Positions 1 through 64,000 of a stretch of DNA of 64,000 nt are shown here, piece by piece. Position 1 is the stretch's first letter, and each line of letters opens with the position of its first letter. Position numbers and translations under genes: made by a program. The DNA is taken from assembly GCA_964023205.1 (NCBI GenBank), contig OZ026835.1, positions 57,501-121,500 of the forward strand, written 5' to 3'. The notes below the pieces were generated by a model that was given only the letters and a program-made list of their open reading frames with translations, ran no database searches and was not told the DNA's origin. The stretch comes from Lutraria lutraria (Eukaryota > Mollusca > Bivalvia > Venerida > Mactridae).

Positions 1-1483
1 ACCCTAGTAAGCTCCCTTAACTCAAATAAGACCAAGAGTTAACAAGAGTAATCAAGAGTTAGCTAGAGTAATCAAATACTTACCAGAGTTAGCAAATTTC
101 TCATTAACCCTTACCAGGATTCTTGTTAACTCTCGCCTTTTCAAAACACTAAACTCAACTTAATTACTCTTCAGTAACCTAGCTAAGCACAATACTCAAC
201 CCTAGTAAGCTCCCTTAACTCAAATAAGACCAAGAGTTAACAAGAGTAATCAAGAGTTAGCTAGAGTAATCAAATACTTACCAGAGTTAGCAAATTTCTC
301 ATTAACCCTTACCAGGATTCTTGTTAACTCTCGCCTTTTCAAAAGACTAAACTCAACTTAATTACTCTTCAGTAACCTAGCTAAGCACAATACTCAACCC
401 TAGTAAGCTCCCTTAACTCAAATAAGACCAAGAGTTAACAAGAGTAATCAAGAGTTAGCTAGAGTAATCAAATACTTACCAGAGTTAGCAAATTTCTCAT
501 TAACCCTTACCAGGATTCTTGCTAACTCTCGCCTTTTCAAAAGACTAAACTCAACTTAATTACTCTTCAGTAACCTAGCTAAGCACAATACTCAACCCTA
601 GTAAGCTCCCTTAACTCAAATAAGACCAAGAGTTAACAAGAGTAATCAAGAGTTAGCTAGAGTAATCAAATACTTACCAGAGTTAGCAAATTTCTCATTA
701 ACCCTTACCAGGATTCTTGTTAACTCTCGCCTTTTCAAAAGACTAAACTCAACTTAATTACTCTTCAGTAACCTAGCTAAGCACAATACTCAACCCTAGT
801 AAGCTCCCTTAACTCAAATAAGACCAAGAGTTAACAAGAGTAATCAAGAGTTAGCTAGAGTAATCAAATACTTACCAGAGTTAGCAAATTTCTCATTAAC
901 CCTTACCAGGATTCTTGTTAACTCTCGCCTTTTCAAAAGACTAAACTCAACTTAATTACTCTTCAGTAACCTAGCTAAGCACAATACTCAACCCTAGTAA
1001 GCTCCCTTAACTCAAATAAGACCAAGAGTTAACAAGAGTAATCAAGAGTTAGCTAGAGTAATCAAATACTTACCAGAGTTAGCAAATTTCTCATTAACCC
1101 TTACCAGGATTCTTGTTAACTCTCGCCTTTTCAAAAGACTAAACTCAACTTAATTACTCTTCAGTAACCTAGCTAAGCACAATACTCAACCCTAGTAAGC
1201 TCCCTTAACTCAAATAAGACCAAGAGTTAACAAGAGTAATCAAGAGTTAGCTAGAGTAATCAAATACTTACCAGAGTTAGCAAATTTCTCATTAACCCTT
1301 ACCAGGATTCTTGCTAACTCTCGCCTTTTCAAAAGACTAAACTCAACTTAATTACTCTTCAGTAACCTAGCTAAGCACAATACTCAACCCTAGTAAGCTC
1401 CCTTAACTCAAATAAGACCAAGAGTTAACAAGAGTAATCAAGAGTTAGCTAGAGTAATCAAATACTTACCAGAGTTAGCAAAT
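1..1483. repeat. 198-bp subtelomeric satellite, array 1
   Basis: About 7.5 head-to-tail copies of a 198-bp monomer (a landmark ACCCTAGTAAGCTCCC recurs at 1, 199 and 397). The monomer is rich in short CAAGAGTTA/GAGTAATCAA-like words and its copies are almost identical, differing at a few diagnostic positions such as TTGTTAAC versus TTGCTAAC and AAAACAC versus AAAAGAC. The array is cut by the left edge of the window. At 1484 it passes into diverged, shortened monomers. High copy identity suggests recent homogenisation, as expected near a chromosome end. Confidence 0.95.
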
Positions 1484-2697
1484 CTGGCATCAGTTACCTA
1501 GCTAAGAACAATACTCAAAAACAGTAAGCTCCTTTAACTCAAATAAGACCAAGAGTTAACAAGAGTCATCAAGTGTCAGCTAGGGTAATCAAATACTTAC
1601 CAGAGTTAGCAAATAGGGTTAGCAAATTGGGAAATCTATTTTTAGTAACTTTGATTACCCAAGCTGACTCTATAGATATAGTGGAAGGCTGAGATTGCTT
1701 GCGTATATAGACTTTCAAAGCCTCCAAAGTAAGCTTCTGTACAGTCCATGATACTACATAAGCACAGTACCCAAAAACAGTAAGCCCTTTAACTCAAATA
1801 AGACAAAAAGTTAGCTAGGGTAAGCAAAAGTTACCATTGTTACTATAAATAGATTTATTTCTTTTTAGAACAATGCCTTGTAAATATGTAAATACAAGTC
1901 CACAATTAAGTGGCCCTCCTGCTTTCACACTCGGGACTTGGGACCCGACGATGGCGCAGTTACCACTAACTTACTTACTAACTAACTGCTTTTCAGGTTC
2001 GGGTCCAGCACCCAAATTAATGCATGGCGTGCCGGCTGGCTCCGAAGCTGGCTCTGCCGACAGTCAGACACACCTTTCAAACAATATCAATACTAAACAC
2101 AGCAAATGGCTCACCCAGAACAGCCGTCCAACTGGCCAGGTTCGAGCCCAGCACTGAAATTCATAGGCGGCCAACGGGCCGGCTGGCTGACTGAATGTTT
2201 CTGCCGACAGACAGACCCAGCATTCAAACAATATCAATAATCGATATCCAAAATGGCTCTACGCCCCGTTGCTTAGCTGCCATCCGGCTACCTGGCAGGC
2301 TTCGATCCAACCATGCAACCCGATTGGCTCAAATATTCCAACCGGAAGCCTTCGATTCAAAAATAATCCATCACGTATGGCAGCTTAATACAACAAAATA
2401 AATAAAACTAGCTTACCGTATTTATTTCATATCCAACAATAATCTTTTTAACAATAATTCCGATAAAAACAATAATACCAGCAACACGTCAAAACCCAAC
2501 GAGCTCCAAAACTGAAATGATTCAAATAAACGGTTGAGATGCGCGCGCATACAAATTAGCTCCGCCTTTCATTCTGTTCTATATATAGATATTATTCACC
2601 ATGTGACTGTACCACGTGACTTCTAAATATAGATTGATCACGTGGGGTGGACATGGGGTGGACAACTTGGGGTGGACATCACGTCAAAGTGCCTATA
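1484..2697. other. Subtelomeric spacer, copy A
   Basis: Non-satellite part of the duplicated subtelomeric block. The first 140 bases and a patch near 1758-1830 are diverged copies of the 198-bp monomer. 1930-2330 holds a degenerate repeat of roughly 145 bp (three copies) in which words like GGTTCGGGTCC (1996) and GGTTCGAGCCC (2139) recur. These resemble the RNA polymerase III B box, and TGGCGCAGTTA near 1950 resembles an A box, but no tRNA cloverleaf closes. 2600-2690 has CACGTG motifs and three GGGGTGGACA words just before the telomeric tract. Two short open frames here are not credible genes. Confidence 0.8.
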
Positions 2698-2753
2698 CCC
2701 TAACCCTAACCCCTAACCCTAACCCTAACCCTAACCCTAACCCTAACCCTAAA
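2698..2753. repeat. Interstitial telomeric repeat 1 (CCCTAA)n
   Basis: About nine CCCTAA units, one with an extra C. The strand orientation (CCCTAA reading left to right) is that expected if the chromosome end lies to the left of the window. On its right side the tract runs directly into the middle of a 198-bp monomer (GACTAAACTC), with no spacer. Confidence 0.97.
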
Positions 2754-5700
2754 GACTAAACTCAACTTAATTACTCTTCAGTAACCTAGCTAAGCACAAT
2801 ACTCAACCCTAGTAAGCTCCCTTAACTCAAATAAGACCAAGAGTTAACAAGAGTAATCAAGAGTTAGCTAGAGTAATCAAATACTTACCAGAGTTAGCAA
2901 ATTTCTCATTAACCCTTACCAGGATTCTTGTTAACTCTCGCCTTTTCAAAAGACTAAACTCAACTTAATTACTCTTCAGTAACCTAGCTAAGCACAATAC
3001 TCAACCCTAGTAAGCTCCCTTAACTCAAATAAGACCAAGAGTTAACAAGAGTAATCAAGAGTTAGCTAGAGTAATCAAATACTTACCAGAGTTAGCAAAT
3101 TTCTCATTAACCCTTACCAGGATTCTTGCTAACTCTCGCCTTTTCAAAAGACTAAACTCAACTTAATTACTCTTCAGTAACCTAGCTAAGCACAATACTC
3201 AACCCTAGTAAGCTCCCTTAACTCAAATAAGACCAAGAGTTAACAAGAGTAATCAAGAGTTAGCTAGAGTAATCAAATACTTACCAGAGTTAGCAAATTT
3301 CTCATTAACCCTTACCAGGATTCTTGTTAACTCTCGCCTTTTCAAAAGACTAAACTCAACTTAATTACTCTTCAGTAACCTAGCTAAGCACAATACTCAA
3401 CCCTAGTAAGCTCCCTTAACTCAAATAAGACCAAGAGTTAACAAGAGTAATCAAGAGTTAGCTAGAGTAATCAAATACTTACCAGAGTTAGCAAATTTCT
3501 CATTAACCCTTACCAGGATTCTTGTTAACTCTCGCCTTTTCAAAAGACTAAACTCAACTTAATTACTCTTCAGTAACCTAGCTAAGCACAATACTCAACC
3601 CTAGTAAGCTCCCTTAACTCAAATAAGACCAAGAGTTAACAAGAGTAATCAAGAGTTAGCTAGAGTAATCAAATACTTACCAGAGTTAGCAAATTTCTCA
3701 TTAACCCTTACCAGGATTCTTGCTAACTCTCGCCTTTTCAAAAGACTAAACTCAACTTAATTACTCTTCAGTAACCTAGCTAAGCACAATACTCAACCCT
3801 AGTAAGCTCCCTTAACTCAAATAAGACCAAGAGTTAACAAGAGTAATCAAGAGTTAGCTAGAGTAATCAAATACTTACCAGAGTTAGCAAATTTCTCATT
3901 AACCCTTACCAGGATTCTTGTTAACTCTCGCCTTTTCAAAAGACTAAACTCAACTTAATTACTCTTCAGTAACCTAGCTAAGCACAATACTCAACCCTAG
4001 TAAGCTCCCTTAACTCAAATAAGACCAAGAGTTAACAAGAGTAATCAAGAGTTAGCTAGAGTAATCAAATACTTACCAGAGTTAGCAAATTTCTCATTAA
4101 CCCTTACCAGGATTCTTGTTAACTCTCGCCTTTTCAAAAGACTAAACTCAACTTAATTACTCTTCAGTAACCTAGCTAAGCACAATACTCAACCCTAGTA
4201 AGCTCCCTTAACTCAAATAAGACCAAGAGTTAACAAGAGTAATCAAGAGTTAGCTAGAGTAATCAAATACTTACCAGAGTTAGCAAATTTCTCATTAACC
4301 CTTACCAGGATTCTTGCTAACTCTCGCCTTTTCAAAAGACTAAACTCAACTTAATTACTCTTCAGTAACCTAGCTAAGCACTATACTCAACTCTAGTAAG
4401 CTCCCTTAACTCAAATAAGACCAAGAGTTAACAAGAGTAATCAAGAGTTAGCTAGAGTAATCAAATACTTACCAGAGTTAGCAAATTTCTCATTAACCCT
4501 TACCAGGATTCTTGTTAACTCTCGCCTTTTCAAAAGACTAAACTCAACTTAATTACTCTTCAGTAACCTAGCTAAGCACAATACTCAACCCTAGTAAGCT
4601 CCCTTAACTCAAATAAGACCAAGAGTTAACAAGAGTAATCAAGAGTTAGCTAGAGTAATCAAATACTTACCAGAGTTAGCAAATTTCTCATTAACCCTTA
4701 CCAGGATTCTTGCTAACTCTCGCCTTTTCAAAAGACTAAACTCAACTTAATTACTCTTCAGTAACCTAGCTAAGCACAATACTCAACCCTAGTAAGCTCC
4801 CTTAACTCAAATAAGACCAAGAGTTAACAAGAGTAATCAAGAGTTAGCTAGAGTAATCAAATACTTACCAGAGTTAGCAAATTTCTCATTAACCCTTACC
4901 AGGATTCTTGTTAACTCTCGCCTTTTCAAAACACTAAACTCAACTTAATTACTCTTCAGTAACCTAGCTAAGCACAATACTCAACCCTAGTAAGCTCCCT
5001 TAACTCAAATAAGACCAAGAGTTAACAAGAGTAATCAAGAGTTAGCTAGAGTAATCAAATACTTACCAGAGTTAGCAAATTTCTCATTAACCCTTACCAG
5101 GATTCTTGTTAACTCTCGCCTTTTCAAAAGACTAAACTCAACTTAATTACTCTTCAGTAACCTAGCTAAGCACAATACTCAACCCTAGTAAGCTCCCTTA
5201 ACTCAAATAAGACCAAGAGTTAACAAGAGTAATCAAGAGTTAGCTAGAGTAATCAAATACTTACCAGAGTTAGCAAATTTCTCATTAACCCTTACCAGGA
5301 TTCTTGCTAACTCTCGCCTTTTCAAAAGACTAAACTCAACTTAATTACTCTTCAGTAACCTAGCTAAGCACAATACTCAACCCTAGTAAGCTCCCTTAAC
5401 TCAAATAAGACCAAGAGTTAACAAGAGTAATCAAGAGTTAGCTAGAGTAATCAAATACTTACCAGAGTTAGCAAATTTCTCATTAACCCTTACCAGGATT
5501 CTTGTTAACTCTCGCCTTTTCAAAAGACTAAACTCAACTTAATTACTCTTCAGTAACCTAGCTAAGCACAATACTCAACCCTAGTAAGCTCCCTTAACTC
5601 AAATAAGACCAAGAGTTAACAAGAGTAATCAAGAGTTAGCTAGAGTAATCAAATACTTACCAGAGTTAGCAAATTTCTCATTAACCCTTACCAGGATTCT

Positions 5701-6268
5701 TGCTAACTCTCGCCTTTTCAAAAGACTAAACTCAACTTAATTACTCTTCAGTAACCTAGCTAAGCACAATACTCAACCCTAGTAAGCTCCCTTAACTCAA
5801 ATAAGACCAAGAGTTAACAAGAGTAATCAAGAGTTAGCTAGAGTAATCAAATACTTACCAGAGTTAGCAAATTTCTCATTAACCCTTACCAGGATTCTTG
5901 TTAACTCTCGCCTTTTCAAAAGACTAAACTCAACTTAATTACTCTTCAGTAACCTAGCTAAGCACAATACTCAACCCTAGTAAGCTCCCTTAACTCAAAT
6001 AAGACCAAGAGTTAACAAGAGTAATCAAGAGTTAGCTAGAGTAATCAAATACTTACCAGAGTTAGCAAATTTCTCATTAACCCTTACCAGGATTCTTGCT
6101 AACTCTCGCCTTTTCAAAAGACTAAACTCAACTTAATTACTCTTCAGTAACCTAGCTAAGCACAATACTCAACCCTAGTAAGCTCCCTTAACTCAAATAA
6201 GACCAAGAGTTAACAAGAGTAATCAAGAGTTAGCTAGAGTAATCAAATACTTACCAGAGTTAGCAAAT
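2754..6268. repeat. 198-bp subtelomeric satellite, array 2
   Basis: About 17.8 monomers of the same 198-bp satellite, starting mid-monomer right after the telomeric tract. The TTGTTAAC/TTGCTAAC variant runs T C T T C T T C T C T T C T C T C along the array. The rare AAAACAC variant occurs seven full monomers before the array end, as it also does in array 1, so the ends of the two arrays are paralogous copies. Confidence 0.95.
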
Positions 6269-7483
6269 CTGGCATCAGTTACCTAGCTAAGAACAATACT
6301 CAAAAACAGTAAGCTCCTTTAACTCAAATAAGACCAAGAGTTAACAAGAGTCATCAAGTGTCAGCTAGGGTAATCAAATACTTACCAGAGTTAGCAAATA
6401 GGGTCTATCAAATTGGGAAATCTATTTTTAGTAACTTTGATTACCCAAGCTGACTCTATAGATATAGTGGAAGGCTGAGATTGCTTGCGTATATAGACTT
6501 TCAAAGCCTCCAAAGTAAGCTTCTGTACAGTCCATGATACTACATAAGCACAGTACCCAAAAACAGTAAGCCCTTTAACTCAAATAAGACAAAAAGTTAG
6601 CTAGGGTAAGCAAAAGTTACCATTGTTACTATAAATAGATTTATTTCTTTTTAGAACAATGCCTTGTAAATATGTAAATACAAGTCCACAATTAAGTGGC
6701 CCTCCTGCTTTCACACTCGGGACTTGGGACCCGACGATGGCGCAGTTACCACTAACTTACTTACTAACTAACTGCTTTTCAGGTTCGGGTCCAGCACCCA
6801 AATTAATGCATGGCGTGCCGGCTGGCTCCGAAGCTGGCTCTGCCGACAGTCAGACACACCTTTCAAACAATATCAATACTAAACACAGCAAATGGCTCAC
6901 CCAGAACAGCCGTCCAACTGGCCAGGTTCGAGCCCAGCACTGAAATTCATAGGCGGCCAACGGGCCGGCTGGCTGACTGAATGTTTCTGCCGACAGACAG
7001 ACCCAGCATTCAAACAATATCAATAATCGATATCCAAAATGGCTCTACGCCCCGTTGCTTAGCTGCCATCCGGCTACCTGGCAGGCTTCAATCCAACCAT
7101 GCAACCCGATTGGCTCAAATATTCCAACCGGAAGCCTTCGATTCAAAAATAATCCATCACGTATGGCAGCTTAATACAACAAAATAAATAAAACTAGCTT
7201 ACCGTATTTATTTCATATCCAACAATAATCTTTTTAACAATAATTCCGATAAAAACAATAATACCAGCAACACGTCAAAACCCAACGAGCTCCAAAACTG
7301 AAATGATTCAAATAAACGGTTGAGATGCGCGCGCATACAAATTAGCTCCGCCTTTCATTCTGTTCTATATATAGATATTATTCACCATGTGACTGTACCA
7401 CGTGACTTCTAAATATAGATTGGTCACGTGGGGTGGACATGGGGTGGACAACTTGGGGTGGACATCACGTCAAAGTGCCTATA
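6269..7483. other. Subtelomeric spacer, copy B
   Basis: Nearly identical to 1484-2697 at an offset of 4785-4786 bases. Visible differences are a few bases, for example the stretch after GCAAATAGGGT, one A/G change near 7090 and one near 7423. It carries the same B-box-like words, CACGTG motifs and triple GGGGTGGACA. No gene is supported. Confidence 0.85.
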
Positions 7484-7527
7484 CCCTAACCCTAACCCTA
7501 ACCTAACCCTAAACCCTAACCCTAACC
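7484..7527. repeat. Interstitial telomeric repeat 2 (CCCTAA)n
   Basis: About seven CCCTAA units with one missing C and one extra A, in the same orientation as the first tract. It marks the inner border of the duplicated subtelomeric block; ordinary AT-rich DNA starting with an ACAT run follows. Confidence 0.95.
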
Positions 7528-10500
7528 AATCTACATACATACATACAAACATAAACTGTCAAAAATGAACAAAATTGGACGTAACGTTTTAAACAAAGAA
7601 TCATACACAAGTTGCACAAATATATATCGGTAATGGAGATGAACAGAATTTATCTTTCAACATAAGTAATATTAGAACGTATATTTAATGCAATTTTAAC
7701 ATACGATGATATATTAATTAACTCTGATTTATCAACATTGCTTTACAATTGTAAATATTTATGTACAGAAGGTTTAACATAGTATATTTTTTGGATATAT
7801 TTATGCCTGATTTCAGAATAAAAAGGACATATACACATAAAATGATACTCGTCTTCAATATCATTAGAATTACAATAAATACAGTGTCTTTCATTTCGAG
7901 GTTTGTTAGCATTAGCAAATCTACCTGTTTGTAGACGTCCTTAATTACCAAAATTTCATAAGTGTGTTTAGAAATCGCATCTATAGAACGTCAAGGTCAG
8001 GCGGTATGTATTTGATTTCTTCGTAGTGTGAACATAATTATTGCGTCTGTCAAAAACTTGTATCATCGATGTTATCCTTTTAAAGTGAAATTTACTGATT
8101 GATGAGTATACGCATCTACAGATAGAAGCCGTATAGGCAAAACATTCGTGCATTAATGCTTTACGTCATTGAATGTCATGGAAAATGACACAAACAGTAC
8201 CTATATTGGTTCAAAGACATACAACTGTACAAAACTTTATTGAGAATTAAGGCGTTAAGTCCATGATTATTAATTACATATTATATATACGTGTATACAA
8301 GATAATATAATTAAGACAAATACTTAAGCTATGAAGATAATTCCGATACAAATGTAACACAATATTGCATGATTAAGAATTGTCCCACAAAAATATTTGC
8401 TACAATGGACATGTCTATGATAGTTTAATTTGAATTACATAAATTCTCTAAAACATGCTGCTCTCTTAAGATTTTGAATACAAAAACTGACTATTTTTTT
8501 AGCTTAATATCTTTTTCGGATTACAATAAACTCCTTAGGTTCAAGGTATGTATTAGCATTATGTCTATAATACAGTTTATATGTCATTGATTGTAATGGA
8601 TGTCTAAAAGATGAAGTTTTAACTTAATATTCTAAGTGTAAAGCCTTAGAAATAGAAAATTCCATGTTTATTTAATTTCAAGAGGAAAACTACTTAAATA
8701 CTGGTCAAAATATAAAGATTAGGTTAGAAAATCTGGATAATATTTATCAATGAAATAATTGCTATGATGAAAATATGAAAACCACCAAACTGTATCCCCC
8801 AATAACCAGTCACCAGTTTAACATGAAAAAGATAAATGATTGTGGAAGTACACTCGATGAGTTAATTTATTTCATCTTCATATACACTTAACAAAATTGC
8901 TAATTTGTTACCGTCTACTAAGTACAATGTATATTTTATTTATAGTACAATGTATTACTTATCTTTACGGAAAAGCGTCTAGCACGGCATGTCACATACG
9001 TTGATACATTGCTCATGTATATTTAACTAAATGTTTGTTTTCCTTCATGAATCCCATCCCAAAGTATGTATAAATGATAACTTAGAAATTTTGTTAAGTG
9101 TATTCTAAACATACAAATAAACACAGTCCATTGTCAATGATATTCCCGCTAGAAATGCGCTGATATTTTTTCTATGCATTTCTATGCATTTACATGTACT
9201 TTGTTTTATTGAAACTCAAATACAACATTTATAATATGAGCGCTTATTTTTGTTCTATTGCTTGAGGCTCGTTTCTAGTGGTAACAGCTTAATCAGGGAT
9301 GTAGCTTACTATAGGCCGTGTAGGCCGCGACCTATGCACTCTATGTACATGACAGGGAAACAATACATGGCAAAAACATTTTTGAGGGGCATGTACCAAG
9401 ATCCCCTAGAGTTCGACCTACACTTTTTTTAAACTGCCAAGCTCCGCTCCTGTTAATGTAGTAAATTCTCAATGTTTGTGAATTTATGCATTGTATAAAC
9501 ATTATTTGTCATGTTCAGATCATTTATATACTAAACAAATCTTCCAACGCATTTCTATATTTCTTCATAATTTTCTTCATTTATCATTTCATTCAAATAA
9601 AATTTGCAGAACATATTACACAGCAAGCAATCTAATCAAAACAATGTGTATTGACAAAATTTGTCACATAATTACGCGGCTAATCACCAATAAGCTGTGA
9701 AACGCTCGAGTGCGTGCACGATTCGCACGTGCAAATAAATAAATTAAAATCGATATAAACTCATTCGTTAACGTTTATCTGTCACTTTAACAATTGATTT
9801 TGTGACCAATAGGTCGTAATTATGCCAAGAATCAGCCCCTAAAATCGCGCACGTGCGATTGGTCTACTCCAGGCTGGAGCACCGCAGCTAGCAGTATAGC
9901 AAGGGCTTTAATCTGTAATGTTACTACTATGTGCAATTTATGGAATAAATGGCAGCTTGTTGGTAAGTAAACAAATAAACATGTTAAAGCACGTTTAGCG
10001 AAATGTTTGCCACCAAATACAAATGCAATGCTGTCGGTTTTTTTACTTTTTGAGGGTGGGGTGTGAACAACAAATCGTACATGTAATTGAACAAATATTT
10101 TTATAAATATAGCCCAGAAACCTACAGGAACTTACCATAGCGATTCAGAAGAAATGAAACAAAGTTCCTATGCATTCTATCCGACACCTTATTTGGTCAA
10201 CGCCGAGGAGCCGTTGTCGCGCTCTTGTTATTGCGGTTGGTGGTCATAGCAGATATTTACAGAATTTGTAAAAAATGTGACTTTATAAATCACAGGTGAC
10301 TGACCTAAATTGGATACGATTCGTTGTTGGTTAAGTTTTTTTTTAAGTTTCACTTATGCAACCTGTTAACAGATGAGTGTGTGATATGCATTCATAATAC
10401 CAGTTAATTAATAGTAATATTGAATAAATATTGATCATTATATAGAACAGTGCGTTGAAAGTTTTGTTTAGTATATATTGATTATTCATGACTTTCACGA

Positions 10501-10640
10501 GAGGCAATGAGTCATTGATTAAAAATGAGGGATTCTCTTCTTTGCCTAGCTCATATTTACAACGATTGATTGACAAAAACTAATGTATTTCGATTTCCGG
10601 TCTATTTTTAGTTTTTCCTTCAGGTTAAGGGTGTCCTTAG
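7528..10640. other. Gene-poor AT-rich DNA
   Basis: No gene, RNA or clear repeat is supported here. Open frames are short and of low complexity. 9700-9860 is locally richer in CpG and holds GCACGTGC words (near 9725 and 9850), which may be the old 5' region of the DIRS-like element that follows, but nothing shows this directly. Confidence 0.5.
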
Positions 10641-10649
10641 ATAAGATCC

Positions 10650-11220
10650 TTGTTTAGAACGTCTACATGGAGAGAGTTAACAGAAGTTCATGGGGTATTA
10701 GGTTCAATTTGCCAGAACGTTTCTTATAACAATGTCAAATGGTTCACAGATAAACAGGCTGTTTGCTCTGTAGTTCATAAAGGCTCTATGAAATCTGAGT
10801 TACAGTCCATAACATTGGCTATTTTCCGTATTTGTATGTCTTATTCGATAAGTTTGCAAGTTGAATGGATTCCGAGATCAGAAAACGATGCAGCCGATTA
10901 TTTTTCTAAAATAGTTGAAAGAGATGACTGGGGAATTACTTTTGATGTTTAAAGCATGATTGTCGATATATGGGGTAGCTTAGAGGTTGATTGGTTTGCA
11001 TCGGACCACAATGCAAAACTTTCTGAGTATTACACTAGGTTTTTGGAGTGATAAGTCTGCTGGGGTTGATGCATTTGTATTTAATTGGTCAAAGAAGTTA
11101 TGATTATTTGTACCACCGATACAAATTGCACATAAAGTCATAAGAAAAATGATTGTTGAAAAGGCACAGGGAGTTTTGATAATACCATTTTGGGAAACAG
11201 CCATGACATTGTTTGGTCGT
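10650..11220 (+). pseudogene. DIRS-like retrotransposon RNase H remnant
   Basis: The frame 10650-10952 encodes a piece like the RNase H end of DIRS/Ngaro-type polyproteins, with STWRELTEVHGVL, KWFTDKQAV, VHKGSMK and LQVEWIPRSENDAADYFSK in the order seen in that family. After the stop at 10950 the homology continues in another frame (IWGSLEVDWFASDHNAK from about 10970) and breaks again near 11050, then resumes with VPPIQIAHKVIRKM. Frameshifts and stops make it a dead copy. The reverse transcriptase that should lie upstream is not visible. The tyrosine recombinase at 12080-13050 is probably from the same element. Confidence 0.65.
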
Positions 11221-11682
11221 TATTGTGTCCGAATGGCAGAATAGCTTATTTCGTTAAGGTTTGATTTACCAATTGACAGACATTATTGCACTTGCTGTAA
11301 AAATGGCAAAGGCATTTTCGGTAATAATGATTTAAATTTCAGTATGTTAGTTTTAAAAGTTGTCTGCTGAGTAATTTTCGACATTATATAGGTTTAAGTA
11401 TGAGGCAATGAAAACGAAATGAAACGAAAGTGTTAATGTAAGAATATATGTCCTATCACACAGTGCAAAATTGTGTAGAATTATAACTATGCACGTATTG
11501 GATAGATTAATAGTTCATAATACAAGTAAAGTATTTGTTAAGCAGTATTATATATTAAATATTAATAGCACGTTTTCCTTAGAAAGAGAAGTGCAGGTTT
11601 GATGAATTGTTATATGTATTTATAAAACATAATGTCTTATGTGCCCTATAGCATTATTCTAATTGAAATATAAACAATTTAG

Positions 11683-11960
11683 TACCAACGCAGGAACGTA
11701 ATTTCCTGGTTTTTATAAACCATTATCATATTTTGTGTGCACTGTAGCACCATTATGATTAAAATACCAACGCAGGAAAGTAATTTCCTGGTTTTTAGAC
11801 CATTATCTGATCTTGTGTGCACTGTAGCACTATCATGATAGAAAAACCAACACATGAATGTAATTTCCTGTTTTCTTGGACCATTATCATATCTTATGTG
11901 CACTGTAGCATTATTATGATTGAAATACCAACGCAGGAATTTAATTTCCTGGTTCTATAG
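11683..11960. repeat. About 80-bp tandem repeat inside the DIRS-like element
   Basis: Three and a half copies of a unit of 80-90 bases, each with ACCAACGCAGGAA, a near-palindromic GGAAAGTAATTTCC-like core and TGTGCACTGTAGCA. It sits between the RNase H and tyrosine recombinase remnants. Confidence 0.8.
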
Positions 11961-12079
11961 AGTTGTGTTGTTTTTTGTATTGGTGTAAATCTTGTTGACA
12001 TTGTACATTTTGTCGAATCGATGCGACGTATCAGTTTACTGCATATAGTTATAGCAAACTGATCATTATACATTTATTT

Positions 12080-13050
12080 TTGCAGACTCATAAAACTGAT
12101 ATAGATGTGTTGCCTGGAGACTTGGCGGTGAGTGTGGAACAACTCCCTCAACTGTTACAGGAGTCACGTGCGGACAGTACAAGTAGGAAATACAAAAATG
12201 GATTCACACGTTGTAATCGATGGGCTCTAGGTAATGGTTTAGAGAGCGGGGATACACTTCCTGCCAAAGTTCTGCCAACGGCGTTATATTTGGCATTCAT
12301 TATACAAAGTGCAAATTCTCCGGCTCCAGTAATAACAGCATATTACAGCATAAAATTGCATCATGATACATAGGGGTTTAATTCTCCTACCGATTCAACG
12401 TTAGTGAAAAATATTCTGGAAGCTGCTAAAAGACAAATAGCAAAACCAACATTGAAAAAGGAACTAGTCACTGTAGATTTATTACATGCAGTTTATAATA
12501 ACGTGTATTCTGATGGGAATATCTTCAGTCAGAGAATTATTTGTGCAATGTTAGTAGCTTTCTCTGGCTTCCTGCGTAGTGCAGAATTATGGTTGTGTGA
12601 TGTGATTTTTGACGTTACACACATGAACATATTCCTTGAAAAGAATAAGACTGATAAATATAGAGATGGTTCATGGATAGTGATTGCTCGAACAGAGAAT
12701 GTTCTTTGTCCTGTGAAAAATACGTTAATTGGTGCCAATTTGTAGATAATGATTTTTTATTTTGCAATTTATGTACGACATTACATGGTCATCAACCAAG
12801 GCTATCGAATAAAGCAATATCATATTCTACGTTGCGGGACTTATTCAGAGATTCTTTAAAACCACATGTTGATGATACGAATAGATACTGCTTACATTCT
12901 CTTAAAGCTAGTGGCGCTTCAGTAGCAGCAAATAATGGAATTAAAGACAGATTATTTAAAAGGCATGGACGATGGGTGAGGGGAAATGCTAAGGATGGTT
13001 ATATTAATTTATCTGAGAGATTATTAGTATCGCAGTCATTGCGTTTATGA
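12080..13050 (+). pseudogene. Tyrosine recombinase (DIRS/Ngaro-like) remnant
   Basis: Catalyses strand exchange during integration of DIRS-type retrotransposons. Three overlapping pieces (12080-12373, 12404-12745, 12673-13050) together cover an N-terminal core-binding domain (SRADSTSRKYKNGFTRC) and the catalytic domain. The first catalytic Arg is in FSGFLRSAEL, the box II region reads HSLKASGAS where the usual form is HxLR, the late His/Trp is in KRHGRW, and the nucleophile Tyr is in DGYI. An in-frame TAG ends the first piece and a frameshift separates the last. A splice-acceptor-like TTTTTGCAG precedes 12085. It is inactive as it stands. Family assignment is good; the exact clade is not resolved. 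Confidence 0.7.
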
Positions 13051-14100
13051 TAATCATGCATTTGTAATTATGTAGATATATATTATGTATATATAGATTT
13101 TTTTTAATTGGAAAATTTTGATGAGTGTTCCATAATGTTAGTTCCTGTTCTTTTAATTTCAGAGTTTGTAATGGTTGCATGTCTCAAACGCTACAAATAA
13201 ATTAAAACATGTTCAATGATAATTTGTTGTTTAGTATATTCAGTAGAGAAACGGTGTAGTAGGAGGGAAATAATGGCATTCTTTGTATATATACATGTAT
13301 GCATTTATATTATTAAGTACCTCGATCGTGTACATTGTAATGGTGCTGATTTTGATATTAGTATGACTGATTCATTACATTTCATATGGACTTTAAACGT
13401 TCATTTTGTAAACTACTGTAATTATTGTTGTGTAATATTAGTATTAAATATGCGGATATAAGTAATTATTATTACTTGAATTATCATCTTTCTGTTACGT
13501 ATCATTATTACTTACAGAATCCACATTGTCGGTATGTTAGAACTCTTGTATCATTTCCAGTCCCGTTAGTAACATTTTCTCAAACGGAACATATCAGCTA
13601 GGTACAATGTATATATTTAAACATGTCCATGTATACATTTGACACACCTTTTATTTTATGACATGTGGTACTAATGTTGTTTTATCGAGAACAGAACTGT
13701 ATTAAAATCCGTGATTTAGAGTTTATTAAAAAATACACACACAGACTGACAAGTAAAACAGCAACAAATCAATTATAGTAAGATACTTAATTTAGCATTA
13801 ACTGGGAACACGGTCCTAGAAATGATATGTATTGATTTGCATTGACTAGCGATTAAACTATTGTTGAATTTTGTATCATGATAATGAATAACATACATAT
13901 AAACACATTTTAAGTTTTATCCTAGTTAAGTATCACATTTAATTAACGCTGATCAGATTTTTATATTAATGTCAATTTATGTATACGAGTTACTAAATTA
14001 CCCTAATCCGTTTCCATAGTTTCCCGTTATTGATTAGAACAAACAAGTCCAAACTCCTCGCACCGGTTACGTCACGCTTTGCTACTATAATTATATATTT
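13051..14100. other. Gene-poor DNA upstream of the dynein light chain gene
   Basis: AT-rich, with no supported gene. Base composition rises in GC from about 14050 to 14260, just before the first coding exon of the dynein light chain gene, so the promoter and 5' UTR of that gene probably lie in 14050-14290. No clear TATA box is seen. Confidence 0.4.
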
Positions 14101-14290
14101 ATGGAGTGATCAAGGGAAGTAACCGCTGCGGGGAGAGAACAAGTCTTGTCAGACTCGGAACGGGACACGGCGTGTTTTTATCACGTACTAGTCTCGCGCA
14201 CCTGTGAGATCATACGAGTGTTTGTTGTCAACAACATTGACTGACTTCTGCCATAGATTATCTCGTGGATTTTCTTGCAATTTTGATAAA

Positions 14291-25324
<11,034 letters not shown>

Positions 25325-26375
25325 TCAATTTGTTAAAATACCTAACATAACATTCATAACATTGTCATGAACAAATGGGAGTTATATCAACAATTACACT
25401 GACAAAATTTTATGTCTTTTCTTTCTTTATCACATATACAAAAACAAAGTTGTTCATGGTGTTGATTAATTAGTACTGCTCCCAGATCTAAGGCCAATCA
25501 GTCAGACTGTTTAGTTGCTAAATTGGAAACAAGCTGTCAGTGATATGTATTTCTTAATTGCCAATCTAATGTGTGTCTTTCCATCTTATGAAATATTTGC
25601 ACTCATTAAATTGTTATATAACCATTATTTTGTACTGTCTATTGGTTACTTTGTTTTATTTATTGGTACTTGTTTATTTATATGAAAATTGCAGTATTTT
25701 ACAGCTTAAACTCAAAATGTGTAATTATAATTATATTGTGCTAGGATTTTTTCCATGCATTTTTATTACAAAAGGTTACTGCGAGACTATTTCTTATTTG
25801 TTCTTAATATACTGCATTTTTGGGTGAGAACAAGCACTATTTCTGTCTTTATTTATCTCAATTACATATTTTTTCTTCTACCAATTTATATCTATCTGAA
25901 ATATATGAATGAGTACAAGTTGGATTAATACTATGAGTTTGTTTCATAAAGTGAATATATTACATTATGTGTTTTATATTTCTCAAGAACATCTATGTCT
26001 TCCCTGAACGTAATTTATGATGTTAAGGTTGATTTACAGAAATGTGCAAATTACTATAACTTGATTTAACTCGCAAAGAAATGAATTATACAAAATGTCA
26101 AGTTTTCTTTGATTTTATTAGTATTTCTCATTCGAAGGTCCTATATTACATGTATTTGCTAACTTCTTGAAACAGAAATGTTGGATTTTGAAATAAAACT
26201 TTAACAATCTGTATGAGTCATACATTTAGTACTGCTGCTGTAAAGTGAATTTCTTATAAACTTGAATTATATTACATGGAAACAAATGGTTTGTCTTTGG
26301 TTGTTGTTTCTGTAGGATATGTGTTATTTCATTAACCGTTGCGTGTGTTCTGTGGAATAAAGAGTCCACTTTTAT
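25325..26375 (+). promoter_or_regulatory. 3' UTR and poly(A) signals of the dynein light chain gene
   Basis: AT-rich DNA after the stop codon with AATAAA at 26192-26197 and 26356-26361. One or both are plausible cleavage signals; the exact end cannot be fixed from sequence alone. Confidence 0.5.
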
Positions 26376-27370
26376 GATGTGTTTTCATTGTCTGCATGGT
26401 TTATAAATTGAGATTTCCTTTTAATTATATGCTTTTTGTATATTTGTTCATGCATTTTGTGTAAATTTGAATGATAATCATCCTTTAAACCACCGGAGTA
26501 AATTAGTACAAAACAATAATAAAATCAACCCTTAAACTTTAAATAAGAACTGTGCATTTACTAGCTTAGTGACTGTAAAGTGTTGATTGAATTAAAGAGG
26601 AATTGACAACAGTTTGTTATAACTTTTGTTTAATGATTTTAATGTTTTTTCTGATATATTGTACAAATGTTAAAGCCCCATTAGCTTTTTGGATGTTAAA
26701 ATTAAAGTAGGTCTTATTTTACATAGAAAGATGTCTTATGAGCGAAACTGACTTTTACTTGCCATAAAAACATTTTTTAATCACATATCAAGTACATATA
26801 GAAATGTAGCACATTTTTTCAATGATATTGCAAAAAATAAGAAGAAGCATCTATCAACATTTTTATGAGATTTGACCAAAGAAACGCATTATGTAAATAT
26901 CGTTTTAGAGCAAATAAATTATATTTCTTATATTTTACAATCATTTTATCTATTGTTCTGTATCACCAAATTCAAAAAGCTAATGGGCTTAAAGTAGTAA
27001 ACATTGTACAAACATATGAGTTAAAAAGTTCAATAAAAACTTGTTTACACAAAGAAAAGTAGGTCTTCTTTTTCATTTACTCATGCACTTTGAATGTTAC
27101 ATGAATATATTTATAACAAGGTTGATTGTTGTAGATGTCAAAGTGTTGTCTGATTGAGTTCTACAATAGTTGACATTGTATCAGGACTGTATTGCTATTG
27201 AAGTATAGTTTCTTGTTCTCTATTCTTGTATCAATGATACTGCCAATCATTACTTAGTCTGATGAAATTAACTACTACTCCCAGCCTGTCATTTTGTTTT
27301 TTATTACCGGTAAATGTTTTCCTAAACTACAGGGCAGCACCTTTTTTTATCTCAGAATTCGCTAAATTGA
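26376..27370. other. Gene-poor AT-rich DNA
   Basis: No gene, repeat or RNA feature is supported between the 3' end of the dynein light chain gene and the next repeat element. Confidence 0.5.
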
Positions 27371-27375
27371 AGTGC

Positions 27376-29002
27376 TTTTTAGCTCACCTGATTGATCAAG
27401 TGAGCTTATAGGATCGATGAATGTCCGGCGTAAGTCATTCGTCCACAATTAGTTTGTTTACGCTCTAACATCCACAACTCTTAACCAATCGCAATCAAAC
27501 TTGGTCACAATGTATGGCCACAATGTCTCGGCTATGTTCGATTATGGGCAAAATCGGACCTGAACTTCAAGAGTAATGAGCCCTTGACTTTGAAATTTGC
27601 TATATTTGAGTTTGTTTACACTCTGTCGACTTCATTTTTTCACCGATCCTAATCATATTTTCAGTAAATGTGTATAACCAAAAGATCTTGGACAATCGAT
27701 TATTGGCGAAATCGGACTAGGACTTAAGGAGTTATGGGCCCTTGACTTAGAAAAATTGCTATATTTTAGCTTGTTTACACTCCAGCGCCTTTGTAACGTA
27801 CTTTTTCATATCCCATATTCAGTTACTTCCCTTTATGTTAAATTAGCATTTGTAATTCGTATCGAAATAGATTAGAGTTAAACTATTCAGTCCTTGTTTT
27901 AGAACCTCCAAAAGTATATATATGGCTAGATCTATTTACAATCACTTAATTAACGAATGATTCGACGTAGGCTGATAATATTATAGCGTACGGGTGATGG
28001 AAAACTCGTACACGGAAGTTCAGTTATTGAAAAGTTGTGCAAGGTAGGCGCTTGCATATGTCACGGAGAAATACGAAGATTGGCGGTAGTTACCGAAAGG
28101 TATTAGCCAATGAAATCGCTGCATAGTATATATAAGCCATTGTCGCAGGAGAAATACTTTAGTATCGTTTATACTCTCGGGAAAGCAACTTCACTTTATC
28201 AATTGACGGGGGCTTTGTCCGTATTACAGCTACGAAATCTGTCTACTCGTGTTCTCATAGAAAGCTTAGCTATCATGAGAGAGTGGCAGATTAGATAGTC
28301 TATATTTACCGGTCGTCGTAGAAAGATTCTGCTGAGTTGGAACTTATCGTCAGCTACGAGCTTGGTAGTATATAAGTTGTGGCGCAAATCTTGCTTCGCT
28401 CTAACTCATTTGGACTGTAGTTGATAGTCTATGTGAGGATACATGTAGTTCTGAATAGTGGTTCGTGTTGAACGCCATTAGTTTTATAAGTTTGGTCCCG
28501 TGTAATGAATAACGTTATATAGTGAAGTTCCATCCATTCGTTGTAAGTATTGTATGTATAGTATATTGTTTTTGTTACCAATCAATTAGCCAAGGTAGGC
28601 CCAAGGAAAATTAGTATATCTTACTGTATATATTGAGTTACAGCCCGGTTATAGGGTTGGTGATTATTGTATTAGTGTATTGCGCTCGGTACACGTTACA
28701 ATTAATTTATTCACCGATCCTAATCATATTTACAATGAATGTGTATGACCGTAAAGTCTTTGACAAGTTAAGTTATAGATGAAATCAGAGCACAACCTCA
28801 AAGAGTTATGGGCCCTTGGAATAGAAAATGTGCTACGTTTTAGCTTGTTTAACAGTATTATAGCACCTTCATTGTTGGTTTTGATCAAAATCTATGTAAA
28901 AATGGGTTACATGTATATGAGATGAAATCTATATTACCTGGTCATCAATTGTAAAGTCTTTGTTCTCGGGTGAGCGACCTAGGGCCATCTTGGCCCTCTT
29001 GT
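27376..29002 (+). mobile_element. AGCTCACC...GGCCCTCTTGTT repeat, copy 4, split by an LTR
   Basis: Starts TTTTTAGCTCACC with the hairpin AGCTCACCTG..CAAGTGAGCT, ends GGGCCATCTTGGCCC then TCTTGTT. Its internal unit is the copy-2 type (GTTCGATTATGGGC, TTCACCGATCCTAATCAT). It is interrupted within the word GCGCCTT..TTATTCACCG by the 0.9-kb LTR-like insertion. Confidence 0.7.
27792..28700 (+). mobile_element. Probable solo LTR with CCAAT and TATA boxes
   Basis: A 909-bp insertion starting TGTAACGTAC and ending GTACACGTTACA, that is TG..CA ends with a short inverted repeat typical of Gypsy-like LTRs. Inside are CCAAT at 28107-28111 and TATATATAAG at 28127-28136 in plus orientation, which looks like an LTR promoter. 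No internal retroelement coding sequence is present, so it would be a solo LTR. A target-site duplication could not be recognised because the host repeat is itself diverged. Confidence 0.55.
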
Positions 29003-29484
29003 TTGAATGATTCCTTTAATGCATCATTGTGTTGTTATATTGTTCCAGTTTGTCATGCTGTTATGTTTGTGAGTGTGTCCGTAGCATAATGTGGTAATCA
29101 ACTGTCAAATGCCAAAATTGCAGATTCAATGTTAGTTAAATGGTCCTTTGAAACATGCCAGATACGGTTGATAAAAAATTATAGTTACCTCAGGAATTAT
29201 TTAATAGTTCATTGCCTGAATGGTGTTGGAAATGTTTCCAAAAAGCAATTTTTAAATGACTTATTCAAACAAGTAATTTTACCTCAAAACATATATTTAT
29301 GATTTTATCCTTTTTGTACTTGTACTTATATATTTGTGTCTGTTTGATTACACCGTTAAATGAACTTCAACAGATAAACCTTAACAAACACCGTTATTGT
29401 CATGAGATAATCAGATACTAGTATGTTGTGCATTCTCTTTCGCTGTCCATTCAAATTATCATCTGCCAAATTGATTTGTATACA

Positions 29485-30567
29485 TTTTTATTAGCTTGAC
29501 TTTTGGAAAAAAATGAGAGCTACTCACCCCGGAGTCTGCGTTGGTTAAAGTTTTTGGTAAAGTACAGTAACTTGAACCTTATCAAATACATTCAACTCAT
29601 ACTTGGAATTATTCCTTATGGTGACAATGCGCATCTGTAGGACAAGTGGCATAACTCTGTCAACAGTATTTTTAGAGTTACGCCCCTTTTTAACTTAAAA
29701 ACTGTTATTATAGGTAAAATAGTACAATATTTTGAAGACTTTAAAGATATTCAACTCAAACTTTGAATACTTTCTAATGGGGACAAGGTGCATCTGCAGG
29801 ACAGGCAGCATAACTCTGTCAACAGTATTTTTAGAGTTATGTCCCTTTTTATCTTAGAAACTTTGTAAAAATAGGTAAAATAGTACAATATCTTGAAACT
29901 TTCAAAGATATTCAACTCAAATATTATATATTTCCTTATGGGAACAAGGTGCATCTGTAGGACAAGCAGGATAACTCTGTAAACAGTATTTCAGGAGTTA
30001 TGCCCCTTTTCAACTTAGTTTTTTTTGTTAAAATAGTACAACATCTTGAAGACTTTCAAAGCTATTCAACTCAAATATTATATATTTCCTTATGGGGACA
30101 AGGTGCATCTGTAGGACAAGCAGGATAACTCTGTCAACAGTTTTTTCAGAGTTATGCCCCCTTTTAACTTAGATTTTTTGTTAAAATAGGTAAAATAGTA
30201 CAATATCTTGAAGACTTTCAAAGATATTCAACTCAAACTTTGAATACATCCTTATGGGACAAGGTGCAATCTGTAGGACAAGCAACATAACTCTGTCAAC
30301 AGTATTTTCAGAGTTATGCCCCTTTTTAACTTAGACTTTTTGTTGAAATAGTACAATATCTTTAAGACTTTCAAAGATATTCAATTCAAACTTTTATTAC
30401 TTCATAATGGGGACAACGCACATCTGTAGGACAAGCAGCATAACTCTGTTAGCAGTATTTTCAGAGTTTTGCCCCTTTTTAACTTAGATTTTTCTCATCT
30501 ATCAAGCATTTTATTATACTGAAGACTTAAAAAAGTCGAGCATGCTGTCTTCTGACAGCTCTTGTTT
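29485..30567 (+). mobile_element. Tandem-core repeat with GAGCATGC..CTCTTGTT end
   Basis: Starts TAGCTTGACTTTTGG, ends GTCGAGCATGCTGTC then TGACAGCTCTTGTTT. The core holds six units of about 150 bp with GACAAGGTGCATCTGTAGGA, ACTCTGTCAACAGTATTTT and AGAGTTATGCCCC. Same architecture as the AGCTCACC elements but a different family. Confidence 0.65.
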
Positions 30568-30639
30568 AATTCAATTATTACTAAGCAACTATTCATTAGC
30601 CTGTCTTATGCTTAGTTATTATACATTTTAATGAAACCT

Positions 30640-31650
30640 TACTTAATCTATAGATTGATGTACTTCTCTTTGTTATGTTACCATTTTAATTAGTTTATCA
30701 ATAATAGACACACGTGGTTTTGAGTACAGCTATTTATCCCACGCCAAAGGCAGATGGATAATGGTTTGGCATTGTCTGTCCATCTGTTTGATGTCCATTT
30801 GGAACTTGCAATAACTGTTCGAACCTTGAAATATAGGTAGTGCTCGACGAGCGAAAGTGTACTATTAACAACCATAACTCTTTCATGCATTTTGACTAAA
30901 TTATCCCCCTTTCAACTTAGAACAATTGTTACTTTCTCTGTAACTGACAATAACTTGAGAAGTACCAAAGGGAACTGTATGAAACTTGATTGGTAGAGCA
31001 AGATGAGTGGAAGAGTACTGATCAAGAACCATAACTCTATCACGCATTTTGACAGAATTACCCCCTTTTGAATTAGAAGTCACTTTCAGTGTTATTTACA
31101 ATTACTTCAGAAGTATACCAAAGGGAACAGTGCGAAACCTGAAATCTTGGTAGAGTGTGATGAGAGGAAGTGCAGTGAGCAAGAATCATAACTATATCTT
31201 TCATTTTGACTGAATATAAGTTGATTCAAGTGCCGTGAGCAAGAATCATAACTAAATCTTTCATTTTGACTGAATATAAGTTGATTCAAGTGCCATGAGC
31301 AAGAATCATAATTACATCTTTCATTTTGACTGAATATAAGTTGATTCAAGTGCCATGAGCAAGAATCATTACTATATCTTTCAATTTGACTGAATATAAA
31401 TTGATTCAAGTGCCGTGAGCAAGAATCATAACTATATCTTTCATTTTGACTGAATATAAGTTGATTCAAGTGCAGTGAGCAAGAATCATAACTATATCTT
31501 TCATTTTGACTGAATAAAATAGCCCCCTTTTTGGACTTAGAAAAATAGTCACTTTTACTGGTGCCCATAATTACGTAAAAGTTCTCAAGGGAACCGCATG
31601 AAACTTGGTTAACATAGATTACTGAAATGAAATACTCTACAGCCAAAGCA
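30640..31650. repeat. Degenerate repeat with six 60-bp units
   Basis: 30690-31100 has long, diverged repeats (AACCATAACTCTWTCACGCATTTTGAC). 31215-31512 is a clean 60-bp tandem of about five to six copies (GTGAGCAAGAATCATAACTA, CATTTTGACTGAATATAAGT). Because 60 is a multiple of three, the minus strand stays open and spells a 20-residue repeat, which is an artefact of the period. Confidence 0.75.
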
Positions 31651-32229
31651 CATCTTCTGTTGTAAGAAATGATTCACCAAAGCATCCATGGTATCCATTT
31701 CTTATAACATCATCATTGAATTGCGTCTGCAAGTTGTATAAAGGACACAGTAATTGTGATTCAAATTATCCCACAGACAATGTGATCAGTGTAGATAAAT
31801 GTAAATATAGGGAGAAACTTATCTATCTGACAAGCATAACTATGTTTATGTTAGACATTTAAGTATATAATCAGGAAATTAATGTGATATGAAAATCTCA
31901 TAGTAGGCAAACAAAACATATAGTATGTGTTTAGCATGATACATTCATATCAAACATTAAGTTACAGAAGAGAAAGCGACAAACACGTTTGATTTTCAGT
32001 CGTAAGAAGTTCTGCTGACCAATTTTATGTATTTCTTCTCATGACCCAAGGCATATTTTGGTAAAAAAAGATGCAAATACACAATATCAATATAATTTGA
32101 AAAAGAAAAATATAAGTCAACATGCAATATCTAAAGAATTGTTAAAAAATATATTTTTTTTTTCTAAAGCTTTGTCTTAAAAAAATATAGAGTCTGAGGT
32201 ATCTGAACCAAAGATATAATGAGCAATAC

Positions 32230-35200
32230 TTTTTTTGTACTGCTCACCTGAGTTGTTAACGCACTATGGGTCACAATTTGATTGGATCTTCATTAAACTT
32301 GTTCAGAATGTTCATCTCAATGATATCTTGGACAAATTCGAACATGGGTCATCTACGTTCATAAAATAGGTCACAGGGTCAAATCCCATGAAAACCTTGT
32401 TAACATTCTAGAAGCCACAGTTTTGATTTGATCTTCATCAACCTTTGTCAAAATGTTTGTCTTATTAATATCTTGGACAAGTTCGAACATGGGTCATCTG
32501 TGGTCAAAAATTAGGTCACAGGGTCAAATCCCTTGAAAACCTTGTTAACACTAATGGTCGCAGTTTTAATGGGATCTTCATCAAACCATGTCAAAATATT
32601 TGTCTTAATGATATAGGGTTAGGGTTATGCAAGATAACGCGTTTAAAGTTTTTGGTAAACGTAAAGAAAATAAATCATTGTCTAGTCACAAACCGAAGCA
32701 AAAATGGTTTAATAAAGATTGTTATGATGCGCGTAAAAAATATAATCGAGAGAGAAATGTATTTTTAAAAAATAAGAATATTGAGAATAAAAATAATTTC
32801 TTGCAAAAAAGACGTATTATACGAACGTTAAGCGCAAGAATAAACGCGTATTCTTAAGAACAGAAGGAAAACGGGTATCAATATTAGCTAAATCCAACCC
32901 AAAACTATTTTGGAAAAATATCAAAGCACAATACAAACAAACAATAAATAAAAATGATAACGTGACATTAAATGACCTTTATTCACACTTCAATGATTTA
33001 TACGGCTCGGCACCTGTATATAATCGTGACATAAACAACGAAGAATCAAATGAAAATTACGTTTATGACGATGACTTAGATATTCCATTTACTATTTCTG
33101 AAATAAAAAGCGCTGTCTTTGCACGGAATAACTCGAAAAGTCCTGGCGCTGATAACTTAATAGCGGAAGTTTTTAAAAACTCTTTTGATATTATTTCCCT
33201 ATTCTTAACTTGTTTTTATAATAAAATCTTCGATACGCGTCTTCCCGGAATGCTGGGAAGAGGGTATTATTGTACCTATATTTAAAGGCGGGTCTCAAGA
33301 AGCGAAAAACTATCGGGGAATTACACTTAACAACATTCTCTCAAAAATATATTCCAAGTTATTAGTCGACAGACTTACTAAATGGTCTGATAAACATAAT
33401 AAATTCATCGATAATCAATTTGGATTTCAAAAAAATAAATCAACCACAGATTGTATATTTATACTGCACGCAATGATTACTCAAACTTTATCAACCAATA
33501 AAAAATTATACGTAACATTTCTAGACTACGAAAAAATGTTTGACAGGATTGACCGAATGCTCTTATGGAGAAAATTGTTAAACGAACATATAAGCACCAA
33601 ATTCGTTGATGCATTAAAAGCTATGTATTGTAACGTTACATCATCCGTTAAATATCAAAATATGAAATCCCAACCCATAAATTCAAAAATAGGAGTAAAA
33701 CAGGGTGATCCTTTAAGTAGTATTTTATGTCTTTTTTTCCTTAACGACATTTTAAATAATATAAACACACCAAGAAATGGTATTGTAAATATTGATGATA
33801 TACAATTGTTCTTTTTATTGTTCGCGGATGCTGCTGTTGTATTTGCATATGATCCAGTATCGTTACAGTCTATTAATTTTAAATGATTTAGAATTATACT
33901 GTAATACATGTAACTTAAGATTAAATGTATCAAAGACTAAAGTGATGATTTTTGAAAAAGGACGACATACGCTACATGATTTTTTTATCTATAATACACG
34001 AATTGAAATTGTTGAATCGTTTAAATATTTAGGCGTACATCTCTTTAAAAATGGAAGTTGGAACCGCACTCAAAAAAGAATAGCCCAACATGCGTCTTTC
34101 TCACTACATAACTTATTTATCGTCTTCAACCAATTAGATCTTCCTATATCACACAGACTAAACTTATTTGATTCTATTGTTTTACCCACGCTTAATTATT
34201 CTGCTGAAATATGGGGACATTATCCGAGCCCAAACAAATAGGATTATCTGATATATGGAACAATCAACTAAATATGTTATTTAGCTACAAAACTATTGAA
34301 CAACGAATATTTGATATTTACTACCAAAGCTGGTATTCTTCAATCAATAACTCGTCACGCCTAGATACTTATAGTTTATTTAAACACTCGTTCACTTTCG
34401 AATATTATCTTGACAAAATCAAAGATTCTAAATTCAGAACTGCTCTTACAAAATTTCGAACATCAGCTCATGACCTAGCCATAGAACGTGGACGCTATCT
34501 AAATATTCATAGAAACGACAGAATATGTATATACTGTAAATCAAAAATGATAGAAAACGAATTTCACTTTTTATTAATCTGCTCTAAATTTTCTGAACTG
34601 AGATCAAAATATATTAAAAGGTATTACTATACATGGCCCACAATACAGAAATTCACAAATCTAATGACTGCTACATCAACAAAAATTATCAATGATTTGG
34701 CAAAATTCATTTTTTATGCAAACCTAATTAGAAATTAATCAAAGTATTATAATTATCTATATTTTTTACTTATCCAACGTATTAGTTATTGTCTCTATTA
34801 TTATATCATCAAAATAATATAAATACTAACATCATGTGCTCTTCTGTTAAATTAACCCATGTCTTATGCCATCTTATGTATATATATTGTTTTGCTATAA
34901 AACAGGTATGTTTTAATGCAAAAAATATTTGAAGTTGAAGTTGATATTGGACAAGTTCAAACATGGGTTATCTAGGGTCAAATATAAGGTCACGGGGTCA
35001 AATCCCTGGAAAACCTTGTTAACAGTCTGGTGGTCACAGTTTTGATTGGATATTCATCAAATCTTTTCAAAATGTTTGTCTTAATAATATCTTGGACAAG
35101 TTTGAACATGGGTCATTTGGGGTAAAAACATGAGGTTATCAGGACAAATCCCTTGAAAACCTTGTCAATACTCTAGAGGTCAGGTTTTGATGGGATCTTC

Positions 35201-35265
35201 ACCAAACTTTGTCAGAATGTTTACCCTAATGATATATTGGATGCGTTCAAACAAGGGTTTGTGTA
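32230..35265 (+). repeat. GGACAAGTTCGAACATGGGTC repeat split by a LINE
   Basis: Units of 160-170 bp with TCTTGGACAAGTTCGAACAT, GGTCACAGGGTCAAATCCC and GAAAACCTTGTTAAC lie at 32230-32614 and resume at 34942-35265. The word AATGATATTGGACAAG is cut by the LINE, with TGATAT duplicated on both sides. Confidence 0.7.
32615..34941 (+). mobile_element. 5'-truncated APE-type LINE, decayed
   Basis: Bounded by the target duplication TGATAT (32609-32614 and 34942-34947). Coding pieces in shifting frames cover the linker before RT (32627-33285), the RT fingers and palm (FKGGSQEAKNYRGITLNN, LDYEKMFDRIDR, GVKQGDPLSSILC, and FADA where the family has F/YADD) and the C-terminal domain with CIYCKSKMIENEFHFLLIC, a CCHC-type zinc motif (34211-34738). 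Several frameshifts and an internal deletion near 34235 (the stretch between EIWG and IGLSDIW is missing compared with the related copy at 53.5-54.4 kb). The 3' end is a short TTGAAG repeat. The 5' junction carries AGGGTTAGGGTT. Confidence 0.8.
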
Positions 35266-35589
35266 GCATTGAGCAAATACATAATACAAATTGGGAGTAA
35301 GGATCCTAATACCTTAAATCTCAGAACTAACCATATGAAGTATACTATCTGAACAATCTAGTATGCGGACTTATCGAATCTATAATTTTGGCGATGTTAG
35401 CGGATACCTAGGTGTTTTCTTTTCCTCGCCTTGTTTATATCGTCTTGCAGAAAATATTAGGGACATAATAAATATAAGAACATAAGAATAAAATCCAAGC
35501 TTAAATATACAGAACTTTAGTATACAGAGCATAACATACTAATATACAGTTAAATCTGTAAATAAAGAATATTATTCATTATTTTATTT

Positions 35590-38500
35590 ATTATACCATA
35601 TTTATATAGCCCTTTTTTCATGTAATTACACGTTCAAAAGTGCTGTACAATCAAGATTACGACATGGTTAAAACTATATGTAATGAATACAAACATGTTA
35701 GTCAAAAATGATATGGGTGAAATATATACAACTATTGACAAATTTATAAGTCAACAAATCCACCATTAATTTATGCATACAAGTAAGGTACACAATAATT
35801 CTAAAATGATTCAAGTCCGGTTGGCTTCGTAAGCTGTTTGGCCAGTCCACACGCGCATTACTCCACCAGCCGGTGTTCACTGTTCACTACGCAACTTCAA
35901 TGAATGTTTACTAAAGGTACTTTTAAATTAGTGTTTCAAGAAAAGCGTCAAGATACCACTGCTACGAGAAACCGTCTCCAAAAGTATAAAGATACTACCT
36001 TTAAAGAGACCCCCATACTTCAAAGGAATTAAATACTATGTAAGAAGTAAAACCTAATAGCCTGAGTAAGCTTTTGTAAAATAGTGCGTTTTCAGCGCTT
36101 TCTTGAATGACAGTAGTGTTTTACTGTCTCTGAGTGCTGTTGGCAGTGCATTCCAGAGCTTAGGTGCCGCAGCCGTGAAACATCGATCACCGAACGTGAC
36201 AGTCCTCATCCTCGGCACAACTAGAAGAACAGAGTCATATTTAGACCTAAGCTGTCTTTGTGGAGTATATACTTCCAACATACTTCTGATGTAGCCAGGG
36301 GACTTTCCATTTAGTGCTTTGAATACATGAGTCAACACCTTGTACTCCACTCTGTATTGTACGGGAAGCCAGTGAAGATCCTTCAGCACAGGGGTGATGT
36401 GATTGTAACGTGGTGTCCGTGTGATGAGGCGGGCGGCTGTATTTTGAATATTTTGTAGTTTGTTCAGAATGATTTTTGGGGAACCGCACAGTAACGAATT
36501 GCAGTAATCCAGCCTTGATGTTACTAACGAATTGATAAGGGATTTTGTTGCATCAACAGTCAAATATTGTCTGATTTGACCTATTTGTCTGATCTGCATG
36601 AAACACGACCTTGAAACAGAGTTAACATGTTTATCCATGTCCAAATGTGAATCCAGCATGGCACCGAGGTTTCTCACCATCGATGATGATCTGATCACAG
36701 CGTCGCCAACTTTCACAGTTAGATTCTCGGCTGTTCTGGCATTCCGTTTCGGTACAAACAGGATTACCTCTGTTTTGTCAGCATTTAATTTCAGCAAATT
36801 TGCTTTCATCCAGTGTAAAATATCCTTCAGACAAGCTTCAATTCGTTGTAGTGTTTCATCACGCGAGACGCAATCTTTTGGTTTGAATGCCATATACAAT
36901 TGTGAGTCATCAGCGTAGAAATGATGTTGTAGTTGGTGCTTTCTGCAGATTGCACCCACTGGTTTTGTGTACATGATGTAGTTCTTCGGACCAAGCACAG
37001 AACCCTGTGGTACACTATAGTTCATCAGTACTGGTTTTGAGAGTTCACCATCTATACACACAGTCTGGTAGCAGTCACACAGATAGGATTTCATCCATTC
37101 TAATGGCTTGCCCGTTATACCGAAATGATTTTCAAGTCTGCGTAGGAGAGTGGTGTGATCAATGGTGTCAAATGCTGCTGATAAATCAAGCATTACCAGG
37201 ACCGTAGCTTTATTCTGATCTAGAGAACAAAGGATGTCATTTTGCACACGAAGTAGAGCAGTTTCAGTAGAGTGGAATTTTCTGTATGCGGACTGACGTT
37301 CTTCGTGGAGATTATGCAGTGTTAAATGCTCTTCTAGTTGAGCATCGACTACCTTCTCAAGAACTTTGGAAATGAAAGGTAAGTTTGACACAGGTCTGTA
37401 ATTTTTCAGTACATTTTGATCAAGGCCTGGCTTCTTTATTAGTGGTCTTATTCTGGAGCTTTTAAAAGCAGTGGGCACATAAGCACTTTTGAGTGATGCA
37501 TTGAATATTCTTGTTAATATTGGTAATAGTTCATTTAAGCAATCCTTCAACAGCCATGTTGGTATTGGATCAAGTTCACATGATTTACTTGGTGATCTAT
37601 TTATTAGTTTCCGGATTTCATCCTCAGATGTTGGAGAAAATTCTGATAGTTGCTCTTCTTTGAAGGGTGTTTCGAATTCAGCACAGTCGTCATGTTGGTT
37701 AGATTGAGTACTGGAGGCTATTTCAGTACGTATTCCTTCAATTTTGTTGATGAAGAAGTCACTGAAATCCTGTGCAAGCATCTTAGCAGGTTTACCAGAT
37801 GGTAGCACAACTTCCTTTTCTTCACCCATCAGATGTTTAGTTATCTTGAATAACCCTTTCTGATCACGACCACAGGACTCTACCTTCTCCGTGTAATAGT
37901 TTACTTTGGATTGTTTTAACAATTTGTTGACTGCCGAACATTGATTCCTATATATTTCATGATCTATTGTCAATTTAGTAATTCGCCATTTTCGCTCCAA
38001 TTTTCGTCTCAGATGTTTGGCGTCATGTAGATCTTCAGTGTACCAAGGACAGGAGGGTCTTAAAACTATGGTTTTGGATTTGAGGGGAGCATGCTTGTCA
38101 ATAAGTAATGAAAGTCCATGGGTATACACATCAACAAGTTCATCCACGTCTGATGTGTGCAGTCCACTTTTCCAAATATCTGAGGATTCAATGTCTTTTT
38201 TGAATTTATTGATGTCAATCGATTTTAACTTTCTTAAATTCACAGTTCTTCTGATAGGTGCAGGTTTAGCAGCACATGCATTAAACACTACTGCAAAATG
38301 ATCACGTGACGTCTTTCCACTGTTGTCAGGTAGGCCAGGATCGGATATTTTTACATGTGAGACAGACGTGTCGGTGTCTCTTGTAATTACTACATCCAGT
38401 GTGTGGCCAGCCACATGAGTTGCCCCAGTAACGTGTTGCCGCATGCCGCAAGATTCAAGTATACTAGTAAACTTTACAGAGTCTGAGTTCAAAAGATTGT

Positions 38501-39840
38501 CAAGGTGGATGTTCAGATCCCCAACAACTATGATGTTACTTTCTGTTGTTACAAGTTTGGCCAGAAACGACGGCCACTCATTTTCCAGGAAAGAACTAGT
38601 TTTTAGACCGTTTTTAGTGGTTGGTGGTGGTCTATACACAACAGCCAGACGCAGAGAATAGTTCCTGATGGCTACAATGCATTCCATGTGTTCAAAAGTG
38701 GTGAAAACTTTATCATTGGTGGAAGTTAGAAGCTGAATATCTAGAGCAGTTTTATATACAACTGCAACTCCCCCTCCACGTCCATAGCGAGGCACATGCT
38801 TGATTTTGTAACCATTGGGAACAAGTTCAGCAATGCAAGATTTGTCGGAGGGTCCCCCGAGCCATGTTTCAGTTATAACAACAATATCATAGTCATTAGA
38901 TGATATGTAATCTGAAAGGGCAAGACTTTTGTTTTTGACTGACCTTGGATTTAAACAACACACTTTTATATAAGTTTGGCCTTTGCAAACAGTGAACGAT
39001 TCACATTTGATCCTCTTCAGATCATGAGGTTGGGAATTATTTTCATTTTTAGGATTGGTTCTAGAAGATAAATTTGGCACTATAGTAGATATTTCTTGGG
39101 GAAGTGTTTGAATGTTTTGTAAATTTACACCATCGTTCAGGTCCCATGTGCGTTTATACCGACCCCCTCTTGTACCCCTAAACTTCAGTATTTCTAACTG
39201 TTTTAATATTGTCAATGTATGAAGATCAGGTTTTATAGGTGATAATTTCCCAATCCCATACAGGTAACCCCTATTGTATTGTATAATCCCTGGTATACAA
39301 TGGACCATTTTTGCCTGGGGCAAATACACATTAATATTTTCAGGTAAAAATTGTACTAAAAAGCAAAATATTGACAAAAAACTCAAAATTTCACAAAATC
39401 TACAAACAATTTCAACACAAAAAGTACATGTATACAAAAAGAATACTTCCATAAACATTCACAGCAAATTCCACAGCAATCACAGCAGTAATTCTGTTGA
39501 TTTTAATCCAAAAATAAGAGAGCACAAATGTTGCAGCCTACACTTGGCGCATTACACACAATTATATCCTTCGGAAAGACACACTTTGGCCTTTATTAAC
39601 AGGTGATCTTTATTCGGGGGTCATTTTGTTCTAAATAATCAATGACGGGTTTCATAAAAATGGCCTTTATTCACATGATAGCGTTTTATTTGGAGATGGT
39701 AGCTACAAGGATGTAGCAAATGGGACAATTTTCTCTTGTGTGGTTAATAAAATACTCTTGTGGGGTTGAACAATAGCAAAGAAATATATAAGGAAAAATC
39801 CCATAATGTAGCTCTCGTAAGAACGGCAACAATTTCTTTT
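35590..39840 (-). mobile_element. CR1-like LINE
   Basis: Element around the long coding region at 36054-39458, oriented to the left. Its 3' end near 35590-35660 has the motif TTGTACAGCACTTTTGAACG and ATATAGCC-type 3' UTR words seen in many marine invertebrate CR1-group LINEs. No separate ORF1 is visible; sequence right of 39458 may be 5' UTR but the border is uncertain. Confidence 0.7.
36054..39458 (-). CDS. LINE ORF2: AP-endonuclease and reverse transcriptase
   Basis: Nicks target DNA and copies the LINE RNA into it. 1134 codons with no internal stop. Endonuclease signatures: CLNPRSVKNK, ITETWLGG, GRGGGVAVVY, VVYRPP, VVGDLNIHLD and SRDHFAVV (about residues 165-390). Reverse transcriptase: KNYRPVSNLPFISKVLE, LDLSAAFDTIDHTTLL, YSVPQGSVLGP and the catalytic HFYADDSQLY, followed by a CR1-type C-terminus (LPVQYRVEYKVLTHVFKAL). 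The first 130 residues are hydrophobic then basic and may not all be translated; an internal Met is possible. The open frame with all catalytic motifs makes this the best preserved retrotransposon in the window. Confidence 0.85.
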   Translation of the reverse strand: MFMEVFFLYTCTFCVEIVCRFCEILSFLSIFCFLVQFLPENINVYLPQAKMVHCIPGIIQYNRGYLYGIGKLSPIKPDLHTLTILKQLEILKFRGTRGGRYKRTWDLNDGVNLQNIQTLPQEISTIVPNLSSRTNPKNENNSQPHDLKRIKCESFTVCKGQTYIKVCCLNPRSVKNKSLALSDYISSNDYDIVVITETWLGGPSDKSCIAELVPNGYKIKHVPRYGRGGGVAVVYKTALDIQLLTSTNDKVFTTFEHMECIVAIRNYSLRLAVVYRPPPTTKNGLKTSSFLENEWPSFLAKLVTTESNIIVVGDLNIHLDNLLNSDSVKFTSILESCGMRQHVTGATHVAGHTLDVVITRDTDTSVSHVKISDPGLPDNSGKTSRDHFAVVFNACAAKPAPIRRTVNLRKLKSIDINKFKKDIESSDIWKSGLHTSDVDELVDVYTHGLSLLIDKHAPLKSKTIVLRPSCPWYTEDLHDAKHLRRKLERKWRITKLTIDHEIYRNQCSAVNKLLKQSKVNYYTEKVESCGRDQKGLFKITKHLMGEEKEVVLPSGKPAKMLAQDFSDFFINKIEGIRTEIASSTQSNQHDDCAEFETPFKEEQLSEFSPTSEDEIRKLINRSPSKSCELDPIPTWLLKDCLNELLPILTRIFNASLKSAYVPTAFKSSRIRPLIKKPGLDQNVLKNYRPVSNLPFISKVLEKVVDAQLEEHLTLHNLHEERQSAYRKFHSTETALLRVQNDILCSLDQNKATVLVMLDLSAAFDTIDHTTLLRRLENHFGITGKPLEWMKSYLCDCYQTVCIDGELSKPVLMNYSVPQGSVLGPKNYIMYTKPVGAICRKHQLQHHFYADDSQLYMAFKPKDCVSRDETLQRIEACLKDILHWMKANLLKLNADKTEVILFVPKRNARTAENLTVKVGDAVIRSSSMVRNLGAMLDSHLDMDKHVNSVSRSCFMQIRQIGQIRQYLTVDATKSLINSLVTSRLDYCNSLLCGSPKIILNKLQNIQNTAARLITRTPRYNHITPVLKDLHWLPVQYRVEYKVLTHVFKALNGKSPGYIRSMLEVYTPQRQLRSKYDSVLLVVPRMRTVTFGDRCFTAAAPKLWNALPTALRDSKTLLSFKKALKTHYFTKAYSGY

Positions 39841-40140
39841 AACAACATCTCCTTCTTAAGCAGTTGGCCAATTTCAACGAAACTTTACAGGGATGCTCCT
39901 TGCATCCAAAATTGTAGAAAAAGTAAATTTCATTTAAAACTTTGGTTGCCATGACAACCAATATTTTAAACAAATCTTGATATTTGGTGTGTAGCATTGT
40001 CTAATGGACCTCTACCCAGGTGTACAAATTATGTTCCTGGGGTCACTCGATTAGGCTCATATAGGGGAAAAGGAAAAATGTTTTTCTCCAAGGGTCTTTT
40101 TTCTGGTGAGCGATCATAGGGCCATCATGGCCAACTTGTT
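39838..40140 (+). mobile_element. Fragment of an AGCTCACC-type repeat
   Basis: Short 3' fragment with CATCTCCTTCTTAAGCAGTT, GTCTAATGGACCTCTACC and the terminal GGGCCATCATGGCCAACTTGTT-like end, where the final hairpin has lost its last bases. The 5' end is missing next to the LINE. Confidence 0.6.
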
Positions 40141-41700
40141 ATATCTTAGTTATTATTTTATCCATTGACCTTATTTGCTATGAATGCAGTGATAAAAAGA
40201 ATTCAGTATCTCCTATTGCGGAATAATGCTTGTGTACGAACGTTTACAGTCACTTGCTAAATGGAGGAACAGGTTAGACAAGATGAGTAACCAAAGATAA
40301 ACGGTTTTAAAAGCTAAATATGTTGATTTCTTATATCTAGGTTCTCAGTCCAGAGGCTAGTAAACCATAGTCATGCTTTAGGTTACTTGACAAAAATAAA
40401 TTTGGTTGGTCGAATTTTTGTTGTTTGGTCAAGACCTTGTGCGAGACTGCGAGGTACGATTCATTCCTAAATGTAGTCGTATATTGGATTTTGTCATCCG
40501 AGATTGTGTCGCCGCCAAATCGTAAGGTCGGTCGAGTACACACAACAACATAATTATGTCCATAAAATACTTTTCTTTTAAACTAATACTACGGTGGGCA
40601 GTGAAAAATTAAAGCTCTACATTATTTACACATTCAACCTTTATGTCAAACCTAGTTTAATTTAATCTGATACGTGACGTATCTCATGACATGTGAGTGC
40701 AGTTTTAAACAATACGAACATTAATGTCGATAAAAATGTTTCTTTGACGAATATCAGAAAATTATTCTTTTCTTGCTAAAACAACGTGCCCTCTCATTGA
40801 TTAGATAAGCTTAAAATACAATATGTATCCTAACTGGAATATTACCAAATGTTGTGTTTGGTACCATAAATATAGATAATTTGAAAATGAAATTACATGT
40901 TAAGCTGCGACGCGTCTATCATATAAAATACATAATTATCATACTCAAAAGACATTAATGCCCTGTTAGCATAAAACGAGATTATCGTATCACATTTATC
41001 TTCTGTTTATGTACGGACAGACAGAGACATTCCGATCCAACATCAGCCCTAGAACACGAATTACTAGATGGAGATGGAAGTAGAATTTGGAGAAAAAGAC
41101 TATGGACAGAAAACCAATGGACAAAATGAAAACATTTTGAGCGAAATAAATTGGAAAGAAAGAAGTTTTTACAGCAAATAATTGGGGTAATGACTTGTAT
41201 ATTCAAGAGACAAGCAATATTGGAACTGAACGCGAATGTGGATATTAATAAATTTTGGAAATGAATAGAAATGACCAAACAAATAGAAAAGACATACATA
41301 TACTAGTAAATAGAAACAGGAGAGGAAATAATATGAAGAATGATGAAATTGTGAAGGACAGAACATGATAAGGTAAAGGGACAATTTCGGACTATGACAA
41401 TGTAATATTCCTACATCATAAGAACACTTATTTAAGTGAATCCTTTAATGATTTCTTATTTATCATGTATAGTCAGAACAAGCGAATATTTTTACACAAT
41501 ATCAATTTTGAACATAAGGGTCTGTGTTCATAAAACCTGACACCCGTCTCCTTGCTCAAAACTAAAAAATGTTGTTTTCAATATTCCCAAGTTAATTACA
41601 ATAAGTTTATAACACTAATCCGATGTAGTTCTGTATACATACAATTTAACGAATAGTGCTTTAATAGTGCTTTAATCTACAAAATGCATCAACTTGGTAT
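40141..41700. other. Gene-poor DNA
   Basis: No gene, RNA or repeat is supported. Open frames on the minus strand at 40982-41384 are low-complexity. Confidence 0.4.
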
Positions 41701-41712
41701 TAAAGGAAAGTT

Positions 41713-43125
41713 TTGAAACTGATCATAGATAGCTTCACTGAAATATCAAGTTCCGTCTTAGTAAATGGCATCATGTCAAATAGATTCCAAATTAGGCAAA
41801 GTTGTCGACAAGGGGGAATACTGTCTACATGGAGTTATCTACTCTTTATTGATGAACTTTTAAATACATTAGAGATAAGTGGTCACGGACTATCTGTTGG
41901 TAATATCTCATGTGGCAATCCTACATTAGCTGATGACTTAACGCTTTTATGCCCATCAAAAACAGCACTAGAAAAAAACCTCTACATCGTCAATACTTAC
42001 GCTAACAAGTGGGGCTATGAGTTCAATTATGACAAATGTTGTCTGATGAAATTCGGCAAACGTGTGATAAACAATTTTACGGTCAAATTTGGTTCCTCGG
42101 AAATATCATCTTCTAGCATTGCCACTCATGTAGGCATAAAACTTAACAGTGCACTAAATGTGAGAGACACTATTGAGAATATAATCCGTAAAGGACAATC
42201 TTCATTATATTCTGTGCTTGCTATAGAAAGCAAAACTGGAGACGTGAATCCTATTCGAATGGCATCCATTGTGCGTTCTGTAACATTGTCAACTTTACTG
42301 TACGGTGCTGAACTATGGCATAATATGTCGTCGGCAGACCTTCGAAAAGTTCAAAGATTTCAGAAGATGGCCGCGAAAAAAAACCAACACCTCCCCGATC
42401 CTACAAGAACCGACATGGCACTGAGTACCCTAGGCTGGCATCCACTCGACGCCGACATAGCGAAGAGAAAACTGTCCTTCCTGCAGAAACTATGTACCAT
42501 GCCTACACATACCACTACTCGACAGTTATTCAACTTCAGACTGAATCTGTACACAACTAAAGGCTTCCGTAACCAACTAGGTTTCATTCCAGATGTATGT
42601 AAGATACTTGTTTTGTATGGACTTTTCAACTATTTAACATTGTATCTTCAAAACGCTGTCTTTCCAAATAAATATTCATGGAAAAACATAGTATCAAAAG
42701 CAATTCACAAAATTCAATTGAATAAATGGAAATATAGAGTAAAAAGTGACAGTGGATTCAAAAGATTTTTATCTCTACATAATACAGTGAAACCATTACA
42801 TTTATGGTTATATCCATGTACCAATAGTGAAATAATCCATGTTATCTCATCAGTTCGTGTTCTGCTGTCTAGGTCTTTCAACAACAAATTAATATGCAAA
42901 ATGTGTAAATCTGAAACAGATGATATCTATTGACATCTACTTGCCGAATGCATTATGTTTGCTAAGGATAGATCAGAATTTATAGACAATATAAGCAGCC
43001 AAATAAATTCTTCAACGGCAGACTTCCTACGACACTCAAATGCTGAACTTTTCATTCAGTCAATCTTTGATCCGTCTTCCAAGTACAGCCATGTTCATTA
43101 TATCACAAGCACTTTTTTAACTTAA
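41713..43125 (+). pseudogene. 5'-truncated LINE reverse transcriptase
   Basis: 406 codons beginning inside RT (FQIRQSCRQGGILSTWSYLL, the catalytic LADDLTLLCPS) and continuing through thumb and C-terminal domain (LSTLLYGAELW, KMAAKKNQHLPDPTRTDM, and LICKMCKSETDDIY leading into a Cys/His motif). A TGA at 42931-42933 interrupts the frame, which then continues with HLLAECIMFAKDR to a stop near 43124. It lacks the endonuclease and RT fingers. Different clade from the CR1-like copy; the clade is not resolved. Confidence 0.7.
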
Positions 43126-45400
43126 GTTGCAAATTCACTCACAAAGTATATGTGACATATTGCAACAAGAGTTAATCTCAGTATGAGACAAGCATCACTG
43201 TAATGTAATCATACCTTAAATTTGATCTTAACACTTTCGAATTTCGGTTAAGACAAATGAAATAAGGAATTGTATTAAGATGCACATAAAAAGCTGCAAT
43301 ATACAAATAGAAATTGTGTTACTAACTTTCTTTATCTATATATCTATTTAACGTGTTAAATTAAATACACGTTCATCTTATTTATTGTACATATACATGT
43401 CATGAAAATGAACATATTTGTATTCTTTCACTTTCCTTATAAATCATTGTAATTTATGTACAATATGTATGATATTTATATGCAATTGTAAATCACTGAA
43501 AAGTGGAAATAAAGAGTATATATATACAATGTATAAAGTAATTGAGATTTTAACAGATACTAGTCAAGACCTAGGTTTTGGAAATTAACAATAGTCGTAC
43601 TCTGTGTGAAGATTATGTATTCTTAATTTAAGTTGTCTCAGATAGTTGCTTGATTGAAGCTGAACGTAGTGAAACAATACATGTGTTTATCATACGTATG
43701 TAGCTCGAAGCTTGTTGTAAAGATCAGTAGCAACATTATTAACCTGATTGTCACACAAGGCTATAACTTTAATTACGCTGATAAGAATGTTCCAACATAA
43801 TTGACATTTAATTGCCTTCTGTTTTCAAAAGGTATCACAAACTTTAGAGATAAATTGTAAAGTTTTATTCCGATAATAAAATTGTATCGTGTACATCAAA
43901 ATGTGTTCATAACATTTATTGCATTTTGATTACGTACATAGGTCGAGATAACACTTCCTTAAACTTCTTTTACTTTACACCGGTGACATTTATGATTGAG
44001 AAAAACCTCGTGTGCAGTTTGAATGATTGTTGCTGGAATATAGGAGAAGGTGTATCCTTAGTAGGATCATCCGCAAGCGTTAAATATCCTTTTCTTTTGT
44101 TTCAACTTTAAAGTGCGCCACACTTTTCTGCCATGTAGCTTAGTTGTCCTGAGTGTGTACGAGTACATTTATTTACAAAAACTGTCATTTAGTAGTTCAA
44201 TGTGAGCGTCCTTTTAAGCACAGTTTATATCATTCGTGCATGTTTGTTTCCTTTGTCAATAGTCAGATTGACAAAGAAGACGTAAACAATAAAAAAGGAA
44301 TCAAAGCTCTGAAGGCACTGCTGTTGTTCGAAACTACAAAGCAGTCGAATCAAAGTTGAATTTCTTTGTAGGATGAGGTATTGGTCTGAGAAAATTGAAA
44401 CTGAACGATAGTTTAGCTTTCAATAGCCTTCACTCACTCGATGTAAATAGTGTAGTCTTCTGAGGTAAGGGGTTGTCTAGAGTTGTTTACAACTGTTTTG
44501 TATTACTCGATTACGATTTTGCATAGCCATCTGATTTTGACTTGAATGCACATAATATTTGAAATTGCATTCATGGCATTGAATTGTAAATTGGAACTAT
44601 TTTCGCAGGCGGGAGGTTAATGGAAGCTCTTCGGTATGTACATAGGGAAAAAATATCGATTTTGAGAATTTGTCTCTATGAGAAGTTCTTAACCTTGTGT
44701 TCGTATCGAACAACAAAAACAAATTAAAATAATATATCGTATCATTTTCATTCAATTCTAAGTGACCTTGCATATCTTATTAAAGTAAGTGCATATCATC
44801 TTTAATGTTTTACTCAGCATTACCATTCAACAAGCACACATTTTACAACAAAGCAGTGCTTTGATTCCGATGATAATTGCCAATATTTGATATTGTTATG
44901 CACCACAATAAAAGTTGAAATATCTTACAGTAACAATTTTACATCAATTTTGTTATTAAATACATATCTTGAGAAGGTAATTTACAATAATTTAAACCTA
45001 ACAAAAGTTAGCACCTGCTTATCGTATAAAACACCTACATTTTTTTCTTTCAATATTTGTAATGCAAGCATGTAAGTTACCGATTGTATGCATTGCATTG
45101 ATAGTTTGAGGTATCAAACAATTATTTTCAACATTAAATTATTTGTAGGAATTTATGACAAGAAACGAACCACACAAAATATGAGATTAAAACAAATTTA
45201 GGGAAATTACGATCGCCGTTCCACAAATAACACTAGTTCCTCGACGTAAGAAACGATTAACATAAATAATGCAACACAAAGTGTCATCATGCACTTTATA
45301 CTGACATAGACTGTTACAGAGCCATAGACGATTAAGTAAGACAACGTATGCCAACATAGAGTATAATACAACTATATAGGATCAAATAAGCCAACATATA
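43126..45400. other. Gene-poor AT-rich DNA
   Basis: Nothing supported beyond short random open frames. Confidence 0.4.
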
Positions 45401-45409
45401 TGCCAACAT

Positions 45410-45760
45410 ATACTGTATACGTTGAAATTTTGGCGGTGGTTTAATGTTCGCTATTTTGGCGGTTGATAGGTTTCAAAACCCCGCCAACAATTCACACCGC
45501 AGACATATAACACCGCCAATAATAGCAAAACAAATAACTTGACTTAAGCTACGAATAATTTATCAGTGGTTAAATATGCAAATATAAGCAAATTATTTAT
45601 ACTTTTGTATATGTACATAAAATGGCATATGTAATTGTCGTTATCAAAAAAAGAAAGAGAATGCATGGTTTTATTTTGGCTGATTTATAAGAAATCGCCA
45701 ATTCTTGACCACCGCCAATATTTAACTTTTCAAAAAACGCCAAATTTTAGTAGTATTAAG
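45410..45760. repeat. Possible MITE with TTTTGGCGG inverted motifs
   Basis: GAAATTTTGGCGGTGGTTTAA near 45425 and a related inverted text near 45700-45750 (CACCGCCAATATTTAAC, CGCCAAATTTTAG), with further CCGCCAA words between. This looks like a small decayed inverted-repeat element. Ends and target duplication are not resolved. Confidence 0.4.
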
Positions 45761-45896
45761 GAGCTATAGATGATTGCATAAACAACATAATAGCAACCTA
45801 GAGTATCATAGAGTTATTGGTGTTTCCAAAACAACATAATGACAACATATAGTATCATAGTTATAGATGACTACATAAACAACTACAACTCTTCTA

Positions 45897-47242
45897 TACG
45901 GAATACTGTTAGTGCCATGTCGAATGTCGTCCGTCGCCCCACAAACGCGACACACGACAACGCGATACGACAATGCGACAGCGCGATACGACAATGCGAC
46001 AACGCGATACGACGCTCGACAATGCGATACGACGGACGACAATGCGATACGACATTTGTCAAAATGTCGTGATGTTGAGTGGCCAATTTTGGCACGATAT
46101 ATTACAATGTCGTATCGCGTTGTCGAGCGTCGTATCGCGTTGTCGCATTGTCGTATCGCGTTGTCGCATTGTCGTATCGCGTTGTCGTGTATGCATTAAC
46201 GAATTCATTGTTTTCTGATTAATTACTGGCAGTTTGTTTGCATTAACAGTTATATAAACTAGTGATGACTGCCAAATGCATATCTATATATATATATTTT
46301 CATGAGGTCAATATACAGGAATCAGCCATCTTTAGAATTTACAGCTTCGTCGTGGAAACATTTCTATCCAATGGAGTTACTTTTGTATCTTTGTGTTTGT
46401 TCTTCAATAGTCAATACACGTATTAAAACGTTCAGTTGTTCATTACAAACGTTAAAGAATAACGCATATGCGCAAATGAAACCAGCACATGTATAAACTA
46501 CCACAAATATTACTTATATATCATATAATGACAATTCATCAACAACCCTTGTTAATATGAAAAAAAAACATACATAAGAAACTAGCAGACGCCATCCTAC
46601 CGCGCGTGTTAGACGATGAAAAGGTAACTTTTGTTCAGGTCAGGTGCGAGTAAATTTTATTGTCGCAACTATCGAAGCGAACGGCGGTATTTATTTAAGT
46701 GAACACCGGTCGACGCACGACAACGCGATACGACATTTTCAAAATGTCGTATCGGGTTGTCGAGCGTCGTATCGCGTTGTCGCAATGTCGTATCGCGTTG
46801 TCGCATGTCATGGTATGGACGCATAGGCGACACACGACAACGCGATACGACATCACGACATTTGGACGAATGTCGTATCGCATTGTCGAGCGTCGTGTCG
46901 CATTGTCGAGCGTCGTATCGCGTTGTCGTGCGTCGCATGTCGCTGAGATGCAGGACACGGCGCACGACAACGCGATACGACAATGCGACAACGCGACAAC
47001 TTGATACGACGCTCGACAACGCGATACGACATTGTCATATATCGTGCCAAAATTGGCCACTCAACATCACGACATTTTGACAAATGTCGTATCGCATTGT
47101 CGTCCGTCGTATCGCATTGTCGAGCGTCGTATCGCGTTGTCGCATTGTCGTATCGCGTTGTCGCATTGTCGTATCGCGTTGTCTTGCGTCGCGTTTGTGG
47201 GGCGACGGACGACATTCGACATGGCACTAACAGGATTCCGTA
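45897..47242. mobile_element. Foldback-like element with CGATACGAC tandem arms
   Basis: Outer inverted repeat: TACGGAATACTGTTAGTGCC at 45897 pairs with the complement ending at 47242. Arms of about 300 bp (45897-46195 and 46960-47242) are near-perfect complements and include the unique word GGCCAATTTTGGCACGATAT. The arms are built from a period-21 unit, for example TATCGCGTTGTCGCATTGTCG, and its complement. A third palindromic module lies at 46715-46945. The middle (46200-46700) is unrelated AT-rich DNA. Repeated open frames on both strands are products of the repeat period. The architecture resembles Drosophila FB elements. Confidence 0.75.
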
Positions 47243-47365
47243 CTTCTTCGTGAACTTCCACCAGGACACACACTACGTGTCGACGCTAATGGACGTATCA
47301 AGTCGCGCACTCCGCAGCATCATCCCGAACACATGACCACCTAGGATACAACCCGTTCGAATAAA

Positions 47366-50300
47366 TCTATAAAGATTGCTCATTTCAATGTTTGTGGCTG
47401 GACCAATGAAAATAATACGTTACGTCAAAATCTCGTCAAATCAATAAATGCTGATATATTCACTGGGGGCCAACGACGTATCACGAGAGGCGGTTCGCAT
47501 CGAAAACATGTGTATGTTATACAACGACAAATGGCACATGTTATGTACACATAACTAACATAAGCTAAGGACGACATTTTTCGTAGTTAGTGACATCGTA
47601 TTTTGCTGGAATATCATATTCCAAGCACGAAACATGGTGAGTAGAAACGTTTAATACTATAAAACAGTTGTATGCAGTTAATTGAGTACCAATTACGTAT
47701 GAATTAAGCTCAAACGTTAGGGATGTTCGTAGACAGTCTTGTTTTGGTAGATTTTTCATTAAAATATTTTTCGTGAGTATCATGTCTTATACTTACTGGG
47801 TAAGGTATACTTATTTAATCATTTTGTCTTCATTAGAAATGTTCTGTAGGTGTAATAAGCGCATATGAACGGGGTTTTTTGCATACTACGACTGTGTTTG
47901 TTTCTCACAAAGTGTGTGTATGGTGCTAAACGAAGGTCACTCTTCATGTGTACGTTGCTCATTGAAGTCAAAATCAATTTCAGGATACAGACCACACGGT
48001 GTGTATGTACTGCCGGTCACCATTTTCCAGCATTTTAGAAGCGCAATGACACTGTGCAAACTCCAGCACATAGAGCGTTACGTTCATGAGGGAAGCAGAT
48101 GATAGAGGTACAACTAAATATCACAATGCAAACTTAAAATGAAGGACCATTACGTTATCTACAACATCGACGACATGACAACGATCACGGAAACTGGAAA
48201 AATTAATACCTACAAATAATGTAACAAGTGACAGACCAATATGGAAATTTCTTAAAGTGAACACACCAACTAAGTCTGTCCATTGCCAATTGTTCCTGAA
48301 ACAAGCGGAATCCGGGATGTACAGAAGTTTCTCAACCAGATGGTGCTGAACTGACGGAACAATTGGACACAATTATACTATGCTCAGACGCAGAGGACTT
48401 TGAAAAAGTAGATCTAACGTTACCGATGAAACAATAAAAGAGACTGTAGTACAATTACAAAAGCTTCTTCAATCCATCACATCTACTCTAATTATACACC
48501 CATCACACTAGGGCAACGATTGCACTACCCCAACCGCGTCCTGACAGGACGTTAGCAAATGAATGCATTTTGTTATTGTACCACCTGACAAGCCATTTGG
48601 ATGCTGAAATTGCCGTTTTCTAAATAAGAAATAGAAGAAAAAGAAACATGAAGCAACTTAGATTATGTTGCGTTAGTGCATGCCTATAAGCAGAAAGAAG
48701 ACTTCTGTTTGGCCATCATGACCAGTTAATATAAATGGACACATATGGTACAGTATACATACGGAGCTAGTGAATGCAATGAGGACGTTATTGGGACCTA
48801 GGGAGAGCGCAGTTCAGTCTGCATGGACGTAGTGAGCACATAATTTGGGCGTAGTATTAACGCAATAGACCTGGTGACAACGGGAAGCTGCACGTGTAAT
48901 GAACTTACTGGCAACGTGATAGACGCAGTGAGAACCTGGCAAAGACGTTGTAAGGGCGTAGTGCGAGCCTGAGTGCATCATTTCTTTTCGAGTTTGACCC
49001 CGTCCCTGCCACGGCCATCAAAATTTTCAGGACGTGATAGGAACTTTGCGAGCGTGGTGCGGACGTGCTCTGGTGTGATGGGGGCATTATAACTGACCGG
49101 AGACGTCTTCAAGACTGGGTCACCTTTTTTCAAATGGTGGATATTGGCGAATTCGGTGCACATCACGCTTGGATTGACGAGCACGGTGCAACATTGCTAT
49201 AGATACTAATGAATGGGGCAATGGTGTTAACGAATCGAAGAAAAGCAATCAAACTTTTTAGATAACAGCAGATTTCTAAATTGTTCAAACTCGTAAACTA
49301 TATAAGTATGTGCCTTAATCTATTATAATGCAGTTATTAAATGATAAGACCATCTGAGAATTTTAACTGTTCTCTTTAGACCATCACACATAATTTAATA
49401 GATAACTGTCAACTGCAAAATATTAATTGATATACACATTTGACTTCAGACTGCAACATCACACACTCTGATAGTAACATATACACCAAAAAGAGACTTC
49501 AGTTGACACCATACACACTTGGCTAGTGCGAAAGGCCTTGTTATATTAACGTGTATTCATTCTATTGAATCTGATAAGCGGTGGGGAGATGCTAAGTTAT
49601 GTTCACAGACATGATGCCTGTATCATGAGTGCTAAATATTTTACAAATGGGTTTCATGTCACAATTATTTTGAGGAAAACTGTTTTTTACACAGAATAAC
49701 GGACTAATCTGGCATAATTTGATGAATGACAACGCAATCATTGTACAGAAAACGCATTTTACAACGGCAAATACAAACTTAATAAAAAAAACTAACAAGA
49801 CAATCCAAAAAACTAACATTTCGTCCCCCTGCAGGTCAAACATTTCAAAATGGCATGTGAAGGTAAAAAAACCAGAGACTGTTTACATACAATTTCGTTG
49901 CATACCATACACATGTTTTCGATGCGAACCGCCTCTCGTGATACGTCGTTGGCCCCCAGTGATATTATCTATTTGTGAAATTCATCTTGCAAACCATTCG
50001 CGACGCCCAAGGATTCTATGCATATTTGCTTGCACAAATGTATATTAATTGTGATTCTGACAGTATCTTCATTGCGGCAGATTTTATCTCGCGCATCTGA
50101 TCTTTATCAGACGTAATGGACAATATTGATACAATACCAACAACGAACGTATTCGATAAGACAGTCAATCAACATGGTCATGAATTATTAGAATTCTTAA
50201 ATGAGGCAAAATGTTTCGTGCTTAACGGTAGATTTGACAGTAATCGAGATAACTTCACTTCAATACCACGTAAGGGTAAAGCAGTGGTTGATTATATTTG

Positions 50301-51360
50301 TGTTCCTCATGACTGTTTTCATAACTGTGTAGATTTCCAAACGATCACAGCTCAATCTATTGTTGATGAAAATAACCTGCACGGATTACTAGGGGAACGA
50401 TCACGTCTACCTGACCACAGCGTACTATTAACCCAGTTTAATATATCGGAATGTTACAGTGAACAGGGACAGTCTAGTTTTCCAGTATTCAAAACATCAC
50501 GTTTTAAATTACACAAAATGCCAGAAACTTTTATGGAAAAACTGGCCATTCTAGATATTATTTTAAACATCGAACAATGTAGGGAATTACAACAAGACAT
50601 TGATTGTATATACAATAAGTTATGTGACGTCATCATAGCGGAAATGAATGCTACTATACCAAAATATGATACATCCAAACGATCAAGTAAAAGACTAAAA
50701 TTTAAAAAAAACGTACTTGAAACAGACTCTAACTGAACTTTGGAATGTTATGAGACAAAATGAACGGGATTTTCTGCGATGTTCGTCAAACCGAAATGTT
50801 TAAACAGCTTTACATAGAAACTATATTGTAGCTAGAAATGAGTTTGATAAGGTACAGAGGCAAACGGAGCGCGCGTACAGACAAAAATAAAAAAATCTTG
50901 GTTCAAGAACGGATAAATCGATACCAATAGAAATCATTGACATTTATTTAACGGAATAACATCAAATGGCGAAAATAAGTTTTTCGAGAAATGGAAGCTG
51001 GAGTTTGAGAATCTATATACGTGCTCGAATAATAATGAATTTGACGAGAACCATTATAATCAGGCAAAAACACACAAACTATTGATTGAAAATAACATGA
51101 AAGATCCCTTGTACGTACCGAATGAAATCCTTAATTGCAACATCAACATTGAAGAAATAACGCACATTGTGATGCATGCGATATCGCGATCGGCTAGCGG
51201 ATATGACGAAATTCCGTATTGCGTATTGAAAAATCCCCCAATTATAGCGGTACTTCAGCAGTTATTCCACGCTAGTGTCTGATTTGGGTATAATACCGTC
51301 GTTATGGCGAAACGTCATTATATGTCCCATATTAAAGGATTACACAACGGACAAAAAGTA
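47366..51360 (+). pseudogene. LINE (endonuclease and start of RT), split by a transposon
   Basis: Endonuclease begins at 47366 (IAHFNVCGWTNENNTLRQN) and stops at 47460, where the 2.5-kb transposon is inserted. It resumes at 49962 (ILSICEIHLANHS) in the matching frame. Further pieces: 50116-50736 (VDYICVPHDCF, RSRLPDHSVLLTQF, the end of the endonuclease domain), then a linker with frameshifts, and 51082-51282 (SRSASGYDEIPYCVLKN, the first RT block) to WRNVIICPILKD near 51345. The rest of RT is absent. Dead copy. Confidence 0.7.
47461..49961. mobile_element. 2.5-kb DNA transposon with CACTGGGGGCC inverted ends
   Basis: Perfect 56-bp terminal inverted repeats (CACTGGGGGCCAACGACGTA onward from 47461, complement ending at 49961), then further imperfect pairing. 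Flanked by ATATT on both sides (47456-47460 and 49962-49966), a 5-bp target duplication; removing one copy leaves the LINE frame intact. The interior has no transposase. 48820-49080 is a degenerate run of words like GACGTAGTGAGC. CACTG ends with a 5-bp duplication recall Transib/RAG-like elements, but some hAT and other families remain possible. Confidence 0.8.
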
Positions 51361-51461
51361 AACGTATAAAGATGATAAAATAAGACAATATAATTATACC
51401 AATGTAAGGAAATCCGTTTTTTTAAGAAGTAACAGGACGGTTTATAGTATCTAAGTTCGTT

Positions 51462-51798
51462 TTGTATTCTTTCCTAGCAATAAGTGTATGATGTATAGTA
51501 CATGTATTCATTCCTAGCAATAAGTGTATGATGTATAGTACATGTATTCTTTCCTAGCAATAAGTGTATGATGTATAGTACATGTATTCTTTCCTAGCAA
51601 TAAGTGTATGATGTATAGTACATGTATTCTTTCCTAGCAATAAGTGTATGATGTATAGTACATGTATTCATTCCTAGCAATAAGTGTATGATGTATAGTA
51701 CATGTATTCTTTCCTAACAATAAGTGTATGATGTATAGTGCATGTATTCTTTCCTAGCAATAAGTGTATGATGTATAGTACATGTATTCTTTCCTAAC
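51462..51798. repeat. 40-bp tandem repeat, about eight copies
   Basis: Units contain CCTAGCAATAAGTGTATGAT and GTATAGTACATGTATTCTT, differing by single bases (CATTCATT versus CATTCTTT, CTAACAA versus CTAGCAA). It lies 265 bp before a LINE ORF1 and may be part of the 5' UTR of that LINE, where tandem promoters are common. Confidence 0.85.
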
Positions 51799-52062
51799 CT
51801 ATCTTGTATAATATTATGTTCACCGCTTCCGGTTATAGTTTGTTTACGAAAGATTTGCTCTGTGTTTTAATCAGAATTAGTGCCTAGGATTATTAGCTCT
51901 GGATGTGAAATTTGGACAATAATTAGAGAAGTTATTTATCTTTCATGTGTGAAATTTGTGATATCATATATATTGAAATAATAACTTTGTATCATCGCTT
52001 GTTAACTTGAATTTTGAATAGAGAACTTCGCTCACATTCCTCAAAACCCGTGCTCGTCACGC

Positions 52063-53361
52063 TTGAACAACCCGCTTTCCTATACCATGGCGTCTAACTA
52101 TATGGAGCTAGATGAAATTCCCGATACAGGAGACTGGGAATGTATTAAAAGACGGAAGCGGAACACGGGTGGTAAAGCAGCTTTTGTATTTGCGGATGCT
52201 TCGATTGATGATAAATTATCTTTGATATATGACGAACTGAGATCTATAAGGCAAGTTACTAGCAGTACTGATAGATTACTGTCAATACACACTGAACATG
52301 TGAAGTCAATACATACGAAAGTGAACGAAGTAATCTCCGTGACAAATCAACAAACACAGATTGTAAAAACACTGTCCTACAGATCCATAGATAGCGAAGC
52401 TAGGGCAAAGAGAAATAATTTGTTGTTTTTTGGCATGCAGGAAAATCGTTTCGAAAACTGTTTTCAACTAGTGAGAAACATAATCAGTGAAAAGTTTGGC
52501 CTGGATGCTGACAACATGTATTTAGTGAGAGCCCATAGAAACGGCCGTTTTAAACGTGACTCTGCTAGACCAATCATCGTGTGCTTCAGAGATTTTCCGG
52601 ACATAGAGTTAATTATGAACAATGCATATAAGCTGAAGGGTACTGGGCTGTCTGTGGATCGTGACTATCCTATGGAAATACGCTTAGCACGTAAGCGTTT
52701 GTGGCCTCATTTGAACGCTCTAAAGAGCAAGTATCCTGACTCAAAAGTAAAAGTTGTCTATCCAGCAAAATTGATCCGGGATCAAGAGGTTGTACGGGAT
52801 GAATTTCCTGACTGGTTTACTATATTAAATAAAAGCAGAGTTCAGGGTATTGAAGGCATATCATTGATGGGTGACATTTGTGTGAACTTCGAAACAGACT
52901 CCTCTTTTACAAAATCACAATTTAATTCAACTGAAAATCACGTTGAATCAAAAATTACCTCTAGTCAGTCAGAAAACAGATCCAGCGAACATGAAAATAA
53001 TGAAAACTCGTTATTTGCTAATATAAATAAACTGAGTGTTAACGTCGAGCCGTGTTTTGAGTTCGAATCACCTCAGACTCAGAGGGACACTTTGACGTTC
53101 TCTGCACCTGCTAGTGTACGCCCCTCCAGATCGAAAACTCGTGGAGTGGGTAAACAGAGGAACCAATCTCGTAGTAAGGGACGGTCGGTCACAGTTAGAC
53201 GTCAAACAAAAACTGTTGAAAAGTCTACCGCTGTGGATAAAACCAATAATCAAGAAACAAATTCATCAGTGTGCGACGACACTTCATTATCACAACCGGA
53301 AGTATCCGAATCGATGCAGCCCAACTCGTCACAAGATGATCCACCACGACATGACGAATAG
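52063..53361 (+). CDS. LINE ORF1 protein (L1-ORF1p-like)
   Basis: 432 codons from the first ATG; the in-frame ATG at 52087 (MASNYMELDE) is an equally good start. The layout matches ORF1 proteins of the Transposase_22/L1 type: a coiled-coil stretch at about residues 48-120 (DDKLSLIYDELRSIRQVTS), an RRM-like domain (RNNLLFFGMQENRFENC, PIIVCFRDFPDIELIM), and a basic C-terminal domain (LARKRLWPHLNALKSKYPDS), then a long polar Ser/Asn/Gln tail. These proteins bind LINE RNA as trimers. The frame is intact, unlike the ORF2 that follows. A poly-G run starts just after the stop. Confidence 0.75.
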   Translation: MNNPLSYTMASNYMELDEIPDTGDWECIKRRKRNTGGKAAFVFADASIDDKLSLIYDELRSIRQVTSSTDRLLSIHTEHVKSIHTKVNEVISVTNQQTQIVKTLSYRSIDSEARAKRNNLLFFGMQENRFENCFQLVRNIISEKFGLDADNMYLVRAHRNGRFKRDSARPIIVCFRDFPDIELIMNNAYKLKGTGLSVDRDYPMEIRLARKRLWPHLNALKSKYPDSKVKVVYPAKLIRDQEVVRDEFPDWFTILNKSRVQGIEGISLMGDICVNFETDSSFTKSQFNSTENHVESKITSSQSENRSSEHENNENSLFANINKLSVNVEPCFEFESPQTQRDTLTFSAPASVRPSRSKTRGVGKQRNQSRSKGRSVTVRRQTKTVEKSTAVDKTNNQETNSSVCDDTSLSQPEVSESMQPNSSQDDPPRHDE

Positions 53362-53384
53362 GGGGGGGGGGGGGGGCAGGAGAA

Positions 53385-54367
53385 GATCACTCTTAGATGT
53401 TCACTTCTTAATGTACAGGGTTTAATTACTAAGTTAAACAATAAATTAGTTAGTTCAGAGTTACAATCAGTTTTTAATGATAGTGATATAGTTTTGTTTA
53501 CGGAAACATGGTCACAAGAATTTATTGACTATAGTGTTGAAGGTTTTACATGTTATCCACTTCATAGATCGTGTCATGTTGTATCATATTGTTTTGTTTT
53601 CAGAAACACAATCGGGTCTTCAAAACGGTTTCGATATATTATTAGATTATTGTACGAAATGGAAAATGATTGTAAATACTGAAAAGTCCAAAGTAATGAT
53701 ATTTCGAAAAGCTGGTAGACTGTCTAATAATGTGTCTTTTGTTTATAATGGACAAAATATTGAAATTGTAAACTCATTCTCTTATTTGGGTATTGTTTTT
53801 ACAGTAGCCGGATCTTTTTATCAGACACAAATAACATTAGCTGGTCAATCAAGGAAAGCGATTTTCAAATTAAATAAATATTTGTATAATTTCTCAAATA
53901 TTGGGATAACACATAGACTTGAATTATTTGATAAATTAGTATTACCCATTCTAAACTATTCATGTGAAGTCTGGGGTTTTCAGACTGCTACTAACATAGA
54001 ACGAATACATACTCAATTCTGTAAAAATATTTTGGGAGTGAAGCGAGTTACACAGAATAATTTTGTCTACGGTGAGTTAGGAAGACACCCTCTGATAAAT
54101 GGGAGATATTTAAGAATTATTAAATATTGGTTCAAAATTATGGAATCAAAAGAAAACAAATATATTAGGATTGTATACAATATTTCTAAAAGTGACTGTG
54201 ATCGTATGCCTCATGTTAAAAACTGGACCAGTTTGTTACGGGATTTATTATCATCTTTAGGTTTTTACGAGGTTTGGTTTTTTCAAGGCGTTGGGAATAA
54301 AAAGATATTTTTTAATTTATTTAAACAAAGATTAAATGATAACTATCAACAAGTCCTACATGAGTAG
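53385..54367 (+). pseudogene. Internally deleted LINE ORF2
   Basis: Begins with the endonuclease start (LNVQGLITKLNNKLV, VLFTETWSQEF) at about 53400, then jumps near 53580 to the end of the RT thumb and the C-terminal domain in another frame (WKMIVNTEKSKVMIFRK, IVNSFSYLGIVF, HRLELFDKLVLPILNYSCEVWG, CKNILGVKRVTQNN). Most of endonuclease and all RT catalytic motifs are missing. The C-terminus is closely related to the LINE at 32615-34941. Confidence 0.75.
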
Positions 54368-54584
54368 TAATGGGCGTAACCCTGGGTACCAAATCAACGT
54401 AATTGGTACCCAGAAGTTTTCAAAATTGTGACAAATTGGGTCAAATTGGAAATCAATGTTGTACCCCAAAATAGTATGAATTGAATTTTAGGAATGTTCT
54501 GGGTACTGTGTGTGTTTTGTTATTTGTACTGTATAGACTAAATATTTGAGACAATGAGAGAATTTTCTTTCGAAAAGACATGGT
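54368..54584. other. LINE 3' end / left border of the viral region
   Basis: Contains a perfect 11-bp inverted repeat, CTGGGTACCAA at 54382-54392 and TTGGTACCCAG at 54403-54413. The left end of the viral element must lie between 54368 and the first stem-loop at 54585, but no terminal repeat or target duplication could be recognised. Confidence 0.4.
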
Positions 54585-54622
54585 GGCCCTGAAAAGGGCC
54601 GTTGGTGGTCCTGAAAAGGACC
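54564..54622 (-). terminator. Histone-type 3' stem-loop pair and downstream element
   Basis: Read on the minus strand, 38 nt after the stop of the 225-codon gene comes GGTCCT-TTTC-AGGACC-ACC (54607-54622), then GGCCCT-TTTC-AGGGCC-ACC (54585-54600). Each has a six-pair stem, a UUUC loop and an ACC 3' flank, the layout of the replication-dependent histone mRNA hairpin. GAAAGAAAA follows 13 nt later (54564-54572), where histone genes carry the purine-rich element that pairs with U7 snRNA. Orientation is diagnostic: the loop and ACC flank occur only on the gene's sense strand. Confidence 0.7.
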
Positions 54623-54659
54623 GTTGGTCGTGGTTTCTTCATAGCTGTTAGTCGGATCT

Positions 54660-55337
54660 TCATTTCTTTATTTCTTTACCATACTTGCCCCGAGGTTGTT
54701 TCTCAAGGTCATGTTTTCGTTTCTTCGTTTCTGTCATCTCCGGTTTCTTTTTGTCATGCTCCGGTTTCTTTTTCTCATGCTCATGTTTTCGTTTCTTTGA
54801 ATCATACATAAACTGTACAGGTACAATCATTTCTTGTGGCTTAAACCGTACTTCTTGATTCTTCATGAGTCTGACCATCTCTTGCATGACTTGATTCATC
54901 TGTACCATTTCTTCCCTGATACCTTGTAGAACAGACAATCCCGTTGTAGGCTTTGCATCACCCGTTGTATTAGACTGTGTTTTCGCCATAGGGGGCTGTG
55001 TATTCGCCATAGGGGGCTGTGTATTCGTCATAGTGGGTTGTACATCTACCATAGGCTGTGTATTCGTCATAGTGGGTTGTACATCTACCATGGGTTGTAT
55101 CGGCTGTACATCTACCATGGGGGGTTGTACATCTACCATGGACTGTTGACTGTACTTAGGCAGGATGTACAGTGGTTGACTGTATTGGCTGTACTGTGGC
55201 TGACTATACTGTAGTTGACCGTACTTTGGCTGGTTGTACTTCGGCTGGTTGTAATGCATACCCGCATTCGGGTCTATCAACTCAGATGATTCTAGTGCTT
55301 CTCTCAATACATCGTATGGCATGTTGAAGGACTCCAT
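54660..55337 (-). CDS. Gln/Pro-rich protein with basic tail, unknown function
   Basis: 225 codons from the ATG at 55337, chosen because a TATAAATA box (55373-55380) lies 36 bp upstream and the longer frame would start before it. Three parts: residues 25-75 with QYSQPQYSQ-like Tyr/Gln/Pro repeats; 75-130 with repeats of MVDVQPTMTNTQP; then a helical segment (LQGIREEMVQMNQVMQEMV) and a Lys-rich tail with KKRKHEHEKKK and KKRKHDLEK, likely nuclear localisation signals. It could be a virion or DNA-associated protein, but no family is recognised. The mRNA would end in the histone-type stem-loops. Confidence 0.65.
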   Translation of the reverse strand: MESFNMPYDVLREALESSELIDPNAGMHYNQPKYNQPKYGQLQYSQPQYSQYSQPLYILPKYSQQSMVDVQPPMVDVQPIQPMVDVQPTMTNTQPMVDVQPTMTNTQPPMANTQPPMAKTQSNTTGDAKPTTGLSVLQGIREEMVQMNQVMQEMVRLMKNQEVRFKPQEMIVPVQFMYDSKKRKHEHEKKKPEHDKKKPEMTETKKRKHDLEKQPRGKYGKEIKK

Positions 55338-55372
55338 GCTAGATAATGAAAAAATAGTGTCTGCGCCGGGGG

Positions 55373-55800
55373 TATTTATACTTTTTGCCTGCACGCGCCA
55401 GTGTTCTATTAGGTCAAGGTTATTTTTGACACTTCAATTTTTTTTTTTTTTTAATAAGTGTGACACTTCAAGTTTTTTTTTGAACAAGTGTTTGACACGT
55501 CAAGGTCAATTGTGACACGTCAAGGCCGACACGTCAAGGTTATATTGTACACATCAAACTATCACTTATATTTGTGGGAATACTTTGTACACATTATACT
55601 ATCACAGCAATTTGAATACTGTACACTTAATATATACTATCACAGCAATTTGAATACTGTACACTTAATATATACTATCACAGCACTTTGAATACTGTAC
55701 ACTTAATATATACTATCACAGCACTTTGAATACTGTATACATTTGTTGAAAATGATTGTACATCACACATCATACTATCACAGCACTTTGTAGGAAAAAA
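55373..55800. promoter_or_regulatory. TATA box and iterated intergenic region
   Basis: TATAAATA (minus strand, 55373-55380) serves the 225-codon gene. Next to it are five to six iterations of TGACACGTCAAGG-like words (55411-55540), two of which include TCAAGGTCA or TCAAGGTTA. 55580-55760 has four to five copies of a unit of about 38 bp (ACTATCACAGCAATTTGAAT, ACTGTACACTTAATATAT). Candidates are an enhancer or a replication origin; neither is shown. Confidence 0.55.
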
Positions 55801-55960
55801 TGTTATAATGTTTATAGAAAACTCTATAAAACGTACACTTACCCCACACCGTCTACGCACCAGCATATTAAGTTTATAAATGACGCCATGATTTGACGTC
55901 ATCAGATAGGAATGTAAATATAGTAGTAAATAGTAAAGTATGATAATATTGACAATATGA
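55801..55960. other. Intergenic, no feature seen
   Basis: AT-rich spacer between the iterated region and the next stem-loop pair. A minus-strand open frame through here overlaps the stem-loops and is considered spurious. Confidence 0.4.
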
Positions 55961-55966
55961 GAGTGA

Positions 55967-56025
55967 TTCTTTCTGAATTGTATGGGGGGCCCTGAAAAGG
56001 GCCGTTGGTGGTCCTGAAAAGGACC
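55967..56025 (-). terminator. Histone-type 3' stem-loop pair and downstream element
   Basis: Second instance of the pair, 20 nt after the stop of the 107-codon gene: GGTCCT-TTTC-AGGACC-ACC (56010-56025) then GGCCCT-TTTC-AGGGCC-CCC (55988-56003), followed 14 nt later by GAAAGAA (55967-55973). Sequence around the stems (CCAACGG before, ACCA after) matches the first pair, while the flanking DNA does not, so the stem-loops are conserved selectively or were duplicated with their 3' UTR. Confidence 0.7.
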
Positions 56026-56044
56026 GTTGGTGCTTGTATGGGGA

Positions 56045-56368
56045 TTAATGGCGTTGACCGCATCTCCCCATACAAGCGGGACACCACTTGTCCCATTTCT
56101 GGACATCCTTGGGGTCCGGCGTGGGTTGGTAGAGGTTCGACGGAACCTCCGTGAGCTCATCTTCCCAGTTCTCTGGGGTTGATTCTTGAGGGGTATCCCC
56201 CCAGTCCTCTTCCCCAGAGCTAACCACAACCTCCTCTTCAAATTTCTTTCCCTCTCTCAGGGTCTTCACCTCCAACCTCAACTCTTCTAGTTGCATTTCT
56301 TGTTGTTCAATATACAACCCTAAGGTTGTATACTTTCTCTTAATAATGTTAAGCGTACGTTGAGACAT
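56045..56368 (-). CDS. Small acidic coiled-coil protein with CPAC..C motif
   Basis: 107 codons from ATG 56368 (MSQRTLNIIKRKYTTLG). The longer frame would translate the triple CCAAT repeat, so the internal Met is preferred. Residues 15-45 form a coiled coil (QQEMQLEELRLEVKTLREGK), then an acidic stretch (SSGEEDWGD), and the end is WCPACMGRCGQRH, a possible zinc site. No family recognised. Promoter is the shared CCAAT region; the 3' end is a histone-type stem-loop pair. Confidence 0.6.
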   Translation of the reverse strand: MSQRTLNIIKRKYTTLGLYIEQQEMQLEELRLEVKTLREGKKFEEEVVVSSGEEDWGDTPQESTPENWEDELTEVPSNLYQPTPDPKDVQKWDKWCPACMGRCGQRH

Positions 56369-56431
56369 CTCGATACAGAATGAAACTAGATCAAGGTAAG
56401 GCCACTCACTGACTATGATACAAGGACTCTG

Positions 56432-56484
56432 ATTGGTCCATTTTAACAGTATTTCATTGGTCCATTTTAACGGCATTTCATTGG
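56432..56484 (-). promoter_or_regulatory. Triple CCAAT box between divergent viral genes
   Basis: Three ATTGG (CCAAT on the minus strand) at 56432-56436, 56456-56460 and 56480-56484, at exact 24-bp steps within a short tandem repeat (ATTGGTCCATTTTAAC). They sit 64-116 bp upstream of the 107-codon gene and 69-121 bp upstream of the divergent MGNC gene. Spacing and number suit NF-Y binding. Confidence 0.6.
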
Positions 56485-56552
56485 TCTGTTGTTTTCTAGG
56501 TCAGTTAGTGTTTTTTCATGTTCCATAGCTCATTTATGTTTCATGATTCAAC

Positions 56553-56780
56553 ATGGGCAACTGCTTGAAAAGTACTTCTGATGAACCTGATGAGTTACAA
56601 GAAGATGTTTGGGTGGTCAAGATGGGTAATTTGTACCCAGACTTGTCTGAATTTCAAGATACTTGTGTTGTCAAGATGGATATCAAGATGGGTAATTTAT
56701 ACCCTGACCTTGGCATGTATTATGATGAGGATTTGAGAGCCAACTATTGGCGGTACTTATTTCTTGCAGAAATGCAATGA
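56553..56780 (+). CDS. Small MGNC-type (probably acylated) protein
   Basis: 75 codons starting MGNCLKSTSDEP: Gly2 followed by Cys and Ser at position 7 fits N-myristoylation with adjacent palmitoylation, so membrane attachment is likely. KMGNLYPDL occurs twice (about residues 23-31 and 45-53), an internal duplication. The C-terminus (RANYWRYLFLAEMQ) is amphipathic. Acidic overall. Function unknown. A histone-type stem-loop starts 11 nt after the stop. Confidence 0.6.
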   Translation: MGNCLKSTSDEPDELQEDVWVVKMGNLYPDLSEFQDTCVVKMDIKMGNLYPDLGMYYDEDLRANYWRYLFLAEMQ

Positions 56781-56790
56781 ATTACCCAAC

Positions 56791-56806
56791 GGCCCTTATT
56801 AGGGCC
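56791..56806 (+). terminator. Histone-type 3' stem-loop
   Basis: GGCCCT-TATT-AGGGCC followed by ACCA, preceded by CCAAC as at the other loci, on the plus strand, the sense strand of the MGNC gene. The loop differs from UUUC but keeps U at loop positions 1 and 3. A GAAAGAA element is not seen close by; CAAGCAAAGA occurs about 30 nt later. Confidence 0.65.
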
Positions 56807-56871
56807 ACCATATGTGTTAGATTCGTTTTGTTTCTCAAGCAAAGACAAAAGCATATTACATTGTCTATCAT

Positions 56872-56877
56872 TTTATT
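56872..56877 (-). terminator. Poly(A) signal of the zinc-knuckle gene
   Basis: AATAAA on the minus strand, 105 nt downstream of the stop at 56982. There is no stem-loop between the stop and this signal, in contrast to the two neighbouring genes. Confidence 0.55.
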
Positions 56878-56981
56878 TTTGAAAACATTCTGAGTAACAA
56901 AGTACAACAAAGTACAACACAATACAACTCACTTAGTCTCCAATTTAAGTCTATACACAATTGTCCAACACATTGTCCGGA

Positions 56982-57332
56982 TTACACAAAGTCACTCACA
57001 GTTTTTGTTGGATTCTTTTTGTATTTACGTTTTTTCTTACTCTGTTCTGCGTCCTGTAGATCGACCTGTTCACCTTGTTTCTTAGGACAGTCTGCGATGA
57101 AATGTCCTTGTTCATGACAATAAAAGCATTCATTGTTGAAGGGTTCCGTACAGCTTGTAGAATAATGTCCTTTCTTTCCACAACGATAACACTTGATATG
57201 ATCCCATGTTACATTTTTCTGTCCACAGAGCTGATCCGCTAAGTTGTTAAGCTCTTTAATTTTTTTCTTTAATGAATACATCAAAGTTTGATCTCGGTTC
57301 TCTTCAACTTGGTTCATTTTAGGATCGCTCAT
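56982..57332 (-). CDS. Double CCHC zinc-knuckle protein
   Basis: 116 codons. Residues 18-40 are helical (SLKKKIKELNNLADQL). Two zinc knuckles follow: C48-C51-H56-C61 in CYRCGKKGHYSTSC and C69-C72-H77-C82 in CFYCHEQGHFIADC, then a Lys-rich tail (SKKKRKYKKNP). Such knuckles bind single-stranded nucleic acid and are common in retroviral nucleocapsids and cellular RNA-binding proteins. Here it is divergently transcribed from the polymerase with a TATAAAAG box (57366-57373) 34 bp upstream of the ATG, so an early, replication-associated role is possible. Confidence 0.75.
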   Translation of the reverse strand: MSDPKMNQVEENRDQTLMYSLKKKIKELNNLADQLCGQKNVTWDHIKCYRCGKKGHYSTSCTEPFNNECFYCHEQGHFIADCPKKQGEQVDLQDAEQSKKKRKYKKNPTKTVSDFV

Positions 57333-57365
57333 GTTGAAATGATAAAAAACGGACGGAGCGTACGT

Positions 57366-57414
57366 CTTTTATAGAGTGTCACGCGTTGTGACCTTGAACC
57401 CGAAGTATAAAAAA
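57366..57414. promoter_or_regulatory. Divergent promoter of zinc-knuckle and polymerase genes
   Basis: Minus-strand TATAAAAG at 57366-57373 and plus-strand TATAAAAAA at 57406-57414, 33 bases upstream of the polymerase ATG. Between them lies TGACCTTGA (57389-57397), the complement of TCAAGGTCA, an extended nuclear-receptor half-site. Confidence 0.6.
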
Positions 57415-57441
57415 CGGCGGAGAAGTTTTAAGATCATAATC

Positions 57442-60400
57442 ATGTCAGATACCGACAGTACTAGTGGTGAGGATGAACCTCCAACTAAACGAAGTAAGGT
57501 TGAGCCTGTGCGCGAGTATTATGACATACAGTCACGCATGGAAAGAAAGTCAAGGAAATTTAAGACTCAATCCAAAGTATATGATGTGACATTTCAACCG
57601 TATAATCAATCGTTTGAATTTACAAACAGGTTGTTTAATGATATGATGGACCAACTCTACAAGAGATGTGAAGTGAGATCGAATGATCGAGTTCGAGTAT
57701 CTATTCTACATCCTGATTTGGACTTTGGGATACATGTTCCGTTTAATAGGGCATCTCGTATTAGTGGAGATACATTATTGGATGAAATTGAACGTGTGGC
57801 ACAGAGTAACCGTCAATTTAAAATTCATGATGGGGCGGCACAGATGGAAATTACGCATATTGCTATGCCACAGGGATCCGGAAAGAAAACGTTTAAAGCA
57901 TCAAACTTATTCAGTATGCGGAAGTCAAAGACAAGTGTTGTGTGTATTGACAATAGTAAAGACTCTATGTGTTTAGCTAGATCGATTGTGGTAGGACGGT
58001 GTAAAGTACATGAAAATCAAACCCCGGAATGGAAAAAACGATGGAATCTAATACGTCGCTCTAAGAAAAATCTTCAAAAATACGAAGCTGAAGCATTATT
58101 AAAGCAAGTGGGTATTTCATCGGATCAGTCGTGTGGTATAGAAGAATACCAAAAACTACAGGACTATCTCTATCCAGGCTATGTGATTAAAATCCATCCA
58201 CAACATTATGGAAGTGAATTGTTATTCAAACCACCTGCTATGACTGAAAAAAGTCGTGTGATTCATATCTTTCACCATGATAATCATTATGACTGTATCG
58301 TATCCATTACCGGATTTCTCGGACGGGTTTATTATTGTGAATGGTGCGATATCAGTTATGATCACCGTGAAGGACACCAGTGTAGCCATATTTGTCAGTG
58401 TTATGCTCACACCCTGTGCCCAGCAGGACAATCTATAAGATGTCCGGATTGCCGTCGCCTATTCCAGAGTCAGGCATGTTTTGACAATCATAAAACAAAA
58501 ACGGGAAAACAACGTAAAACCATTTGTGAATCCGTATGGAATTGTAAGAAATGTGGGCAAAAGGTGCTTGGAACGAAACGGAATCATGTTTGCCCAGGGA
58601 CAAAGAAATGCAGGTGTTGTAAAGCCATAGTAGGACCAGATCATGACTGTTACATTCCAACGTATGAACCACCCGATAGAAAACAACCAGAAGTACCATT
58701 CATCTTTTTTTATTTTGAATGTCGTTTTGATTCTGGAGAACATATCCCTAACTTTTGTGTGGCTCAACGTGCTTGTGGTGACTGTATGTGTAAGTCAGTG
58801 AAAACTCCATGTGAGTATTGTGAAGAGGTGAATGAAGCCAGACAAATGACATTCCGTGGTGAAAATACGTTACAACAATTCTGTACTTGGCTATTCCTCC
58901 CTACCCATCGAGGATCGACAGTGATAGCCCACAATGCTCAAGGCTATGACGCTCAGTTTATTCTTAGATATGTGGTCACTCAGGGGACGGCGAAACCCCA
59001 GTTGATTATGAATGGTAGTAAAATCATTCAATTGAGAGTGCATGGAATACGCATGATTGACTCCCTCAGTTTCCTGAGTATGCCTCTCTCCTATTTTCCC
59101 AATACATTTGGACTGACAGAGTTAGCCAAAGGATGGTTTCCATTCTATGCAAACACCTTGGCGTATCAAGATTATGTGGGACCTTATTTGCCGCTACACT
59201 TTTACAAACCGGATAGTATGAAACCAGAGCGACGTGAAGAGTTTTTAACCTGGTACAATGAAAGAAAAGGTGACGTATTTGATTTTCAAAAGGAAATGGA
59301 GAAATACTGTCAATCGGATGTGGACATTTTAAGACGCGGGTGTGGAGAATTTCGTCAACAATTATTGGACAGTGATCAAATAGATCCATTTACTGAAGCT
59401 ACCACGTTAGCTCAAGTGTGTAACAAAGCCTGGCGCAAAAATTCCATGCCACCTCATAGTTTAGCCGTGATTTCGGATGCCGGGTATCCCAATAAAACCC
59501 GGTATTCCATGAAAGGCATACGTTGGCTACAAATGATGGCTGTCACCGAAGAGATACATATTCGACATGCCTTGAATAACAAAGGCGAAGTCAAAATTGG
59601 ACCTTATTACGTGGATGGCTATTGTCAAGAGACCAACACCGTGTATGAATTCATGGGATGTTAGTACCATGGGTGCCCCACCTGTTTTCCTAACCGAAGT
59701 ACCATCAATCCATATACTTTGAGAAGCATGCAACAGGCCTATCACGATACGTATAAGCGACTGGAGTCTTTGAAAGAACAGGGGTACCCTGTTGTGGTCA
59801 TGTGGGAATGTGAATTTGATCAGCGTTGTCAAAAGGATCCTGCCTATAAGACAAGAGTGGAACGATTCTATCATGGTCAAGACCCGATTCAACCCAGGGA
59901 AGCTTTGTTCGGAGGTCGTACGAATGCCGTCCGACTGTATCATGAAGTAGACAACGATCAAGAAATAAAATATGTGGATATTTGTTCTCTCTATCCGTAT
60001 GTGAACAAGTACAGGGCTTATCCGATAGGTCATCCAGTGATCATGAGTCAAGAACAAATTGATCAACAGCATATTGAGAAATACAAAGGACTGATTAAAT
60101 GCCGTGTTCTACCCCCGCAAGATTTATGGATGCCTGTCTTACCCATACACTGTAATAGTAAAATGGTGTTTACGCTATGCCGTACCTGTGCTGAGAAGGA
60201 GATGGATTATTGTACACATTCATCGTATGAACGGTTCTTGTATGGCACATGGACTCATGTTGAATTGGCTAAAGCTATTGCTTTAGGCTATCAAGTATCA
60301 AAAGTGTATCATGTATGGCACTGGGATGAATGGAGTACGGACGTCTATCGACAATACATTGACAAATACTTGAAAATGAAACAAGAGGCTAGTGGATATC

Positions 60401-61233
60401 CTCCAGGGGTGGATACGGAAGAGGCTCAAGATAAATTTAAACAAGATTATTTTGAAGCAGAAGGAATTCGTTTGCAACAGGTGGAGAAAAATCCAGGAAA
60501 ACGAGCTTTTGCCAAAACCATGTTGAATTGTCTGTGGGGTAAAAATGCTCAAACCAACCTCTTACCTAAAACAGAGTATGTTCATCGATTGGACCAGTTC
60601 TACGGAATACTGAACGATCCTAAAAAGTCTGTGAAATATGCAGAGTGTTTTGATCATGATGAATTCATGTTAATGAATTACACTGATGAATCGGACAAAG
60701 CAGACCCTCATTCATCATCCAATCCTGTGGTGGCTTCATTTGTGACGGCTTATGCTCGATTAGAACTGTACAAAGTGCTTGAACCTCTAGGAAAGAGAGT
60801 ATTGTATTTTGACACAGACAGTTGTATGTACATTCATGACCCTGATGGCTATAATGTTCCTATTATACCCAGTCGATTGGGAAAATGGACAGATGAGGTA
60901 CCAAAGGGTCGTATTGTGAGATATGTCGCTTTAGGTCCAAAGAACTATGGCTATGAATACATTGAAAACGGTGAACTCCATCAAAAATGCAAAGTGAAAG
61001 GCATTACGTTAGACTACAATGCCACTCAACAAGTGAATTTCAATACGATGGTGGATTGTGTGAAAGACAGACACCATTATTCGACCGTAGTTGAATATGC
61101 TTCTCGGATTAAACGTCATAAGGACAGAACCGTGACCAGTGAGAAACAAGTCAAAACATTTCGTTCGGTGTATACCAAACGTATTGTGGTCGAGAATCAT
61201 ATGACTGTGCCTTATGGTTATCTACATGACTGA
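57442..61233 (+). pseudogene. PolB: Protein-primed-type family B DNA polymerase, interrupted
   Basis: Replicates the linear viral genome. Start set at ATG 57442 (MSDTDSTSGEDE), after the TATA box. 1264 codons in one frame, broken once by an in-frame TAG at 59662-59664. Order: N-terminal region; a Cys/His-rich zinc-finger stretch at about residues 295-410 (CEWCDISYDHREGHQCSH, CPDCRRLFQSQACFDNH); exonuclease motif I as FFYFEC with Tyr424 at the usual catalytic Asp; motif II AHNAQGYDAQF; motif III YCQSDVDIL; polymerase motif A DICSLYP (846); motif B TMLNCLWGKN; motif C FDTDSCMY (1124); then KVKGITLDY. All polymerisation residues are present. The stop and the Asp-to-Tyr change suggest a decayed copy; readthrough of the TAG is less likely. 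Last 3 bases overlap a TGACCTTGA motif. Confidence 0.85.
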
Positions 61234-61298
61234 CCTTGACCTTTTAGGATACCTTTTGGCCTAGAACAAGTCATCTAAAATTCATTATTCATAAAGAC

Positions 61299-61925
61299 AT
61301 GGATTGGATACCCTTACTACCGATAGAGCTGAGACTTAAAATTTATCGTTATGTCATATGGGCTAACGCTAAAACATGGAAGATGGAGTTAGTGCACACA
61401 TGGGCTACTCATAATGCTATACATAGCTTACAACATACAAATCATCGAAAGATAGAGAGACTGTTGAAGGATGTAGGTGATCGCCAGGACTTGTCATTCA
61501 ACCAAAAATTACCTATTCTACGAAAACTGAATGTGGTACAACAAAGCTTAGATCGTATGTTATCTACGACATGGGATTTTTTAATCCACGATGCTAATTT
61601 GAGCGACGTATCTGCCTTAGCTAACAATTTTCGTTCTACCCCCAATGTGATATGGTTCAGTATGGCTGAAGAGGACAATGGGAGATCTCACCCCGGATGG
61701 CGTCAGTATTCACAGTTTAAAATACGTGGTATCATGGTATTTAAGAGACAGGTACCGTTCACTCATGTTATTCATATTCTACAGTATCGTGCCGTGTTCT
61801 ATAAATTAAGGCACCGCTTAAGAGAAGTCAAAGACGAGATTGAAGCCGTTCATGCGAATCGACCTAGAATAGTGATTTGTTCAGGAAATATTCAATTATG
61901 GTTAAACCATCTAGACGATTTATAA
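61299..61925 (+). CDS. F-box-like protein
   Basis: 208 codons. Residues 3-20 (WIPLLPIELRLKIYRYVI) fit the start of an F-box (LPxELxxKIxxYV), the Skp1-binding motif of SCF ubiquitin ligases. The rest is mostly helical with no recognised substrate domain (KIERLLKDVGDRQDL, VFYKLRHRLREVKDEIEAV). A viral F-box protein could direct host or viral proteins to degradation, but this is inferred from the short motif only. It overlaps the next gene by 28 bases. Confidence 0.6.
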   Translation: MDWIPLLPIELRLKIYRYVIWANAKTWKMELVHTWATHNAIHSLQHTNHRKIERLLKDVGDRQDLSFNQKLPILRKLNVVQQSLDRMLSTTWDFLIHDANLSDVSALANNFRSTPNVIWFSMAEEDNGRSHPGWRQYSQFKIRGIMVFKRQVPFTHVIHILQYRAVFYKLRHRLREVKDEIEAVHANRPRIVICSGNIQLWLNHLDDL

Positions 61926-62185
61926 GTTTATATTACATTTTGGATTTTGAGCTGTATACGGATACGTTATACAGTATTGTACAAGATGACCTTGTCAAGG
62001 TCAAGGACATTCGCGCGTGGATTCTGAACCCTCACACGTTTGAACTATTTAGACAGATAATTCGTGATGCTATGATCAGTGCACACTTAGACTTGAAAGC
62101 TATCCATCGAGACGATTGGAATACTTATGTATGTAACGATAGAGTGATTCACACGATTCAAGAATGGAACAGTTTGATATTATGA
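61898..62185 (+). CDS. Small unknown protein overlapping the F-box-like gene
   Basis: 95 codons from ATG 61898 (MVKPSRRFISLYYILDFEL); an upstream Met at 61877 (seven codons earlier) is also possible. Overlaps the end of the F-box-like gene and the start of the next gene (62164), a compact viral arrangement. Mixed alpha/beta composition, no recognised motif. Confidence 0.5.
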   Translation: MVKPSRRFISLYYILDFELYTDTLYSIVQDDLVKVKDIRAWILNPHTFELFRQIIRDAMISAHLDLKAIHRDDWNTYVCNDRVIHTIQEWNSLIL

Positions 62186-62526
62186 ACCATACCCTGTTGA
62201 GAAAAGCATTGGTATTTGCTTATCGTATGAAGATACCTGAAGGTCATCATTCTCTGGAATGGATTCGACAACAGTTGAGTACACCAGACATGTTTGAAGA
62301 AATGAAACATGGACTTCATGTGATGAATTCATTTTATAAACAATCAGTACCCATGGACTTGAGTGAAACGGATTGGTTCAAACAGGTGGTGAACAATGAC
62401 TCTGTGTTAACATTTCTGAGTCAATCTGGACATTCAGAATGTGTGTTTGAATTTTCTGACAAACTGTTGTTACCCTTACATGACATGTGTTGTTCTTGTT
62501 GTGATTATTCTTGTACTCATACATAA
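62164..62526 (+). CDS. Small unknown protein with Cys-rich end
   Basis: 120 codons starting MEQFDIMNHTLLRKALVF, in a different frame and overlapping the previous gene by 22 bases. Ends in DMCCSCCDYSCTHT, a Cys cluster that may bind metal or form disulphides. No family recognised. AATAAA signals follow at 62568 and 62572. Confidence 0.5.
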   Translation: MEQFDIMNHTLLRKALVFAYRMKIPEGHHSLEWIRQQLSTPDMFEEMKHGLHVMNSFYKQSVPMDLSETDWFKQVVNNDSVLTFLSQSGHSECVFEFSDKLLLPLHDMCCSCCDYSCTHT

Positions 62527-62567
62527 ACATTCATGTTGTCATCAATCATGTTTTATCTGGTTATACA

Positions 62568-62577
62568 AATAAATAAA
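62568..62577 (+). terminator. Overlapping poly(A) signals
   Basis: AATAAATAAA, two overlapping AATAAA hexamers 42 nt after the last stop of the three overlapping genes. They could end the transcripts of the cluster running from the polymerase or F-box-like gene. Confidence 0.5.
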
Positions 62578-62617
62578 ATGTTTTTCTTCCAATAGTGTTA
62601 GTTGTGATTTTCACGTC

Positions 62618-63265
62618 ATGGAGTCCAGTTTACTTTTTAAGCATCCTTGCAATATGTTTATCTCAGGCCCTAGTGGCTCTGGTAAAACACAATTTGTAAA
62701 AAAGGTGTTGGAATACAAATCAGATTTGTTTCAAGTAGTACCAGAGCGTATTGTATGGTGTTACAAAGAATGGCAAGTAGCCTATGCACAATTACAAGAA
62801 CAAGAACCTAGTATTCGGTTCATACAGGGGATACCTGACGAGGATGAAGAGATAGTAGAGGATACATCCATTCCTCATTTAATTATATTTGATGACATGC
62901 TTGGTGATAAAGATGAAGAGAAAATCAAATTATGGTTTACACGAAAAGGTCACCATCGTAATGCTAGTGTGATCTACATTACACAAAACATGTTTCAACA
63001 ATCGAAAGCCAGTCGTACCCTGAGTTTAAATGCACATTACATGATCTTATTTCAAAACACAAGAGATAAAGGACAAATCAAAGTGTTGGCGAATCAAATT
63101 CAATTGCCACACTTGTTACCCGCTTATCAAGATGCTATCTCTACACCTCATGGGTATTTAGTGATTGACTTTCACCCTCAAACACCAGACAGTTATCGGT
63201 TAAGAACAGATATTTTTCATCACTGGATCACTGGAGAAAAACGTGGGCCAGTTGTGTATATATAA
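62618..63265 (+). CDS. A32/FtsK-like genome-packaging ATPase
   Basis: 215 codons. Walker A GPSGSGKT at residues 17-24 and Walker B LIIFDD at 88-93, then RKGHHRNASVIYITQNMFQQ, the sensor region typical of A32-like packaging ATPases of Polintons, adintoviruses, virophages and giant viruses (SxxRTxSxNxHYxxLFxNxRD pattern in SRTLSLNAHYMILFQNTRD). It pumps genomic DNA into the capsid. Full length for the short Polinton form and intact. The stop overlaps the TATA box of the next gene. Confidence 0.9.
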   Translation: MESSLLFKHPCNMFISGPSGSGKTQFVKKVLEYKSDLFQVVPERIVWCYKEWQVAYAQLQEQEPSIRFIQGIPDEDEEIVEDTSIPHLIIFDDMLGDKDEEKIKLWFTRKGHHRNASVIYITQNMFQQSKASRTLSLNAHYMILFQNTRDKGQIKVLANQIQLPHLLPAYQDAISTPHGYLVIDFHPQTPDSYRLRTDIFHHWITGEKRGPVVYI

Positions 63266-63266
63266 A
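63257..63266 (+). promoter_or_regulatory. TATA box of the core protein gene
   Basis: TATATATAAA spans the last codons and stop of the ATPase gene and lies 34-43 bp upstream of the ATG at 63300, the same TATA-to-ATG spacing seen at the zinc-knuckle, polymerase and 225-codon genes. Confidence 0.6.
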
Positions 63267-63299
63267 CATCGTTTACTCATATAAGATCATTCAGTCATC

Positions 63300-64000
63300 A
63301 TGTCAGCCACAGCCATAGCTCAATCGTTAGAACATTTGGGTCAGGAACGAGACCCTACTGTACGGGAGCAAATGCTACGGTCTGGATTAAAAGAAATGCT
63401 CAAGTGGTTCACCTTAGCAGCAAAGGTGATTTTAAAAAAGAAAATTGTGCTACCTAAACAAACACAAAACTTTATGCAAAAACATCAGCATGAATTAGAG
63501 CAGCTGGGAGATGATCAAGTGGACATGGATACTAAACGTCAACTCATATTGAAACCAGGAGGAGGTGGATTTCTTGGTGGAGTCATGATACGAAGTTTAC
63601 TCCGATTGAATGGTCAAAAGACGATTCGTAAATTTGTAAAATCTCCAGCTAAAAAAGCCAGAAAAGCGCCTGCTAGAAAACCTAGAAAATCTCCAGCTAA
63701 AAGAGCAAGAAAACCTAGAAAAGCTCCAGCTAAAAAAGCTAGAAAATCGCCTGCCAAGATCAATGAACGTTTTATTACTCTCCGTCGTCGAAAGCAAACC
63801 ACTTCAACACCCTCTATGGCTGTAACTCCAATCAGTAAGTTACAATGGTCTCCTATCAGTCCTGTGAGTAGTTTGAGCTTTAGCTCATCTAGAAATTCAT
63901 CTAAAAGCTCATCTCAAAATTCTTCTAGAAGTGGATCAAACAGAAGTTTTACTTCTCAGAATCCATCTAAAAGTTTAAGAAGTTCATCTAGAAGTTTATC
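63300..64000 (+). CDS. Basic core protein with H1-like SPAKK tail (partial)
   Basis: Open to the window edge (233 codons seen). Residues 50-105 hold a pattern (LPKQTQNFMQKHQHELEQL, KRQLILKPGGGGFLGGVM) shared with small PX/core proteins of adintovirus-like viruses, where a basic helix pair leads to a Gly-rich hydrophobic segment; I assign it by resemblance. Residues 114-153 are a run of SPAKK, APARK, SPAKR and APAKK repeats, like histone H1 tails and SPKK DNA minor-groove motifs. From about 185 on the text is Ser-rich (SSRNSSKSSSQNSSRSGS), possibly phosphorylated. The likely role is condensing DNA in the virion and perhaps membrane interaction. Confidence 0.7.
   Translation, partial: MSATAIAQSLEHLGQERDPTVREQMLRSGLKEMLKWFTLAAKVILKKKIVLPKQTQNFMQKHQHELEQLGDDQVDMDTKRQLILKPGGGGFLGGVMIRSLLRLNGQKTIRKFVKSPAKKARKAPARKPRKSPAKRARKPRKAPAKKARKSPAKINERFITLRRRKQTTSTPSMAVTPISKLQWSPISPVSSLSFSSSRNSSKSSSQNSSRSGSNRSFTSQNPSKSLRSSSRSL

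Follow-up and report, generated by a model that had tools for sequence, protein, structure and literature searches.

The window (the whole 64,000-nucleotide stretch of Lutraria lutraria DNA analysed here) carries one end and the adjoining genes of a ~17.2-kb adintovirus/Polinton-like provirus in a host genome of 728 Mb. The features of the locus, in window positions, are as follows.

54363..54626, no strand: left terminal inverted repeat, beginning AGTAGTA; 99.2% identical to the L046 right end across 264 bp
54566..54571, minus: putative histone downstream element (HDE, U7 site) of gene 1, GAAAGA
54585..54600, minus: gene 1 distal hairpin, GGCCCU-UUUC-AGGGCC; RF00032 match at 54559-54605, 35.8 bits, E 1e-6
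54607..54622, minus: gene 1 proximal hairpin, GGUCCU-UUUC-AGGACC; 16 nt identical to the host H1 hairpin
54660..55337, minus: gene 1, the left end gene; 225 aa, Q/P-rich with a basic, KKRKH-rich tail
55968..55973, minus: putative HDE of gene 2, GAAAGA
55988..56003, minus: gene 2 distal hairpin; RF00032 match at 55964-56008, 34.0 bits
56010..56025, minus: gene 2 proximal hairpin, retained in 16/16 copies
56045..56371, minus: gene 2, 108 aa; homologues P0021 and P0022 at 85-86%
56430..56486, no strand: three CCAAT sites (NF-Y type RRCCAATSR) in ~24-bp repeats, between the divergent genes 2 and 3
56553..56780, plus: gene 3, 75 aa; N-terminus MGNCLKS, two LYPDL motifs
56791..56806, plus: gene 3 hairpin, GGCCCU-UAUU-AGGGCC; RF00032 match at 56786-56831, 31.0 bits; retained in 16/16 copies
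56840..56845, plus: putative HDE of gene 3, CAAAGA, at +34 from the hairpin
56982..57332, minus: zinc-knuckle (CCHC) gene, PF00098 3.9e-8; convergent with gene 3
57442..61233, plus: DNA polymerase type B (PolB), PF03175 on both pieces; homologue P0001 at 97%
62618..63265, plus: Pox A32-like packaging-type ATPase, PF04665 3.9e-8

The preliminary description had placed five stem-loops behind genes 1 to 3, and all five are present, each with a perfectly paired 6-bp stem of GGCCCT or GGTCCT, a 4-nt loop (TTTC in four, TATT in one) and a 3' flank of ACC (four) or CCC (one). They follow the stop codons of gene 1 (minus), gene 2 (minus) and gene 3 (plus) in the sense orientation of each, as had been described, with the nearest hairpin starting 37, 19 and 10 nt past the stop, respectively. 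No GG[CT]CCT hairpin with a 6-bp stem and 4-nt loop arose in 100 order-1 Markov randomisations of the window, and 100 dinucleotide shuffles gave none with an extended motif vs four observed, this motif leaving out the CCC-flanked hairpin. The proposed check with the RF00032 covariance model returned three matches at 35.8 bits (E 1e-6), 34.0 (E 4.8e-6) and 31.0 (E 6.3e-5); relative to the gathering score of 34, one lies above, one at and one below, two of the three loci reaching it and gene 3 (31.0) falling short. The hairpins at each of the three loci are real, and loci 1 and 2 share a cassette of ~83 nt at 80% identity, which makes them a duplication and not independent origins.

The proposed layout of a histone mRNA 3' hairpin (RF00032-type) is supported by these covariance matches together with the host's own histone genes, which carry the same lineage-specific stems. 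In the host histone array H3, H4, H2B and H2A end in AAACGGCCCUUUUUAGGGCCAC and H1 ends in CAAAGGUCCUUUUCAGGACCA; the core histone stem is GGCCCU and the H1 stem GGUCCU, the two stems of the viral hairpins. Host hairpins score 30.5-34.5 bits vs 31.0-35.8 in the window and 33.1-41.6 for the end hairpins of other copies, and host H1, H2A, H2B and, marginally, H3 also fall below the gathering score. That the host has SLBP is implied by the hairpins on its histone genes. A U7-like Sm-site pattern, used to look for host U7, matched 28 times vs 25 for the control, with a convincing 3' hairpin in 0 of 20 candidates examined and an RF00066 match in 0 of six scanned. An AAAGA-like core is absent after host H4 and H1. 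CCAAT sites occur within 250 bp upstream of host H3, H2A and H2B, with none for H4 and H1; in the provirus, three to five such sites stand between genes 2 and 3 in each of the 16 copies, and these repeats are a candidate shared bidirectional promoter.

Terminal inverted repeats and 6-bp target-site duplications are hallmarks of Polintons (Mavericks). Both were found here, the 264-bp repeats in the window's own element and the duplications (CATGAC, GCTAAT and AGTGAT) in three sister copies. The inner edge of the left repeat lies 4 nt beyond the gene 1 proximal hairpin on the gene side, which places locus 1 inside the repeat; beyond the window, the element's right end thus bears a fourth hairpin locus. 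Adintoviruses have been described as having a PolB with an OTU-like N-terminus, a hexon and an integrase with a chromodomain (PMC11071296), and the earlier label of adintovirus is a putative one: PolB (PF03175) and the packaging-type ATPase were detected in the window, and Pfam gave no OTU domain there. Near one end of a sister copy lies a protease-like ORF (Peptidase_C5, E 0.053, below the cut-off).

The hairpins are abundant in the host genome. A GGYCCU-type pattern, which fixes loop U1, U3 and the closing pair, had 2,250 exact matches genome-wide vs 0 for the reversed-pattern control, and a pattern with the textbook GGCUCU-type stem had 0. Among the first 100 matches listed, all on contig 1, 17 of 18 groups showed three minus-strand hairpins followed by three or two plus-strand ones over 16.6-17.0 kb, and we estimate several hundred proviruses with five to seven hairpins each. 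RF00032 matches in the genome number at least 44, a lower bound because 75 of 131,090 candidates were scored, with neither the window nor the histone array among the matches. Five of them belong to a tandem 109-aa host gene, and 37 of the other 39 (left out: C4:24259608 and C6:1922183) were examined in 35 stretches. In 34 of these 35 end stretches, which were selected by their hairpin match, the hairpin is preceded in sense by gene 1 (16/35) or by the other end gene, MPH; the L020 end has no recognised gene upstream. The distance from hairpin to stop is 10-75 nt in nearly all copies examined and 120-149 nt in L043.

Hairpins were also expected in related elements, and all 16 sister copies, which are closely related to one another and were picked by their end hairpin without regard to internal ones, retain hairpins after both internal genes. 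The gene 2 distal hairpin is kept in 15 of the 16, once with a U.G pair, and has decayed in L062. Loop bases U1 and U3 matter for SLBP. In a scan of 52 stretches without a loop rule both were present in 114 of 118 matches, the four exceptions being one unrelated stem and three matches that are antisense and out of register; the other copy scans admitted only T at loop positions 1 and 3, with a T-A closing pair, and the loop constancy in those is by construction. The anticipated compensatory stem changes were found at one pair, to which the covariation is confined: among 15 distinct hairpins (from 20 picked for variety), pair 3 of the 6-bp stem is CG in 11, UA in three and UG in one, with 97.8% of alignment cells paired. 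Shuffles reached the covariation score in 12 of 500 cases and the count of double-sided pair changes in 320 of 500.

Among four distant contigs that carry a polymerase relative, all fragments of 3.6-8.9 kb, one (L005) has a hairpin in sense after a stop, as had been predicted for relatives; it scores 35.8 bits with RF00032, lies 28 nt after a zinc-finger ORF and is followed by AAAAAAGAG at the HDE position. L005 encodes an integrase core with a chromodomain match just below the cut-off. The hairpin is absent from the other three contigs.

We interpret these features as SLBP/U7-type 3'-end formation on a subset of the viral genes, namely the two end genes, which read outward, and one internal pair of divergent genes, a reading to which the sequence evidence gives a probability of about 0.88. 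Host SLBP would bind the viral hairpin or hairpins, the U7 snRNP would pair with the downstream element, and CPSF73 would cut a few nucleotides past the last hairpin. The resulting viral mRNA would carry no poly(A) tail and would chiefly be processed, stabilised and translated during S phase. Where hairpins stand in tandem, they probably provide a stronger or back-up SLBP site.

The sequence past the hairpins bears most directly on this interpretation. In genes 1 and 2 a conserved purine-rich element lies 14-15 nt past the final hairpin, and across the window and copies GAAAGA or AAAAGA occurs within 32 nt after 49 of 54 distal-counted hairpins; the exceptions are L007 (GATAGA), L019, L021 and L022 (long linker after the hairpin) and L062 (decayed distal hairpin). 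In 17 gene 2 sequences, extracted by anchoring on the hairpin letters (17/17 passed), diversity is 0.031 and 0.0097 through the hairpins and downstream element and then 0.363 and 0.294; counted from the proximal hairpin start, it is 0.0097 at +43 to +75 and 0.36 at +75 to +110, conservation extending beyond the GAAAGA, itself ~15 nt downstream of the hairpin, before it collapses. For gene 3 the values are 0.000 and 0.023, then 0.139, with three variable sites of 41 at +21 to +62 from the hairpin start.

The peak conservation at gene 2 spans sequence past the expected cleavage site, for which a polyadenylated mRNA would have no need. It thereby weighs against the alternative that survives best, in which SLBP binds the hairpin on mRNAs that are dual or mainly polyadenylated and the hairpin acts in stability, translation or localisation, with no obligatory U7 cleavage. 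Against it also stands the lack of AATAAA within 200 nt of any of 110 copy hairpins. An AATAAA does follow the L005 hairpin at +71, and ATTAAA follows three of 33 MPH hairpins within 200 nt; at these hairpins the mRNAs may thus be polyadenylated. In gene 3 the downstream element is farther off (+34) than in genes 1 and 2, which also suits dual or polyadenylated ends, and precedents are described in C. elegans histone genes with hairpin plus AATAAA (PMC1924863) and in the dual 3' ends reported for H2A.X mRNA (PMC7807067). On balance we regard this alternative as unlikely.

A role at the DNA level has even less in its favour. The palindromes could be parts of the terminal inverted repeats used for replication priming, transposition or packaging, their histone likeness being coincidental, and the hairpin at either end of the element does lie on the inner margin of its repeat and points outward. 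However, two more genes, on opposite strands, are followed by hairpins ~1.6 and 2.4 kb in from the left end, and such a role leaves unexplained the fixed loop U1/U3, the flanking AAC and (for the most part) ACC, the agreement with the host stem variants, the missing textbook stem and the conserved sense-side downstream element; we consider it very improbable. That host histone 3' UTR pieces merely hitch-hike without function is scarcely credible, for although origin by capture is plausible with viral stems equal to those of the host core histones and H1, there are four loci per element, in sense and retained in nearly all copies examined, the hairpin regions vary less than adjacent non-coding DNA, and a wobble intermediate of the compensatory change is present.

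SLBP/U7-type processing would also divide the viral genes into two sets. The convergent zinc-knuckle gene has no sense hairpin; an AATAAA lies 105 nt past its stop (56872-56877, minus strand) and is present in 16/16 copies. PolB, whose reading frame is broken here by a stop codon, heads a run of plus-strand genes, in which AATAAATAAA occurs at 62568-62577, 42 nt 3' of orf120. It appears quite probable that the accessory genes form a non-polyadenylated S-phase set using host SLBP and U7, apart from a polyadenylated replication and capsid set, and that the viral hairpins, many-fold more numerous than those of host histone genes, could compete for SLBP or recruit proviruses to histone locus bodies. 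The likely gain would be that accessory proteins are made when the host replicates its DNA, with ordinary poly(A) ends kept by the polymerase and morphogenesis genes.

The viral ends share with the replication-dependent histone 3' end (RF00032; SLBP, U7 snRNP, CPSF73) a six-pair GG....CC stem, a U-A closing pair, a UNUN loop, 5' adenines, a mostly ACC-type 3' flank and a purine-rich downstream element; the viral family is also without a nearby AATAAA and has CCAAT boxes between genes 2 and 3. The chief likeness is that the viral stem variants are those of the host's own histone genes. Unlike histone hairpins, the viral ones are on non-histone genes and partly in terminal repeats, often form tandem pairs spaced by 6 nt (by 13 or 25 nt in certain copies), include the loops UAUU and UCUC, and have 2,250 genome matches vs five per histone repeat unit. 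The provirus family resembles animal adintoviruses and Polintons in having a PolB and a packaging-type ATPase, and also in its terminal inverted repeats and 6-bp target duplications; it differs in its proposed histone-type 3' ends, none being reported for those elements among the literature matches listed. More broadly, SLBP-type 3' ends of viral mRNAs went unreported in the matches listed from open-licence PMC (titles and abstract beginnings). Viruses encoding histone proteins, including one clam virus, have been reviewed (PMC9145170), and the main text of that review makes no mention of stem-loop, SLBP or polyadenyl. As described there, these too are DNA viruses borrowing from the host histone system, but they borrow the protein, whereas the provirus here borrows the mRNA 3'-end signal.

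According to PMC6303110 and PMC10388802, no metazoan mRNAs other than those of replication-dependent histone genes are known to lack a poly(A) tail, and a virus family with histone-type gene ends would, if true, break this histone-only rule. It would also give a DNA virus a route to couple expression to S phase, and would offer many natural variants for studying the specificity of mollusc SLBP and U7.

Searches of the virus collections were made as well. The viral_contigs set held no PolB relative, none for the L005 integrase or L003 PolB, and no match to strict hairpin patterns; a relaxed pattern found L001 and L002 there, which are phage-like, have no RF00032 match and are attributed to chance. 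The phage collection gave no match.

As for the proteins, gene 1 had no Pfam match at E 0.1 and no homologue in the protein database at E 0.01, and gene 3 had no Pfam match above the cut-off. TATAAATA lies 43 nt upstream of the gene 1 ATG. For gene 2 the most likely start is 56371 (108 aa), as in its relative P0021; the tandem 109-aa host gene was rejected as its kin (BLASTP E 3.6). Single-sequence AlphaFold2 gave the gene 2 product a predicted helix at residues 4-50 (mean pLDDT 72), followed by a low-confidence acidic, Cys-containing tail.

All five stem-loops proposed in the preliminary description were present, each exactly where it had been placed. The Rfam histone 3' UTR stem-loop model (RF00032) matched all three loci in the sense orientation, with scores of 35.8, 34.0 and 31.0 bits (E values 1e-6, 4.8e-6 and 6.3e-5), and no further match to the family was found in the 64-kb window up to E 10. 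As also described, the hairpins lie shortly after stop codons and read in the sense of their genes, the nearest starting at 37, 19 and 10 nt for gene 1 (minus strand, left end gene), gene 2 (minus) and gene 3 (plus), respectively. Such hairpins occurred in none of 100 shuffles and none of 100 Markov randomisations, so a chance origin is very unlikely. The window hairpins have AAC on the 5' side, and an A directly 3' in all except the distal hairpin (the farther from the stop) of gene 2.

The provirus is ~17.2 kb long (window 54363 to G000:C4:129039 on the genome contig), with the left 9.6 kb inside the window. It has inverted repeats of 264 bp that are 99.2% identical, and 6-bp duplications flank three sister copies. 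Its coding content in the window includes a Pox A32-like ATPase and DNA polymerase B (PolB; stop-interrupted in this copy). Proteins of the clam Mercenaria are among the PolB relatives, which points to a probable bivalve host. The inner edge of the left repeat lies 4 nt beyond the gene 1 hairpin pair, and a mirror pair stands at the right end after a sequence resembling the MPH gene, the other end gene (155-159 aa in sister copies L008, L019 and L021). Hairpins are therefore carried by four genes per element: one end gene on each side, both reading outward, and genes 2 and 3, which form a divergent pair in the interior.

Across the 728.5-Mb genome, the exact hairpin pattern had 1,161 forward and 1,089 reverse matches, and a reversed-pattern control had none. 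The first 100 matches listed, all on contig 1, fell into 18 groups: 14 with three minus-strand matches followed by three plus-strand ones, three with three minus followed by two plus (the last of these at the end of the 100), and one lone match. Each of the 17 large groups covers 16.6-17.0 kb. The three-minus, three-plus order is that of the virus, in which one end pair is followed by gene 2, by gene 3 on the opposite strand and by the pair of the other end. At ~5-6 matches per copy, this suggests several hundred provirus copies, as estimated from one contig. Gene 1 (16) or MPH (18) lay ahead of the hairpin, in the sense orientation, in 34 of 35 fetched end stretches, which were picked by their hairpin match. 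The anticipated retention in sister copies was seen in all 16 with a fetched internal region (picked by their gene 1 end) for the gene 3 hairpin and the proximal hairpin of gene 2; the distal one was found in 15 and had decayed in L062. Copies L023, L007 and L062 are natural variants of the signal, showing among them a single end hairpin, the loop UCUC, a GATAGA downstream element and the decayed distal hairpin.

The host histone genes form a tandem array on contig 6. In one array unit, H3, H4, H2B and H2A all terminate in AAACGGCCCUUUUUAGGGCCAC and H1 in CAAAGGUCCUUUUCAGGACCA, with RF00032 scores of 34.5 (H4), 33.8 (H3), 31.9 (H2A), 31.7 (H2B) and 30.5 (H1) bits. The provirus has the same two stems as the host core histones and H1, and the C just before the stem is common to provirus and core histones. 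Over 16 nt, the proximal hairpins of genes 1 and 2 are identical to the H1 hairpin, and the right distal hairpin of the window element is identical to that of the core histones. When the Rfam-consensus stem GGCUCU was put into the pattern and flanks and loop rule were left unchanged, the genome had no match. From the stems shared with host histones and the lack of a GGCUCU match, we conclude that the virus uses the local form of the signal.

Compensatory stem change, a further expectation, was supported in part: among 15 distinct hairpins (from 20 chosen for variety) pair 3 was C-G in 11, U-A in three and U.G in one, but the shuffle controls were mixed, with 12/500 reaching the covariation score, 12/500 the cells changed on both sides and 320/500 the pair count. 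A scan of 52 fetched stretches without the loop rule gave 118 matches. In 114 of them the first and third loop bases are U, whereas the second and fourth vary; of the remaining four, three are antisense and out of register, and one is an unrelated stem. For gene 2, nucleotide diversity among 17 sequences (the window and 16 copies) was 0.088 in the coding frame, 0.031 in the hairpins, 0.0097 in the next 32 nt, and 0.363 and 0.294 further out; conservation therefore reaches past the expected cleavage point and then stops. The contrast is weaker for gene 3 (coding 0.062, hairpin 0.000, to +62 0.023, beyond 0.139). Inside the conserved stretch, genes 1 and 2 have GAAAGA 14-15 nt past their last hairpin, against a background of 0.8% of random window positions with one between +8 and +30, and gene 3 has CAAAGA at +34. 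Similar cores are found at about +12 in host H2A (AAGAAAG) and H3 (AAGAGA) and only at +29 in H2B; H4 and H1 have no such downstream core.

A TTGTC stretch begins 17-21 nt past the purine-core start in genes 1, 2 and 3. Host H4 has TTGTC at +40, and TTGTT is at +40 in H1 and +34 in H2B. The TTGTC regions compared were:
Window 55951-55987
Window 54550-54584
Window 56807-56865
L075

PolB relatives at 26-34% identity were found on four contigs. Three of these belong to bacterial MAGs and the fourth to a clam-symbiont assembly; presumably all are contaminants of eukaryotic or viral origin. The signal was likewise recovered in a related element, the distant relative L005, which matches RF00032 (35.8 bits, E 8.7e-7) 28 nt past a zinc-finger ORF. 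Its hairpin has a GGCCCU stem and a UAUC loop, and AAAAAAGAG stands in the position of the putative histone downstream element; the other three contigs, all short fragments, had no RF00032 match. On this distant, adinto-like contig, L005:7189-7695 codes for a TATA-binding-protein homologue (PF00352, E 1.2e-27) adjoining an integrase with a chromodomain-like end. In the host, L015-L018 (G000:C12:22876300-22916000) hold a ~1.5-kb tandem repeat whose 109-aa ORF does not encode a histone and has an acidic tail. A histone-type hairpin containing one C.A mismatch lies 39-40 nt past its stop codon and is accompanied by a CAAGAAAA-like stretch, a candidate case of histone-type 3' ends on a host gene other than a histone gene.

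AATAAA was absent within 200 nt of all 110 copy hairpins (gene 1 30, MPH 33, gene 2 31, gene 3 16), and ATTAAA followed three of them, all MPH. Read on the opposite strand, the interval behind gene 3 holds the AATAAA of the convergent zinc-knuckle (CCHC) gene in 16/16 copies, and the plus-strand gene run has AATAAATAAA 42 nt past orf120. L005 is a counter-case, however, with AATAAA 71 nt beyond its hairpin.

PMC7026596, PMC6303110 and PMC10388802 describe a hairpin bound by SLBP and a downstream element paired with U7, with cleavage between the two about 5 nt past the stem; for full SLBP binding, PMC10388802 gives a minimal RNA with two adenines on the 5' side of the stem and one on the 3' side. 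Judging from sequence, the four viral mRNAs would be produced by SLBP/U7-type processing, and their abundance would therefore peak in S phase. Among the matches listed from the open-licence PMC literature, we found no report of a histone-type signal on a virus or non-histone metazoan mRNA. The machinery and the signal are the known part; the users, the tandem architecture and the location in terminal repeats appear to be new.

The arrangement of genes 2 and 3 recalls divergent H2A-H2B pairs. In the region between them, ~24-bp repeats contain three CCAAT sites of the NF-Y type, and the 16 copies have 3-5 each. CCAAT sites also occur upstream of host H3, H2A and H2B, and none was found within 250 bp of H4 and H1. 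This likeness is supporting evidence only, since promoters of cell-cycle genes commonly contain NF-Y sites.

Gene 3 (window 56553-56780) has the N-terminus MGNCLKS, which we take to be myristoylation-like and to resemble RNF11, and two LYPDL motifs, presumably like ALIX-binding late domains. Elsewhere in the window, two sub-threshold twister-P1 ribozyme matches (1910-1966 and 6696-6752, minus strand; 37.0 bits each, gathering 67.2) are repeat copies, as their sequence is identical. The stretch 45897-47242 is densely filled with inverted and direct repeats of a GTCGTATCGCGTTGTC-like unit and includes long inverted arms; the microRNA matches arising from these repeats look spurious.
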